In this document: one piece after another, positions 1 through 64,000 of the stretch | How the letters are laid out: each line of letters begins with the position of its first letter | Numbering within the stretch: the first letter of the stretch is position 1 | Source of the DNA: Owenia fusiformis | Lineage: Eukaryota; Annelida; Polychaeta; Sabellida; Oweniidae | DNA length: 64,000 nucleotides | Assembly: GCA_903813345.2 (NCBI GenBank) | Contig: CAIIXF020000009.1 | Location: 12,910,347-12,974,346 of the forward strand | Reading direction: 5' to 3' | Position numbers and translations under genes: made by a program | The notes under the pieces: generated by a model | Seen by the model: the letters and a program-made list of their open reading frames with translations, nothing else | Databases searched by the model: none | What the model was told of the DNA's origin: nothing

Positions 1-2524
1 ATCAAATAAGCTGGAAATTTTTTTGAGAAATGATATGATGGTGAAAGAAATAGATACAAAATTATAAAAAATTTATAATTAGCGAAAATTGATATCCGCA
101 AAATTTCAAAATTGCAAAATTGTGAAAGATAACAGCATCAAATATTAGTGGCAGTACAGTATTTGCATGTGAAATAATTATGATATATTAATATAATAAT
201 ATAATAATTGATGAAACAATTGCAATGAACTGTTTTGATTAGCCAAGGCCAGAGCATTGGAATTTGAACTTAAGTTGAGTATAATGTTATTGTATAAATT
301 TAAAAAATAATTATAGAGACTTCTTACAAAGTTGGTCTTCATTTCAAATAGCTGAGAATATTTTCCAAAATAGATTGACTAGGCCTTCAGATTTTTTGAA
401 TTTCAGTATTACTATTACTTATACAGTAAAACCTGTCTAATCCAAATGCCACCGTGCAGTTAAAAGCATTCAGATTGGGAGGTGTTCGTTATCACAATAG
501 ATTATAATTATATCATTGATAATTTAGAGTTTATTCAAAGATGGCAGCAGCATTCTCAGAACCTGACAATCAGAATCTCATTAAACTTTTGTTCACGTTA
601 GTTATTTAAACTTTATATTCATCTATAGATGGCAGTTCTTAAATATATGATAGACACCAATAATTCAACATCATAATTTAACCTTTTCCATTAGATATAC
701 CCTGTATCAAGCACAAAAACGTATTTACACCCTTTATTAAAATGGCAACCCCTGTATCACGCACTTGTTTTAATTAAACATATTTGTATCTCTTTTAAAA
801 TAGGTGTAATAAGAGGATGCTCTTATTAATTTAATGTATAAAATACTACAAACAATAATAAATACAATATTTAAGTAAAACATACCTAATAGTGGCTAAA
901 TCATTTAATTACGTTGTAGACGTTTTCCAGCTTAGGATAAATGTGCGTTCACTTCCTGCACAAGGGCGTATATGTTTATTCTGTGAATGCCTCTTTGTGC
1001 AAAGAATTTCACTTTCTTTTTTAGTGTATTTGAAGTTTTGAATGCCTCGATGTTTGTTAGATTTATTCAATTCAGTAGAAGAGCTGTATGTAAAACCTGT
1101 TTTTTGTATATCTCACATTTTCAGCGTCGGTATGAGTTCTGGGAACTGCTTATTATTCAGAGTTTAAGTTTGAATTATATTTTTGGATGACTCATGACAT
1201 CTCTGATCTCGTAACACCTCACACACTTTTTAAGGTGCGCCATTCATGTGGAATATAATTTAGTTTCATTTTAGTCCTGCTTTTTCCTTATTCGCCATGA
1301 CATCATTTTTAGCCGAACCAGAGAATGTATTTGCTGATAGGATTAATTAGACACGACTTATTAAACTTTAGTGTTTTATAATGTTGTCCCTTGTGCATTC
1401 TCACTGTGATTTAAGATACAATTAAGCAGCTCTATATTAAAGAACACAAGACATATGTGATTTAAATCATCTACAATTCAATTAGTCATGTGCTTAATCT
1501 TTTGAAATTATACATGTATATCAAATTCAGTTGTTTTCATCATAATTAAAACCGCATCGTTTTAAATGTTCATGAAAAATGCAAAATGTGTCAAATATTG
1601 GAACCAATTCCTAAAAACCATATATTGTTAAATAATGCCATTTTTGCGTTCAATTTGTCTCTATAGCTACTCTGTTCATAAAAATGTCTTATTTAATAAT
1701 GTGAATCAACAAACCCTCTGTTCATAAAAATGTCTTATTTAATAATGTGAATCAACAAACCCATGATCCATGTTTGATATGTTTGCTAAAGGCTAAAGAT
1801 CACCTGTGTTAACATTCGTGTCATTTTCAATATAAAAATGTTGCTACTTATTTAAAAACATAACGAAAGAATTTTACTCTGATAGACATACACGTACGCA
1901 AGCCACAGGAACATGAATGTCGTTATTTTTGATTTTACTCCAAAGATTTCAATCTGGTTTGTTTGTTGCTAAAAGAGGTAAAACCATACATTGCATTTTT
2001 AAAAGAACTTGTACGTAAATTTGTGGAATTATGGTTATATATAGGGCTTAGTTTTTCCTTCATATAAACTTGTTAAAGTGAGTATAAGGATGGTGTAAGG
2101 AAAGGGGTATAATAAGTACACTTAATAAAATAGATGACAGGGGGTGGGTGCTTAATCCTCTGTATGCCGGTGTAAAAGGGTAGGAGTGCCTATCAAATTA
2201 TGGTCCTACTCTTTATTGATTTATATGGTAACCCCTTTCCCTTATTATCTTATACATAATCAGGGCCACAAAGGGCCGCTGAGAAAAGGGACCATAATCC
2301 CCGGGGGACCATAATTTCTTTCACACCGGTCAAAATATTAAATATTCACGTACAAGCTCTTAAAAACGATGTATAGCTGAACTGCCCTAGCTGTATGAAT
2401 ATGTTTAAAGTAACTGGGGATTTTTAAAAACAATCAAGTTAAGTATAGATTATTATAATTTCAGATTCTAACCATTCCAACTGTGTCGCAACAGTGAGCA
2501 CTAACTGACGTTAACGTATCTAAG
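1..2524. other. AT-rich intergenic DNA, no gene seen
   Basis: No reading frame here has coding character or a recognisable product; the longest open frame (987-1190, +) is low-complexity and hydrophobic. The last few hundred bases before 2525 should hold the promoter and 5' UTR of the TPPP-like gene. GC content rises only from about 2460 onward and I see no convincing TATA box. Confidence 0.6.
1671..1762. repeat. Perfect 46-bp tandem duplication
   Basis: Two adjacent identical 46-bp copies, 1671-1716 and 1717-1762, each beginning TCTGTTCATAAAAATG. The absence of any difference points to a recent duplication or an assembly artefact. Confidence 0.95.
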
Positions 2525-2742
2525 ATGGCGGAAAGTGCAGACGCGGCCGCTGAAGATAGGAAGCCATTAAAATCACGCTTTAACGAGTACATTGCGGCGA
2601 CCTCTGCGAGTACCGCTGTGAAGAAGAATGGATTAAATGTGAAAGGGTTTAAGCGAATTTGCGATGATTGTAAACTTCTGGGCAAGAAAATGAACCAAAC
2701 TGAAGCTGATATCAAATTCAGTAAAGTGGCGCAGAAGAAAAA
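2525..2742 (+). CDS. TPPP/p25-alpha family protein, first coding exon only
   Basis: The exon starts at ATG 2525 (ATGG context) and encodes 72 residues plus two bases before a consensus donor GTGAGT at 2743. The segment RFNEYIA, FKRICDDCKLL and the terminal DIKFSKV match the N-terminal half of the p25-alpha domain, where family members read F..F....GK.......LCKDC......TDVDIVFSKVK. The exon ending just after FSKVK agrees with the conserved intron position in TPPP genes. TPPP proteins bind and bundle microtubules and some act in cilia. The remainder of the domain (the NYEEF region and the SKYTGSHKERFD tail) should lie downstream, but I found no acceptor-linked frame for it between 2743 and 14700. 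The gene therefore has a long intron, continues on unseen exons, or is a remnant. Confidence 0.75.
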
Positions 2743-5700
2743 GTGAGTAAAAAGGTCTCTGGTCTCTACAGTGTTATGGTATGAATCATTATGTGTTTCT
2801 CGTGGGAATAGGACGAAAACTCGAGCATCCAGTCTTGTATCGCAGCATTTAAATGGGTATATTAAAGTGGCCACAAAGACCAAGAGTTGATAGTATTTTT
2901 CAAAAACTCAATTTCAGAATATAACTTGTTCGAATCATTATACATTATGTCATGTCTATCTAAATGTAAATAGTACTAATAGGTTTTCTGGCAAGATAAA
3001 GATGAATTTTATAATCTTGGACATAATTGATTTGTACATGTTAAGTCATCACTATCTCATGTCAGATATCTAATCCCATTTCTTTCTAAAAATACAACAA
3101 TAATTGTAAGAGAAACATGTTTCCAATTTCTTTCAGAAAAGGTTCCATGCGTTTTTAAAGTGTATTCGTTGAAAATTGTGCTCCTGTCAATGATCGATAC
3201 CATGCATTAATTCGTTTTTTTAGTTTTGACCTTACTTACCATGCTTTCATCTACGTGTAATTTAGATAAGGTAGCTTTACAAAACACTGCATCAAATGTG
3301 GAATTTCTAGTAATTTCTAGACGTGCTTAGTCGGTCTAGGAACTCCGTGTATCTAGAGATTTCTAGGCGTGCTTAGACGTGCTTAGAGCTGGCGTGGACA
3401 GAGCGTGACTAGAGTCTAGAAATCTCTAGGCACGCCGTGGTTAGACTACCCTTTGCATTCGTTTGACTTCACTTCTAAAATAAACCTGTGAACTCACCGC
3501 GCCAATCAGTGTTCGTCGGCCAAATTTGACCGACGTTCTATATATGGTCATTCCTTCTGACGTCATCTTTGAGCCCGGAATTGACCAATGACATGCGCAT
3601 ATTTAATTAGAACTCATTTGGCGTATGTTTGTTCAAGCTCGCTGAATGGTGGAAGAAAGGTCAGCGCGTAGGTCAGAAGTGATTTATTAGCCAAACTGTC
3701 ACCGGTACCCGTCGTGGGGACGGGACTACTAAACTGTAATATGGTCTCTACTAGGCAGAGTGTAGTTTAACTAGACTCTGCACGCAGGGTATGGTTAGAC
3801 ACAAGACAAAATTAGTCGTTATTTAATTGCCATGTGAGATTTTGCGCTATATATGGAAACATTTAAATTATAATTTACCGCACGTGTTAATATTTCGTGT
3901 TTTGCTTTAGCTAAATACGGGATATCAAATCAAAAAGAGTATGTTTTCACTTTATATCCGACTTGAGTCACGAAAAGTACATCGCAACATGGCTTCTTAA
4001 TTGTTAACTTGTTATAAATTAAGAGGGTCTGTTTAAATGGGTATGTCCACTAATCAACACCCATTATTTCGCATTGACAAGTACCAGGGCCGAATCCAGC
4101 ATTTGCTAAGGGGATGACTTTTGAATTATTCCAGGGGTGAGGTCACATTTGATATTTTCTCAAAAATTACACGAAAACTGCTCAAAATGGTGAAAGATTT
4201 ATTGGCCAGGGGATACAGTATTATTTTAAACTAGACATCTCTATCGGCGAGGGGGGGCTAACTTATTCCAGGGGTGGGGTCACATTTGATATTTGTTAAA
4301 AAATCACACGAAAACTGCTCAAAATGGTGAAAGAATAATTGGCCGGTGGATGCAGTATTATTTTAAACAATACATTACTGTCGGCGAAGGGGAGGGGGCT
4401 AACATATAGTTTAAATTACATAATACGCTACCTTGGTGATCTATAAACATAATCTTGTCATAAACAACTACTGATTATTATGTGAACGGATATTTGTAAA
4501 TTTGGTTTAAAAAGAAACTGAATATAGGGTAAAAATGAGGGAGACACAGACGTCGGAAGAGTGGGGATAAAATCTAATCAACACTAAGCTGAGACAGAAT
4601 GAGAATCATATGTCTGGACTCACAAGATTTTCAAAAACATATTTGTTGATTGCTCACGAAAACAAAAACAAATTTCAGGGTTCATTGGCATCACACAATA
4701 TTTGCAAAATGGGGGAGTGCATTTTCCCAGGATTTTAAACAATGCTATACTTTACATGTCGCCCCTCATACTAGCATAGTACGCTTTAACTATCAGATTC
4801 AGTAGCACCCTGCCCTTGATATATTAATACATAGTTTTCTTGTACCCCTTTTCAAAAATACAACGAACTAAATACATAGTAATAATGATCTTGGAATTGA
4901 TTTCTTTGATCTGTAATCTAGATCACACAATAACTAATTAACTGTTTGATTGCGTTTTTGCTTCTTCAAAGACGGGATATCCCAAAATTACCTTGATTAC
5001 AGCATTGGCTTTCAAGAGAGTCCATGATTGCAGTCTACATGGTCTATAGGCTATTTTTAATTCCTCGATATTTTAGTTGTGTATCTTTGAATCTGATTAT
5101 CATATACAATTTACTTTAACCAATTTTACCCGTTTTTTGAACTTCAAAACTGTCACATACATATTGGTGGTCACTAATCATATTAGGACCAATAACAAAT
5201 AACATAATTAAAACTGGAAAACATACAATACATATTCATCATCTCATCTATTTCTCCGGTTTGTATCTCCCGGTAATCTTTATGCCTTGAGCCACCCCCC
5301 CCCCTTACAGATACTTTAGATACACTTATTTTGACGCTACTTAATTTGACGAATTTGCTCAATAGTATAGTTTCCATATAGCTTTTGAAATCTCGCTAAA
5401 TCTCGTTTTTCGTGAGATTTTAAGAGACTTGCATATTAGACCTCTAATGACTAACATTACCTTCTTTTAAATGGTATATTTGAATTCAGTGGAATGTTTT
5501 CTCCTAAAATAGCTTTGATTTACACAGTTATGTAATTTGAATAATTTTCTATGACAATTTAAAAAAAGTTGGGCCAAATGTCCATAGATGCAATGCTAAA
5601 ATTCTTTAAAACCGTGGATTATTTGTATGTCAATCAACATTAGCATGTTTAATCACAACATGTTCATAAACAGGGTCATCATGTGGTATATCATTCAAGT

Positions 5701-7710
5701 TTTATACAGATTCAACAAACACACTTTGATAAATCATGAAATTAAGCCACTTTTCCAAGATTTTAGCATGTAAGTGAATGGAGCTCTAGCCAGAGTTAAA
5801 AGCTGAATAAAAGATGGCAGCACGAGGTTTCATTGATTTTTCTGCTATTTAGAAACTATCCTATTTCAAATATTGGCGGCTATTTAATTTGGCGGAATCA
5901 GGACTGAAGTTTAATTTTTGTCTATGTTTATGCATGGGCTATAAAAAGATTCTCTTGAAAGCCCATGGTTTATGTCATTAGGACGGGTATTTACTAAGAT
6001 ATTTTCTGTATTTCTTTTGGGATAATGTATGACATGTTGATGACATGCTCAGTTGACAGGAAAAGGGGCCCCACAAGTTTAATTTCTGAAGTGCATTTGA
6101 CAAAAATTCCAAACTGAAATTTGACGGATTTTAATTTGGCGGATTTTCTGACTCCGTCAATCCGTCTAATTAAAACGGGAGCCAAATTAAGTATCTTCAG
6201 TTATATCAATATTATTTTGTATCTATCTGACATTATAATTTCGAAGAGAGATTCTCCGGGGAACATTCTGGATTTCGAACATAATAAACTTAATTTGAAA
6301 TTGAATCTGAAATTCTGTCAGAATGGAATACATGGACCTGGTTACATGGTTTATCTTATTCTAAATGGACAAATAAGATCGCAGGGGCAGGGAACTCCTC
6401 CGTTGTTGACATTTTGTTCATATAAAAGGCATTTGCATTAATCCTTTTGATAACTTTATTTCTTAGTTGGTCTCTTGACCCGAAACATTCTGGCTACAAC
6501 AATACAATTGAGTTTTGGAGAAAAACCGCCCTAAGAGGAACGTTGGAGCTTTTTAAGACCACATTAAGCCCCTACTTTAACTAACATCCTAGTAACCCAT
6601 GTTAAGGCCAAGCTTTTCCAGGATATCTTCAATCAATCCTCAACCCCTGTTAAAGACCCATTTTACAGGGTGTCTACACCGGGGCCTTCCCCCTTGGCCT
6701 TGACCCTCGTTAAAATCCTACTTTTGAAGGTAACATACCCCTTCAACCTCTCTTCAAAACCCTACTTGTACAGGGTACCTACCCCTAAATCCCATATTAA
6801 AGCCCTTATATTTCCCGGGTACATACATACCCCCCTCCCTCTCAAGCCGTACTTTTGCTGTTCCCCACAGCTGAATTCATTTGTGAACTATTGTTTTGTA
6901 TAATGAATCCTGGTGGATGTGCAGTGGCGTAGGAACAATATACGCCAAAACGCCAATGCGTAGTGTTGAAAAGCTAGAATGAAATAGCTTAATAATTTCC
7001 TTATGTTCTTTAGTCATATTTCCTCATTGTTAATAAATTGTTTGTGATCTCGAGCACACTAAAGAAATGTTTTTGGAAACCATGTAATATGTTCGATTTT
7101 TTCAATAGTACTCTTTGCAAGGTTTTTGTTCCTCTGTTACTTTTTTCTAGCTTCGGCCACGATAAATGGCACTTTTTGGCGTAAAAATCAAGCTGATTTG
7201 GGGTAGAGGGTTATGATAGTTGGAAGTTTAAGCCAGTAAAAATGAAAGTACATTTCAACTTCAGTTCTAGGAAAGCAATTACCCTAATTTCTATTTTATT
7301 TGAAATATAATAGATTATTATTTTAGGAAATAAAGCATTTAGGCACCAATAATTATTTTGAAAGGAAAAAACAATTTACCACAAAATGTCACGTTGACTT
7401 TTGCATGGGCTTTATTTATCTTATAAAAAAAGTTGAAGACATTAGAGTTATGTTGTATCATTGATCACGGACATGTTTCTATTGATCATACTAGTTTCTT
7501 TAATCTGTATTGTTGAGATTTAAAAGATCGGCTTTCCATGGTGATTTTATATCATGAAAAACATTCGAACATTTTAAGCACAATTAGAAAGGTATTACCA
7601 TAAAAATTACCTTTTACGAGCATAAAAGAGGCGTTTTGATTCGTTAAGATTTGACACAATTTTTTCATATTTTTGGCGTAGTGTTGAATTTACACCTTCC
7701 TACGCCCCTG
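2743..7710. other. Repeat-rich DNA without a recognised gene
   Basis: This may be the first intron of the TPPP-like gene. It includes a slightly GC-richer stretch (about 3300-3800) full of short inverted copies of CTAGAAATCTCTAGGC-type words and a CRE-like TGACGTCA at 3558, probably an old mobile element. A degenerate tandem array with units of about 85 bp containing TTACAGGGT lies at about 6560-6860. Open frames here are short and not coding-like. Confidence 0.5.
4126..4400. repeat. Diverged 137-bp tandem duplication
   Basis: Two units starting TTATTCCAGGGGTG at 4126 and 4263 share most of their length, including CACACGAAAACTGCTCAAAA and a TATTATTTTAAAC segment. They differ by scattered substitutions and small indels. 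Confidence 0.85.
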
Positions 7711-9634
7711 TATATGGCTCTTAAATTATATATCAGTGCTTACTACTTCCTCACATTCTATATCCTTATATAGATAGTACATGTTCATTGACGTGTTGCA
7801 AAAAGCTCGCGCACGCATTGTTACACATTTTGTGGCGTAATCCAGAGGATCCTCGCTTTTAACATGATAGAATGTGACGTTTTTGAGAAAAATGTACACA
7901 CATGAAAATCCTTTCGTCCTCCACATTTACCTCTATATCTCAAAACATTTTAGACGAATAACTCTGATATCATATATATATTGTTAATGGGCTAGGAGCA
8001 TCATAAAACACGAATCAATTGATATTTTAGGTGAAATAAATATACGTGTTGCTGTGCTTGAAAATAGGCGAATGGCGTAAATTAGCCCTATTTTAATAAA
8101 TTCTGAAAACCTTTCGTCCTCCACTTTTCCACATACAGCAGAAAACACATACTTTTGTGAACAAAATCAGCTATTTATTAATAAACTAGAGTTTAGGAGC
8201 AAAATAATCATGTATGATTTATTAAAAATTGATCTCGTATTTTTTGTTTAATGTACACCTGAAAAGTTGAAGGTACCAAAAAATGAGCAAAAAAGGTCGC
8301 TGTCAACAGATTCTATTTTTCAGACTCTATGACGTCACAATATGGGACGCTTACTAAAATTCATCCTTTGAAATAAAACTTCCATCTACCTTTATCAAGA
8401 CGAAAAATAAGTATAATAGTCATATATTGTTTGAGTTATGAGCGTTTAAAGACGAAAAATAATTCAAAATGTAACGTGTCAACATGGGATATTTGCCAGA
8501 TGTTTTGGTAAAAAACTATTTTTTAAAAACGAACGCGCAAAAAATGTGAACGGAGTGTAGTTGATCTAAAATCTTCATCGAAACAGCTTTAAAATGATAT
8601 ATAACTTTAATTAGAATATTATCTTATAATCCGGGGAATCAAAGTTACATTCACGCGATACCCTTAAAAAACAAATGCGCCACCTTTTTGCGACACGTCA
8701 TTATAAATGCCTAAATATACATGTATTTCAAAGTTTCCTGTATGTTCAAGAGCATGTAATACCATATTTTCCATCCTTATTCATGTCTAGGTAGTACATT
8801 ATTTAGTTACATAATAAACTTTCTATGCACTAACATAAAACAACTTAATACACTAGGTAAGGGCACTTTAAACATTTTATAAGGTATTCCTGGATCTGAG
8901 ATGTTTGGTCTTATTACATTACCCCCTCTGAGTACTAATTTAGGCTCGTTTCACCCTTGCTTTTCAATAAAGTTCATCTATTTTAATTTGGACCCTTGAT
9001 ATGAGCCTGATAGCGTGTGAATAATAATATTTAAAACAAAGACACATATTATTTAGAAATGTAGTATACAACTACTTGTATAACTTTATTGAAAATTCAT
9101 GATCTAACCTACATGACTATAACCTTTATGAAGTTCATTTCAATTTATCAACTTTAAAATGATCCATAATCCCTGGCCTTGACCTTTTAATAAGTTGATC
9201 TGAAAAACTTGGTGAGATTGAAGACAATGTGTAAAACTATGCCTGCGTATTCTATAAAAGCTGAATTACCATATATCCTTCATAATATTAGTAATAATAA
9301 AACAAGGCGTTGACATGCAAAATGTCACTACCTGCTATTTGTTACAGACGCCGACCTAAACCTTCAGACTCCCAACACTTAGTTATGGCACCACTCATGT
9401 TGGTACCATAAAAAGTATTGCCCAAATCATATAAGCACTAATTTGTGAAATCAAGTTTCTAGTGACTGAATGATGCATCTCTAGAAAATAGTACTATTTT
9501 CTGAAATCCATGACTTATTAAATAAGTCGGAGCAAATCAAAAATTTGGATGTTTTTTTGCCCACCAAGTACAAATGTATTCCAGTATACATTAGGTACAT
9601 TTCAGTTTTTTGTATAATTTTGGTCTTCACAGTT
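7711..9634. repeat. Interspersed duplication, copy A
   Basis: The stretch from TATATGGCTCTTAAATTATA to GGTCTTCACAGTT recurs in the same orientation at 18145-20070. Long blocks are nearly identical (for example 8880-9420 against about 18605-19170). Copy A has about 920 bp (roughly 7783-8702) that copy B lacks, while copy B carries extra blocks. No protein is encoded. It could be a non-autonomous mobile element or a segmental duplication. Confidence 0.85.
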
Positions 9635-9635
9635 G

Positions 9636-10239
9636 CACGATGCCCATGTCAAGCAGCGTGCCTACTAGGCACGCAGTTTGAAACTCTGACAAACTGCGCG
9701 CATATTTCAAAATCGAAGACGGGGAGGACACGACTCCCAAAAAGAGCCAGAATACGAAAAATACAAGGTTAGTCTCGTTCTAAAGACAGTACCATTCTGT
9801 GAAGATGAACTTAATTTACTCATAGTACTCAATGTTGTTCCCGATGTAAACCTAGTTATCTCAATATAAGGGTCTTAAGCTTCTGTGTTCAAAATTCACA
9901 GTGTAAAGTTATATCTATGTCTTTTTATCGTCATTTGCCGTTTATTCAGCCATTGTGTCTGTGTATGCTAGGATATATAGGATCACTCCATCTGATTAAA
10001 GCAGCATAGTTTGTGTTCAAAACGATAATACGCCATAAACGTGATTTAAACATTTTTCTTGTCAAACTGCGCGCCTATATTCACATGTATTTCCCAAACT
10101 GCGTGCCTAATATTTTCAAACTGCTTACCTACCCAAGCTTGTTTTGTATTATTAGAAAACGTAAGCGCCATATGTAAGGCACATATGTGTCTAATAGTAG
10201 AACCCCATAAGTGAAACACTATGAGAGTCCATCCACCAA
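9636..10239 (+). mobile_element. 3'-truncated copy of the CACGATG-ended element
   Basis: Starting at CACGATGCCCATGTC, this matches the left part of the complete element at 54871-56123 almost base for base, including several AAACTGCGCGCCTA-type subterminal words. Similarity stops at about 10239, so the right terminal repeat is missing. It abuts the end of duplication copy A. Confidence 0.85.
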
Positions 10240-10259
10240 TTATTAGTATTATTAAATGA

Positions 10260-10496
10260 TACTGCGACATTTGCAAGCGGGCACGGCTTGGCATCATATC
10301 AATGGACCGCAGAAATCTTGTGGGAAATTTCCTGAAAATATTAAGCCACAATGCTCCAATGGGAGCTGATTGGGAGGACCGTCTTGATAATGTGTGCGGC
10401 CACGGGGGAAATATCGTGATTTGCAAAGCCCCTAGATATAAATGTAATAACACGAAAAAATGGAAAGATATGTATGATCCACTTAATTTAACATAA
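10260..10496 (+). other. Open frame of unknown origin, possible gene or transposon fragment
   Basis: An open frame runs from 10260 to the stop at 10494-10496; an internal ATG lies at 10302. The predicted peptide has CxxC (YCDICKRARLG) and several other Cys and His residues (VCGHGG, YKCNN), giving a weak zinc-finger look. I do not recognise a family, and no clear splice sites bound it. The opposite strand is open over the same interval (10046-10519) but reads as hydrophobic noise. Confidence 0.2.
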
Positions 10497-11326
10497 GTGC
10501 GCGAGTAATATAAAGACAAAAAGGCACGTAGAGATTTGAACGTGATTATATGCTGTTAATAACACGGTTGACGGAACAAATGCAATTTGTTAGCTTTTCT
10601 GAAATTCTTCTAGCTGTCTATTGGTGATTGGCAAATCTTGGTCGTTGGTAGAAGTTAAGATTTGCCCCTCCCCCTTGCCATGTGCACGCATTTCATTCTC
10701 ATCAGCCCATAAGTTGTCTAAACCTCCGAAAAACGTTCGATTCCTTATATTTGCATACCACCATAGTGCTGTTATTTCATTTTTGTGCTTTGTGATTCAA
10801 CTCCTTTTACCTTATCTTTGATTTAAAATTATGATTACGCTTATTCTCGTGGGTCATACAGTGTCTGTTAATTAATGGTCGCCTGGAACTCTATGAGTTC
10901 TCCTATTTCTTATCTTCTGTATCCTCAACTCACGATGACACTGGACCTTTTAGTAATTAATCAACAACATGACGCTTATTCATACAGTACTGACTGAGAA
11001 AAACTAATTATATTTGTAACAAATCCGTTTAACTAGAAAGACGATCTCTAGTTATGGATAAATCCGGGCTCCTGATACCTGACCCGAGATACCTATATAA
11101 TAGTACGACGTGTCTAATCAAGGGCGTTACAATACCCGGGAATTTATCGGTTCGTGTACTTGTTTGTGATAGCGCCCTCTGTAGGTCACTGTGCTTATAG
11201 CCTACAGTAATACGGGGTAGGATATCGGGAATTCGGTCAGTTTCTATCCGTCGATTTCGCTATGAATTGAAGCAAGTGTGACCACTTTATCCACTTAAAC
11301 AATTTGATAATTGATTAAATCTTTAA

Positions 11327-12152
11327 AGGCCCCATGTAAAGTTTAAACCACTTTGGCTTATATTGTAGTCTTACCCAATGTTATCAAAGTGTGATATGTG
11401 AAACTTTTTTTTTTAATTTCAAAAAGTGGTTTTTGATAGACTTTTTGTTCCAAAATTTGTGAATTTATTTAAAACCAACTTTTAGAGGTCACTCATATCT
11501 TCTAATAAGCCACAATTCATACCAATGCCTCCCATGTTTTTTTGCCGAAAAAATTAAGAAAATCGGTTGATAAACAAGCGAGAAATGAACTTATCAGTGC
11601 ATGAAAATGGCTCTGAGAAAAATGCATTTCAAAATTTTAGTTCTCATAGAAACCAATGGTACAATGATATCTAAAACATAATTTATTCTTCCTTTTAACC
11701 TGGTTAGACAATCAACGTCATTGGTTTTTTATGAAAGTCTAGCATATTTAGAAAAGATCGACATCGAAAAAGAAAATTCAATTTTTTTCAAAAAGTTTTT
11801 GTTACCTTAGTGACATCACTAATGTTACAAAATTTTTTTGATAAGCTAAAACATTGAAGTGGCCCATTAAACATGACATTTTATTATTGAAATAGTGTGT
11901 CTTTTGTTCAATCTTTGCATTGGTGTTAAAAAAGATAATCTTTTTTTAAATGCATTAAGAAATATTTTATGATTAAGAAATTTCAACTTTTTTTGAAAAA
12001 TGGCGGGAAATTTGAATATTAGAGAAATAAAATGCTCACAACTTTTTTTTCAAAATTTTTTTTTTGTTCAAAAATCTCTAAAATCACTTTTTAAGTCCTG
12101 ACAAATAGTAAATGAATGATAAAAAAATATTTTCAAACTTTAGACCGGGACT
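11327..12152. mobile_element. Non-autonomous TTAA-flanked transposon
   Basis: The element is bracketed by TTAA (11323-11326 and 12153-12156). It has imperfect inverted ends, AGGCCCCATGTAAAGTTT on the left and AGTCCCGGTCTAAAGTTT read inward from the right. TTAA duplications are typical of piggyBac and Kolobok families. The interior is A/T-rich with long T runs and no transposase frame. Confidence 0.6.
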
Positions 12153-12156
12153 TTAA

Positions 12157-14717
12157 ACAAAATCGATAAACACGTTATACACTTCCTATCTCCTTAGAAA
12201 TTAGCATGTATTTATGGATTGTGTTTTCGAACAAGGCTCGACCCAGACCAATAGGGAAATCCTTATGCTAATTAGTATGACGTCATATTTTCCTGGGGAA
12301 TCCTAGATTTCAAAGCCTCAGTCTGTTATTGTGTCAAATGTAAACGCTCTTTTGCAGACAGAAAATTGACAGATTAGCTTTTAACTTTCAGCTTTGATGT
12401 TAAAATATTCTGTATTTCTACCGGACTTCTTGCTGAATATTATATAATGTTATAACTTGATTTGGACCATTGCCTGATTGATCATTCTGAAATTTTGATT
12501 GTGTTGGCAAGAAAAATAATTCCTATTGTTTTCCAGCGAAGTCAAAATGTTACAGCATGAGTTATAATGTCGAGTTTGCAACATGTTAAATTCTGCTAGT
12601 GATTAGAAGTCCATGCACAAGCATACACATAAGAGACAAACACACCCAGGCTCCAGGCCGTGGATGGAAATATAAAACTATTTAAGGCACAAACTGGTAT
12701 TAAATAGACCGATATGTAGTGTCTGCCATGTATTGAAGGTAAACCAATCTGCATTATTAATGTTTCTTCTATCAATACATGGATTGTGCAATGGAAAAGC
12801 AATGGCACAATCAAAAATGTGCATATCAATCGTGAATATCTCTCGGTTCAAAGCTTATTTCCACCAGAATCGTGTCAAAATATGTGTCTGAGTAACAGTT
12901 ATACATTATAAGATCACAAACTCTTACCAATTATCAGCCGAATGGCTAATTTTCAACGAAATGTCCTTAAGACAACAGCCCTGGGTCGCGCCTGAGACCA
13001 AAAACTATTTCAAATAGCCCTCCCCTAATTATATTGGATAATCACATTTATGCGTGCGCGCGCAGCTCATCCACTGAACGAAACGCCCATGCCCCCCCCC
13101 ACCCCTCTTGGGTGGGCCCGGAAATAATGTGTGTCCAAAATGATTCTGGGCTAAAAAAAATTGAAGGGTTTCAGTTAGTGGGCCTTTTTGGGCAATGCCT
13201 ATTTAGGCCAAATCATCTAAACGGGCCTTAAATTTTCCAAATTTTTAGCAACGGGATCCGCCAGGGGTCCTCATATATAAGGTTTTCTTTGTGGTACAAT
13301 TGAAAACTTTAAAGCTGTCAGTGTGGTCAGAGTATTCGCAACTATGTTTTACGTTGTATTGTCTAGACTATAACATTTGAATAACATATAGCATACTTCA
13401 CCTGGATATCAACATTGTTGAAAACGCTGATCATAATTGTGCACGCGCAATGCTGTCATTTCTTTGGAGAATAATAGATGGCATTGAAATCGATTAGCAA
13501 CAACAGATTTTTCTTGATTCAAAATAAGGAAAATGTTTCGTTTTTTGTTACACCAATGATTCAGTATATTCATGATTCAAAAATTCGTGTTTCAAATTAT
13601 ACTCCATAATAATATTCAAGGAGCCAATGAATATTATGCAATTAAATATCTTCAACATCGTACTTGAGGAGCGAAACGACCCCTTGTGACATTCCTAATC
13701 TCAGATCTTGGCAGTATGTTTGCTTCAGCATCTTTCTTGCTTAACCTATGACAATATTTCCTTGTGCCAGGCACGCTCGCACGCTTGTAGTTTCAGATGA
13801 GATAAGAAACACAACACACTGCCTTTTTAAATCCCAACCGTGCGACATCTATTTACATGTGTAATCCTCGGGAACGAAATACATAAATCTAAACATTGAA
13901 TGATCAAATATTACAATATACATTGGTTTTAGAGTTAATGTTCAAAAGTGGTAAAGTTTTGAACACGAATGGAATGGATATGATATGATATCAGCAAGAG
14001 CAATTGATATGTCTCATGAGCATAATGGAACAGTCAATAAAACAATTAATATACTCAACTTTATTTATTTTTATACCCTTATTATTTTACAAAAAATATA
14101 TTTATAATGATTTTTAAAAAGTCAACACATTTTCAACACAACTAAAACTATTTACAGCTCACGCAAACTTAATGAAAAATAATAGACGCGAATTTAACCA
14201 ATTTATCAAATAACGCTTTTAAAGTTGTAATATTATTTGTCAAAAATATGTATCCTCCAATATCATTGGCGATTAAACCAGCAAAACGATACTGCATCTC
14301 ATTCATCCATTACGATTTTAAAGTTGTAATATTATTTGTCAAAAATATTTATACTCCGATACCATTGTCGATTAAATCGACAGTCATTGAAAACATCTGT
14401 CAAATATTTGGTATCCTCCGATATACACATAATTATTCTTATAATTTTATTTCGTGAAATGAGATATATCTCAATGGAGCTCAGTTTACAAGGTATTCTT
14501 CCCAAACAGTTAGCATTATTCCCGTTTGGGTTAGTATCACCGCTGTCAAAAATTTAATTTGAGCTAGTATCATCCTCAGCGAATCCAGATTTTTCCTTGT
14601 GTTGGAGGTTTATCGATATCGAACGAATTTTGCTACTATATGATCTTGATTTGGTCGTCGAAATTCGAACGTACTACTCTTATAGCTTCACTGTCTTTTA
14701 ATGATGTCACCAGCAAA
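12157..14717. other. Intergenic DNA and probable 3' UTR of the orphan gene
   Basis: No coding sequence recognised. The right part (about 14060-14717) lies just downstream of the minus-strand gene stop. A minus-strand AATAAA (plus-strand TTTATT at 14060) could serve as its poly(A) signal. Confidence 0.4.
14213..14400. repeat. Diverged tandem duplication of about 104 bp
   Basis: The block AAAGTTGTAATATTATTTGT with the following ATATCATTGGCGATTAAA-type segment occurs at about 14220 and again at about 14324. The copies are diverged and lie in the presumed 3' UTR of the downstream minus-strand gene. Confidence 0.8.
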
Positions 14718-16004
14718 TCAGTTAACAATAATAGATTCGTATATATGATCCTCAGAAGGCACCTCGCCCTTCTCAAGATCATCTGGAGAATACTTAAATT
14801 CGTCCTTGGTCCATTTCTGATAAAATTTCATCATGTCGATTTTCGGCTTTTTTGTAACATAAACACCTTTTATTGGTTTCCCAATTTTCAGATGCGCTCC
14901 ACTGATTCTTTCTCCTTCGAGAACACCGTGACCTGGTGGCAGCGACTGGTTTTCGAGTCGGGCCTTGTCACGGCCGGGTTCCCATGCCCATATCTGGCTG
15001 GTGCGACATTCCATCTTTTTTGATAAAAATATACGTCTCCTTTGAGGGTTGACCGGTCTCAGTTCGGTGTCCAAATACAAGTCGAAGCGTATATTTCGAA
15101 TTCTGAAACCCGCTGTGCCATCTTCACTCTCGAACGACCATCCAGATCCATCACCGATAACAGGGACTATTTTGCTCGACTCACGAAGCCGAATTGTGCT
15201 TGCATCTTCTGCCACTAAATAATATACGTGATCAAATGGCGTTCGCATTAGAAGTCGATAGGCAGTCTATGAAACAAAAACATAGAGACATACCAAGTAT
15301 GCACAGTCACAACCAGCGAATGGTAGGGGACAGCGGGGTAAAAAGGGTCGTGGGGCAAGACGGGCCACCAAGTTTATTTTATCATTTTGAGATGTACATT
15401 TGCGATTCAGAAATTTATTTCAAAGTCAAGACCATTGTATTTTAGAGAACCAATGTCCCTTGTTTCAGTAAACCATGGTCTTGCTATGTTTGAATTGTGT
15501 TTGAAGTCGTATCGCACTACCAAATATTGATTGCATATTTAGGCTCATTATAATATTGCCCCTTGTTATCCTCTATCATGACATACTTAACCCTGTAAAC
15601 GATCTGTGTTTGATTTCTTAGACTTTTTAAAAAGTAAAACATTGAATTGGTCTCAGTATATATGATGTACATGTTTCAAAATTAATCAATAAATTCCTGA
15701 TATTTAGATGTCTTTATTAGGTGAAGTACCTCGATGATGTTATTTCACATTTAGTATCATAAACAATGCAATTGACGTGTAACACAGATACAATAAATTC
15801 TCCTGACAAAAGTAAGCACTAAAATCTACACAATTTCCTACTTCAGCCGGATTTTCCTTAAAATACAAATTATGGACGATACCTTGAAAACACTGAAATT
15901 CGCCACATACACCGTGACATAGTTCAATACAAGGTACGTATTAGTTATCAAGCCTTAAGCGACCAACTTACCTTCGTATTTCCAGATGCCGCATACTTTT
16001 CCAT
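14718..16004 (-). CDS. Unfamiliar 193-aa cytosolic protein, possible beta-trefoil fold
   Basis: Two coding exons: 15972-16004 (ATG at 16004, MEKYAASGNTK, donor GTAAGT) and 14718-15266, preceded by a pyrimidine-rich acceptor ending CATAG. Both junctions are phase 0, giving 193 residues. An acceptor TTTTAG sits six bases before the ATG (exon starting at 16010), so at least one 5' non-coding exon lies further upstream and was not located. No signal peptide or membrane segment is visible. The middle reads GFRIRNIRFDLYLD ... IFLSKK ... SQIWAWE, a spacing like one lobe of ricin-B or fascin beta-trefoils (F.I.N....YLD, QIW). The tail is charged (KFYQKWTKDEF, SPDDLEKGEV). I cannot assign a named family. 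The single ATG at 15248 inside exon 2 would give 176 residues, but the splice evidence favours the longer form. Confidence 0.7.
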
Positions 16005-16936
16005 TATGAACTAAAACAAAAATGCATATTATATACCTTGTGCAAAATAAACCCCCAGTGGGCCTATTCGCGAAAACATTTAACTTAACGAGTTTAACTT
16101 TGTCCAAAAATCTATAAAAATTCGAGGAGCTTCCAAACATTTTAAGATGTCATAGGTTGAAATTTGACATGAAAATGTAGATAGGAAGCACCACATCGGT
16201 CACGCTGCTGAATCCGTTAAGATCCATTATCGTTGGGTTGCGTATAGCGAAAAAATACTTTACTTTTTGGCCATCGATACCAAAATATTGTAAAGGAGTG
16301 GTATCGATATGGAGAACTGAATTCAACAATATTTTTCTCTTAAACCAATCATTGAAAACATTCTGTAAAAAACACGGTATTTTATGTAATGTTGACTGAT
16401 TGACAAAAATTTAATGCGAAAATTATTTAGAAATATTTTATATAACTGTTTTTGTTAATATTATTTTTAGTGCAATTGTTTTTGCTCCTTTCTACCAATT
16501 TTTGAGAATGAAATTAAATGTTTTTCCGAACCTTGTTGGAACAAAATTGCATATACAACATGTTTTTAGACCTCTCAATATTATAGTAATGCAAAGGAAT
16601 TTTTGGTTGATTTTAAAGAAGTATTCAAAAATCCCCCCAAAATAGATAAAAATCAAGATAAACCTTTTATTTCATTAACAAGATACTTTTTTTAAATCAA
16701 CCAAAAGGAGCACATAGGTTATCGCAAACAATTTCAGAAGGTTATATCTTGGATTATGACTATTTTCTGACAATGAAGACAGATTTATCTTTTAGATCAA
16801 TTCAATATCTCAAAGAAAATTATATACAGTAATAATAAAGTCAAACAAACTCGGAGATATTTAACTAGCAATCAGCCCATCAACACACGTTTTCAAAGAT
16901 GTTGACCCCATTTTTACAATGTTTAATGCAAAATTA

Positions 16937-17230
16937 CTATTCTTTATTTTGATGTATCAAATAGTTCTTGAAAGAAAAACTTAATTGCTTTAAGATAGGT
17001 GTTCCCCATGTTATTTCTCCATTGAAAAATATCATGCTATCCATTGGTTTCAGTTCATTTTGGTCGTCATCCAAATTCAGTATCTTAAAAGTCCCTGGAG
17101 CAATCAACTTTTCCTTTTGGGAAATAGAACATAGCTCAAAGCACATTCTAAATATGCAATCAACAATATAATAAAAGGTTGCATTTTTGGTGAAAATTAG
17201 GTCAACATTTTTGTATGTTGATTGGTCCAT
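16937..17230 (-). CDS. Unassigned 97-aa open frame inside an inverted-repeat element
   Basis: ATG at 17230 to a stop at 16937. The peptide (starting MDQSTYKNVDLIFTKN) has balanced composition with acidic and aromatic residues (NLDDDQNELKP, NGEITWGTP), more protein-like than most open frames nearby. I see no known domain, no signal peptide and no clear splice sites. It could be a relic of element-encoded protein, an exon of an unmapped gene, or chance. Confidence 0.2.
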   Translation of the reverse strand: MDQSTYKNVDLIFTKNATFYYIVDCIFRMCFELCSISQKEKLIAPGTFKILNLDDDQNELKPMDSMIFFNGEITWGTPILKQLSFSFKNYLIHQNKE

Positions 17231-17246
17231 TGCCCCTTCAATATCA

Positions 17247-17340
17247 CTTAGGTCTGATTATCTAAATTATCATTATATATACTTTTCTTGAAGCTTAGGT
17301 CTGATTATCTAAATTATCATTATATATACTTTTCTTGAAG
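17247..17340. repeat. Perfect 47-bp tandem duplication
   Basis: Identical units at 17247-17293 and 17294-17340, each beginning CTTAGGTCTGATTATC. They lie inside the element at 16294-17722. Confidence 0.95.
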
Positions 17341-18144
17341 ATAATGAATGGATCTAAAAGATACACTCATGTTCATGATCAGAAAATATTCACAATTCAA
17401 ATTATTAATTAGAATCGTTTGAAATTGTTTGCGATAACTTACGTGCTCCAAATTTCCTTTGTACAATTACAATAACATGTTGTGTTTATGTCGTTTTGTT
17501 TCAATGAGGTTCCGAAGATGTTTCATTTCACTCTGGAAACATGATACCAAGAACAAAACAAGTGTTTGATGTGTTTTCTAAAACAATATAGATGAAAGTA
17601 CTTTTTCAAATTATATTGTTACCATTCAAAAGATGACCATTAAATTGAGGATGTGTTAAATTTTTAGATTTTTTATGACTGGTTTAAGAGAAACGTGTGT
17701 TCTCCATATCGATACCACTCCTTTTTGCACGCCATGACTACAGCTTTGCTCCAGCGTGTTATTAAATTATAACACAAAATGTTCCCCAGGAGTCATAATT
17801 ATTTACGCACTAAAAACCAGACAATCTCTTGGTTTATTCCTTTAGCTTTCTTGCACATGACTAATTTTCAGCTATGGCTTACTAACCCCCATGGCTCAAC
17901 TAAAAGAAAACATATCCATATTTTCCTAAATCAAAATAGCAAATCCCTGTAAATCTTATTAAAAACGTGTTTTGTATAAGAACAACAGTACTATTTAAAA
18001 TATATATTTCCAGATATCAATTGATTACAACTCTGAACATTGAAATTCCGGAGCTTTCTTCATATATAACAAAACTTTACTTACCTATAATGTAATTTGA
18101 TCAATAGTTGGTAAAGATTAGATATTTTTCAGTTATTGTATGTT

Positions 18145-20070
18145 TATATGGCTCTTAAATTATATATCAGTGCTTACTACTTCCTCACATTCTATATCCT
18201 TATATAGATAGTACATAAATGCCTAAATATACATGTATTTCAAAGTTTCCTGTATGTTCAAGAGCAATGTGTTTTCTCTTTATAGCATTTAACTTTGTAT
18301 GAACTTTGGCTTAATAAAGGTAAATTTTGAAGGAAACTAGAAAGTGTTTTCGTAGATGTTCCTTAGTTTGGCCATTGTTGTGAGGTTTCGCACTTCACCA
18401 TTTTGCCTTCACCTTCCTGGCCTTGGTACACTGAACTGAGCCATGGATTCCAGTAGTAAAATGTATTAAACTAGAATTTCGTATTCTGTTATGTCAATCA
18501 TTCGTCCATAATTTCCATCCTTATTCATGTCTAGGTAGTACATTATTTAGTTACATAATAACCTTTCTATGCACTAACATAAAACAACTTAATTAATACA
18601 CTAGGGCACTTTTAACATTTTATAAGGTATTCCTGGATCTGAGATCTTTGGTCTTATTACATTACCCCCTAAGAGTACTCATTTAGGCTCGTTTCACCCT
18701 TGCTTTTCAATAAAGTTCATCTATTTTAATCTGGACCCTTGATATGAGCATGATACTGTGTGAAAAATAATATCTAAAACAAAGACACATATTATTTTAG
18801 AAATGTAGTATACAACTACTTGTATAACTTTATTGAAAATTCATGATCTAACCTACATGACTATAACCTTTATGAAGTTCATTTCAATTTATCAACTTTA
18901 AAATGATCCATAATCCCTGGCCTTGACCTTTTAATAAGTTGATCTGAAAAACTTGGTGAGATTGAAGACAATGTGTAAAACTATGCCTGCGTTTTCTATA
19001 AAAGCTGAATTACCATATATCCTTCATAATATTAGTAATAATAAAACAAGGCGTTGACATGCAAAATGTCACTACCTGCCATTTGTTACAGACGCCGACC
19101 TAATCCATCAGACTCCCAACACTTAGTTATGGCACCACTCATGTTGGCACCATGAAAAGTATTGCCCAAATCATATAAGCACTAATTTGTGTAATTCTAA
19201 CAATCCTATTGACATATCAATAATATGCAAAACAAAATACATTGTAGTGTACAGTATATCATCTTCACTGTATCCAAAATGTCATGTTTATTAAAGTCTT
19301 GCACCAAGTCTCTGGACCCCCCCCCATGAGTGTAGCCACTAGCTGATGGGTGTGATGGAAAAAAGCAATTATGTAAAATGTATTGAAAACAATAAACAAA
19401 TCATAGTTTGCACCAGACACAAAGTAAATTTTTAAATATTTCCCCGTACCCCCTTTTAGGACCTCGCTTCACTTGCTGTAATGCAAACGCAAATAATCAT
19501 ACCCCCATTGAAATTTGCTGGCCCCCCTCAATATATCTTATTCACATCTGCGTGTGTAGGCACTCAGGGAGGGATCACAGGGGCTTGAAGCAAGACTAGT
19601 TTACAAAATACAAACAGTACATCTTCAAAACATGTTTCTGTACATAACATAAACAAAGATCTTAAAACCTCAACAAGAGTCAACAATCTTCATGTAAAGA
19701 ACATGCAACTCCAATTAAACATTTCTGTTTTAGAAGTATCACATTATAAGAGAACATGAAACAAAATTCATATTTGCACAGCTGAAAACAATCAAAAAAT
19801 TTTAGCTTTATAACTATTGCACTTTAACATTTTAAAATCACAGTATTAATTCTTTGTTAACATAATATACAGGGTGGGCCAAAATATCCAGTTTCTAGTG
19901 TCTGAATGATGCATCTCTAGAAAAAAGTACTATTTTTTGAAATCCATGGCTTATTAAATAAGTTGGAGCAAATTAAAAATTTGGATGTTTTTTGCCCCAC
20001 CAAGTACAAATGTATTCCAGTATACATAGGTTACATTTCAGTTTTTTGTTTAATTTTGGTCTTCACAGTT
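18145..20070. repeat. Interspersed duplication, copy B
   Basis: Direct-orientation partner of 7711-9634. At the left it joins the 7782 and 8703 equivalents directly (...GATAGTACAT|AAATGCC...), so about 920 bp present in copy A are missing. It carries extra blocks at about 18267-18505 and 19193-19890. The last shared bases are GGTCTTCACAGTT, the point where copy A meets the truncated CACGATG element. Confidence 0.85.
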
Positions 20071-21474
20071 CAACCTCCCTGATGTCTCTCAAAGCATTGT
20101 ACTGCAATATAAAACTAACACAATAGCAAATACTTACTCATTAAAAACAATGAGCAGGTTTTGAAGAAGTTTCATATTTTTTCATTGTTGACGCTGTGTA
20201 AATTACAAAATACCTCACTAGCTATAAATATAACTTTGTATTAGTAAAGCACATATAATTGCACTAAAACTTTATGATTGAATAGTATTCAGATCACAAA
20301 AGTAAATGTATATAATAATATTATGTAACTTTTATATTTTTAACATGGATTAATAATTGCTTAGGCACTAAGATTCCTCACTCCATTTAGACTCCTAAAG
20401 GAGTGTAAAAATGGTAATCTCAAATTTAAAATCTACGAAGCAAAAATAGTTTTTAGCATTTTTGGTAAATATATATCATGATGGTCCTAGTTTATTTGGG
20501 CACATTAAGGGTGCCTTAGAGACGCTCTCAAAGATCCCCTTTGAGGCACCACTTGGAGCACCTCTTATAGCACTCCTGAAGAAATTCCTCAGAGCATTTA
20601 TGAAAAAAGTATTTCCTCAAGCCTTTGTGAGCAACCCCTCTACACACCTCACTTACCAAAGAAGAAGGTAAAGTAGATGGGGCGTGTCAAGATATTTAAA
20701 GGCCATCCAACATATTGCTCTGAGTAATATCTCTGACTTCGTTCCTTCTAGAATGGTTTATGTAGGCCTGCATATAGGGGATACACAACCTTTGCATATT
20801 TATAAAGCACCATACACCGTCATATCATTCTGAATCAGTCTATCTTTCCAACTTCAACTTCTGCATGTCCTTTACGAGGGTGTATCATGATGATAATTAT
20901 GAATCTACGCTCGTATATAAAATAGTAGAGGCCAGCACCTTTTACACTTTGGCGTATCTTCCGTCATTGTGCCAAAATGGTGTTGAATACATGCAGGTCT
21001 TATTGTCCTAAGGATGAGTCCATAAATGTTCTCTTATCAGATGTAGTTGTCCATTATATACATTGCATATATTAATGTATTGCTAAGTTGATTAATATCA
21101 CATTGTCTTCTACATGGCAGTTTGACATACCTGAAAATAAACAAAACAATTATATTAAGAGGACAAAATAAAAGAAAATTACCAAAAACTTAGAGTGATA
21201 GGATGACAAGATATAAATCAACAAACCAATTTGTATAGGCCTAGAACCTATACCACTTTATATAGGCCTAAAACCTATGAATTCTAAATTATCTTACATC
21301 CAGTAGAACATTTATGTGCTGCCAGTTTAGGATTTTAAAGTTCACATTTGAAAGAGTATCATGGTTAGGGCACAATATATGAACAAAATTGAAATACATG
21401 TATATGATGTAGAGCTGTTAGAGTAATTATAAGTGATACCTTTTCAGTCAACTTGGGGGTGTATTTAATAAGGT

Positions 21475-24400
21475 CTATCTATAGACAGCCTGTGCCTTCA
21501 TCCCTGGGGCTGGGGGCTGAGCTCTTTGCTTGGCATGGATGTCACAGTAAAGCTTTTCGTCAATGACAAAATAACCTGCAAGGCAAACACGCGAATTAGA
21601 TAAAATAATTGTCAAGTTCGATTTTTTATTTTTACATGCTGAAAATTAATAATTTTGCCATAACAAGATATCCATTTCTTGAATCATCTGTATACTATAA
21701 ATAAATGTTCATATATCAGATCACCTTTTTGTTTGAGATTCACACTGCAGGCAGCACACTTGAAACACTCTGGGTGGTAAGGGTTGCCTTTGATCTTTAC
21801 AAGCACACCTCTGTAATACAAACAATACAAAAAATAGTATATATATCAGCTATTACCTAAGATGACAAAAAGCAACCTTCTAACTTTGTCAATAACCTCG
21901 TACCTCATACATGTGGTGACAAAAAGAACCATTTTACATTTTTGTCGCCCTGTATTATATTTTCTTGAACTATTCAGTCGTCTCTGCCCTCTACAGTGTA
22001 CCTCAAGACCCAAACAGTAAAAGGCGTCCATAAAGTCTCTGTATAAGGACTTTATATTGTACCTTTAACTCATTTACGCGGTCAGGCGAGTTTTATCGCC
22101 AATACGCTCTATGGCGTATGTCGACTTGAGGTCGACAAGCTATAGGAACGTTTTAGCAGACTTGAAAAGATGTCACCCTTGTATTGCAGTGCCAATGTTC
22201 GGTACTCACATTGACAGGAAGTGATTTAAAATTAATTTGGCGATGCAAAGTTTCTGAAAAAAATTATTTTGGTCACTTATTGATTTATTTTGTAACAAAT
22301 ACGAATCTGGAAGTGATTAGACATTGTCGTATTTAAAAAAGGGCTAGATTTAGACGGGAAATGATGATCAAATCGCTGCTATATTCAATGAATCGGGTAG
22401 TGAAGCCTAGTATTTGAAGCCTCAGAAAATGAAACTTAGTACGATGATGGACATGACAACTCTGTGCCTGAGGGGCAGGCCAGGGAAGCTGCTGGGGTAC
22501 ACCAAGGTAATATTTAGTAGGGGTCTTATGTTTTTTTTTGCAATACATGTATATGGCATTGAGGATTTTTTATCATCAGTGCCTCTAATTGTGATGAGTT
22601 CATACATTAACAAATGATTTATACATATGTTTCTAATAATGAGTAAAAATTTGGTGGTGTTATCTCTGTTGGTTAAGGCTTTATGGCACTTTCAAATTGG
22701 CAGGCATGAAAATCCTAATTTTTAGTAAATTAATTACCGCTCAGTAGCTTTTAAAAATAATTAAATACCGCGCGAAAGAGTTAAAGGCTTTGTGAGTACC
22801 CTGTATAATAGACAAAGAATCCATGACTACACATTAGCTAGCATCCTCCGATCACAGGGCTTCAAAATCTAGAATACATTCTTTCTTTTTACCCCCTGCG
22901 ATAAGCAGTTACCATTTTCCCGATTAAGAACTCACAATCTGATTGGCTGTCGCAACACTGCTACAGAAATCATGTATAAGTCATTGCGCATAATTAGATC
23001 ACGTGATTCAGTTAAATCAGGCGTTTCCAAATTGGTTATAGCAGGGGGAAGAAGGAGGTACGGATTCTGGACACCTGATTAGGAGGATGAGTACATGTAG
23101 CTTGATGAAAGCATGTATATTATGTTTTACATATGATCATTATACAATATATAAGCAAGTTTTATGACATAAGAGCAAATTGTGAAAGTTTTCAAATATT
23201 GCAGTCTGGCTTTGTTTTGTAACAGAAACAAGCAAAATGACCCTTTTCAAGTTTCATATTGTAACTACAGTACATGAGAGCACCATCTACAGCAGAGTAT
23301 TGTAGTTACCACTCGCCTCTTGGTTCAGGGTAATATGGATGACTACTCACACACAAAGGCCACCACATCCTGCACACTTCATCAGGGACTGCTGAGTTCT
23401 CTCACCGGGAGGTTTTGTTATAGGGGCTGAGACAGATTTGAAGCCACCACCCATGGGGGCTGCAGGTGAGGCCTGAGCTTGGGGCTGGTATGCCGCACCA
23501 GAGGGGGCTTGATAGGCTATAATGTGAATACATACTGGGTTAACAACTCAATCTCCCAGTGATTTCACAAGCGTTAGATCAAAGATATCTTACAAGATAC
23601 TTGACATTTTGAGATAGACGTACACCCACCTTTGAACCAACTTAAAAAAATGTTGGGACTTGAATACATGTAATACAGTATACTGTAAACAATGGATTTA
23701 TATAATATGTGTACCAGTAAATACCTTTTCATGGCAAAGATTTAACACCTCAGATTGACCTTTCATGTAAAATGTAAATAATGGACAAATGTACATGTAT
23801 TTTGATAGATGAACATTCCTTCTTATTGTGACATTAACGATATAGCTTGTACTAAAATACACTGCACTCATAAATATAGATGGCACAGTGAACCAAGGGG
23901 ATGATGCTATTTCTTATTGCTAAAAGTACAGGGTGGGACCAATTTAATTATGGATGAAAAAGCTACAATTTACAACACTGATATAAATGTTCTGTAAATA
24001 ATTCATTGTAGACATGCTTTAGTAAATAAAACACATCCAAAGATTACTTGACTATTTACAGAACAAAGCTACTGTAAGTGTTAAAGCGTGCAGGTAATAT
24101 TCTCCACCGGGTAAATTACATGTACTTATCAAAAGGAAAACTCACACAAGGTTTGATTTTCAAATTCAAATCTAAATATTAATTAATTTTTAAATTCAAA
24201 TTGCTTTAAATTTCTTCAACTTGTCATGCAATCTTATTTTTTCAGTACAGTAGTTTAAATGATAAAATAAATATACACTAAAACAAGCATTCCAATCCAA
24301 CTGCCAAAACACATCTAGTCAGCTTATAAATAATATATGGAGGACCTTGTGCAACAACCAGCATTTGTAGACACCATGTAATATATTATTTGTCATTCTC

Positions 24401-27400
24401 AGACATTCTCAACGAAGAAACCATTGTTCTTAAAATGGATTCTAGAAAGGAACAAAGAAACGGAATCAAAGCACTTTTGAGAGAGAATCAATGCATTTGG
24501 AAAAGGAATGGGTGCATTTTTAAGAGAGAATCAGTGCATTTTGAGAGAGAATCATTGCATTTGGAGAAGCAATGACTTCATTTTGAACATGGTTGTCTCG
24601 ATGAAATGTTGATTGTTTAAGATCACCATTGACTCTTATGTACTACCTGGTTGGGAAGGACTGTCTTGACTGGAAAATAGAGTTAATATTTTCAATTCTG
24701 CAATTTATATTGAATTCTGTTTCATCGTTAATTCATCATAAAATCTCTGATGCCTTGTGGTGCTTTAGGGGGAGGGATCTATCAAGATACAGTATAAAGT
24801 TTGAAACCCACAGAGCAGGAGGATGTCTAATAGATCACAATTATCTCCTGGCATCAGAGATTTGATGAAGAATGGCAGATAATTGTACGTAACATGAAAA
24901 TGCAGTGAATGAATACCTGGACTGTCATTGGGTGATTCAGCTCTATCAAGAGCCTCTTCTAAGGCTCTGAATGAACGAGATTGAACTTTTGGATTTTGAA
25001 AACCTTTATATTCAACATAATCTTTGGCAGGATCTTGTTCCTTATAGCGGGCGCTATCAGTTGGAGGGGCCTCTTCTTGTAGGATCAATTGCGCTGTTGG
25101 GGAACTTCTATAATTTTTCTGTTTGCCATTTTCCTCTAAGCTCAAACTGTCAAACAATATTGAACTCCAAGATTAATATAGCGTCTCACAAATAGATCAT
25201 ACATTAGATAGTTATTCCTTTTAATCACTACGCTTTAGGAATTATTATAAATTATATATCTCTCTACAGCTACATCTAAATACAAATAATATATTAGTAA
25301 AAGTTAAATAATAAACATAAAAATATACAACAATACAAATATTCAAAATTAACAATGTGCCTTTTTTACTTTCAACAGCTCACAGCAAACCTCATGCAAA
25401 CACAACATATACAATAAGGGGACTGTTCCATAAGTTTTAGGAATTCAATTATGGAAATAAAAACTTCTGGAATGTCCCTCATATAAGCCTTCATCCCCAT
25501 GCGATTCTGAAAATGTAAGCAAATTCAAAGCAAAGTCTATTTATTCATACTATTCTTTATTACACATTTTTGTATACTTTTAATCATGCACGCTCAACAG
25601 AACAATATATAAAGCTAAGCTAAAATAAACTTTAAAATCATCAAAGAAAAGTGTGGTCTGTAAATAATTGAGACATTTCAGTTAGTTGAAGGCACCCAAT
25701 GGGCATAACCATAACAAACTGAAAATCTAAATAACAAAACAAAAATGCTGAAAAAGAATCAAAAGTGATGTAATATAGTGTTTCTAGGCGAGGTTACAAA
25801 CTGCAGTGCAGACACCAATGATCGAGTCTCTAAAGTGACTCCCCCCCCCCATTATTTTCTTGTGAATGTGTGTGGGACTCATAATGGTTTGAAGCTTAGC
25901 AAGAAATATCTGGTGTATAATTACACTAGTTTTTGCCTTATGATGTTTTGCATGATCAACCAAATACTGTATACAGTATATCTGTTCTGCAATTATTTCA
26001 TTGTAATTTTAGTTTTGCCATTAAATAGGTTAAGATAACCCTATTTTACTCCGACAGGCCAAACACTGCGCAAACAGAACTAATTGCTAATCTGCAGTCA
26101 AACCTATGTATATGGAATAGTTTCCATGTTAGCCTGATTTCTTTGAAGACATATGTTCCTTATACAGAGGTTTTGCTAACACACATGTCAATAAGACTTG
26201 GCTCCATTTGAAAAAATGTTTTATATATTTCTCCTTCGAAAATGTGTTCCAAACAGATTTTACTGTATTTAATCCCTAATTCACTACAATGGTCTGCACT
26301 GCTGTTATGTAAATGTGCGGAATGGTGTTCTTGTCTTAAGGAAGAACTGCTACAATCTGCTATTTCAGTTGAATAAATTCATGTTCATGTAGATTTTAGT
26401 GAAAAAACAAATGCAACATTTAATCATGCACCTGGACAATGGGAATGTTACTATTGTTGAACCAATAAAAATTCTTAAGTAATGAGAAAAGAGTGCACCT
26501 GTTTCTTTGCTTGTTTGTTTGTAGAAATAGCAGACATACCTACTATACAGTATGTAAAGCAGATTTATATTTTGCAGTTTTCCCTGAGACTTTATACAGC
26601 ATGGGTAGGTCTATCAAGATACAGATTGAGTATGAAATCCGAAAAACCTCATATTTTTGGAAGGATAGTACGTGGTAAGTCATCAACTTCACAAAAATTG
26701 GATGTAAAAATATGGGTCTAAAAATTCAGATTTAAGAATTTATAGGTTCCTTGATAGGCCCACCCCCAGTAAAGGGTTCCTGAGTGCCACATAGTGATAT
26801 GCCAATATGCATCAACATTCACAGTGTTACAGCACCTTACCCTTCTAGTATTTTCTTTCTATTCATAAAATAAGGAATTATTGAAATCAATACCTTATTA
26901 AGATCATGAGGGATCATCTCAAAATATCAATGTCCCCATAGTGACTTACTGTAATATCGTCCTTCAGGAGAGTTTGACACTTTGATCTGATCCCTTTTAA
27001 ACCAAATTAGTGAACATTTCACCCTTTGTGTACCAGTACGTATATCCCTTTGTACGAACGTGTATTCCTTGGTGAACAAACTGGCAAATATTCACCCTTT
27101 TTTGCACTAAATTTGGTCTATCTTTGTATTATGATAAGGGAAGGTGTCCAATTATCAACAGTCCTGGAAAAAAGAATTTACTTTCGTAATGGTTTGACCC
27201 CCCCCCCCCCTCCCCTTAAGGAACTTCGTTATTCCACAACTGTTGATAATTGGACATCTTCCCTCAAATCAAATGAGCAAATTCAGGTTGATGCTTGGAT
27301 GAAATATTCAATAGACAATTAAAATTATCCTGTATATACAATTATATTATATGCAACTGTCATATATTGTTAACAGTACAATTTTTTTACCTTTTTGTCT

Positions 27401-30400
27401 AATCTAGACTCCAGTCTACCACCACCAAATTAACAAGACAAAGCATACTAAATATTGATTTAGTCTCATAAAAAAGAACATGCAAATAAAATAAAAATAA
27501 TTCCAATTTTTTGTAATCTTTGTTTTTGTATACATCCTGTCCTCACCCTTTGACTATGCAAACATAACTGACCATGATGGCAAATTCCTTATTTTTTATA
27601 AAATATATACTGTATTGTGAAAATCAATTCCTGGTAATTTTCTTTACGTCATATCAATTTCAGTACATACCTTGCCATGTCAGCCCTTACTAGGGAGGTT
27701 TGTGCAGTGTACGTATCTGCGATGTTATCAGCTGAATAGAGTCCCATTGGAGAGTTAAATTGTGCATGGACGACAGCGGGTCCATTCCCATTGCCCTGGT
27801 CAGCCAACTGAGCAGCTGGCACTGCCTCCTCATAACCACCCTGGGGCGCCTGTGGGGCAGCAACGAAGGGGGGTGGCTGTGACTGCTGCTGGGATGGGGT
27901 AGAATAACTAGCACCCCCAGCACCAAAACCTCTGGCACTGCGGTTATGAGCAGACCCAATATGAGAGAAATCCTAAATTAAACATAACAAACTACTTCAA
28001 ATTACTATATAATCTTACAGGATCAAACATTCACTTAATGTGATCTTTAAAAGGTGTTTGTTTCTTGCAAATGACTCTGTGAACATTAATTTGGTAACTA
28101 TAGGTTAATAATAACGTTACTGAATCAGTAATTAAAATATTACTACCAACCTCTAGTAATGAACCTTTTAGTCACAGCTCAAATTAGCCTGAGGCCCAAA
28201 GCTGAGATATCTGATGTTGGCTTGATAGCCCCAGTCAACCAGACCCCAAACTGACTAGACCCCCACCTGACCAATCTAGAGGTTATTCTACATGTACCTG
28301 TTTTTTGACAGCAAGAGATGTTTTCTGGACCATAGGTATGCCACCAGGCAGAGGCTCTATCTTTTTCAGCTCATCTGGTTTCAGATCTTCTATTTTTGTA
28401 ACTTCTGGTTTCCATACATAAACTGCACCCCTGCAATACAACATGCAAACCCCATATAATTTCAAATATTCATGTATCACCACTTAGAATAGTTTCTTTT
28501 TCAAAATCTCTGGTCTCTATTGATACGGCCTCAAGATTCAAATGTTGAGGATAGACCTTCGTGTAGGTACATGTCTAAAAGGGTTTTAAGCAAATGTATG
28601 TACATGTACATGCAGTTACTGTATGTATGAAGTCAATCTTAAATATACATCTTATTCATTTATTTATCAAATTTAAGATGTACGTATACAGAAGGAAATG
28701 CTAGTTTCCTAAATAAGATCAAATATTACATTCCTGATCTTTTTATGTGTACCTTTCTACCATGAAGACAACTTCATTTCCAGATCTGACTATCTCCATT
28801 TTTGCCTGTTCATGTTCTATGGTATCACAGTTTCTGCCATTTATCTGCAGAACTGCATCCCCTGACATCAAGCCACACCTCTCAGCAACACTATTAGGAG
28901 ACACCTGTAAAAATAAGAATGTGTTCATTAACAAAAGAATTAAGGGACAATGACAATGTGAACTTTTGCTGTTTCTAGTATGAATCATTCCATCGAGCCA
29001 CACCGCTCTGCAACACTATTAGGAGATACCTGGAAAAATAAGAATGTGTTCATTTACAGATTTACATTTAAAGAGTTCACAGTCATATACTCAACTTTAA
29101 AAGGCTCAAACATTAAAGTAGCTTTACTGTTCAAATAGCAAAACTTAATATGTTTTAATAAAGTACAAACATACTTCAGAATAAGAGTGAAGAATGTGAC
29201 TGAGACTCAATCTAAAGGTCAATTGCTAAATGTGATAGCCACATGTAGGTGTATTTTCAGTTGACACAGTAAGATTGTCTTAAAAATGGCAGACTCAGAA
29301 AATATATCGGGACAAAATCTTGAAGATACAGGAGATTTGAGAATTGCTGAGTTTATCAATCATGTGCACAGTGAAGCAAAAATCAAAGGAACTGATGAGG
29401 AAATTGAAGAGCAACGTAAATATATTTCTGACATTGTTCAAAGTATTTTAGACACGGCAAAAGACATTGATCCTTTTATGGCAGTTGACGAAAAGTGTGA
29501 ATGTGGCAGTTTTCATGATGGTACAAAAATTCTCGAAGCCGATGAATTTGATTATATCGGTAAACTCGCATGTTCTAATAAGCTAAAGATAGAGGAAGGT
29601 TGTAAGGAAGGGTACTGCCATGTTCGACCCATTGATCCTTCACTAGCTCATCACATCAAGAACACTATTGTAAAAGGTGTCGAGAAACTTATAAATAAAG
29701 AATACAAGGTTACAGACCCGTCAAAGGTAGAACTTTTGAATGCTGATGTCATGCGGACATACTTTTATTTCTCATTGTTCCGAGAGGCGATGAAGAGACT
29801 GCATAACTCAATAGAGGGACGTCAAATACTTTACAAATACAGCAAAGATTTGATTGACAAGATCGGAGAAGATTACTTGGCTACGAAGGGGAATGAGACT
29901 CGATATATCACTGTATTCAACAGTGAAAATGGTCCAAACATCATGTTTAATGTACATGGACCCCTGTGTGTCTCAAGTGTAGATGTGACATTCGCACTAA
30001 AGATTGATTCTGAATTCATGAATAAGGAAAAGTATGGACGATTAAGAAACAACAACCAATGTCTTTGATGATTGATTTATGTGAAGTTGACATTAATGAA
30101 CAATTCATGAGTCTGACTGACACTATAGTTGCTGTATTAAAAACAGAAGCTGATGGCCCAACAATACAGCATATCAAAAAATGCATGGGACGCTTTACCA
30201 TGGAGCTGACGAACAAAGCAATTTCATTTTATTGCATTCACCAAGGAGCTGCTGTTTTATCGCACATGCATTTCCCAAAGAACAATGTTATGTACTCAAA
30301 ATATGACCCCACAGTCAATGATTTTGATGCGTTGAACTATCATCCACATCCTTCAATATACACACATGATGACATGAAAGTTGTCAATGAGATTGTTAAA

Positions 30401-33400
30401 CAGTTGAAATCACCTGAAGGGCGTCAACTTTTGAATGACGCAGAGGCGTCTGAGTCATTCTTGAGCTATTTGAGATCCAAATGTGAAAGTGGTATCAGCC
30501 CTGAGTGCAGTGCTTACGAGGAAGTGAAAGCCATTCTTAAGAGGTTATAAAGAACAGTCATCAACCTCTAAAAAGTGAGCGATACTACTGTTGAACTAGC
30601 TTAAAGAATTTACAATGTGACAGGTTCAGATAACATTTGTGTCTACTGTCCATGGGATATCAAAATGGAACAATCAAAGATGTTTATATTTCACTTCTGA
30701 GTGTTCACATAAAGGCCTAATTTGGAAGGCATTGCACAACAAAAAACACCTTGTAAAAATGCAAATTGTTACAGATGCCGAACACCATCCACAAAAAAGT
30801 TGCAGACTGTCTAACAATATGTCACCACTTCTGTTGTTGACATAATAAACTGAATGTGACTTTGAAGAAAATATAACATATTTCATCATGTGTGATCAAT
30901 AACACTTCAAGAAACAAATTAGAACTGCCTAGATAGTTTTGTTTGGACTCTTATGGCTTACACTAATCATAATGTTGATTGACTGAGTGGTAGACATGTG
31001 AGTATTTGTTTGCATTTCTGTTGCTTGTTCCACTGACAGACAATCAATGGACCTGCATCAAATGCATAGAGCATGAATGACTGACTACCTGATCCTAAAA
31101 CCACCTCTGAAAAAATGAATCAATCAAAAAACAATGTTTAATGCTTCTATATATGATAGCAAAGCATACATCAAAACACAAGTTTCAATTGTCAGTATAA
31201 TTTATGTCATTTCTGTTTAAAAATATCCACATAATTTATTATGCCATTCATCAGCATACATGGACATCTCCCCAAGACAGATTATATATGTTGGATGATT
31301 AGAGATGCACTGAAAAAGTTATTTTGCCATGTTTATGATGGTGCTAATCTGAGCATAGTAACACTGTCTGTTTATGCCTATAGTGTATTTATTGCATCAA
31401 TATTCGTAACATTAATATCTTCGGTTTTTACCCCACGGAGTAAGTTAAACCGAACATAAACAAAACCAGTTACAACAAATGGTACCTACTATCCCACATA
31501 TAATTGACTGTCTTACACAACAAATATGTAAGATGCTTCAAAAGTGTATTCGACCCGATCAAATATAAATTTGATAAGTATTTTAAATATGTGCGATGCC
31601 AAGTACCATTCGTATTGGGTAAACATATTCATTTGTGCTAAACATATTCATTTGTGGGGTAAGTCACGTGACTTACCGAATGATTTTATATAAACCATTG
31701 TTCACTGTTTTGATGTGGGGTAAGTCACGTGACTTCGACCATGTGACTTGCGCCATCTATATATTCAAAGAGCTCTTGTGTGATTCTCCAATCGCGAAAA
31801 CGTATCTTCTATTAACAAAGGATCGCTTATGTAGCCTCATGCCTGTTGTAATGATCTAATAACTTCTCAATTTCCTTTCTGAATTGTGGATATGAATCGT
31901 ATTTAAATTCTTTTTCCTCGCTTGTTTCATCCATTTTGAAATTTCTACGTCACTGGTCACGTGATTTACCGAATGGTTTTATGCTACATGCAGCATGTGT
32001 CATTTATGTGGGGTAAGTCACGTGACTTACCCCACATAATTTTATGCGAAACATGTCATTAATTATGTGGGGTAAGTCACTATATGTCCGTGCTATTTTG
32101 TACTCTATGATTGTTCGGTAAATGAACATTGTTTGGTTCTAAAGTGTATTTGTATTTGATGCGTGTTCTAAATATATGTGTCAACTGTCTTTGTTCGTGT
32201 GTGTACATGGACTTAAATATGTGATATTTTACCAAACACTGAATAACATAAACCGCATATACAAGTGCATTTACCGCATATATAGGTACATAAATCAAAT
32301 ATAAATGTGTAAAAACAAACAAATTTATTACGTGTTTCGAATAATTTTAATAGAGTGGAATATCGAATGGTTGTAATCAAATACAAAAGTGTGAAAATCG
32401 AATAAAGATGCAGAAAAAATTCCATATATGCCTATGATAACATAACTTCATCCCTAGCTTCAAACCTGATTCATGCTCAATACATTTAGTGAGAGATGTT
32501 AGGAACTAGACATGAACAATAAGCTTATAGTGGAGTAGGGATGGTAGTCTTTCAGGCCTGTAGCCAGGGTGTTCAGGGGTGTGAGTGGAATCCTCCCATT
32601 GGCAAATTCTTTCAAAACAATGCAGTTTTCACCATTCTGAGCACCAAAATGGTCAAATGGGAACCCCCCTCTCTGAATTTCTTTTTTAAAAAGTGGACCC
32701 TCTTGACAAAAGCTGGCTACAGGCCTGGGATTTGTTTTTAATATCTAGAAGGCATTGATGATATGAAAATATATAATTCATGATGATAAAATAATAAAAT
32801 ATTAGATATTTATATACTAGTATACTAGAAAAACAGCAACTCCACGGAGTAGCAAATCCCACCGAACAAAACATATTATGCTTATTATAGCTAGTGGAAA
32901 TGTTGAAATGTTTGTGCACTTTGTGATAGAAGCATGAAATTTGGCACAAAGTTAGTTTATACCATTGTGAACTAGGAATCATCATATAAAATTTGAACCA
33001 AATCTCTTCACTGGTATATGTGTTATCAATGATTACGTTTTTTACGAAAATTGGCCGCCATCTTGAAATTCAGCCGCCATCTTGAAAATTATTTCTTGAA
33101 CAGAGCTACTATGTCCCTAGGCATAATCATATACAATTTCAACCGAATCTGTTCACTGGTATTTGAGTTATCAAATATTATGTTTTTTACGAAAAATTGC
33201 CGCCATTTTGAAATTAAGCGGCCATCTTGAAAAATTTTTGTCGAACATAGCTACTGTGTCCCTAAGCATCATCATATACAATTTGAACCAAATCCGTTCA
33301 CTGGTATTTGAGTTATCAAAGATTACATATTTTTACAAAAAATGGCTGCCATTTTGAAATTAAGCGGCCATCTTGAAAATCTCTTTTTGTGCGAAACTCC

Positions 33401-36400
33401 TTTGTCCCTAGGCATCAGCATATAAAATTTGGACCAAATCCGTCAACTTGTATTTGAGTTATCAACGATTACTTTTTTTATGAAAAATGGCGGCCATTTT
33501 GAATTGAGCAGCCATATTGAAAATTTGTTCTCGAGCAGAGGTCCTACACTCATAAGGCATAAGCCTATAAAATTTGAACCTAATCCGTCAACCTGTATTG
33601 GAGTTATCGCCCGGACACACGGACGGACGGACGGACGGACAAACGGACGGACGGCTTCTCTATATCCCCCTCGAACTTCGTTCCGTGGGATAATAAAATC
33701 CGTCAACCTGTATTGGAGTTATCGCCCGGACACACGGACGGACGGACGGACGGACGGACGGCTTTTCTATATCCCCCTCGAACTTCGTTCGGTGGGATAA
33801 TAAAACTATTATCATTATGTCTGATTTATTATGTCTAAGAATGATGTTGTACCTTCTGTATTATGCATAATTATATTTTGATTTAATGATATGATAACAG
33901 GTAGTGTGATGTCATGTTATATGATATGACATGATACTAATATGATTTCATATCTGTCTAATTTGATATGATATATCTTATAAATGTTAGCGATATGGGT
34001 GATATGATATGATTTGATTGATATCTGATTTGATATGATATTATACAAGATATGATATAATATATCATGACACATGGTATGCAACAATACATCAGCCAAT
34101 ATCCCAAACTGTGCAGAAAAACTGCAAAAATAAACTAGTAAAAATGATAGGTGCTAACAGTAATCTAAGTACATCTAGCAAACAGCTTCAACACAAGCTA
34201 ACATAACACCTAGTTTATGTTCTGAAATGACCTTTAGATGAAGGGCTCCAGAAATACCAACCTACTAGGCCTTATATGAAACTGATGCAGTGAGGTAACT
34301 GCCAGGTAAAATATCACCTACCCTTTGCCAGATTTGGATTCATCTGCTCTCTTAAATAAGACATAATTCATTGATATAGTCTTTATCCACTCAGAATATG
34401 TAATTAAGGTAAGCTAACTTCAATTTAACACTTAACTCTTCAAAGGTCGGCATCTGAGATCTTCACGATCACACAAGCGTCAATATTATGAAATCTTCCG
34501 TAATTGTCAGAGGGTAGTGTAGTTAGCTAATGAAAAATCAGGGTAAAACTTCCAAGCCTGGTATTTACCTTGTGAAGTAAGTACATGTATGAGAATGTTT
34601 TGCCTTATCTGTTATGCCATCAAAAATCCTCACTATGAAATCAATATGCAATTCATTTAACATATTGTGATGGGGATCAGATATCAGATTCAAGTCAGTA
34701 TGTTTAATCATTTGAAGGTCCTTTTATGTTAATTATTTATAGAAGATGAGTTCATACAAAGTCTATTATCAACATGTATATTTAGCCAAAGTGCTTGCCA
34801 AAAATAATGACCTGTGCAATTAAACAGTGTTTAAAACACGGGGGTAAAGCAGACCCGATGATACAATGAGCTTGCTCGGCGGTATCATGGCTGTGTAACG
34901 GGTCTTGATGTATAAGTGAGCTCGGCGGTAGGTTCAAACAACGCGGATCCTCTAAGCATGTGCTCATGGTATCATCGTGGCTTAACACCCGTGTAAAACT
35001 GAGGTATATATGCATCTACCACAGTGGCATAGCCAGGATTTGACAGGAGGGGGTTCGAATATTTTCAGCAAATTTTTTTTGGAGCCACCTTACGGTGAAT
35101 TTAAAGTTAATCTCTGCTTAGAGTCTATTTCATGGCCTGACTGCGTCGGTAGAACTTGAAATATAAGATTTACCTGAAGATTAGGAGTCTTACATACCCC
35201 CTAGAGGTAAGGACACACATTTTAATGAAACCATATCAGCTTTGTTTTGTTCATGATGAAGCATAAGCACATAGTTCTTGATTGAAATTTGTGTTAATGC
35301 CTTTTGGACTTTACCATTTTCATTGTGTTTACTTCCAGAACTTACTAGGAAATCATTCATTTTCACGGTCCATATATATATATACCTCTTGGATATTGTG
35401 CTAACAGGTTATAGGGTTTCATTGAAATGTGTGTCCTTACCTCTAGAGGGTAAGTAAGACTTCTAATCCTCAGGTAAATCTTATTTTTTTCTACCGACGG
35501 TAAACCTCAGGTAAATCTAAGTTCTACCGACGCAGTCAGGTAGACTATATCCTATTTAGTCTGAATTATATTCAGACTATAAGGCACCTATGTTAAAGTT
35601 TGGCAATTCTATATATTTGTTTACATAGGAACAAGGAGGATTGGCTCCCAGAGTGCAACATCGATATTCTGCCCCATATATGGGCATGTCGTGCTACAAA
35701 ATTTGAATTCCAACGACCGCCATTTTGTTCACTTCAACATTTGAATCGTGAATTTTGGTCTTATTTCCCAACGAAAAATTCCAAAACTCACAAGAAATGA
35801 TCGAGATATTGGTTCGAATATTTTGAACTGTTTATTTTGAATTTATAATCGGTTATAATTTCAGAAAATAACGACATTTCGGCGTTTTCATTGTTGGAAA
35901 ATATCGACTTCGATTCTGGGAGCCAATCCTCCTTGCATAGGAAGTGCTATTCAAAATGGCCGATTGGGTAAAATTAATTTGCACATTTGTTACTTCAACT
36001 AGCTTTATTTCCACTTGACAATATGCTATGTTACTTTTTATTGCATTTAATTGTACCTTACTATTTAATTGAAATTTTGTAATGTTTATTTTATTGAAAA
36101 AATGGTTCCTCCAATTGATAATTTTGTGCAAAAAATTTCACTGCAATTTCCACAGGAAAGTAGTACATCATAACAGACTGACTTCTAGTCAGTCTGTTGG
36201 ATACATACTACGCAGTCAGGCCACAAAATAGACTCTAATTTGATTAAATTTTGCCTTTGCTTAAATTTTGCCAAATTTGCTTTCATTTTGGTCCATTTTA
36301 TTAATCTTTGCCAGTTTGCTGGAATTTAAAGCAGAGTGGAGTTTACATGTTGTTTGGTGTACATGATTCATCCATTGCCAATGTCAACAATTCAACACAA

Positions 36401-36746
36401 AATGAAGTAGATCTAAGGAATGTCAATTCAATTGAGTGTACAGTGTAAAGAAAAAACGATATTGACAATTAAAAAACTCCCCTAAACACATATATAATTC
36501 CAAAATGTACAATAATATTATGTGTTTTGTGAGCATCCATTCAAGACTAAAGTAAACTAACCAAAGTTTTGACAGAAAATTTACTTCCGTTTCGCTTCAG
36601 AAAAAAAGTAGGTCAAGTTAAGAACTTACATTCTGGACGGAAAGTGGCGTTGAGAAGTCTTGGCCTCCTTGAAGACGAAATCCCCATGGTACGCTGGTAT
36701 CAGTCCTCTTTAGTGTTATGATTAGCCTATCTGCTGCCTGGCTCAT
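21475..36746 (-). CDS. PDLIM-like: PDZ and LIM domain protein, ALP/CLP36-type, with Zasp-like motif
   Basis: Complete eight-exon gene: 36630-36746, 28753-28904, 28298-28430, 27671-27972, 24917-25146, 23351-23516, 21725-21810 and 21475-21575. All junctions are GT-AG and in phase, giving 428 aa. The PDZ domain spans about residues 5-88; its ligand loop reads PWGFRLQGG, and VSPNSVAE, LMSGDAVLQING follow. A Zasp-like/DUF4749 motif lies at about 200-226 (VVHAQFNSPMGLYSADNIAD). One LIM domain lies at about 359-409, with ligands C359, C362, H379, C382, C385, C388, C406 and H409. Such proteins link alpha-actinin and actin filaments to kinases at Z-discs, stress fibres and adhesions. One LIM makes it PDLIM1-4-like rather than Enigma/ZASP-like (three LIMs), unless other isoforms exist. 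Intron 1 (7.7 kb) contains an antisense gene and a partial copy of exon 2. Confidence 0.96.
22069..22780. mobile_element. Probable piggyBac-type non-autonomous element
   Basis: Flanked by TTAA at 22065-22068 and 22781-22784, with inverted ends CTCATTTACGCGGT and CTCTTTCGCGCGGT (11 of 14 match). It lies in the PDZ-LIM intron between coding exons 6 and 7. A GC-richer patch around 22440-22510 is open on the plus strand but shows no transposase motif that I know. Confidence 0.6.
24477..24570. repeat. Short degenerate tandem repeat
   Basis: About three imperfect units of roughly 32-42 bp share GAGAGAATCANTGCATTT. It lies in a PDZ-LIM intron. The plus-strand frame through it (24390-24575) is a by-product of the repetition. 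Confidence 0.75.
24740..24864. repeat. Small inverted-repeat element, 14-bp ends
   Basis: AAATCTCTGATGCC at the left and GGCATCAGAGATTT at the right are exact inverted copies about 125 bp apart, in the PDZ-LIM intron just downstream of exon 5. This is MITE-like; no clear target duplication was found. Confidence 0.6.
27138..27262. repeat. Hairpin-forming inverted repeat around a poly-C tract
   Basis: The arms GGGAAGGTGTCCAATTATC... (24 bp) and their inverted copy match at 23 of 24 positions. The loop of about 75 bp contains a run of Cs. It lies in the PDZ-LIM intron between exons 4 and 5. Confidence 0.75.
28988..29040 (-). pseudogene. Partial duplicate of PDZ-LIM exon 2 with its splice acceptor
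   Basis: About 90 bp upstream of exon 2 (minus-strand sense) the acceptor and first codons of that exon occur a second time: ...TTTTTCCAG then GTATCTCCTAATAGTG, coding VSPNSVAERCG before the similarity ends. The flanking intron sequence (AAAAATAAGAATGTGTTCATT) is duplicated too. The copy lacks the rest of the exon and any nearby donor in frame. It is most simply a tandem duplication remnant, but its CAG acceptor looks usable. Confidence 0.8.
29286..30550 (+). CDS. cGAS/Mab-21-like nucleotidyltransferase, intronless, frame broken
   Basis: Two overlapping frames, 29286-30068 (260 aa) and 30059-30550 (163 aa). The second is in the +2 frame relative to the first, and its frame is open from 30026. 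ORF1 carries the nucleotidyltransferase signature GSFHDGTKILEADEFDY: G74-S75 and the acidic pair E87/D89, then the third acid D233 in SVDVTFALKID, arranged as in cGAS-like receptors and Mab-21 proteins. Active members make cyclic dinucleotides after sensing nucleic acid or other ligands. ORF2 would be the C-terminal helical lobe, but I do not see the usual W..SFS..E motif or a zinc ribbon. No intron could restore the frame at the junction. It is either a frameshifted pseudogene, two proteins, a recoding site or a sequence error. The gene sits antisense in PDZ-LIM intron 1, with AATAAA at 30844. Confidence 0.7.
30844..30849 (+). terminator. Poly(A) signal AATAAA
   Basis: Canonical hexamer 294 bases after the second stop codon of the nested nucleotidyltransferase gene. 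It is the first such signal noted on that strand, supporting an independent transcript. Confidence 0.5.
31654..32085. repeat. Cluster of GTCACGTGAC palindromes in GTGGGGTAAG arms
   Basis: The 10-mer GTCACGTGAC occurs at 31663, 31724 and 32017, with a one-base variant (GTCACGTGAT) at 31956. A half-copy GTGGGGTAAGTCAC lies near 32068. The flanks GTGGGGTAA and TTACCGAATG recur. At 32004-32039 the arms form a perfect 36-bp palindrome with half TTATGTGGGGTAAGTCAC. The core contains the CACGTG E-box and equals the CLEAR element bound by MiT/TFE factors. The terminal-repeat layout could also be of transposon origin. Confidence 0.8.
32553..32727. mobile_element. 175-bp MITE-like element
   Basis: Exact 15-bp inverted ends CAGGCCTGTAGCCAG and CTGGCTACAGGCCTG. 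There is no coding content. A related word (GGCATAGCCAGGATTT) at about 35026 suggests further diverged relatives. Confidence 0.65.
32920..33595. repeat. Tandem array of about 145-bp units
   Basis: Four to five diverged units contain GCCGCCATTTTGAAATTAAG-type and ATTTGAGTTATCAA words, with period about 145-148 bp (similar points at 33051, 33199, 33346 and 33488). It lies in PDZ-LIM intron 1. Confidence 0.85.
33595..33803. repeat. GGAC microsatellite blocks within a duplicated 117-bp unit
   Basis: Each of two near-identical units contains ACACGGACGGACGG runs followed by CTATATCCCCCTCGAACTTC and GTGGGATAATAAAA. The plus-strand peptides rich in RTDGRT are products of the microsatellite, not genes. 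Confidence 0.9.
33880..34080. repeat. Degenerate TGATA-rich microsatellite
   Basis: Dense ATATGATATGAT and TGATATGATT words without fixed period. No coding content. Confidence 0.8.
35119..36238. mobile_element. Inverted-repeat element with a nested palindrome
   Basis: The left end TTAGAGTCTATTTCATGGCC (about 35119) and the right end AATAGACTCTAA (to about 36238) are inverted copies, as are longer internal arms around TAAGATTTACCTGA and CCCTCTAGAGGTAAGGACAC. Within it, about 35625-35945 has a second inverted pair built on AAGGAGGATTGGCTCCCAG. A perfect short hairpin ACAGACTGAC/GTCAGTCTGT lies near 36172. The layout suggests one element inserted in another. Confidence 0.65.
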
Positions 36747-36812
36747 TGTGAATTTATTGTTGTAACGAGAAACTGAAAACTTGAGAATGTTTTCCAAGTT
36801 AGAAAACTTATA

Positions 36813-36824
36813 TGCGCATGCGCA
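36813..36824. promoter_or_regulatory. NRF-1-like palindrome in the PDZ-LIM promoter
   Basis: TGCGCATGCGCA, a perfect match to the NRF-1 consensus, lies 67 bases upstream of the PDZ-LIM ATG in otherwise AT-rich DNA. Position and symmetry fit a core-promoter-proximal site, which would place the transcription start around 36750-36810. Confidence 0.55.
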
Positions 36825-36986
36825 ATTGGATTTACAGGGTGATCCAAAAGTGCTGACAAGTCAAGCCGAAGTGACGCCTTATTACTAGAGTGACATCTTT
36901 AAAACAGGCAATTTTTCAATTCAATGATCAAATCAATGATAATATTACTTTTCACTTGTATTTTAGCAATACATGTAGATCTATTG

Positions 36987-39582
36987 CACGAGGGGAAAGA
37001 GTACCCGTGTATATACAACCTACCGCCGAGCAAGACACGCACATACCGCCGAGCAAATGTTTGATAATGTCATCTCGTAGGAAAATGGACAATAAAGGTA
37101 ATATAATGTCACTAACAATTCCTTTGGATGGTTAGAGTTGTTACTAAGGTGTTCTAGCAGGCGCAATTGGCCTAGAATTATAGTTGAAATATATTTTTAT
37201 GTCCAAATTAAGAGATAAGGTAAACGTATTATGGTTTTCGATTTGTTTTTCTCATTCATACTCGCTTTAATTGATAATAGCCATACATAAGGCATACTTG
37301 GGTCGGTAAATGGATGTGCATATGCATAATATATTAAGTGTCAAAATATTAGGTCAAAATAGCACTTTTGAACAGCAAAATCTTCACTTAAACTTTGTCC
37401 TAAAAGATCCGAGGTTATCGGACATCGGACCCGATGTGATCGACGAGTAATATTATAAAGATCCGAAAATATCTTGAGTAAAGGATCTCAGAATCCGAAC
37501 ATTACTTGAGTAAAATCTGTTGAGATCCGATTACTATCGTCGAGTTTATGACGTGCTGATGAAAAAATAATAAACATACAATCTGCATCATTCATGTGAA
37601 TCATTTTGTTGTGAACAATAAATGAAACTGAAAAAATATGGCTATCACCAGTTACCACTGCACATCGAAACATTGTATTTCAGGTCCTCGGTACAAATGC
37701 TTCCACTGTAGTTATACACGAGATGGATGACCAAAGTTTGTGGTCCACTTCAGTCAGCACCATCCATTACTGAGTATTAAAGTGAATAAGCCTGAGTTAA
37801 ATGGCAAAAATGGATTTACAATGTTTTTGACTATGGTATTGTATTATCAAAGAAAGATCACGGTAATTTTCGTTTCGAGGATATGAAGGGGTTTTCGGAA
37901 AAGACCGACCCCACCGACCACCGACCGGTCGGTGTTTTCCACTGGTAGCCTCAAAACAGGGTTTGAAGAAAATGTGTAAAAGACCGACCATATCATGTAA
38001 AAGATTTGTAGCCTTAGAATATTAATAATTTGATTTTGAATGTCAATCGTTGGACTAGGCAACGTTTTTTTACCAATTTTGTACCTTGCAACGAATGGCA
38101 AGCAAACAAATTGGTCATGACCGTCTCCTCTCGATTAATTGTCCTGCCTTAGGTCCTAACCTATCATTAACCAACCTATCGTTTCTACGGGAATCTATCC
38201 TAATTTTTTACTGAAATTTAACAATTTCGAAACAAAAATGATTTGTTATCGTCATAGCCTACTGAATACTGAACACGATATAATGTTACATGCGTTCTCT
38301 TATCGGGATTAAAAGTGACTTACCATTTCAGTACACCATTAGAAAGCTTTTTTTGTCATATCAAATGTAGTTTTTATCAGTTGACGTTTAACAACTGAGA
38401 AATCAAACATAACGTTACGACGTCAACATCGACGATGTTTGTGTGTTTTTGTTAATTGCGTTTCATATGAATGAAGAATGAACTTAATGCAATGTTACGT
38501 GCGTTTTTTTCCAAAATGACTAACCAGGATGAAATTGGTCTTCTAAGAACTGAAACATCACTTAAAAATATGACATTACACACCACGACGATGTAACGTT
38601 TTCATCATGATTTGAAATGATTATTATACGTTTATAGTCATTGGATTCCCAGTTTTAGTTTTACTTCTAATTTTGCATTTTTTCATCCTTATGTAAAAGA
38701 CCGTCAGCCGACCACCGAACTTATGTACCCAACTGTGGAGAGTGACTGGTCGGTGGTCGGTGGTCGGCGGTCGGTGTTTTACGAAAACCCGATATGAAGC
38801 TTGTCAAGCTTGGGATTCTTCAAGTTGTGTTCTTTGAGTAGAATGGCGCTTGCAATGCAGAATTAAATGTTTTTGGGTTGCACTCTTACCATAGACACAT
38901 AGGAAATATGGTGATTCAAGTGTAAGCATGAATTCAATGTTTTAAAGAACTTTGCCGGAAACAGACGTTGACGTATAGTGCTGCGGGAATTATATCATAT
39001 TATATTATATCCCGGTGCCAGGAGTATATGATAAATAAAAAGGAATATTTGTGATATCGTCATGATATTATATGCTCATTCGAAAGCTTACTCACTACCT
39101 CATCGGGTTCTACTCACGGTATAGTCGGAATAGCTCGGTGGTAGCTTCGGGTCCTATATAATAGTACTCGTGACATAGTCGGGTCTTTCATTTTCAACTT
39201 TCACCGGTGATTTCAATGATATGCAACGTATGGCAGTGAAATAAATATGATACATTTACACCTATTGTATCTTTGAATCGAATGAAGTAAAGACAGCCAT
39301 GGTTGTTACTTATTCAAGATGTAAATCATCATTCAAATATCTAAAAGTTGAATTTAGCGATTGGATAGTAAACATTGCGCTAAGTACTCATTATTTTGCA
39401 AACATTAGTGCCTGGAACAATAACTTTATCAGTTACACACAATTCTGTGTTTTATATGTTTTTCATATTGAGAAATTCAAGATATAAACAAAAGTTTATA
39501 ACTCACCCCCTACATTTTCAGACATCTTCGGGTCTTTGCTCGGCGGAAGGTTGTATATACACGGGTACTCTTTCCCCTCGTG
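36987..39582. mobile_element. 2.6-kb element with 47-bp inverted ends and 5-bp target duplication
   Basis: The inverted ends start CACGAGGGGAAAGAGTACCC and match at all but one of about 47 positions (continuing to CCGCCGAGCAA). They are flanked by the direct repeat TATTG (36982-36986 and 39583-39587). No transposase frame is present, so it is non-autonomous. CTCGGCGGTA words also occur outside, at about 34878 and 34920. A 902-bp element is inserted inside. A 5-bp duplication with CAC-type ends resembles Transib/RAG-like transposons, but family membership is unproven. Confidence 0.85.
37889..38790. mobile_element. 902-bp element with GGTCGGT-rich ends, nested
   Basis: The inverted ends begin GGGTTTTCG and run into ACCGACC arrays on both sides. 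The 9-bp direct repeat GATATGAAG flanks it exactly (37880-37888, 38791-38799). A 9-bp duplication fits Mutator-like elements. It lies inside the 2.6-kb element, so it is the younger insertion. Confidence 0.8.
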
Positions 39583-40002
39583 TATTGTAAGTGTAGAATG
39601 TCCCAAGTGCTTACCTTCTTCTAAGGTAAGTATTGGCTAGAGACTCGAGTAACCATGTGCATGTACTGAACAAGCCTGCACTACTGGTAAAGAGGAGCGA
39701 TGTCAACGCGGTAGCCTGACAATCGTCTTAGTATATTTCAATACAAATGACTTCCTTCCTAAGGGGGTACATGGGACCCGGGGTTCACCGTATTAAACCT
39801 TAACGGGGATCCTCGGCGCACAGTGGGGTACCAGACAGTTTCAAGGCTTCCAGTAACCAAGCCTAAATGCTAAGGTTATGAGGGCCGCAACACGAAGTCA
39901 CAAATGAAATCACTGATGTACACAGATTCCCATTTCGTCAGAGACATTTAGGGAAATCAAAGATACTAGGGCAATTTCTTATGTTCTTGATGCTGGCAAT
40001 TT

Positions 40003-40142
40003 TGGGGTGTATCGGGAAAAGACCGACCACCACCATCGACCAGTCTATCTCCATGTCCAGAATCCGTATCGGTGCTAAGTTGGTGGTCGGTAGTCGGTGG
40101 CTGGTCGGAACTTAATTAGGGTCGGTCTTTTTCGTACATCCC
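40003..40142. mobile_element. Short relative of the GGTCGGT-ended element
   Basis: The ends GGGAAAAGACCGACCACC and GGGTCGGTCTTTTTCGTACA are inverted relatives of the nested element at 37889. Only about 140 bp separate the ends. Confidence 0.6.
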
Positions 40143-43100
40143 ATTAATTAGTGTATGGTGTATCGTTAATCAAATTAGTTTCCCAATTTTCATCGATCGT
40201 TCGTACACGTGATCGCTCTTCAACATTACCGGATTGTTTTGATGTTCAGATTTGAAGGTGGGTACATATCATTTTAGTTGTGGGTAATTGTGAAAATCAC
40301 CGGTGCATTATTTATTTTGTATCATTTTCAGTCCGAATAGAATAAAATACGTGGCGTAACTTGTTGATTGGCTACTGATGCAGAACTACTAGAGTTGAAC
40401 ACCAATACAATACATTTTCAACATTACTCGCCGCATCACTCACTATAATGGCCACGTAGAAGAATTTCATACTGGTCATAAAAGGGGGCTTGTCAGAAAA
40501 TACTTAAATCAAATGTTCGGAGACGTCGGAGATTAAATGACGCATGCACAGAACTTTAAAAATAAGACGTCAAAATATTTTCACAGAATAGGAATATCAG
40601 TTTCCGTTATGATTTAAAATAGTTGTCACACATTCAGCACACCATTTGGGAATCAGCAAACCATTTGGGATCTGGGAACCAACAAGGGGGGGGGGCAAAT
40701 TTCAGATTTTTGGGCCCCTAGAACCCACCCCAGAGTGGACCCAAATTTTGAAATTTTGAGACCGCCAGTGTCTTTGAAAGCTTATCTTGACTCCTTTTAT
40801 CTTTTTATACTAAAATTCAACCGAACGTTTAGTGACTGAAAATTAAGTAAAACTGAACGCATAGCACCTTTAACAATAAATGATGAAATAAGTGGAACTT
40901 ATCAGTCGGCGTTTTTTGACTAACCCTCCTCTCCAAATGTTTGGCAACGCTCTCCCATTTAGTTTGCAATTGTTAACTTTAAATTGCCAAAACTTGATGT
41001 TTCTCAAAATTATTTGAAGAAAGATATCAAATTGAAATAACACAGGAGACAAAAAAACTATTTTAAAAGTCATTTTGAAGCTCTGTTTTAATCAAATGCT
41101 TGCGATGAAAACTGAACACTAAAGGTTAGACATTAGAATGTTTTTTTAGAAGGAAGTGTATACTAAATTTAAAATTCCCATGGTAGGTTTTTACCCTCCG
41201 ACCACTTAAAGAGTTTATTTTCAAACCCTGCACCGTGGTACCTGTGGCATTTTCAATACACACCAATTGTTTTCTTTCATGACCCACTCACCACTTGATA
41301 AGGAGGATATTCAAAATACCTTTTGTATTGAATACGTTTGATACCAATTTTGAAAGGGCTCTTTCTGGGGAAAATAAAAAAGTCGATTTTGAAACGGCAG
41401 AGAAAATATTTTAAAGAGACATTTGACCTCAAAATCAGGAACATACCTCAGAGCCAGAAAATCTGAGGTTTCTTGTGATTTTTTATAAATAAATATTCTT
41501 GCTGTACTATTATGTTCAAGTTGTACAAATATATCCAAATTACCAGCAATTCATAAAAGTAGCTTAAACAACTTTGAACCTATGTAAGGACAACAAACTG
41601 AACATAAACAAGATGTTTTTTGGATTTTTGTATCAATTTATTGCTCTTTATATACTTAGTAGTCCATGACCATTTATACAAAACATGTGAAACAAGTGTT
41701 CTTGTATTGAGGTTAGGTTATATATTTACAAGTTATTTCATGATCATGGGGAATTTGCCTAATTTAATGATTATTATATGCCATACTAAAATAGATCAAT
41801 GATTGTACTAAATTCTTCGTAATATATGAGGCTATAATTGCCCATAATCAATAAATAACTAATATTTATTACACACCCAATAAAGATAAATATTAAGATT
41901 TTACAAACATGAATAAAAAAAACAGGAATGAGGCTGGTTTTTAATCAACAAAGTCAAGTGTCAATCTTTCATTTGGATGTGTCATAGTCCTAATATTAAG
42001 GCAGGTGTGTAATAAACAGAGGGATTGTAACCTTTGAAAATCCAGGATTCCATTTGAGATACCCTAATAGAATCACATTCAAGAGTGAGTGACACAGCAG
42101 AGAACTGCAAAAGGCAAAATGACAAAGCATTAAATTCTTAAGCATAAGTTATGGTTGTGTCCGAGAGGACTGTCCTGCCAAAAATCACCAATAAGATTCA
42201 CATATGTTTTGTATTGCCTATGAGGCACACGATACTGACAAGATATACTGTTTATAAAATACAAATGTTCCATTGAAACAGTCTTGCATCAAAGCCGTGT
42301 ATTGCATCTTTTAGCATAGCTGGGCAGACTTGGTGCTGGACTGTATATTATGCACAATGTACAGGTCTATTACATGTAATTTAATAAAATAGTAGGACAA
42401 GACAAGTACAATAAATTTACAATAAGTACAACATACATAAACATGAACATTGGACCCGGGGTCATTTAGTAAAACTCAAGATGGATCTCTGTGTAGAAGA
42501 AAAGTGGTCCACTCTTTACACGACGGTCTATTAAGCTATGATTAAGAAAGTTACATTCTATCCTCAGCATTTTTAAGACCTCTAAATAACAAAATAAATA
42601 CAAATAATAATAAAAAGACTAGTTACCTCAAGCCTTATTAATGAATGTATATTCATACTAGTAAACAATTTTTAAGTGTTATTTCGGCTACCCAGTATTA
42701 TTGTTTTGTACATTTTTGTTGGGATAATTACGTAAGCACCATGTTTTGTGAGAGTGATTTGTTAAGCATTTTTACAGTCATATCAACCTATGACATCATC
42801 AATCTAGCCAATATATCATAGCTTCTTTCTCGTACCAAAAGGTGGCAGGATTTATAGGTCTATCCACATCAAATAAATAAATGCATTTATTCTCTACTAA
42901 AAGATCAATTGAAGGAACCAGGTTTCTGGTAATACATTTTGTAAATCAATTGTCATCTAATATAGTGATATTTTTCTAGTTAACTTCTCCACTTTTGAAT
43001 TTTAAAACATAACACTATGAGAACGTTATCTACAGGATGATACCATCAAGTTGCTCAATGCACATACAGCAGTTCATTTATACACTAGAATTTTATGGTT

Positions 43101-43970
43101 CATTATTTCTAACATTTACAATTTCTAGATCTATCCTAATTTGTGGCGTGTCATGGAAGTCTAGCTAATCAGCTGGTAGGTAGTATTCACTGCCTCATTG
43201 TGAGGTTACAGAACACACAGAAACACTGAACATTTTCAGTTTATACATTTTTAAAATACATTAAGCAAATTTATGCAGCAAATTTATGCAGCACAAATAA
43301 TATAAATAAATATTTTGTTAGACAAAATAAAGCACAGAGAAGTTACAGAAATGTTTTGAACACCCCAAGCATCAACTTTACACTAACAGTTCATTTGAAC
43401 ATTAACATTGTAGTGATATATACAATAGTATTGTATTGTTTTGTAGATGTATTGTCAATACACACCTGTTTATATCTTCTAAATGGTGCAGTTTATGAAC
43501 TGAACGTAACTGTAATTTGGAAAATCATTATTCAACTAAACCTTTACAATATTTTTAAGAATCAAAAATTACAAGTGTCAAAAATCCATCTCAGATTTTT
43601 AGCCAGGATAAAGATCTAGATTCTTTAAAGATCATATGATATCCCTCTCATGACCAAGACTGTCTATTTTTAGCTCTTTATTTAAGCGTGACCCCACTAT
43701 AGAATGATAAAATGACAACTTACATATGTTATCATTATAAAATACTGAATCAGGCCATTTTTATGGCATACTTCTCAGGGACTTTTAACCCTGGTGGACC
43801 AAAAACCCTAAAGAAGATTATTCTTGAGGGACCTTTAGTAGTTTTACAACAGATTAACCTGTAGTTCATTTATAACTATCAGATAATGGCATCGATAAGA
43901 ATTATAGCTTTAACATATCATGTATATTGTGACATCATCATATGTACTATGACATCATCAGTCACAAACG
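40143..43970. other. Intergenic DNA and probable MOB1 3' UTR
   Basis: No coding exon recognised. The right part should be MOB1 3' UTR; a minus-strand AATAAA (plus-strand TTTATT at 43677-43682) lies about 290 bases after the MOB1 stop. The remainder is AT-rich and unremarkable. Confidence 0.45.
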
Positions 43971-46900
43971 CTATTTCAGATTATTTGTGAATTTACTTAT
44001 AAGTTCCTGAAGAGGCGCTAGTTCCTTGCGCTCGATCATGTGGAACTCTTCAACAAAGAAGATAAAATGTTTGAATGACGTGTTGAGATGAGCCTCCTCA
44101 TTGAGCTGTATTACCTCCTTGAAATGTTGGTGGTATATGTGTGCGTAAACACGGAAAAGTCTTTTGAGTATAGTTTTGGCAATGGTCAGGAAGTTCTTTG
44201 GAAAGGGGACACCTGAAAAACAAAAGATAATAGAAAGGTTAGACATCATGATAAACAGAGATCACGATAGTTGAAAAAACTTGTTAGCCATTGTGGCTAA
44301 ATCTTCCAAAATTTTTTTAGCCAACCCAAATATGAATTAGCCATTTTGAAAAACCGTAAAAAAGGGAATTCGCAATAGAGGTGTCACGGTCCAAGAAAAT
44401 TTCGGTACGGAACGTTACTAATGGCCTCAACACGTTACTTTCAGGACGGGACGGGACAGAACATAAAAAATGATGCAATGTCTGATGATGACAGTTTCAC
44501 TTTCAGTTTCACTTTTCAAAATCATATTCAGGAATAAAAAAACGTCCATTAAAATTGAATGTAAAGCATCTGCCGCGAATGTGATCGGCATTTCACTAAT
44601 TTTCACATAGTCTGCACGGTGTAATATCACCAATTTGTTTACCTTGTGATATCGGAGTCCCAAAATACTTCCAAACTGCCGACTTTTTCGACTTAGATGC
44701 CGGCTCGATTTTTCAATTTCTTTCTTACATCCGGCATACTGATAATGCACTCGATTTGCGAACGACGATGAAGAAATTTACGAACAAGCATTACCATCTA
44801 CCTGAAATCGCCGATCCGTTAATAACACTTTTCAATGCAAAGAAGTGTAATCTAGGTACGAGGTAAGTGAAAATATTGAATTTTTCAGAACTAAATCGGA
44901 GGTGTTCCTCGCTATTTATACACGTTTTTATGCATTTTAGGGAAGGAATCTATGTTCCGATATTAACCCTTTCTGTCCCATGTCCCGAACCGAAGCATCT
45001 GGACCGAAATTCGGTCCAATATCGGGAAACCGTGACACCTCTAATTCGCCATAACTGCGAAATACCTTTACATATTTTTCGCCACCCCTTTCGAAAATTC
45101 GCAATTGGCGAATGGCGAACGTCTACCGTGATCTCTGTGATAAACCAAGACATATCAGTTCTTTCAGTCAAAATTTGATCTAGTGAAACTGAAAGATGTG
45201 ATGACTGATGAGTTTCAGATTGGATTATGTATGATAATGTAATAAAATAGAACATACAATTGAAAATATATATTTGTCAATGTTTAAAATCATGGCTAAT
45301 ATATCAACCTATGCCCAAGAGCCAATACTCAAATAGCTTAACAGTGTCTTTACCTAGGTATTTAATATATAGGTGAAATTGAATGTATTACAACCAGACT
45401 TTAGGTACTAGACAAAAACGTGTAAATCGTTTCAGTGAAGACATTACATGAAATGGGTGTATTCGTGAGAGACCATGGATAATGCATCATTATTGGATGG
45501 TTTGGTTTTACTCAAGAAAGCTTACCTATTTTTGACGGGAATAATGTCTCATCATCCAACTGATCCTGGACCCAAGTCATTAAATAGTCTATATATTTTG
45601 GTGCCGAACATTTGATTGGCTTTTTAACAGTTTGTCCATCCGCCCAGTGATATTCATATTTCGGACTGGCAGACATTACAGGGCATGAGGTTTCAGTGCA
45701 GAACTCTGTGATTGTCCCGTATAACATGTTGATTTGGTTGAAGAAGTCTACAGCTGAAAAACATGGCGTGAATGTGTAATGTTCTAGTATAGTAGAAACA
45801 GGGGCTTCATTTACTAATAAGTTTTTAGTGAGAATGACTCATTACAATTATAAGCTAAAACAATTGCAGTAAATGTTTCTAATCAATACATACTTCTGAT
45901 TAAAATGTTGATATTCCATATGGCATGTTATACATTTGTTTTGAAAATATTGCATATAGTACTGCACTGTGATAAAACAAATGTCCTGATTTTATGCTGG
46001 TTTTCTAAGTAGCACCAAATCATGTTTGACAACTTACACTTGAAATATATGACACAATACTTCACAAGATGAAAGGAGTGACATGATCCCACACCTAATT
46101 TATCTTTGTAAAAAAGTGAACATTTTACAATCAAATACAAGTACAAGTTGCCCCTTTTTCAAACATATCAAATAAGCTTTAACTTCAATATACAAATGTC
46201 ACCCCATGCAGACAGATCGACTAAAATTACATTCGTACAGGCATTCACCAGGAAACTTGAAATAATTTGTCACCCATGGAGCAAATTGATTTTTTACTGC
46301 TTAATAAATGGTGAATGACAGCAAAATTAAGTTTTATAAGTATGAGAATAGCATGATGTCTTGATATTTCAAGGTAACATCGTTTGAAAAAATATGGCAG
46401 TAAATTGAAAAAACGATGTAAAGGTAGATTTCTTTGAAGAACTAAAAAATATACATCACATATCAAATTTTCCGAAACACAAAAAAACATGTATAAATTG
46501 TACGGCCCTGCAGGTCCGATAGATTCCCCCTGGTAGCATTAACATTGGTCTCGTATATTTCACACAATTAACTTTATTACCCTGAATTACACATCAAGCT
46601 TATGTCCGATCATAAGTTCGAATAATAGTTGTGTTTCAAATATTAATTGTATGACATACACGAGACCAATGTTAATGCTACCAGGGGGAATCGGACTTGT
46701 AGACCTTAATATTAATGAAGTACATTTCTTAGTTTTTCAAAGAAATCTACAAATATTTCCTTGTGGTTTTATCTTTACATCGTAATTTCAATAACTGCCA
46801 TCACTATTCAAACGAGTTACCTTGAAATATCAAGATGTTGTGCTATCCTGCTACTTATAGAACTCAATGTGACTGTCATTCACCATTTATAAAGCAACAA

Positions 46901-49900
46901 AACGTTAATTTGCTTCATGGGTGGCAAAATTTTTCTAACTTCCCGGTGAATGTCGAGTCTCGCATCATACAAATGTAATTTTAGGCGATCATGCAACTCT
47001 AAACCTTTGCCAGTTCAGACCCTCAAATTATGCTATGACTTTAACTTACTGGTCTATTGGGATTCAAAATATTCTAGACTTCATTAAGTACAATGAATAA
47101 TATTGTAACATATTATGAGTTGGATCTTACTGTTAACTGCCACCCATTCATTGAGGTCCTCCCCCTCTGGTAGAACTACAGCCAGACGTAGGTTTCCACT
47201 CCCTAGTGTTGCAGCAGCATGTTTCATCAAGTCATACTGATGAGTCCCTTCTGGAATGTTCTTCTTAGGCTTGAATGTCTTATTGCTCCGACTTCCACTG
47301 GAAATACACAAATGTTTGGTTCATTAAAGAGAGAATCAGATATAGCAAGCAGGCTAAACAAAATATTGTCTCAATTTTTGAATATTTTTGGCTCATGTGA
47401 TTCCTTGTCATGTCTACTTTTTAATATTCACAAAAGTGCATACTTTATTCACAGAAAACTAAAGATTTTTACAATAATGTATTACTTTTCTATAAGAATG
47501 GTCACCATTCTTATTATTTGGGAGAATTTAAACATTTTCCACCCATTTTTGCACTTTGAATCATTAATAACTTTACCAATTTATAACATATTGTGAATCT
47601 TTAGGGAGATATTATATTTTATATTGTAAGGAATAGATTGGTAGTTCAATTATAAAAGTTGCTTGTAATTTTGTCACCCCCTATAGATCTGATTCTGCCT
47701 TTAAGTTTGGCCAAGTATATTGAACTGGAAATACACAAATGGTTAGTTTATTAAGGTAGGAAAAGAGGAATGAACAGTCTGCCTTGGACCATATAGGGTC
47801 ATAGGGTTGAATGAATTGTGTTGGCAAGTAGGTCTCAATGCAAGTTGTCCCGGAGTGAAACTTTCCATAAATTAGTTGTAACATATTTCTTGAAGAAAAC
47901 ATATTGTCTACATTTTTGGAACATACAGCACAAAGGGGACTTATTTGGGAATACTACAAATATTATTTGAAGGCAGGTATATTTTTGTAACCATACCATG
48001 GAAAATGTGATCTCTATAAAATTATAATAAAATTTGTGTAAAGACAAAGTACAGCTTATGTAGTACAATTTTGACTCGTACAGTTAATTTGCTTATGTAC
48101 ATACATATTAATGCAATTGTGTTGATCATATAACACAAACATTTACATGATATTACATTAATTAATGATAAAATGCTGCTTCCTTGACCTATTAAGACCA
48201 TCTGTTTAATGAATCAATCACGTGTAATTGCGTTCTCTGCACCATTTTTATTAATCTAAGTAGAAAATTCAAATTTTACCTAAACCAGTTTAAAACAACT
48301 AGATACAAGATCATGTTTTAAAATTCCCAAGGCATACGGTTCATACCCTGAGTAGCCCCCCCCAGGATGCACTGAGGTATATCTAATATAAAAATCTCCC
48401 AGTTGCTTTAAATCCCAGGTGGACAAACAATTAGCATTATGTATACCTTAACTCTAAAGTAAACATAAACATTTCCTTTTCAAGCATCATGTATACCATT
48501 CAAACTATTTCTGCCTGAATTGTGTCCCCAAAATGAAAAACATCCAGCTTTCTTTAACATGTGCAAATGTTAAATATAACAGTCTGCAGAGTCTGAACAT
48601 AAATTGCCATTTTTCTAAACAAAGTAATGCATGAGAAGCAATCATTTGATTTGCTTCATTAAAGGAGAGCTTAGTAGCAAAAGTATTAAGAATATTGTAA
48701 GTTCAACAGTAATCCATAAGTAGAAAGAACAAGTATTTAATCTATGGGCAAGTAACTGTCAATAACATGCAAAACTGTATTAGGGGCAAAAACAAAATAA
48801 TGGCAACAGTTGCTATAGAAATGATATGCTAAATAGAAATGACATATCTACTTTAATTTAACGTTCCCCAAAATTTCACAGATTCAGTTATAACAACCCT
48901 TACTCTCTCCTTTGTGACATAAATCAATTATTTTCAAAACAACTGAAAGAAAGGGTTTAAGTTAAATGTAGATTCAACAATGAATAAGTACAGTATATGC
49001 AAAAGAACATTAATAATGGTACAATGTTATTGAAAGGTAAGTTGTTTAAGGGTGGTAGTCTCAGATCAATAATCTTGAAAAGGGAGATCAATATGTCACC
49101 AAAGGCCAATACGGCACCTCGATATAGAATAGAAAATTCAGATCAGGAAAACTAATGAATAAACTGAGTTATGAACGCATCTGGAACACAGTCAGATGGT
49201 GGAATCTACATGTTTTCAGAGTGGGTCAAATGTAAATCGTCAGATTAAATTTATTCCCCAAGAGGAAATAAAAACAAAAATGATTGGTAGCAAAATGCGC
49301 CCACCCCCCCCCCCCCATCCCTACAATGATAGAGTGTATATTTTTCTGTCATTATGTTGCCGATCTTGGTTTATGTCTACATGTATTTCTTATATTTCCC
49401 AACTCAGGTGTTCAAGTTCCTATAACTAAGGAAAGTCAATGATGGGTTATAAAATTAGCAACTGATATCTTCACCTACTGTTGACCCAGCCAGTGACATT
49501 GTACAAGAACATTCCAAATTAATTAATATTATATAAATTATATATTATTAAATATCTTCCAAGGTGCCACTTACAATGTACCATATGTTACACTTAAGAA
49601 CATGTAAGATGCTAAATTAGAGCTACCACTTAACTTGGAATAATTTCATTAGCTACAGGCACACTTCACTTCTGGATATATGTCAATATACAAAACTACA
49701 TTTTGGTCCTACTTGAGAGTATTTTTAGAACTAGAATTCATGGAACTCAGCCTACTTCATTTTGCAAATAAGAATTTATAATTTGGCCCAAAGTTCTTAT
49801 GGATGTTTCACTACAGAACCCCCCCCCCCACTTCATGATGAAAGGAAACATTGTATTTTCAATCTTAAATGGCATTGCAGGAATATATCCCTATTGATTT

Positions 49901-52900
49901 TGTTTTTTTTCACAGCTATGGCTCATTTATTGTAGTTGCTGCTGCAAAGTGAGCCTCATAACATTGAAGAAAACCACAAACCATAAGTTCAAAACAATCT
50001 GCAAATGTACGCAATACTCTCAAATATAGTGATGAACCATTAGATATGGAGAACTTATTTTTTGCACCTGACCAGACACCTGAAACAACTTTAGGCCAAA
50101 ACAGTTTTCTCAATTTTTTATCATAATCAACAATCACAATCAATAATGTCCAAGACTTATCAGACATAAGATTACCAAAGAATATTTTCTTCTAAGAAAA
50201 TCTTTCTTAAAAGTTTGGCTCTGAATATCTAATGTTCCATTCCTTGCACCAGCTTTTTATAAATCACCAGGGAACTTTATCCCAAGGTCCAACTGTTAAC
50301 TTGTAATGTTTACATCTTTCAAATGTCTGAAATACAGAGAGTAGCATTTCAAGTATGGAATGCCTAGGTAGGGAATGTTTGAACCAATTTCATTGATAAT
50401 TTATCTTCAAATTGTCTAACCTTGTTATTATTTTGACTAACAAATGATATCCAAATGTTCAACTCATTCTGATACTCATTACATCTTTCTGTTCTCAACT
50501 AGCCAGGCCTAGTCTAGAAATGTACAGTTAGAAGGCCACGATTTCTCATGATGTGTTCAAGTAGGTAAAACTGAATTTTCAGAATACCTGGGTGTTTCAG
50601 TGCTGGTTGTGATCAAACATATACATGATGTATATTTATTTAGACATGTTTACCAGAATGACCATTAGTGAATGATACAGTCAAGACTGAAATGAAATAA
50701 TAAGATTAATACCAAACCATCACAGCTGTGAACAATACTTGATATGCTAGTGGCTTATCCTGTGCCAGGACTATAGTCCTGCGAACGTCTTATTCTTTTG
50801 CCTGTACGATTACAACAGGGGAGAATTTTCTACGCTTCTTACACTTAACATACCTATTTCAATAGATTCCTTGGTATTTTAGCATTCTTTTCATGTAGTT
50901 GAATCCACAATTGTCTGGGTAGTTGTAATCGTACAGGCAAAAGAATGCGCTCATTACAGGACTATAGTCCTGGCACGGGATAACTAGTGGCCCTTTTATT
51001 TTAGAGCTAGTTCTTCAATTTTTTGTTGATGTTCACCATGGTTAAAACTTGGGGGGGGTCAAAACCTCTGTAATTCAAAAATAGTATGTATGGGTTTTAA
51101 GATTGTGTTTTAGAAAACAGATGGAGAAGGAATGATACATGACAACATGCTAACAGAGCAATAGCATATACATGAGAGAAAATGTCTGTCCATGTTGCTT
51201 ACTATGTCTGGAACTACCTTTACCCTAAAAAGCCAAGTAACAAATCTCATTACAAGCTGGTTTGCTCTAAACATAAATGATCATGTATTATTAATTCATT
51301 CAGAGGAAATACTTCACAAATAGGAAACTCCAGTACAAACTTTTAGTATGAGGTCATTATCATTATTTATGTTGAATGGATGTGCTATCTCTGTGAACAT
51401 ACATTTGCTTTGAAAGTTTCCTCTTGAAATACTGGTTTCCTAGCTAAGGTCAACAATACTAGATACATGTACCCATTTCTAAAGTCCATTTCACAGCTTC
51501 ATTTCATCAGTAGAACAGCAAAAATAAGAAATTGGGAGACCATTGTGCAATAATATATGGAAAAGTATATTCATAATGTACATGAATGACATTTGTATAT
51601 TTCAGATTTTTTAGTTTTTAGTGCAATAAGCCTGTGCCGTCTTGTAATTTGAAGAATTTCAGCCATGTTAATCTTATTGAAAATAACATGGCAGAGAAAC
51701 ATCCAAATATAAGAGACCACACACTTTATAAGCCAAACTAGAAGCAATCCAAGATATACAAATGTCATTCATGTACATTATGAATATACTTTTCCATATA
51801 TTATTGCACAATGGTCTCCCAATTTCTTATTTTTGCCGTTCTACTGACGAAATGAAGCAGTGAAATGGACTCTAAAATATTATCAAAATCTAATCATGAC
51901 TAACATTTTTCATTTTCCTTTGTTCTACATCATTTCCACCATTTAAGCCCACACACTGAATGTAATCTCTAGATTTTCTGAATGTATTCAATGAGGTCAT
52001 GTACCCTGGTTAAAGGCTTTCATTTGCTAAATATGAATTTATGTAAAAATGTTGCCCTTTAATAGCCCAAAAATGACAACTCAGATAAACTGGAAATTAG
52101 ATTTACAAATTAAATAACACTTACAGTGTGTCATTAAACGAAAACCAGAAAAGCAGAAATGGCAAGTGAATTTCCTCTTTTTAATATACAGTAAGCAGAA
52201 ATGGCAAGTGAATTTCCTCTTTTTAATATACAGTTAGCAGAAATGGCAAGTGAATTTCCTCTTTTTAATATACAGTAAGCAGAAATGGCAAGTGCAGGAA
52301 ATGTACAAAATATACAAATAATGACAAAATTTATCCTAGACAATCAATACTAAATGAAAGTAAAAAGTGCCATGGTATGTTTGTTATAAGTGTTTGTCTT
52401 GAAAGCTGATATTCAACATTTCCACTAGTATATCAAGCATATTGATTTACACTACCAGTGTCACAGTGACCAAACATTATGCCAATGTATGCAATGAGGC
52501 AGTCAACTTTGAGCTCAACCATATTCTGTTTTGTTTTCCTATTATAATTCCTACTGGTATGTTGTGTTGGGGTTTTATATAACTTGGAGCTCATATAATC
52601 TTTCTGATTTTTAGCACAACCATATGGCCAGAATACAAAAATAAATGAGGCAAATTAAAATAGGTGAGGCAAATTAAAATTGTTACAGCAAAACTAAAAG
52701 CTCAGACCATATATATATATATATATCAGGGCAACAGGCGATTTTCACCGGTTGTTTTCCCAAAATCGCCTGTTGTTTTTAGGAGACTTTTCAATTTTTC
52801 TATATTTTTATGATTTCCATTATTTTTGCCTGTTGTTTTCATCTATTTAGCTAGTTGTGAGAAATCCTAGTGAAACCCCTGTGCATGTACTCATTTAGAC

Positions 52901-55900
52901 ACAATTATTTAAAGGAAACAACAGAGGTATTGCTGGGGAGCTCATGCATACTAGCTAACCAAAATTTCATTTTTTATATTTATAGATGATAGACAGGAAC
53001 ATATGATTTTGTTTTCTCTCAACCAGCAATTTGCTAACAAATAACAATGCAAGTGGTTGTTATATGATATCTTAAGTTCTTAACATTGCATAGACGTCAT
53101 GTAACTAAACAGCAGTTCATCAATCATATAATATGCTGTGTACATACTTTTTGTACTAGGTTCAGAACTGCAAATGTTACATCCCATTTAGCTATGTAGT
53201 ACTAATTTTCTTTCGGAAAAGGATATGATTTAATGACTCTACAAAAAATAAGGTATCCAAACTTATTCATAACATGGAAATTTCAAAGGATAATCATCCT
53301 CAAAACATCACTCAGTAATTCTAACATAACTTACATTATTATGTTATACTTGAACTTATAACATCCAATTTTGTATTGATGTCAACAATTCATTAGTACT
53401 GTACTATTGACTTATATGCGTGACTCAGGATTCTAAGAAGCGTTGTGTCATCACTTGATAACATAATCACCAAAAACGTATCTCAGGACTAAGGATCTAA
53501 TGCTTATCAAGCTTGATGGGACCCCAAATATCAGACTAGGTCCCAAATGATCTAATACTGTCATATGTTCTCCTTTATTTCCAAGTGTGTTAGCAATGTC
53601 ACACCAATAATTCATTAATACAGAAATTAGTGCCTCAACGACAGTAAGATTTCATTGTCGATCACAACAGTGACATTTCTGTTGTCAATAGCAAACTGTC
53701 GCAGCAAAGCCCGGAAGTAAAATTTTGTTCCCAGGTTAGATATATGATGACAAACAAGACAATAATAAGAAGGAATCTTTGATTTCTGAAAGCCATGCGA
53801 CATGCGTGAAACATCACACGAAAGTAAGTTACGGGTTTGTGTAAAACCTGGGTGACCAGGTACCTAACAATCCTAGCAGGGTTGGGAATTTGTTTTGTTT
53901 CATTGCCTAAAACGTGCCACTGAAAAATCCAAGCAACCAACCACCAAGCTGGCCTCCAACTCAACGGACAAGCCATCCAAGCAATCAAGCAAACGACCAA
54001 ATAACCAAGCAACAAACTACCAATACACCATGAACCAACCAACAAATCAAATAATCATCACCCTGTCAATCACTCAGACAATAAAACAAGTAACCAATGT
54101 CATAAGTCATACATCGTATTCGTACATTAATTGACAGATAAAATACATTCAACTATTTAACATTTCAAGATGCGTGCGTATATCTTCCAGATTTGTTTAA
54201 TATCTAGTACAAATCACCATCAAAGGAAATAATCATCAACATCCTGAGAATAAAGCATAGCAACAAACGTCATCTTATGTTAAATGACAGATAAAGGGCT
54301 ATTACTGTTTCAATATACGTGTGTGCATACTCTTTCACATTTGTTTAATTTCTAGTAGAAATCTCCCCCTCCTCTTATTTATGGACGTTTTTTATTCGAC
54401 CATTCCTGTAAGTTATGTAAGTTGGTAACCCTGCTAGGAACATTAGGTACCCAGTCACCCGGTTACCCAGTTACCCGGTGTTTTACACAAACCCGTAAGT
54501 AACAGTGTTATAAATGTGTTCTATTTCCCAGGGAATTTCGTTCACGACAATGACAGTTGATTTTACTCTCAACAGTCTCAGATTTTAATTCTACCGTCAC
54601 CAGCCAACTGTCATTCAGACACTAACAGAAATACAGTGCATTGAGAACTATAATAAGACCAATCAATGCTAATGATGTAAAAAACATTTCGGTTGACAAA
54701 AGAAGTGATCAATGTTCTCGACCAATTGGTCAAGATACAAGCATACTCAACCTAAAATCAAGAATATTTCAAAAAATGAAATCTCTGGGAGTTTTCATTA
54801 AAATCTCACATAATCACTTTGAACCACTAGTTGTATCTTACTGTGTGGTAAATATCATTTGAAATAACATCACGATGCCCATGTCAAGCAGCGTGCCTAC
54901 TAGGCACGCAGTTTGAAACTGACAAACTGCGCGCATATTTCAAAATGTGAGACGGGGAGGACACGACTCCCAAAAAGAGCCAAAATACGAAAAATACAAG
55001 GTTAGTCTCGTTCTAAAGATAGTACCATTCTGTGAAGATGAACTTAATTTACTCATAGTACTCAATGTTTTTCCCGATGTAAACCTAGTTATCTCAATAT
55101 AAGGGTCTTAAGTAACTTCTGTGTTCAAAATTTACAGTGTAAAGTTATATATATGTCTTTTTATCGTCATTTGCCGTTTATTCAGCCATTGTGTCTGTGT
55201 ATGCTAGAATATATAGGATCACTCCATCTGATTAAATCAGCAAAATTTGTGTTCAAAACGATAATACGCCATAAACGTGATTTAAACATTTTTCTTGTCA
55301 AACTGTGCGCCTATATTCACATGTATTTCCCAAACTGCGTGCCTAATATTTCCAAACTGCTTGCCTATCCAAGCTTGTTTTGTATTATTAGAAAACATAA
55401 GCGCCATACAAGGCACATATGTGTTTAATAGTAGAACCCCATAATTGAAACACTATGAGAGTCCATCCACCAAGATGGTGATCTGAAAATAAAAGTTTTT
55501 TTCGTTCCCAACTTATTTGTCACTTCTTTTATACATTTTGACTTTCAATATGAAAATCTCATAAAATCTGACGATAAAGCAAAATTTCCAAAGCTACATG
55601 AAAGACACCTACACGTGCCTCTGTAGAAATTCCAATGATAATGTAGTTTTAATAGTGTATGCGCACAGTTTGTAATTTCTGGCTAAAATAGGCGCGCAGT
55701 TTGTGATTTATTTCTTTTTAATCTCCTGATTATCTGTTTTATCTCGAAATATTTTGAATTATACATGATAAATGTGTAAGGAATTAAATATAAAACGAGT
55801 CTAAAGTATTTGTCATTTATGTTTAAAGTGCTAGATCGATTTACGTATAAATTCCCGTTAAATCAGTGACGAAAATGCCATTAATCTGCTTATGTTTTAA

Positions 55901-56420
55901 AACTTAGATTCATTTGCACATAGTTTTTGCTAGTATTTGCAAGATTCGTATATTCGCCACAGAATGAACGCATTGAACAAGAAAACAATGCAGGACAAAT
56001 GTCTTTAAATTACGTTTCAAAATACAGACTCCAACTTAAATGATGCAGTGTTCTTAGGCACGCAGTTTGTGATCGAAACAAACTGCGCGCTTAGTAGGCG
56101 CGCAGCTTGACATTGGCACCGTGAACATGGGCTTTCTATTGAATGCCCATGGAAATAATATAAAATTAATAAAAAGAGTATTTATCTCCATGAATATATC
56201 ATAAATCTATAAATACATCTTATCCTACAAGGTCTCTGATATAAAGTAAATTATACACCCAATTGGGGAAAATGAAAAAAGTGAAATACATATTATACTC
56301 GAGTTCAAACAATGACATTTCCAAAATCAAAACAAACTGAAAAGTAGGCTATAGCCTACAAATCTGTTGGCCAAAATTTTTAAAGACCAGCATAAAAATT
56401 ACTCACAATAGGAAGCTCAT
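43971..56420 (-). CDS. MOB1: MOB kinase activator 1
   Basis: Complete gene of four coding exons: 56407-56420 (14 nt, MSFL plus two bases, donor GTGAGT), 47131-47297, 45526-45753 and 43971-44212. All junctions are GT-AG and in phase, giving 216 aa, the usual MOB1 length. The protein is nearly colinear with vertebrate MOB1A/B: KTFKPKKNIPEG, EGEDLNEWVAVN, KYEYHWADG, KPIKCSAPKYIDYLMTWVQD, PFPKNF and HLNTSFKHFIFFVEEF. Zinc ligands C79 and C84 (FCTETSC) and the HIYHQH histidines are present. T12 and T35, the MST/Hippo phosphorylation sites, are conserved. MOB1 binds and activates LATS and NDR kinases in growth control and mitotic exit. The 9.1-kb first intron is full of mobile elements. The ATG lies 511 bases from that of the divergent hnRNP H gene. 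Confidence 0.97.
44376..45043. mobile_element. hAT-like non-autonomous element, 668 bp
   Basis: The ends start TAGAGGTGTCACGGT on both strands. Flanking 8-bp repeats ATTCGCAA (44368) and ATTCGCCA (45044) differ at one base. End sequence and 8-bp duplication are typical of hAT elements. It sits in MOB1 intron 3; the interior has no transposase. Confidence 0.75.
46212..46988. repeat. Long foldback (palindromic) element, about 780 bp
   Basis: Two arms of about 370 bp are inverted copies around a centre near 46600. Shared blocks include GGTAGCATTAACATTGGTCTC, TTGATATTTCAAGGTAAC and AAATGGTGAATGACAG. The outer ends read GATCGACTAAAATTACATT and AATGTAATTTTAGGCGATC. It lies in MOB1 intron 2, so the pre-mRNA would form a long imperfect hairpin. 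Confidence 0.85.
47298..50746. other. Part of MOB1 intron 1 with no further feature
   Basis: AT-rich intronic sequence with scattered poly-C runs (for example about 49303-49317 and 49820-49829). I see no exon or structured repeat. Confidence 0.5.
50755..50983. mobile_element. hAT-type MITE, 229 bp, perfect 8-bp target duplication
   Basis: Inverted ends TTATCCTGTGCCAGGACTAT and TTATCCCGTGCCAGGACTAT continue to 27 bp with one mismatch; further in, TTTTGCCTGTACGATTACAA pairs across the element. The 8-bp direct repeat CTAGTGGC flanks it at 50747-50754 and 50984-50991. It lies in MOB1 intron 1. Confidence 0.9.
51483..51871. mobile_element. Palindromic MITE, 389 bp
   Basis: Arms of about 117 bp starting AGTCCATTTCACAGCTTCAT are inverted copies with few differences. 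A 4-bp repeat CTAA flanks both ends. The centre (about 150 bp) is non-coding. It lies in MOB1 intron 1; a diverged relative is at 57213-57494. Confidence 0.8.
52152..52294. repeat. 42-bp tandem repeat, 3.4 copies
   Basis: Units start AGCAGAAATGGCAAGTGAAT at 52152, 52194, 52236 and 52278, nearly identical. Because 42 is divisible by three, the minus strand reads as a 14-residue peptide repeat, which I regard as coincidental inside an intron. Confidence 0.95.
53830..54496. mobile_element. Inverted-repeat element with AACCAACC-rich interior
   Basis: Left TTACGGGTTTGTGTAAAAC and right GTTTTACACAAACCCGTAA are inverted copies. The arms then share CCTAGCAGGGTT and GGTACCTAA words. The interior contains CAACCAACCACCAAGC-type runs. 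The flanking bases are similar but do not form a clean target duplication. Confidence 0.65.
54871..56123. mobile_element. Complete 1253-bp element with CACGATG/CACGGTG ends and 5-bp duplication
   Basis: The left end is CACGATGCCCATGTCAAGC and the right end, read inward, CACGGTGCCAATGTCAAGC; similarity continues through GCGYGCCTACTA and CGCAGTTTG. The direct repeat AACAT flanks both ends (54866-54870, 56124-56128). More than eight AGGCRCGCAGTTTG-type words in both orientations fill the subterminal zones. No long frame is present, so it is non-autonomous. A truncated copy is at 9636-10239. Heptamer-like CAC ends plus 5-bp duplications are known for Transib and RAG-like transposons. Confidence 0.85.
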
Positions 56421-56931
56421 CTTGATTTCAAAGTCTTTATTCCGAGTCTATTTGTATAAATATGTTAGACGGACATTTGTGAAACATCAAATCATAGATC
56501 GGCTGTAGAATATCTTCGATGTTGATCGATTTTATGACTAATTTCCCGTTACAGAAAAACAACATGAACTCGGAAGTAAATTACAGAAAAGTTCAAGGTC
56601 AATTGCTGATGGCGTTTTTTTTAATTTATGCTACAAATTTCGTTTAAATTTATACTAGAACCCTCAAAATAATATACATGAAGTTAATCTTATCATTTTA
56701 AAATTGAAATTGTTCAATTAGACTAAAATAAAGAAATTCAATTAAGGCTTCGTAAATTTCCGTTGAACATTCGGTCTTTTTCGAGGGAAGCGTGCCGGGT
56801 AAGATTTTTGTAATAATTTTTGACCTTTTACCCTTCAATTTCATCAATTTATCTCAACACATGGGATTTCTTGCTACGCTGGAATTTTTTCTGATACTTA
56901 CTTTAGCAAGATCTGGTATTTTCAGGTGGTT
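56421..56931. promoter_or_regulatory. Divergent promoter between MOB1 and hnRNP H
   Basis: The two start codons face away from each other across 511 bases. On the hnRNP H side, the pyrimidine tract GGTCTTTTTCGAGGGAAGCG followed by a donor GTAAGA at 56799 suggests a short 5' non-coding exon. It would be spliced to the acceptor TTTTCAG at 56919-56925, seven bases before the ATG. No TATA box is obvious for either gene. Confidence 0.55.
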
Positions 56932-59900
56932 ATGAATTTACGAACTTCACTTGTGTTAGCTGGAAGATTTGCCACTAAAATCTCCGCTCAACAAAAGATC
57001 TGTGCCGCATTTGCATCAAAGAAAACATTCCAGCTACAGCGTGAGGTCTCTCCTTTGGTCACATTTTCAAGATCTTTACTATCTACTGACGTATTCAACT
57101 CAGCTGTAAGTAATCTCCTTTGAGGCCCTGGACTTTCTGTTTGTTCAGTCCGTTTTAGTTTTATTTTCGTCAAAACCCAAGAGATAAGCCTAAGGAAGTA
57201 ATCAAAAGTCTACTCTGCTGTAATATATAGAAAAATATATTCATATTGTACTCAAAGGACAGATAGCATTTTTGTGATCTTCATTGGAGTTGCATGTTAT
57301 TTTTTAGGAACACACAACTCATTCCTTTAGTTTTCATATTTCAGGTTGAAAAATTCAGCTTCCTAATATTTAAAAGTACAAACTACCTCACACAGTAATG
57401 CTTGTAATGCCACATATTATATCAGCACAAGCAATCAAAGATACAAATGTCATTCGTGTATGATGTGACTGTATTTTTCCATATGATACAGCAGATTCTC
57501 TGGTTACTGTGACCATGAATGTCTTCAGTTTAATACAAAAGATAATATCTCCTAGCTTTTTTTCATTTACAACTGCATACATTTCAGCAAACTGACAATA
57601 CTGACACTGAGGATAGCACAATGAATCATAACTTCGGTAACAAAGATGCACCAGAAATGGATGAGGGCCATGTTATACGGATCCGAGGTCTGCCATGGTC
57701 TGCTACCCCAGAAGAAGTGTACAATTTTATGAAAGGTATACCAAAACTGAAATAATCAAACCCCAATCATCTATCCAATGCCTGTTAGCGAACTACAAAA
57801 TATAAAAGTGGCAGAGTTATTCATACTGCTCATCTGTGTCACAGAAACAATGTTGAAACTGTACTTAAAATTCACAAAACTTTCTAATGAAATCTACTCA
57901 CTATAATTCTTTTTTCAGAATGCAATATCCCAGACGGCAAGAATGGGGTCCATTTGACATTAAATCGTGATGGCAGAGCAAGTGGTGAAGCATATATTGA
58001 ACTTGCTAGTGAAGAAGACATGAAGACTGCATTGACCAAAAACAAGGAACACATGGGCAGAAGATACATTGAAGGTACACACTTTGAATATGAATAAGGG
58101 CTGTAAATGCAATCATCTCCCCATGTCACTTTTACCGAAGGGCCCAGTTAGCATCCTGCACTCCAACTCCTGATTTTCAAAATGAGCGAAGTACAAGCGC
58201 TGATTTTTTCAGACTTGCAAAATTGCACGCAGTTGAAAATATTTTGGGGGAGGACACTGATATATCTAACAAAACTCAATTTATCTAAAATAGTCATGAC
58301 ATATCTAGCGTAATGATATAATATTATAAATGATAATAATATAATGTGACAATTCGAAAATATAACTTAAAATGAAAATTTTCCATTTAAGTATTTCGCT
58401 CCAAACGCAGTGAAATGGAGTGGGTCGTCAAAAGAAGTGGCCAAGGTGCTAATGTAGGATCTAGTGATGCAGTTGTAAGACTCCGGGGACTACCATTTGG
58501 TTGTACCAAGGAAGAAATTGCCCACTTTTTCTCAGGTATGTATTATGTGAAGAAGATTCTATTTGGTGCAAGTTTTAAAAGATCATAAGTGAACATTAAA
58601 GGGCTTTACACATTGTCAAGTATTTCATTTTTCAAGTGTTTTATACCATTTTTGTCCCATGATTGCAATGATACAAGTCGTTTAACTGCATTGATATTAA
58701 TGATATCATTTTCGATATTGTCACATTTGTTTATTAACAGAGAGGTTTATCACAACAGGTTATGGCTAAAACGCATCTGCAACGACATCTCATTTGAAAT
58801 GCTACACATAATTTTGGTGAATGCGTCACGATTTTAGATACCTCGATCTATAGACTTTGTGGGAAACCTCTCTATAGCCTGTTCATTGAGTCAGTGAAAT
58901 CACTAACTATAAGTGATATCATACCCATACATCTGATTAATTTATAAAACGAATACTAAAAGGTTTAAAATAATTTTAAATAAAAAAGTCATGGAATAAA
59001 TCGTAATATCAATTGATTTTCCTTGGTTGCATTGATAAAATCAATTGATATCACAACGCATAATATTGTTACAGTTAATCCTGCTACATTCTGGACTGAC
59101 TTTACATTTTAAAATTTTATCTGCCCATTTTTAACCAAATTGAAATAAACCCATGGGAACTTGAATTGTTTATGATTTTCATTATATTACATGACTACAA
59201 TTTTTCCATATTTGTAAGCACGAGAACTGAAATTCTCAGAAGCAGAACATGTTACTTTAAATGTTGTATGTTTATGGTGAAAATGGCGGGCGGGCGGCTA
59301 GCCAGTAAAATTTCAATGTACAACTCAAAGTATAACCATTAATCTCCATATGCAGTCGATCTGTATATGTTACTTTGATTTGTACTGTACACATGTTCTG
59401 ATTTTCTGGGTTGGTAGGGTTGGAGATTGCACCAAATGGGATCACCATAGTACAAGATCGGCCAGGGAAGAGCACGGGGAATGCATATGTTCAGTTTACA
59501 TCGCCACAATTAGCCGAGCAGTCGCTCAGCAAACACAAGGAGCAAATTGGGCACAGGTGGGAGGCTGGGCCCCTTAGGGTCTTAACAATTACAATTTTAC
59601 AAAACTGAAACTCCAGATCTTTCCTCACTATTGGGCGGCCCTATGGTTACCAATTACCATGGTAACTTGTAGTGGGGTTGTCTGGGCCCCGGTGGCAAGA
59701 GGAAGGGCATATGTAACTAGAGGTAGGGCCCTTGTGGCAAGAGGTAGGGCCCTGGTGGCAAGAGGTAGGGCATATGTGACTAGAGGTAGGGCCCTGGTGG
59801 TGAGAGGTAGGGCCCCATATCGAGGAGGAAGGCCAGGAGTGCCTTAGGGTAGGGTCCCAAGCCACCCATATACATAAGGTCATTTGGTGGGTATTGTATT

Positions 59901-62900
59901 CATAATTTATAATAGTAATATATATTCATATTTTTTTATCATAAAAGGTTCACAGTTATTCACAGTTATGCATCCCTCTGGAGTGTCCAATGATGATAAC
60001 ATCTAAAGTTGATGATAATGAAAAACAAAACTTACACTCTAATTTTTTACTGAGGACATCATTCCTAATGCATAACATCAAAATATATTAACCGTTCTTA
60101 TCTTCATCTCTGAAATATTATTAATGATTTTGGAGAAACTGGGCGAAATGCAAAGAAAAAATAATGAATCTGAGGTTAGTATTCAAAACCACTTTGAAGC
60201 CCATGATGGAGATATTTTAATCTTCAGTTAATATACTCATTATATGTGACGTGTGCATCCAAAGTTAATTTTATACCATGGCCTTTTTGCTGAAACTGGT
60301 GAATACTATGGGTATAAATGTTTGGTACTATTTCAAGTAATATGAGTTCTCTCATGTCTTCTCAATATATTGCGAATTCATTCTCATACTTTGCAAACAT
60401 GCCCTAGAGTTTTACCTCGTTTTTTGTTGTTTGCCAGTCTCAGCTCTGAGGGAGGGGTGTAAAAGGGGGGTAAGTGATACAATTTTGAACTGTTTACCAT
60501 TATTAAGTCAGCACTACATTTCTACACAACAAGTATTTGTTACATTTTAATGAAATCATCATAGTAAAGTTCAAATGTGAATCGGAGAATGTACAAGTTT
60601 GTAATCACTAGGATATTTTTCAGTTGAGACTACAGTATGCTAAGAAAGTTTTGCTCATTTGTTGAATTTTATGTTTGGCGAGACATTCCTGATACCTTGT
60701 AGTTTTTTTTTACTTGAGGGTAGTGGTAAACAGTAATGTGTTGATAAGATAAATAATACATAAACTGTTCTACATAAACTGTTACATACTTTTGTACTTG
60801 TATAATTTGTAAGCCAAAGTATAACAACGAGGGAATGGGAGATGGGGGGTAAGTGGTTATTGAGTATATAATTTATGCAAGATTTATTACAGGTATGCTT
60901 AACAAAACGGTTTTGTACTGGGAGGTTTTAAATACAGTGTTTATCCAAAATGAAATATGTGTAACTCCCAATGGACCACAGGGACCGAGGGAGACACTTA
61001 TTTCTAGAGGGATGAACCCATTATTCAAACCAACCATACATAGCCATCGTATCCCATACCTAAGGTCAAACACAAAATAATCCATTCACTCCATGAATAT
61101 TACCATGGGCTTTCAAGAGATTGTTGGAACCCCGTGATATTATACTGTATATATCATTCTATTTTCACCTGAACCTGAATAGGTATGGGATACATTGATT
61201 CATCTAAATTCATGTTTTCTAACTTATACTAAATGCATAACTGGGTTGTTCATATTCTTCATAATTTGTGATAAAGTACATGTACTATCATTACTATAAT
61301 CTCAAGCTTGATAACAATGAATATCATATTTTCCATTGATTAGACATATTCCTTGTGATTCATTCATTTTCATAACCTGGAACTGAAAATAAATCTAAAA
61401 CCTGAAACTAAAAATTATATTGGACTGAACGGATAATACGTTTCAGTTCAAGAATGTTCACTTATTTTTTTAAAAAACCATGGCATTAAGAAAAACTCAT
61501 TTCTTCTTGTCATTTATTTACTTGTGCTATTTTACATCAGTGTCTTACTTTCACTTTGTAGGTACATTGAGATCTTCAAAAGCAGTCTGAATGAAGCCAG
61601 GGCAGCCATGGGCCTTCCAAGACAAGGTGGCTTTGGTGGAATGGGTGGCCGTGGAGGATTCGGTGGTGGAATGGGCATGGGACGGCCCGGACCATATGAT
61701 CGCGGAGATCGATTTGGAGGCGGCGGTGGTGGCATGGGAATGGGTGGAAATATGAGAATGGGTCGTGGCGGTGGACGCAACCTCAAAGGTATGTTAAAAA
61801 GAAAAATTAAATGGTTGTCTCATTCATCAAAATATTAATGATGGAATTACATGAAATATAGGTGGATTATATGAAAGAAGCTAAATCCAAGTTTGATTTG
61901 ATTAAAATTTCTCCTTCAATTTGTGACCAGTTTTGTTTAGAGTCCATTGTCCTCTATATACATGACATGTACATGTTGAGTAAAGCCTCTAACTCTAGCT
62001 TCTTTGAAGGTTATAAGACATTTATTTCTTGAATGTAGGTTTCTATGATGACTATGACGAGTATGGCGATGGTGGTCAGGGAGGATTTGGAGGTGGCATG
62101 AGACGAGGAAGAGGTAGGTGGCATCTTTAAAATAAGGGGTCTATTCTCGTTTATTAATATGTATCGACTCAATTCACTTTTAAAAACTGTCCCTTGATAA
62201 ACTATTGGCTATGATGACAACCTTGCCCTCTATGATAACTGTGATTAGAGAAACTCATAATATACGCTAATCTGAGCCAATAGTTTTTTTTTGTTTAAGT
62301 AAACTGCCAATAGTGAATTTTTATTAAAATTTTGTGCATGGTTTTTGGTGTTCGGCGGTCGGTGTCTGTAACAAATGGCAGGTGGTCACATTTTGCATGT
62401 TCATTAATGCCATCTTCAGTTTTATATGACAAATTATCATTTTAATGTGGATGGGTATATAAGTACAGTTTCTTAATCATTGAACCCTATTCTAACCTGA
62501 AAATTGTGTGCTTAAAAATAACAAGTATTTAGACTGGAGAAATTTTTATTTCGCTGCACACATTAGATGAGAATATGAATCATTTGACTTTGGATATTTC
62601 CTACCATAATCTATTCAATGTGCAACTAGCTTAGAGTATACAAATTGCTTGGTTATAATCATTTGACTATTTGAAATAAATGTAACAAAATTGAATGTGT
62701 TTTTTTTTATTAAAATGAACAAAACAAAATTGAAAAATTTGTTTTTAGGTATGGGTCGTGGAGGACGTGGTGGCTTTGGACGTAATGATGGGGGAGATAT
62801 GCAAGAGTACATCAGCACAACTGGACATTGCATCCACATGAGAGGTCTACCATTTGCAGCCATTGAACAAGACATTATAGATGTAAGATTGCACTCACGT

Positions 62901-63933
62901 ATTGTGAGAACATTTTTTTTTATTTCTTGCAGTTCACAGAATGAGAGATTTTACGAAATATCCTTGACATTTTATTGTATTCAGAATAGCTTGTGTCGAA
63001 AATGCATCATTGTATAGGAAAGATTAACACTATTAACCCTAAAATGATACTTGACAATTTTCTTACGATTTGCATTTATTATATCTCTTCTCCATATTTC
63101 GTTGTTTTTTGAGTGGGTATACTCATCAGCAAGCACAAGTGAAATTTTGCGAGTACTAGTTTATAGAATGACAGTACGATAAGTGTCTATTTCTCTTGCA
63201 GTTTTTCTCACCAATGCAACCAGTTAATGTTTGTCTGAAATATTTGGATGATGGCACTGGAAGAGCCTCGGGAGAATGTGATGTTGATTTCGCCACTCAT
63301 GAAGATGCTAAAGATGCCATGAAAAAAGATAAAGCTATGATGGGTATGTACTTTGAGAATCACAGCTCAGTTTTAGTAAAGTGTTAAGTGTTGCAAAGTA
63401 AGGTTACTTATGAAATGGAAGGAATTTTTTATAAGAGAATACTAATGCTACATTTTGATCATCTCAAGTCCTTTATGAAATATTGATTGAAGATAATTAT
63501 ATTAAAATATATGTTAATCTGAGTTACTATTTTTTTTATTGCAAGTGCAACCATTTCAAAATGCATCATAAATGCCTTAATAATGACATTAAACAAATTG
63601 TATACTGTTATTTCAGAACACCGATACATTGAACTGTTCCTGAAGTCCCAGCCTAGCTCAGGCCGAGGAGGGGGTGGTGGTGGGGGCATGAACCCAAACT
63701 TTGGAAACACCCAAGGTATGTTGAAGTTACTCATTTGTATCACACTCACACTCACACTATTCTCTACAATTTACAATTTTAGTATTTTACAGCATTAAAT
63801 ATACAATGTTGTTATCTTTAATCTAGATTTCTCAAAAAGCAGCATCTTGTAATATTCACTGATATTTTAGGATTAGGTGGTGGTGGTGGTTTTGGAAGTG
63901 GTGGCGGAATGAACTCCAATTTTGGCAACCAAG
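56932..63933 (+). CDS. HNRNPH-like: hnRNP H/F family RNA-binding protein with presequence-like N terminus, 3' end outside window
   Basis: Eleven coding exons: 56932-57105, 57588-57735, 57919-58074, 58392-58535, 59418-59556, 61562-61788, 62039-62113, 62749-62882, 63202-63343, 63617-63715 and 63871-63933. All are in phase, giving 500 residues so far; a donor GTAAGC follows. Three quasi-RRMs: about 86-162 ([16 protein letters not shown]), 185-259 ([16 protein letters not shown]) and 381-454 ([16 protein letters not shown]). A glycine/Met/Arg-rich spacer with the hnRNP H hallmark RPGPYDR separates the second and third, and a Gly-rich tail follows. qRRMs bind G-tracts and regulate splicing and polyadenylation. 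Residues 1-52 ([18 protein letters not shown]..., many R/K/S/A, almost no acid) look like a mitochondrial targeting sequence, as in GRSF1, the mitochondrial relative. A start at M70 in exon 2 would omit it. Confidence 0.95.
57213..57494. repeat. Diverged palindromic element related to 51483-51871
   Basis: CTGCTGTAATATATAGAAAA on the left and the inverse TTTTTCCATATGATACAGCAG on the right pair imperfectly. The right arm shares ATACAAATGTCATTCGTGTA with the MOB1 intron element. It spans hnRNP H intron 1. Confidence 0.6.
59686..59830 (+). repeat. 18-bp-type minisatellite in hnRNP H intron, open in one frame
   Basis: About eight imperfect units of GTGGCAAGAGGTAGGGCC or its ATATGTAACTAGAGGTAG variant. 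The frame 59659-59847 reads repeated VARGRA and VTRGRA. It lies between the exons for qRRM2 and the Gly-rich spacer. Confidence 0.85.
59848..61561. other. Remainder of hnRNP H intron, nothing recognised
   Basis: AT-rich intronic sequence up to the acceptor TTTGTAG at 61555-61561. Short open frames on both strands lack coding character. Confidence 0.5.
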
Positions 63934-64000
63934 GTAAGCAAACCCCAGATCCCGCAGAGTTTTGCTTCTGAAGTCTGAAGACTTCCCTATAGGGACAGAA

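Follow-up and report, generated by a model that had tools for sequence, protein, structure and literature searches.

cGAS, Mab21 and their kin have been described as one cGLR superfamily with PF03281 (PMC10732462). The motif published for animal cGLRs is h[QT]GS [X8-20] [DE]h[DE]h [X50-90] h[DE]h, and the same source gives more than 200 cGLR proteins for some bivalve genomes (PMC9980059). Nesting within other genes has also been described: introns of NBEA and LRBA harbour MAB21L1 and MAB21L2, respectively (PMC1784063; the LRBA nesting also in PMC11511899), and the MAB21 coding sequence is given as intron-free in N. vectensis and vertebrates (PMC1784063). For the shrimp LvMab21 proteins, activation of IKKepsilon without detectable cGAMP has been reported (PMC12928593).

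The locus described here lies in a window of 64,000 nucleotides from Owenia fusiformis. Like MAB21L1 in NBEA and MAB21L2 in LRBA (PMC1784063, PMC11511899), a Mab-21-type gene appears to lie within an intron of a host gene, here too without introns of its own as far as seen. Unlike in these two cases, the host is a PDZ-LIM gene, the Mab-21 match is sub-threshold and the frame is broken. As an arrangement, a Mab-21-type gene nested in an intron is already of a known kind. The reading preferred here, with a probability of about 0.8, is that the locus holds one divergent Mab-21-like gene of the cGLR superfamily, antisense in the PDZ-LIM intron, the frame of which has been interrupted once by a recent frameshift or by a sequence or assembly error. 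The intact protein would comprise about 420 residues and be formed by both halves, and the single break would fall within positions 30026–30065.

Two long open frames were found on the plus strand. ORF1 covers positions 29286–30068 (260 codons, 260 aa), starts at 29286 with the ATG that comes first in its open frame, ends with a TGA at 30066–30068 and, judged from Pfam, PDB, motif and codon-model results, may represent the N-terminal nucleotidyltransferase-like half. ORF2, in frame -1 (equivalently +2) relative to ORF1, is stop-free for 174 codons (30026–30550, plus strand); its first ATG, at 30059, would give a product of 163 aa before the stop at 30548–30550. It is presumed to be the C-terminal half in the other frame and has no convincing family match. 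The original prediction had these coordinates right, as well as the overlap between the ATG of ORF2 and the TGA of ORF1, which is exactly 10 bases. The interval open in both frames, the place of the frame change, is wider (30026–30065, plus strand, 40 nt).

Altogether 4058 stop-free runs were present on the plus strand of the 64-kb window, and the two that reached at least 160 codons were ORF1 and ORF2, which overlap each other. When 100 first-order random sequences of 64 kb were read in six frames, runs matching the open frame of ORF1 (at least 267 codons) occurred in none of them and runs matching that of ORF2 (at least 174 codons) in nine. Since nine of the 100 random sequences matched it, the length of ORF2 is by itself unremarkable, and ORF2 is noteworthy through its place, strand and codon composition rather than through its length.

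The host gene is read from the minus strand and, as a PDZ-LIM gene, points by itself to a metazoan. The first coding exon (36630–36746), carrying the first part of the PDZ domain, ends at 36630 and is followed by a GTAAGT donor, and the second (28753–28904), carrying the second part, starts at 28904 after TTTTTACAG. On exon 1 by itself the Pfam PDZ match was weak, with 12.7 bits vs a cut-off of 23.2, while on exon 2 it exceeded the cut-off. The intron between these exons, delimited by the splice sites and the joined PDZ frame, covers 7,725 nt (28905–36629, minus strand) and splits the PDZ domain. The first four exons, 704 nt in all, form a single frame without stop when joined; Pfam placed DUF4749 on exon 4, and LIM was found at 21717–21836. 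With ORF1 and ORF2 on the plus strand, the antisense position in the PDZ-LIM intron, as claimed earlier, was thus confirmed. There was no sign of a recent retrocopy: runs of at least eight A or T were absent from positions 28801–31800, and with them the poly-A of a processed retrocopy, and no flanking direct repeats of at least 14 nt were found around the nested gene when positions 28700–31700 were searched.

Both ORF1 and ORF2 look protein-coding. The codon model trained on ORF1 gave ORF2 a score of 4.8 in its own frame and scores of -29.4 and -13.9 in the other frames, and 0.12% of 3313 background stretches reached the value of 4.8. The model trained on ORF2 gave ORF1 a score of 18.7 in its own frame and scores of -19.4 and -31.4 in the others, and none of 3299 background stretches reached 18.7. 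The reciprocal models thus each picked the other half in the expected frame, in line with the earlier statement that both halves are protein-like. The period-3 signal was strong early in ORF1 and weak in the stretch that follows, rising to moderate at the end of ORF2, and for this reason the coding argument is built on the composition test and not on periodicity.

Read in the frames of ORF1 and ORF2, the 419 codons included no stops, which under a uniform substitution model caps neutral decay at approximately 4.6% divergence (P = 0.05). An old pseudogene, against which the original prediction had also argued, is rejected on the basis of this absence of stops. Likewise, the gene had been called intronless, and no introns are required inside ORF1 or inside ORF2, each half being one open frame. 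Because a single break is present in an otherwise clean gene, the lesion would be either recent or an error in the sequence.

The best Pfam match of ORF1 was Mab-21 (PF03281; 14.6 bits vs a cut-off of 24.1, E-value 0.034 over 24,736 models), covering positions 2–134 of the 197 positions of the profile, and the next match was to an unrelated family (E-value 0.096). Four PDB sequences were found for ORF1 up to an E-value of 10, and all four were cGLR or cGAS sequences (E-values 0.074–0.93), none of them significant alone. The GS...KI...DEFD block of ORF1 aligned without gaps with cGAS-like receptor 1 (8gjw). When the GS/EFD region alone was compared with the PDB, the sole match was cGLR1 (E-value 0.084), and the third-acid region alone (58 aa) gave no PDB match. 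For ORF2, neither a Mab-21 model in Pfam nor a cGLR chain in the PDB was found, and the best of its five PDB matches, a fumarate reductase (E-value 0.0087), was taken as chance. When the two frames were joined by hand into one protein, the Mab-21 Pfam match was lost and one of the three PDB sequences listed was a cGLR.

PADLOC gave one match for each frame, PDC-S19 for ORF1 (E-value 0.016) and Csn2 for ORF2 (E-value 0.025), while NCBIfam gave no families for ORF1 and one unrelated match, RTPR, for ORF2 (E-value 0.025); all three matches were taken as chance. Since such unrelated matches reach E-values of 0.016–0.025, as good as or better than that of ORF1 with Mab-21, E-values of this size mean little alone. 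No relatives turned up in viral contigs when ORF1, two of its pieces and ORF2 served as queries, or in genome contigs with ORF1 as the query. This absence says little, because the scanned collections are not aimed at animals and only close relatives lie within the reach of such scans. The two single-sequence AlphaFold models were unusable (pLDDT 37.3 and pTM 0.23; pLDDT 44.2 and pTM 0.27).

On the strength of its profile match and residue pattern, ORF1 can with fair confidence be called Mab-21-like, and a nucleotidyltransferase fold would be expected of it. With a score below Pfam's own threshold, it does not count as an established family member. The earlier assignment of the locus to the cGAS/Mab-21 family therefore holds as a distant resemblance of ORF1, based on the 14.6-bit match and the landmarks, and does not extend to ORF2.

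All the nucleotidyltransferase landmarks named in the original prediction were recovered in ORF1: the GS pair (G74-S75), EFD (E87-F-D89) and the third acid in SVDVTF (S-V-D233-V-T-F). As in the animal cGLRs (PMC9980059), GS, [DE]h[DE] and the third acid follow each other in the same order, and the 11 residues between GS and EFD are within the allowed 8–20. Unlike the animal cGLRs of that source, ORF1 has E-C before GS, that is, E-C-G-S in the place of h[QT]GS, and 141 residues instead of 50–90 before the third acid (V-D233-V); moreover, the C-terminal lobe is unrecognisable and the frame is broken. VEL (X 57) and ADV (X 62) of ORF1 are within the range of 50–90, neither of them in an SVDVTF-type context. 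The landmarks are thus present while the strict cGLR motif is not, and judged by its residues ORF1 is not a demonstrated catalytic cGLR. By analogy with the family, the intact version might take part in nucleic-acid sensing or cyclic-dinucleotide synthesis, a function that is uncertain because ORF1 departs from the strict active-site motif. In such a departure from the catalytic pattern ORF1 would resemble the shrimp LvMab21, likewise an invertebrate Mab21-like protein, whereas the LvMab21 genes are intact (PMC12928593).

A chance resemblance to the Mab-21/cGAS family, to which neither ORF1 nor ORF2 would then be related, is unlikely. The sub-threshold scores in Pfam and the PDB and the unrelated matches with similar E-values would agree with such a coincidence, as would the finding that the GS...[DE]h[DE]h motif in its general form occurred in 970 of 20,000 shuffles of ORF1. 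However, PF03281 had been named before the search, and for one named model the Pfam E-value corresponds to a p-value of about 1e-6, although that score partly reflects the very motif that had led to the name. The GSx5K...EFD form, a tighter one picked after the sequence had been seen, occurred in just one of 20,000 shuffles. Still less probable is a spliced gene, in which an intron would join the frames of ORF1 and ORF2. Splice sites were scored with a weight table, which gave the host's own sites scores from -1.2 to 4.6. Altogether 438 GT...AG pairs had a fitting phase, and the sum of the top pair (29966–30510), 2.0, is not out of keeping with the donor and acceptor sums of the host (7.0, 2.1 and 0.3), one real host intron scoring no better. 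Yet splicing at this pair would retain 37 nt of ORF2 and delete the codon of the third acid. At least half of ORF2 would be left by 206 pairs, the best of which (29677–30128, sum 0.2) deletes approximately the last 130 codons of ORF1, and the 11 of these 206 that also keep the third acid had a best sum of -2.2. Furthermore, the stretches to be spliced out are coding-like according to the codon models.

The least probable of the alternatives, and a very improbable one, is that a Mab-21-like sensor is made from one mRNA as two polypeptides, a catalytic half and a C-terminal half, through coupled reinitiation where the ATG and the TGA overlap, or as the product of a programmed -1 or otherwise unconventional frameshift. 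The compact overlap and the protein-coding appearance of both halves speak for such a mechanism, but canonical X XXY YYZ slippery sites were absent from the 14 zero-frame heptamers between 30023 and 30062. Nor were the three RNA folds around the junction remarkable under a pseudoknot-free model (z-scores +1.50, +0.10 and -0.50), as 193, 104 and 56 of 200 shuffles, respectively, folded at least as well. The context of the ORF2 ATG is poor (C at -3, T at +4), and reinitiation after an ORF of 260 codons is inefficient in eukaryotes, which also counts against two polypeptides. Programmed frameshifting and two polypeptides, both listed as options in the original prediction, thus found no support, while the other two options, a sequencing or assembly error and a recent frameshift, both remain, given the single break and the absence of stops. 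Of these two branches of the preferred reading, an error is a tentative explanation that has to be taken seriously: the gene of the animal would be intact and the break would exist in this record alone. Inactivity is argued by the single break alone, the codons being otherwise free of stops and both halves coding in composition, and the overlap holds a short AAC repeat and an AAAA run. Against this, the overlap has no homopolymers longer than four, which lowers the chance of an error without removing it, and the first four host exons join without stop, a stretch that at 704 nt is too short for measuring an error rate. A real recent frameshift, by which the gene would have become a young pseudogene or null allele, is somewhat likelier than an error, and would itself have close to an even chance.

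If the gene with its single frame break is translated as it stands, translation would end after 260 residues. The truncated product would carry the nucleotide-binding landmarks without the C-terminal lobe and, because this lobe is missing, would probably be inactive. With more than 200 cGLR proteins in some bivalve genomes, disabled copies would be unsurprising. ORF1 and ORF2 are mainly a caution for the counting of cGLR genes in invertebrate genomes, where a broken copy looks the same as a sequence error. A split, if real and conserved, would be a new way of building a cGAS-type sensor; the novelty would lie solely in a split that is conserved and expressed, for which no support was found here.

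ARAGORN detected no tRNAs, and Rfam gave no matches at the gathering thresholds. A possible polyadenylation signal, AATAAA, recognised by its pattern only, is present on the plus strand at 30844–30849, 294 nt past the stop of ORF2. The nested gene is also flanked by an imperfect inverted pair of 20 nt with 85% identity, located at 29136–29155 and 31621–31640.

The 3' splice site and the start of PDZ exon 2 of the minus-strand PDZ-LIM host gene are present as tandem copies at 28866-28933 and 28991-29058, which extend over 68 nt and share 91% identity. The additional copy lies inside the host intron, 125 nt from the real site. In splice-site scoring with a weight table, the acceptor in the copy received the same score as that of the real PDZ exon 2 site (3.9 in both; the host's own sites range from -1.2 to 4.6). 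By our reading of the sequence, the duplicated exon 2 start (28991-29058) translates to VSPNSVAERCGSME, followed by a stop. Judged from sequence, the copied acceptor could be a decoy splice site.

The nested Mab-21-like gene is flanked by an imperfect inverted repeat (29136-29155 and 31621-31640; 20 nt, 85%), and this pairing may be due to chance. A minisatellite is present at 32972-33608, with 4.4 copies of a 145-nt unit and 82% matches.

On the minus strand, a stop-free run of 182 codons (14718-15266) is protein-like in appearance, and a Pfam search of it returned no matches up to E 10. The plus-strand region 57687-62855 includes GLP[WF] motifs at 57687, 58487 and 62844 together with glycine-rich stretches, and resembles an hnRNP H/F-type gene; when three pieces of it were scanned, RRM was matched in one of them, below threshold (E 0.17).
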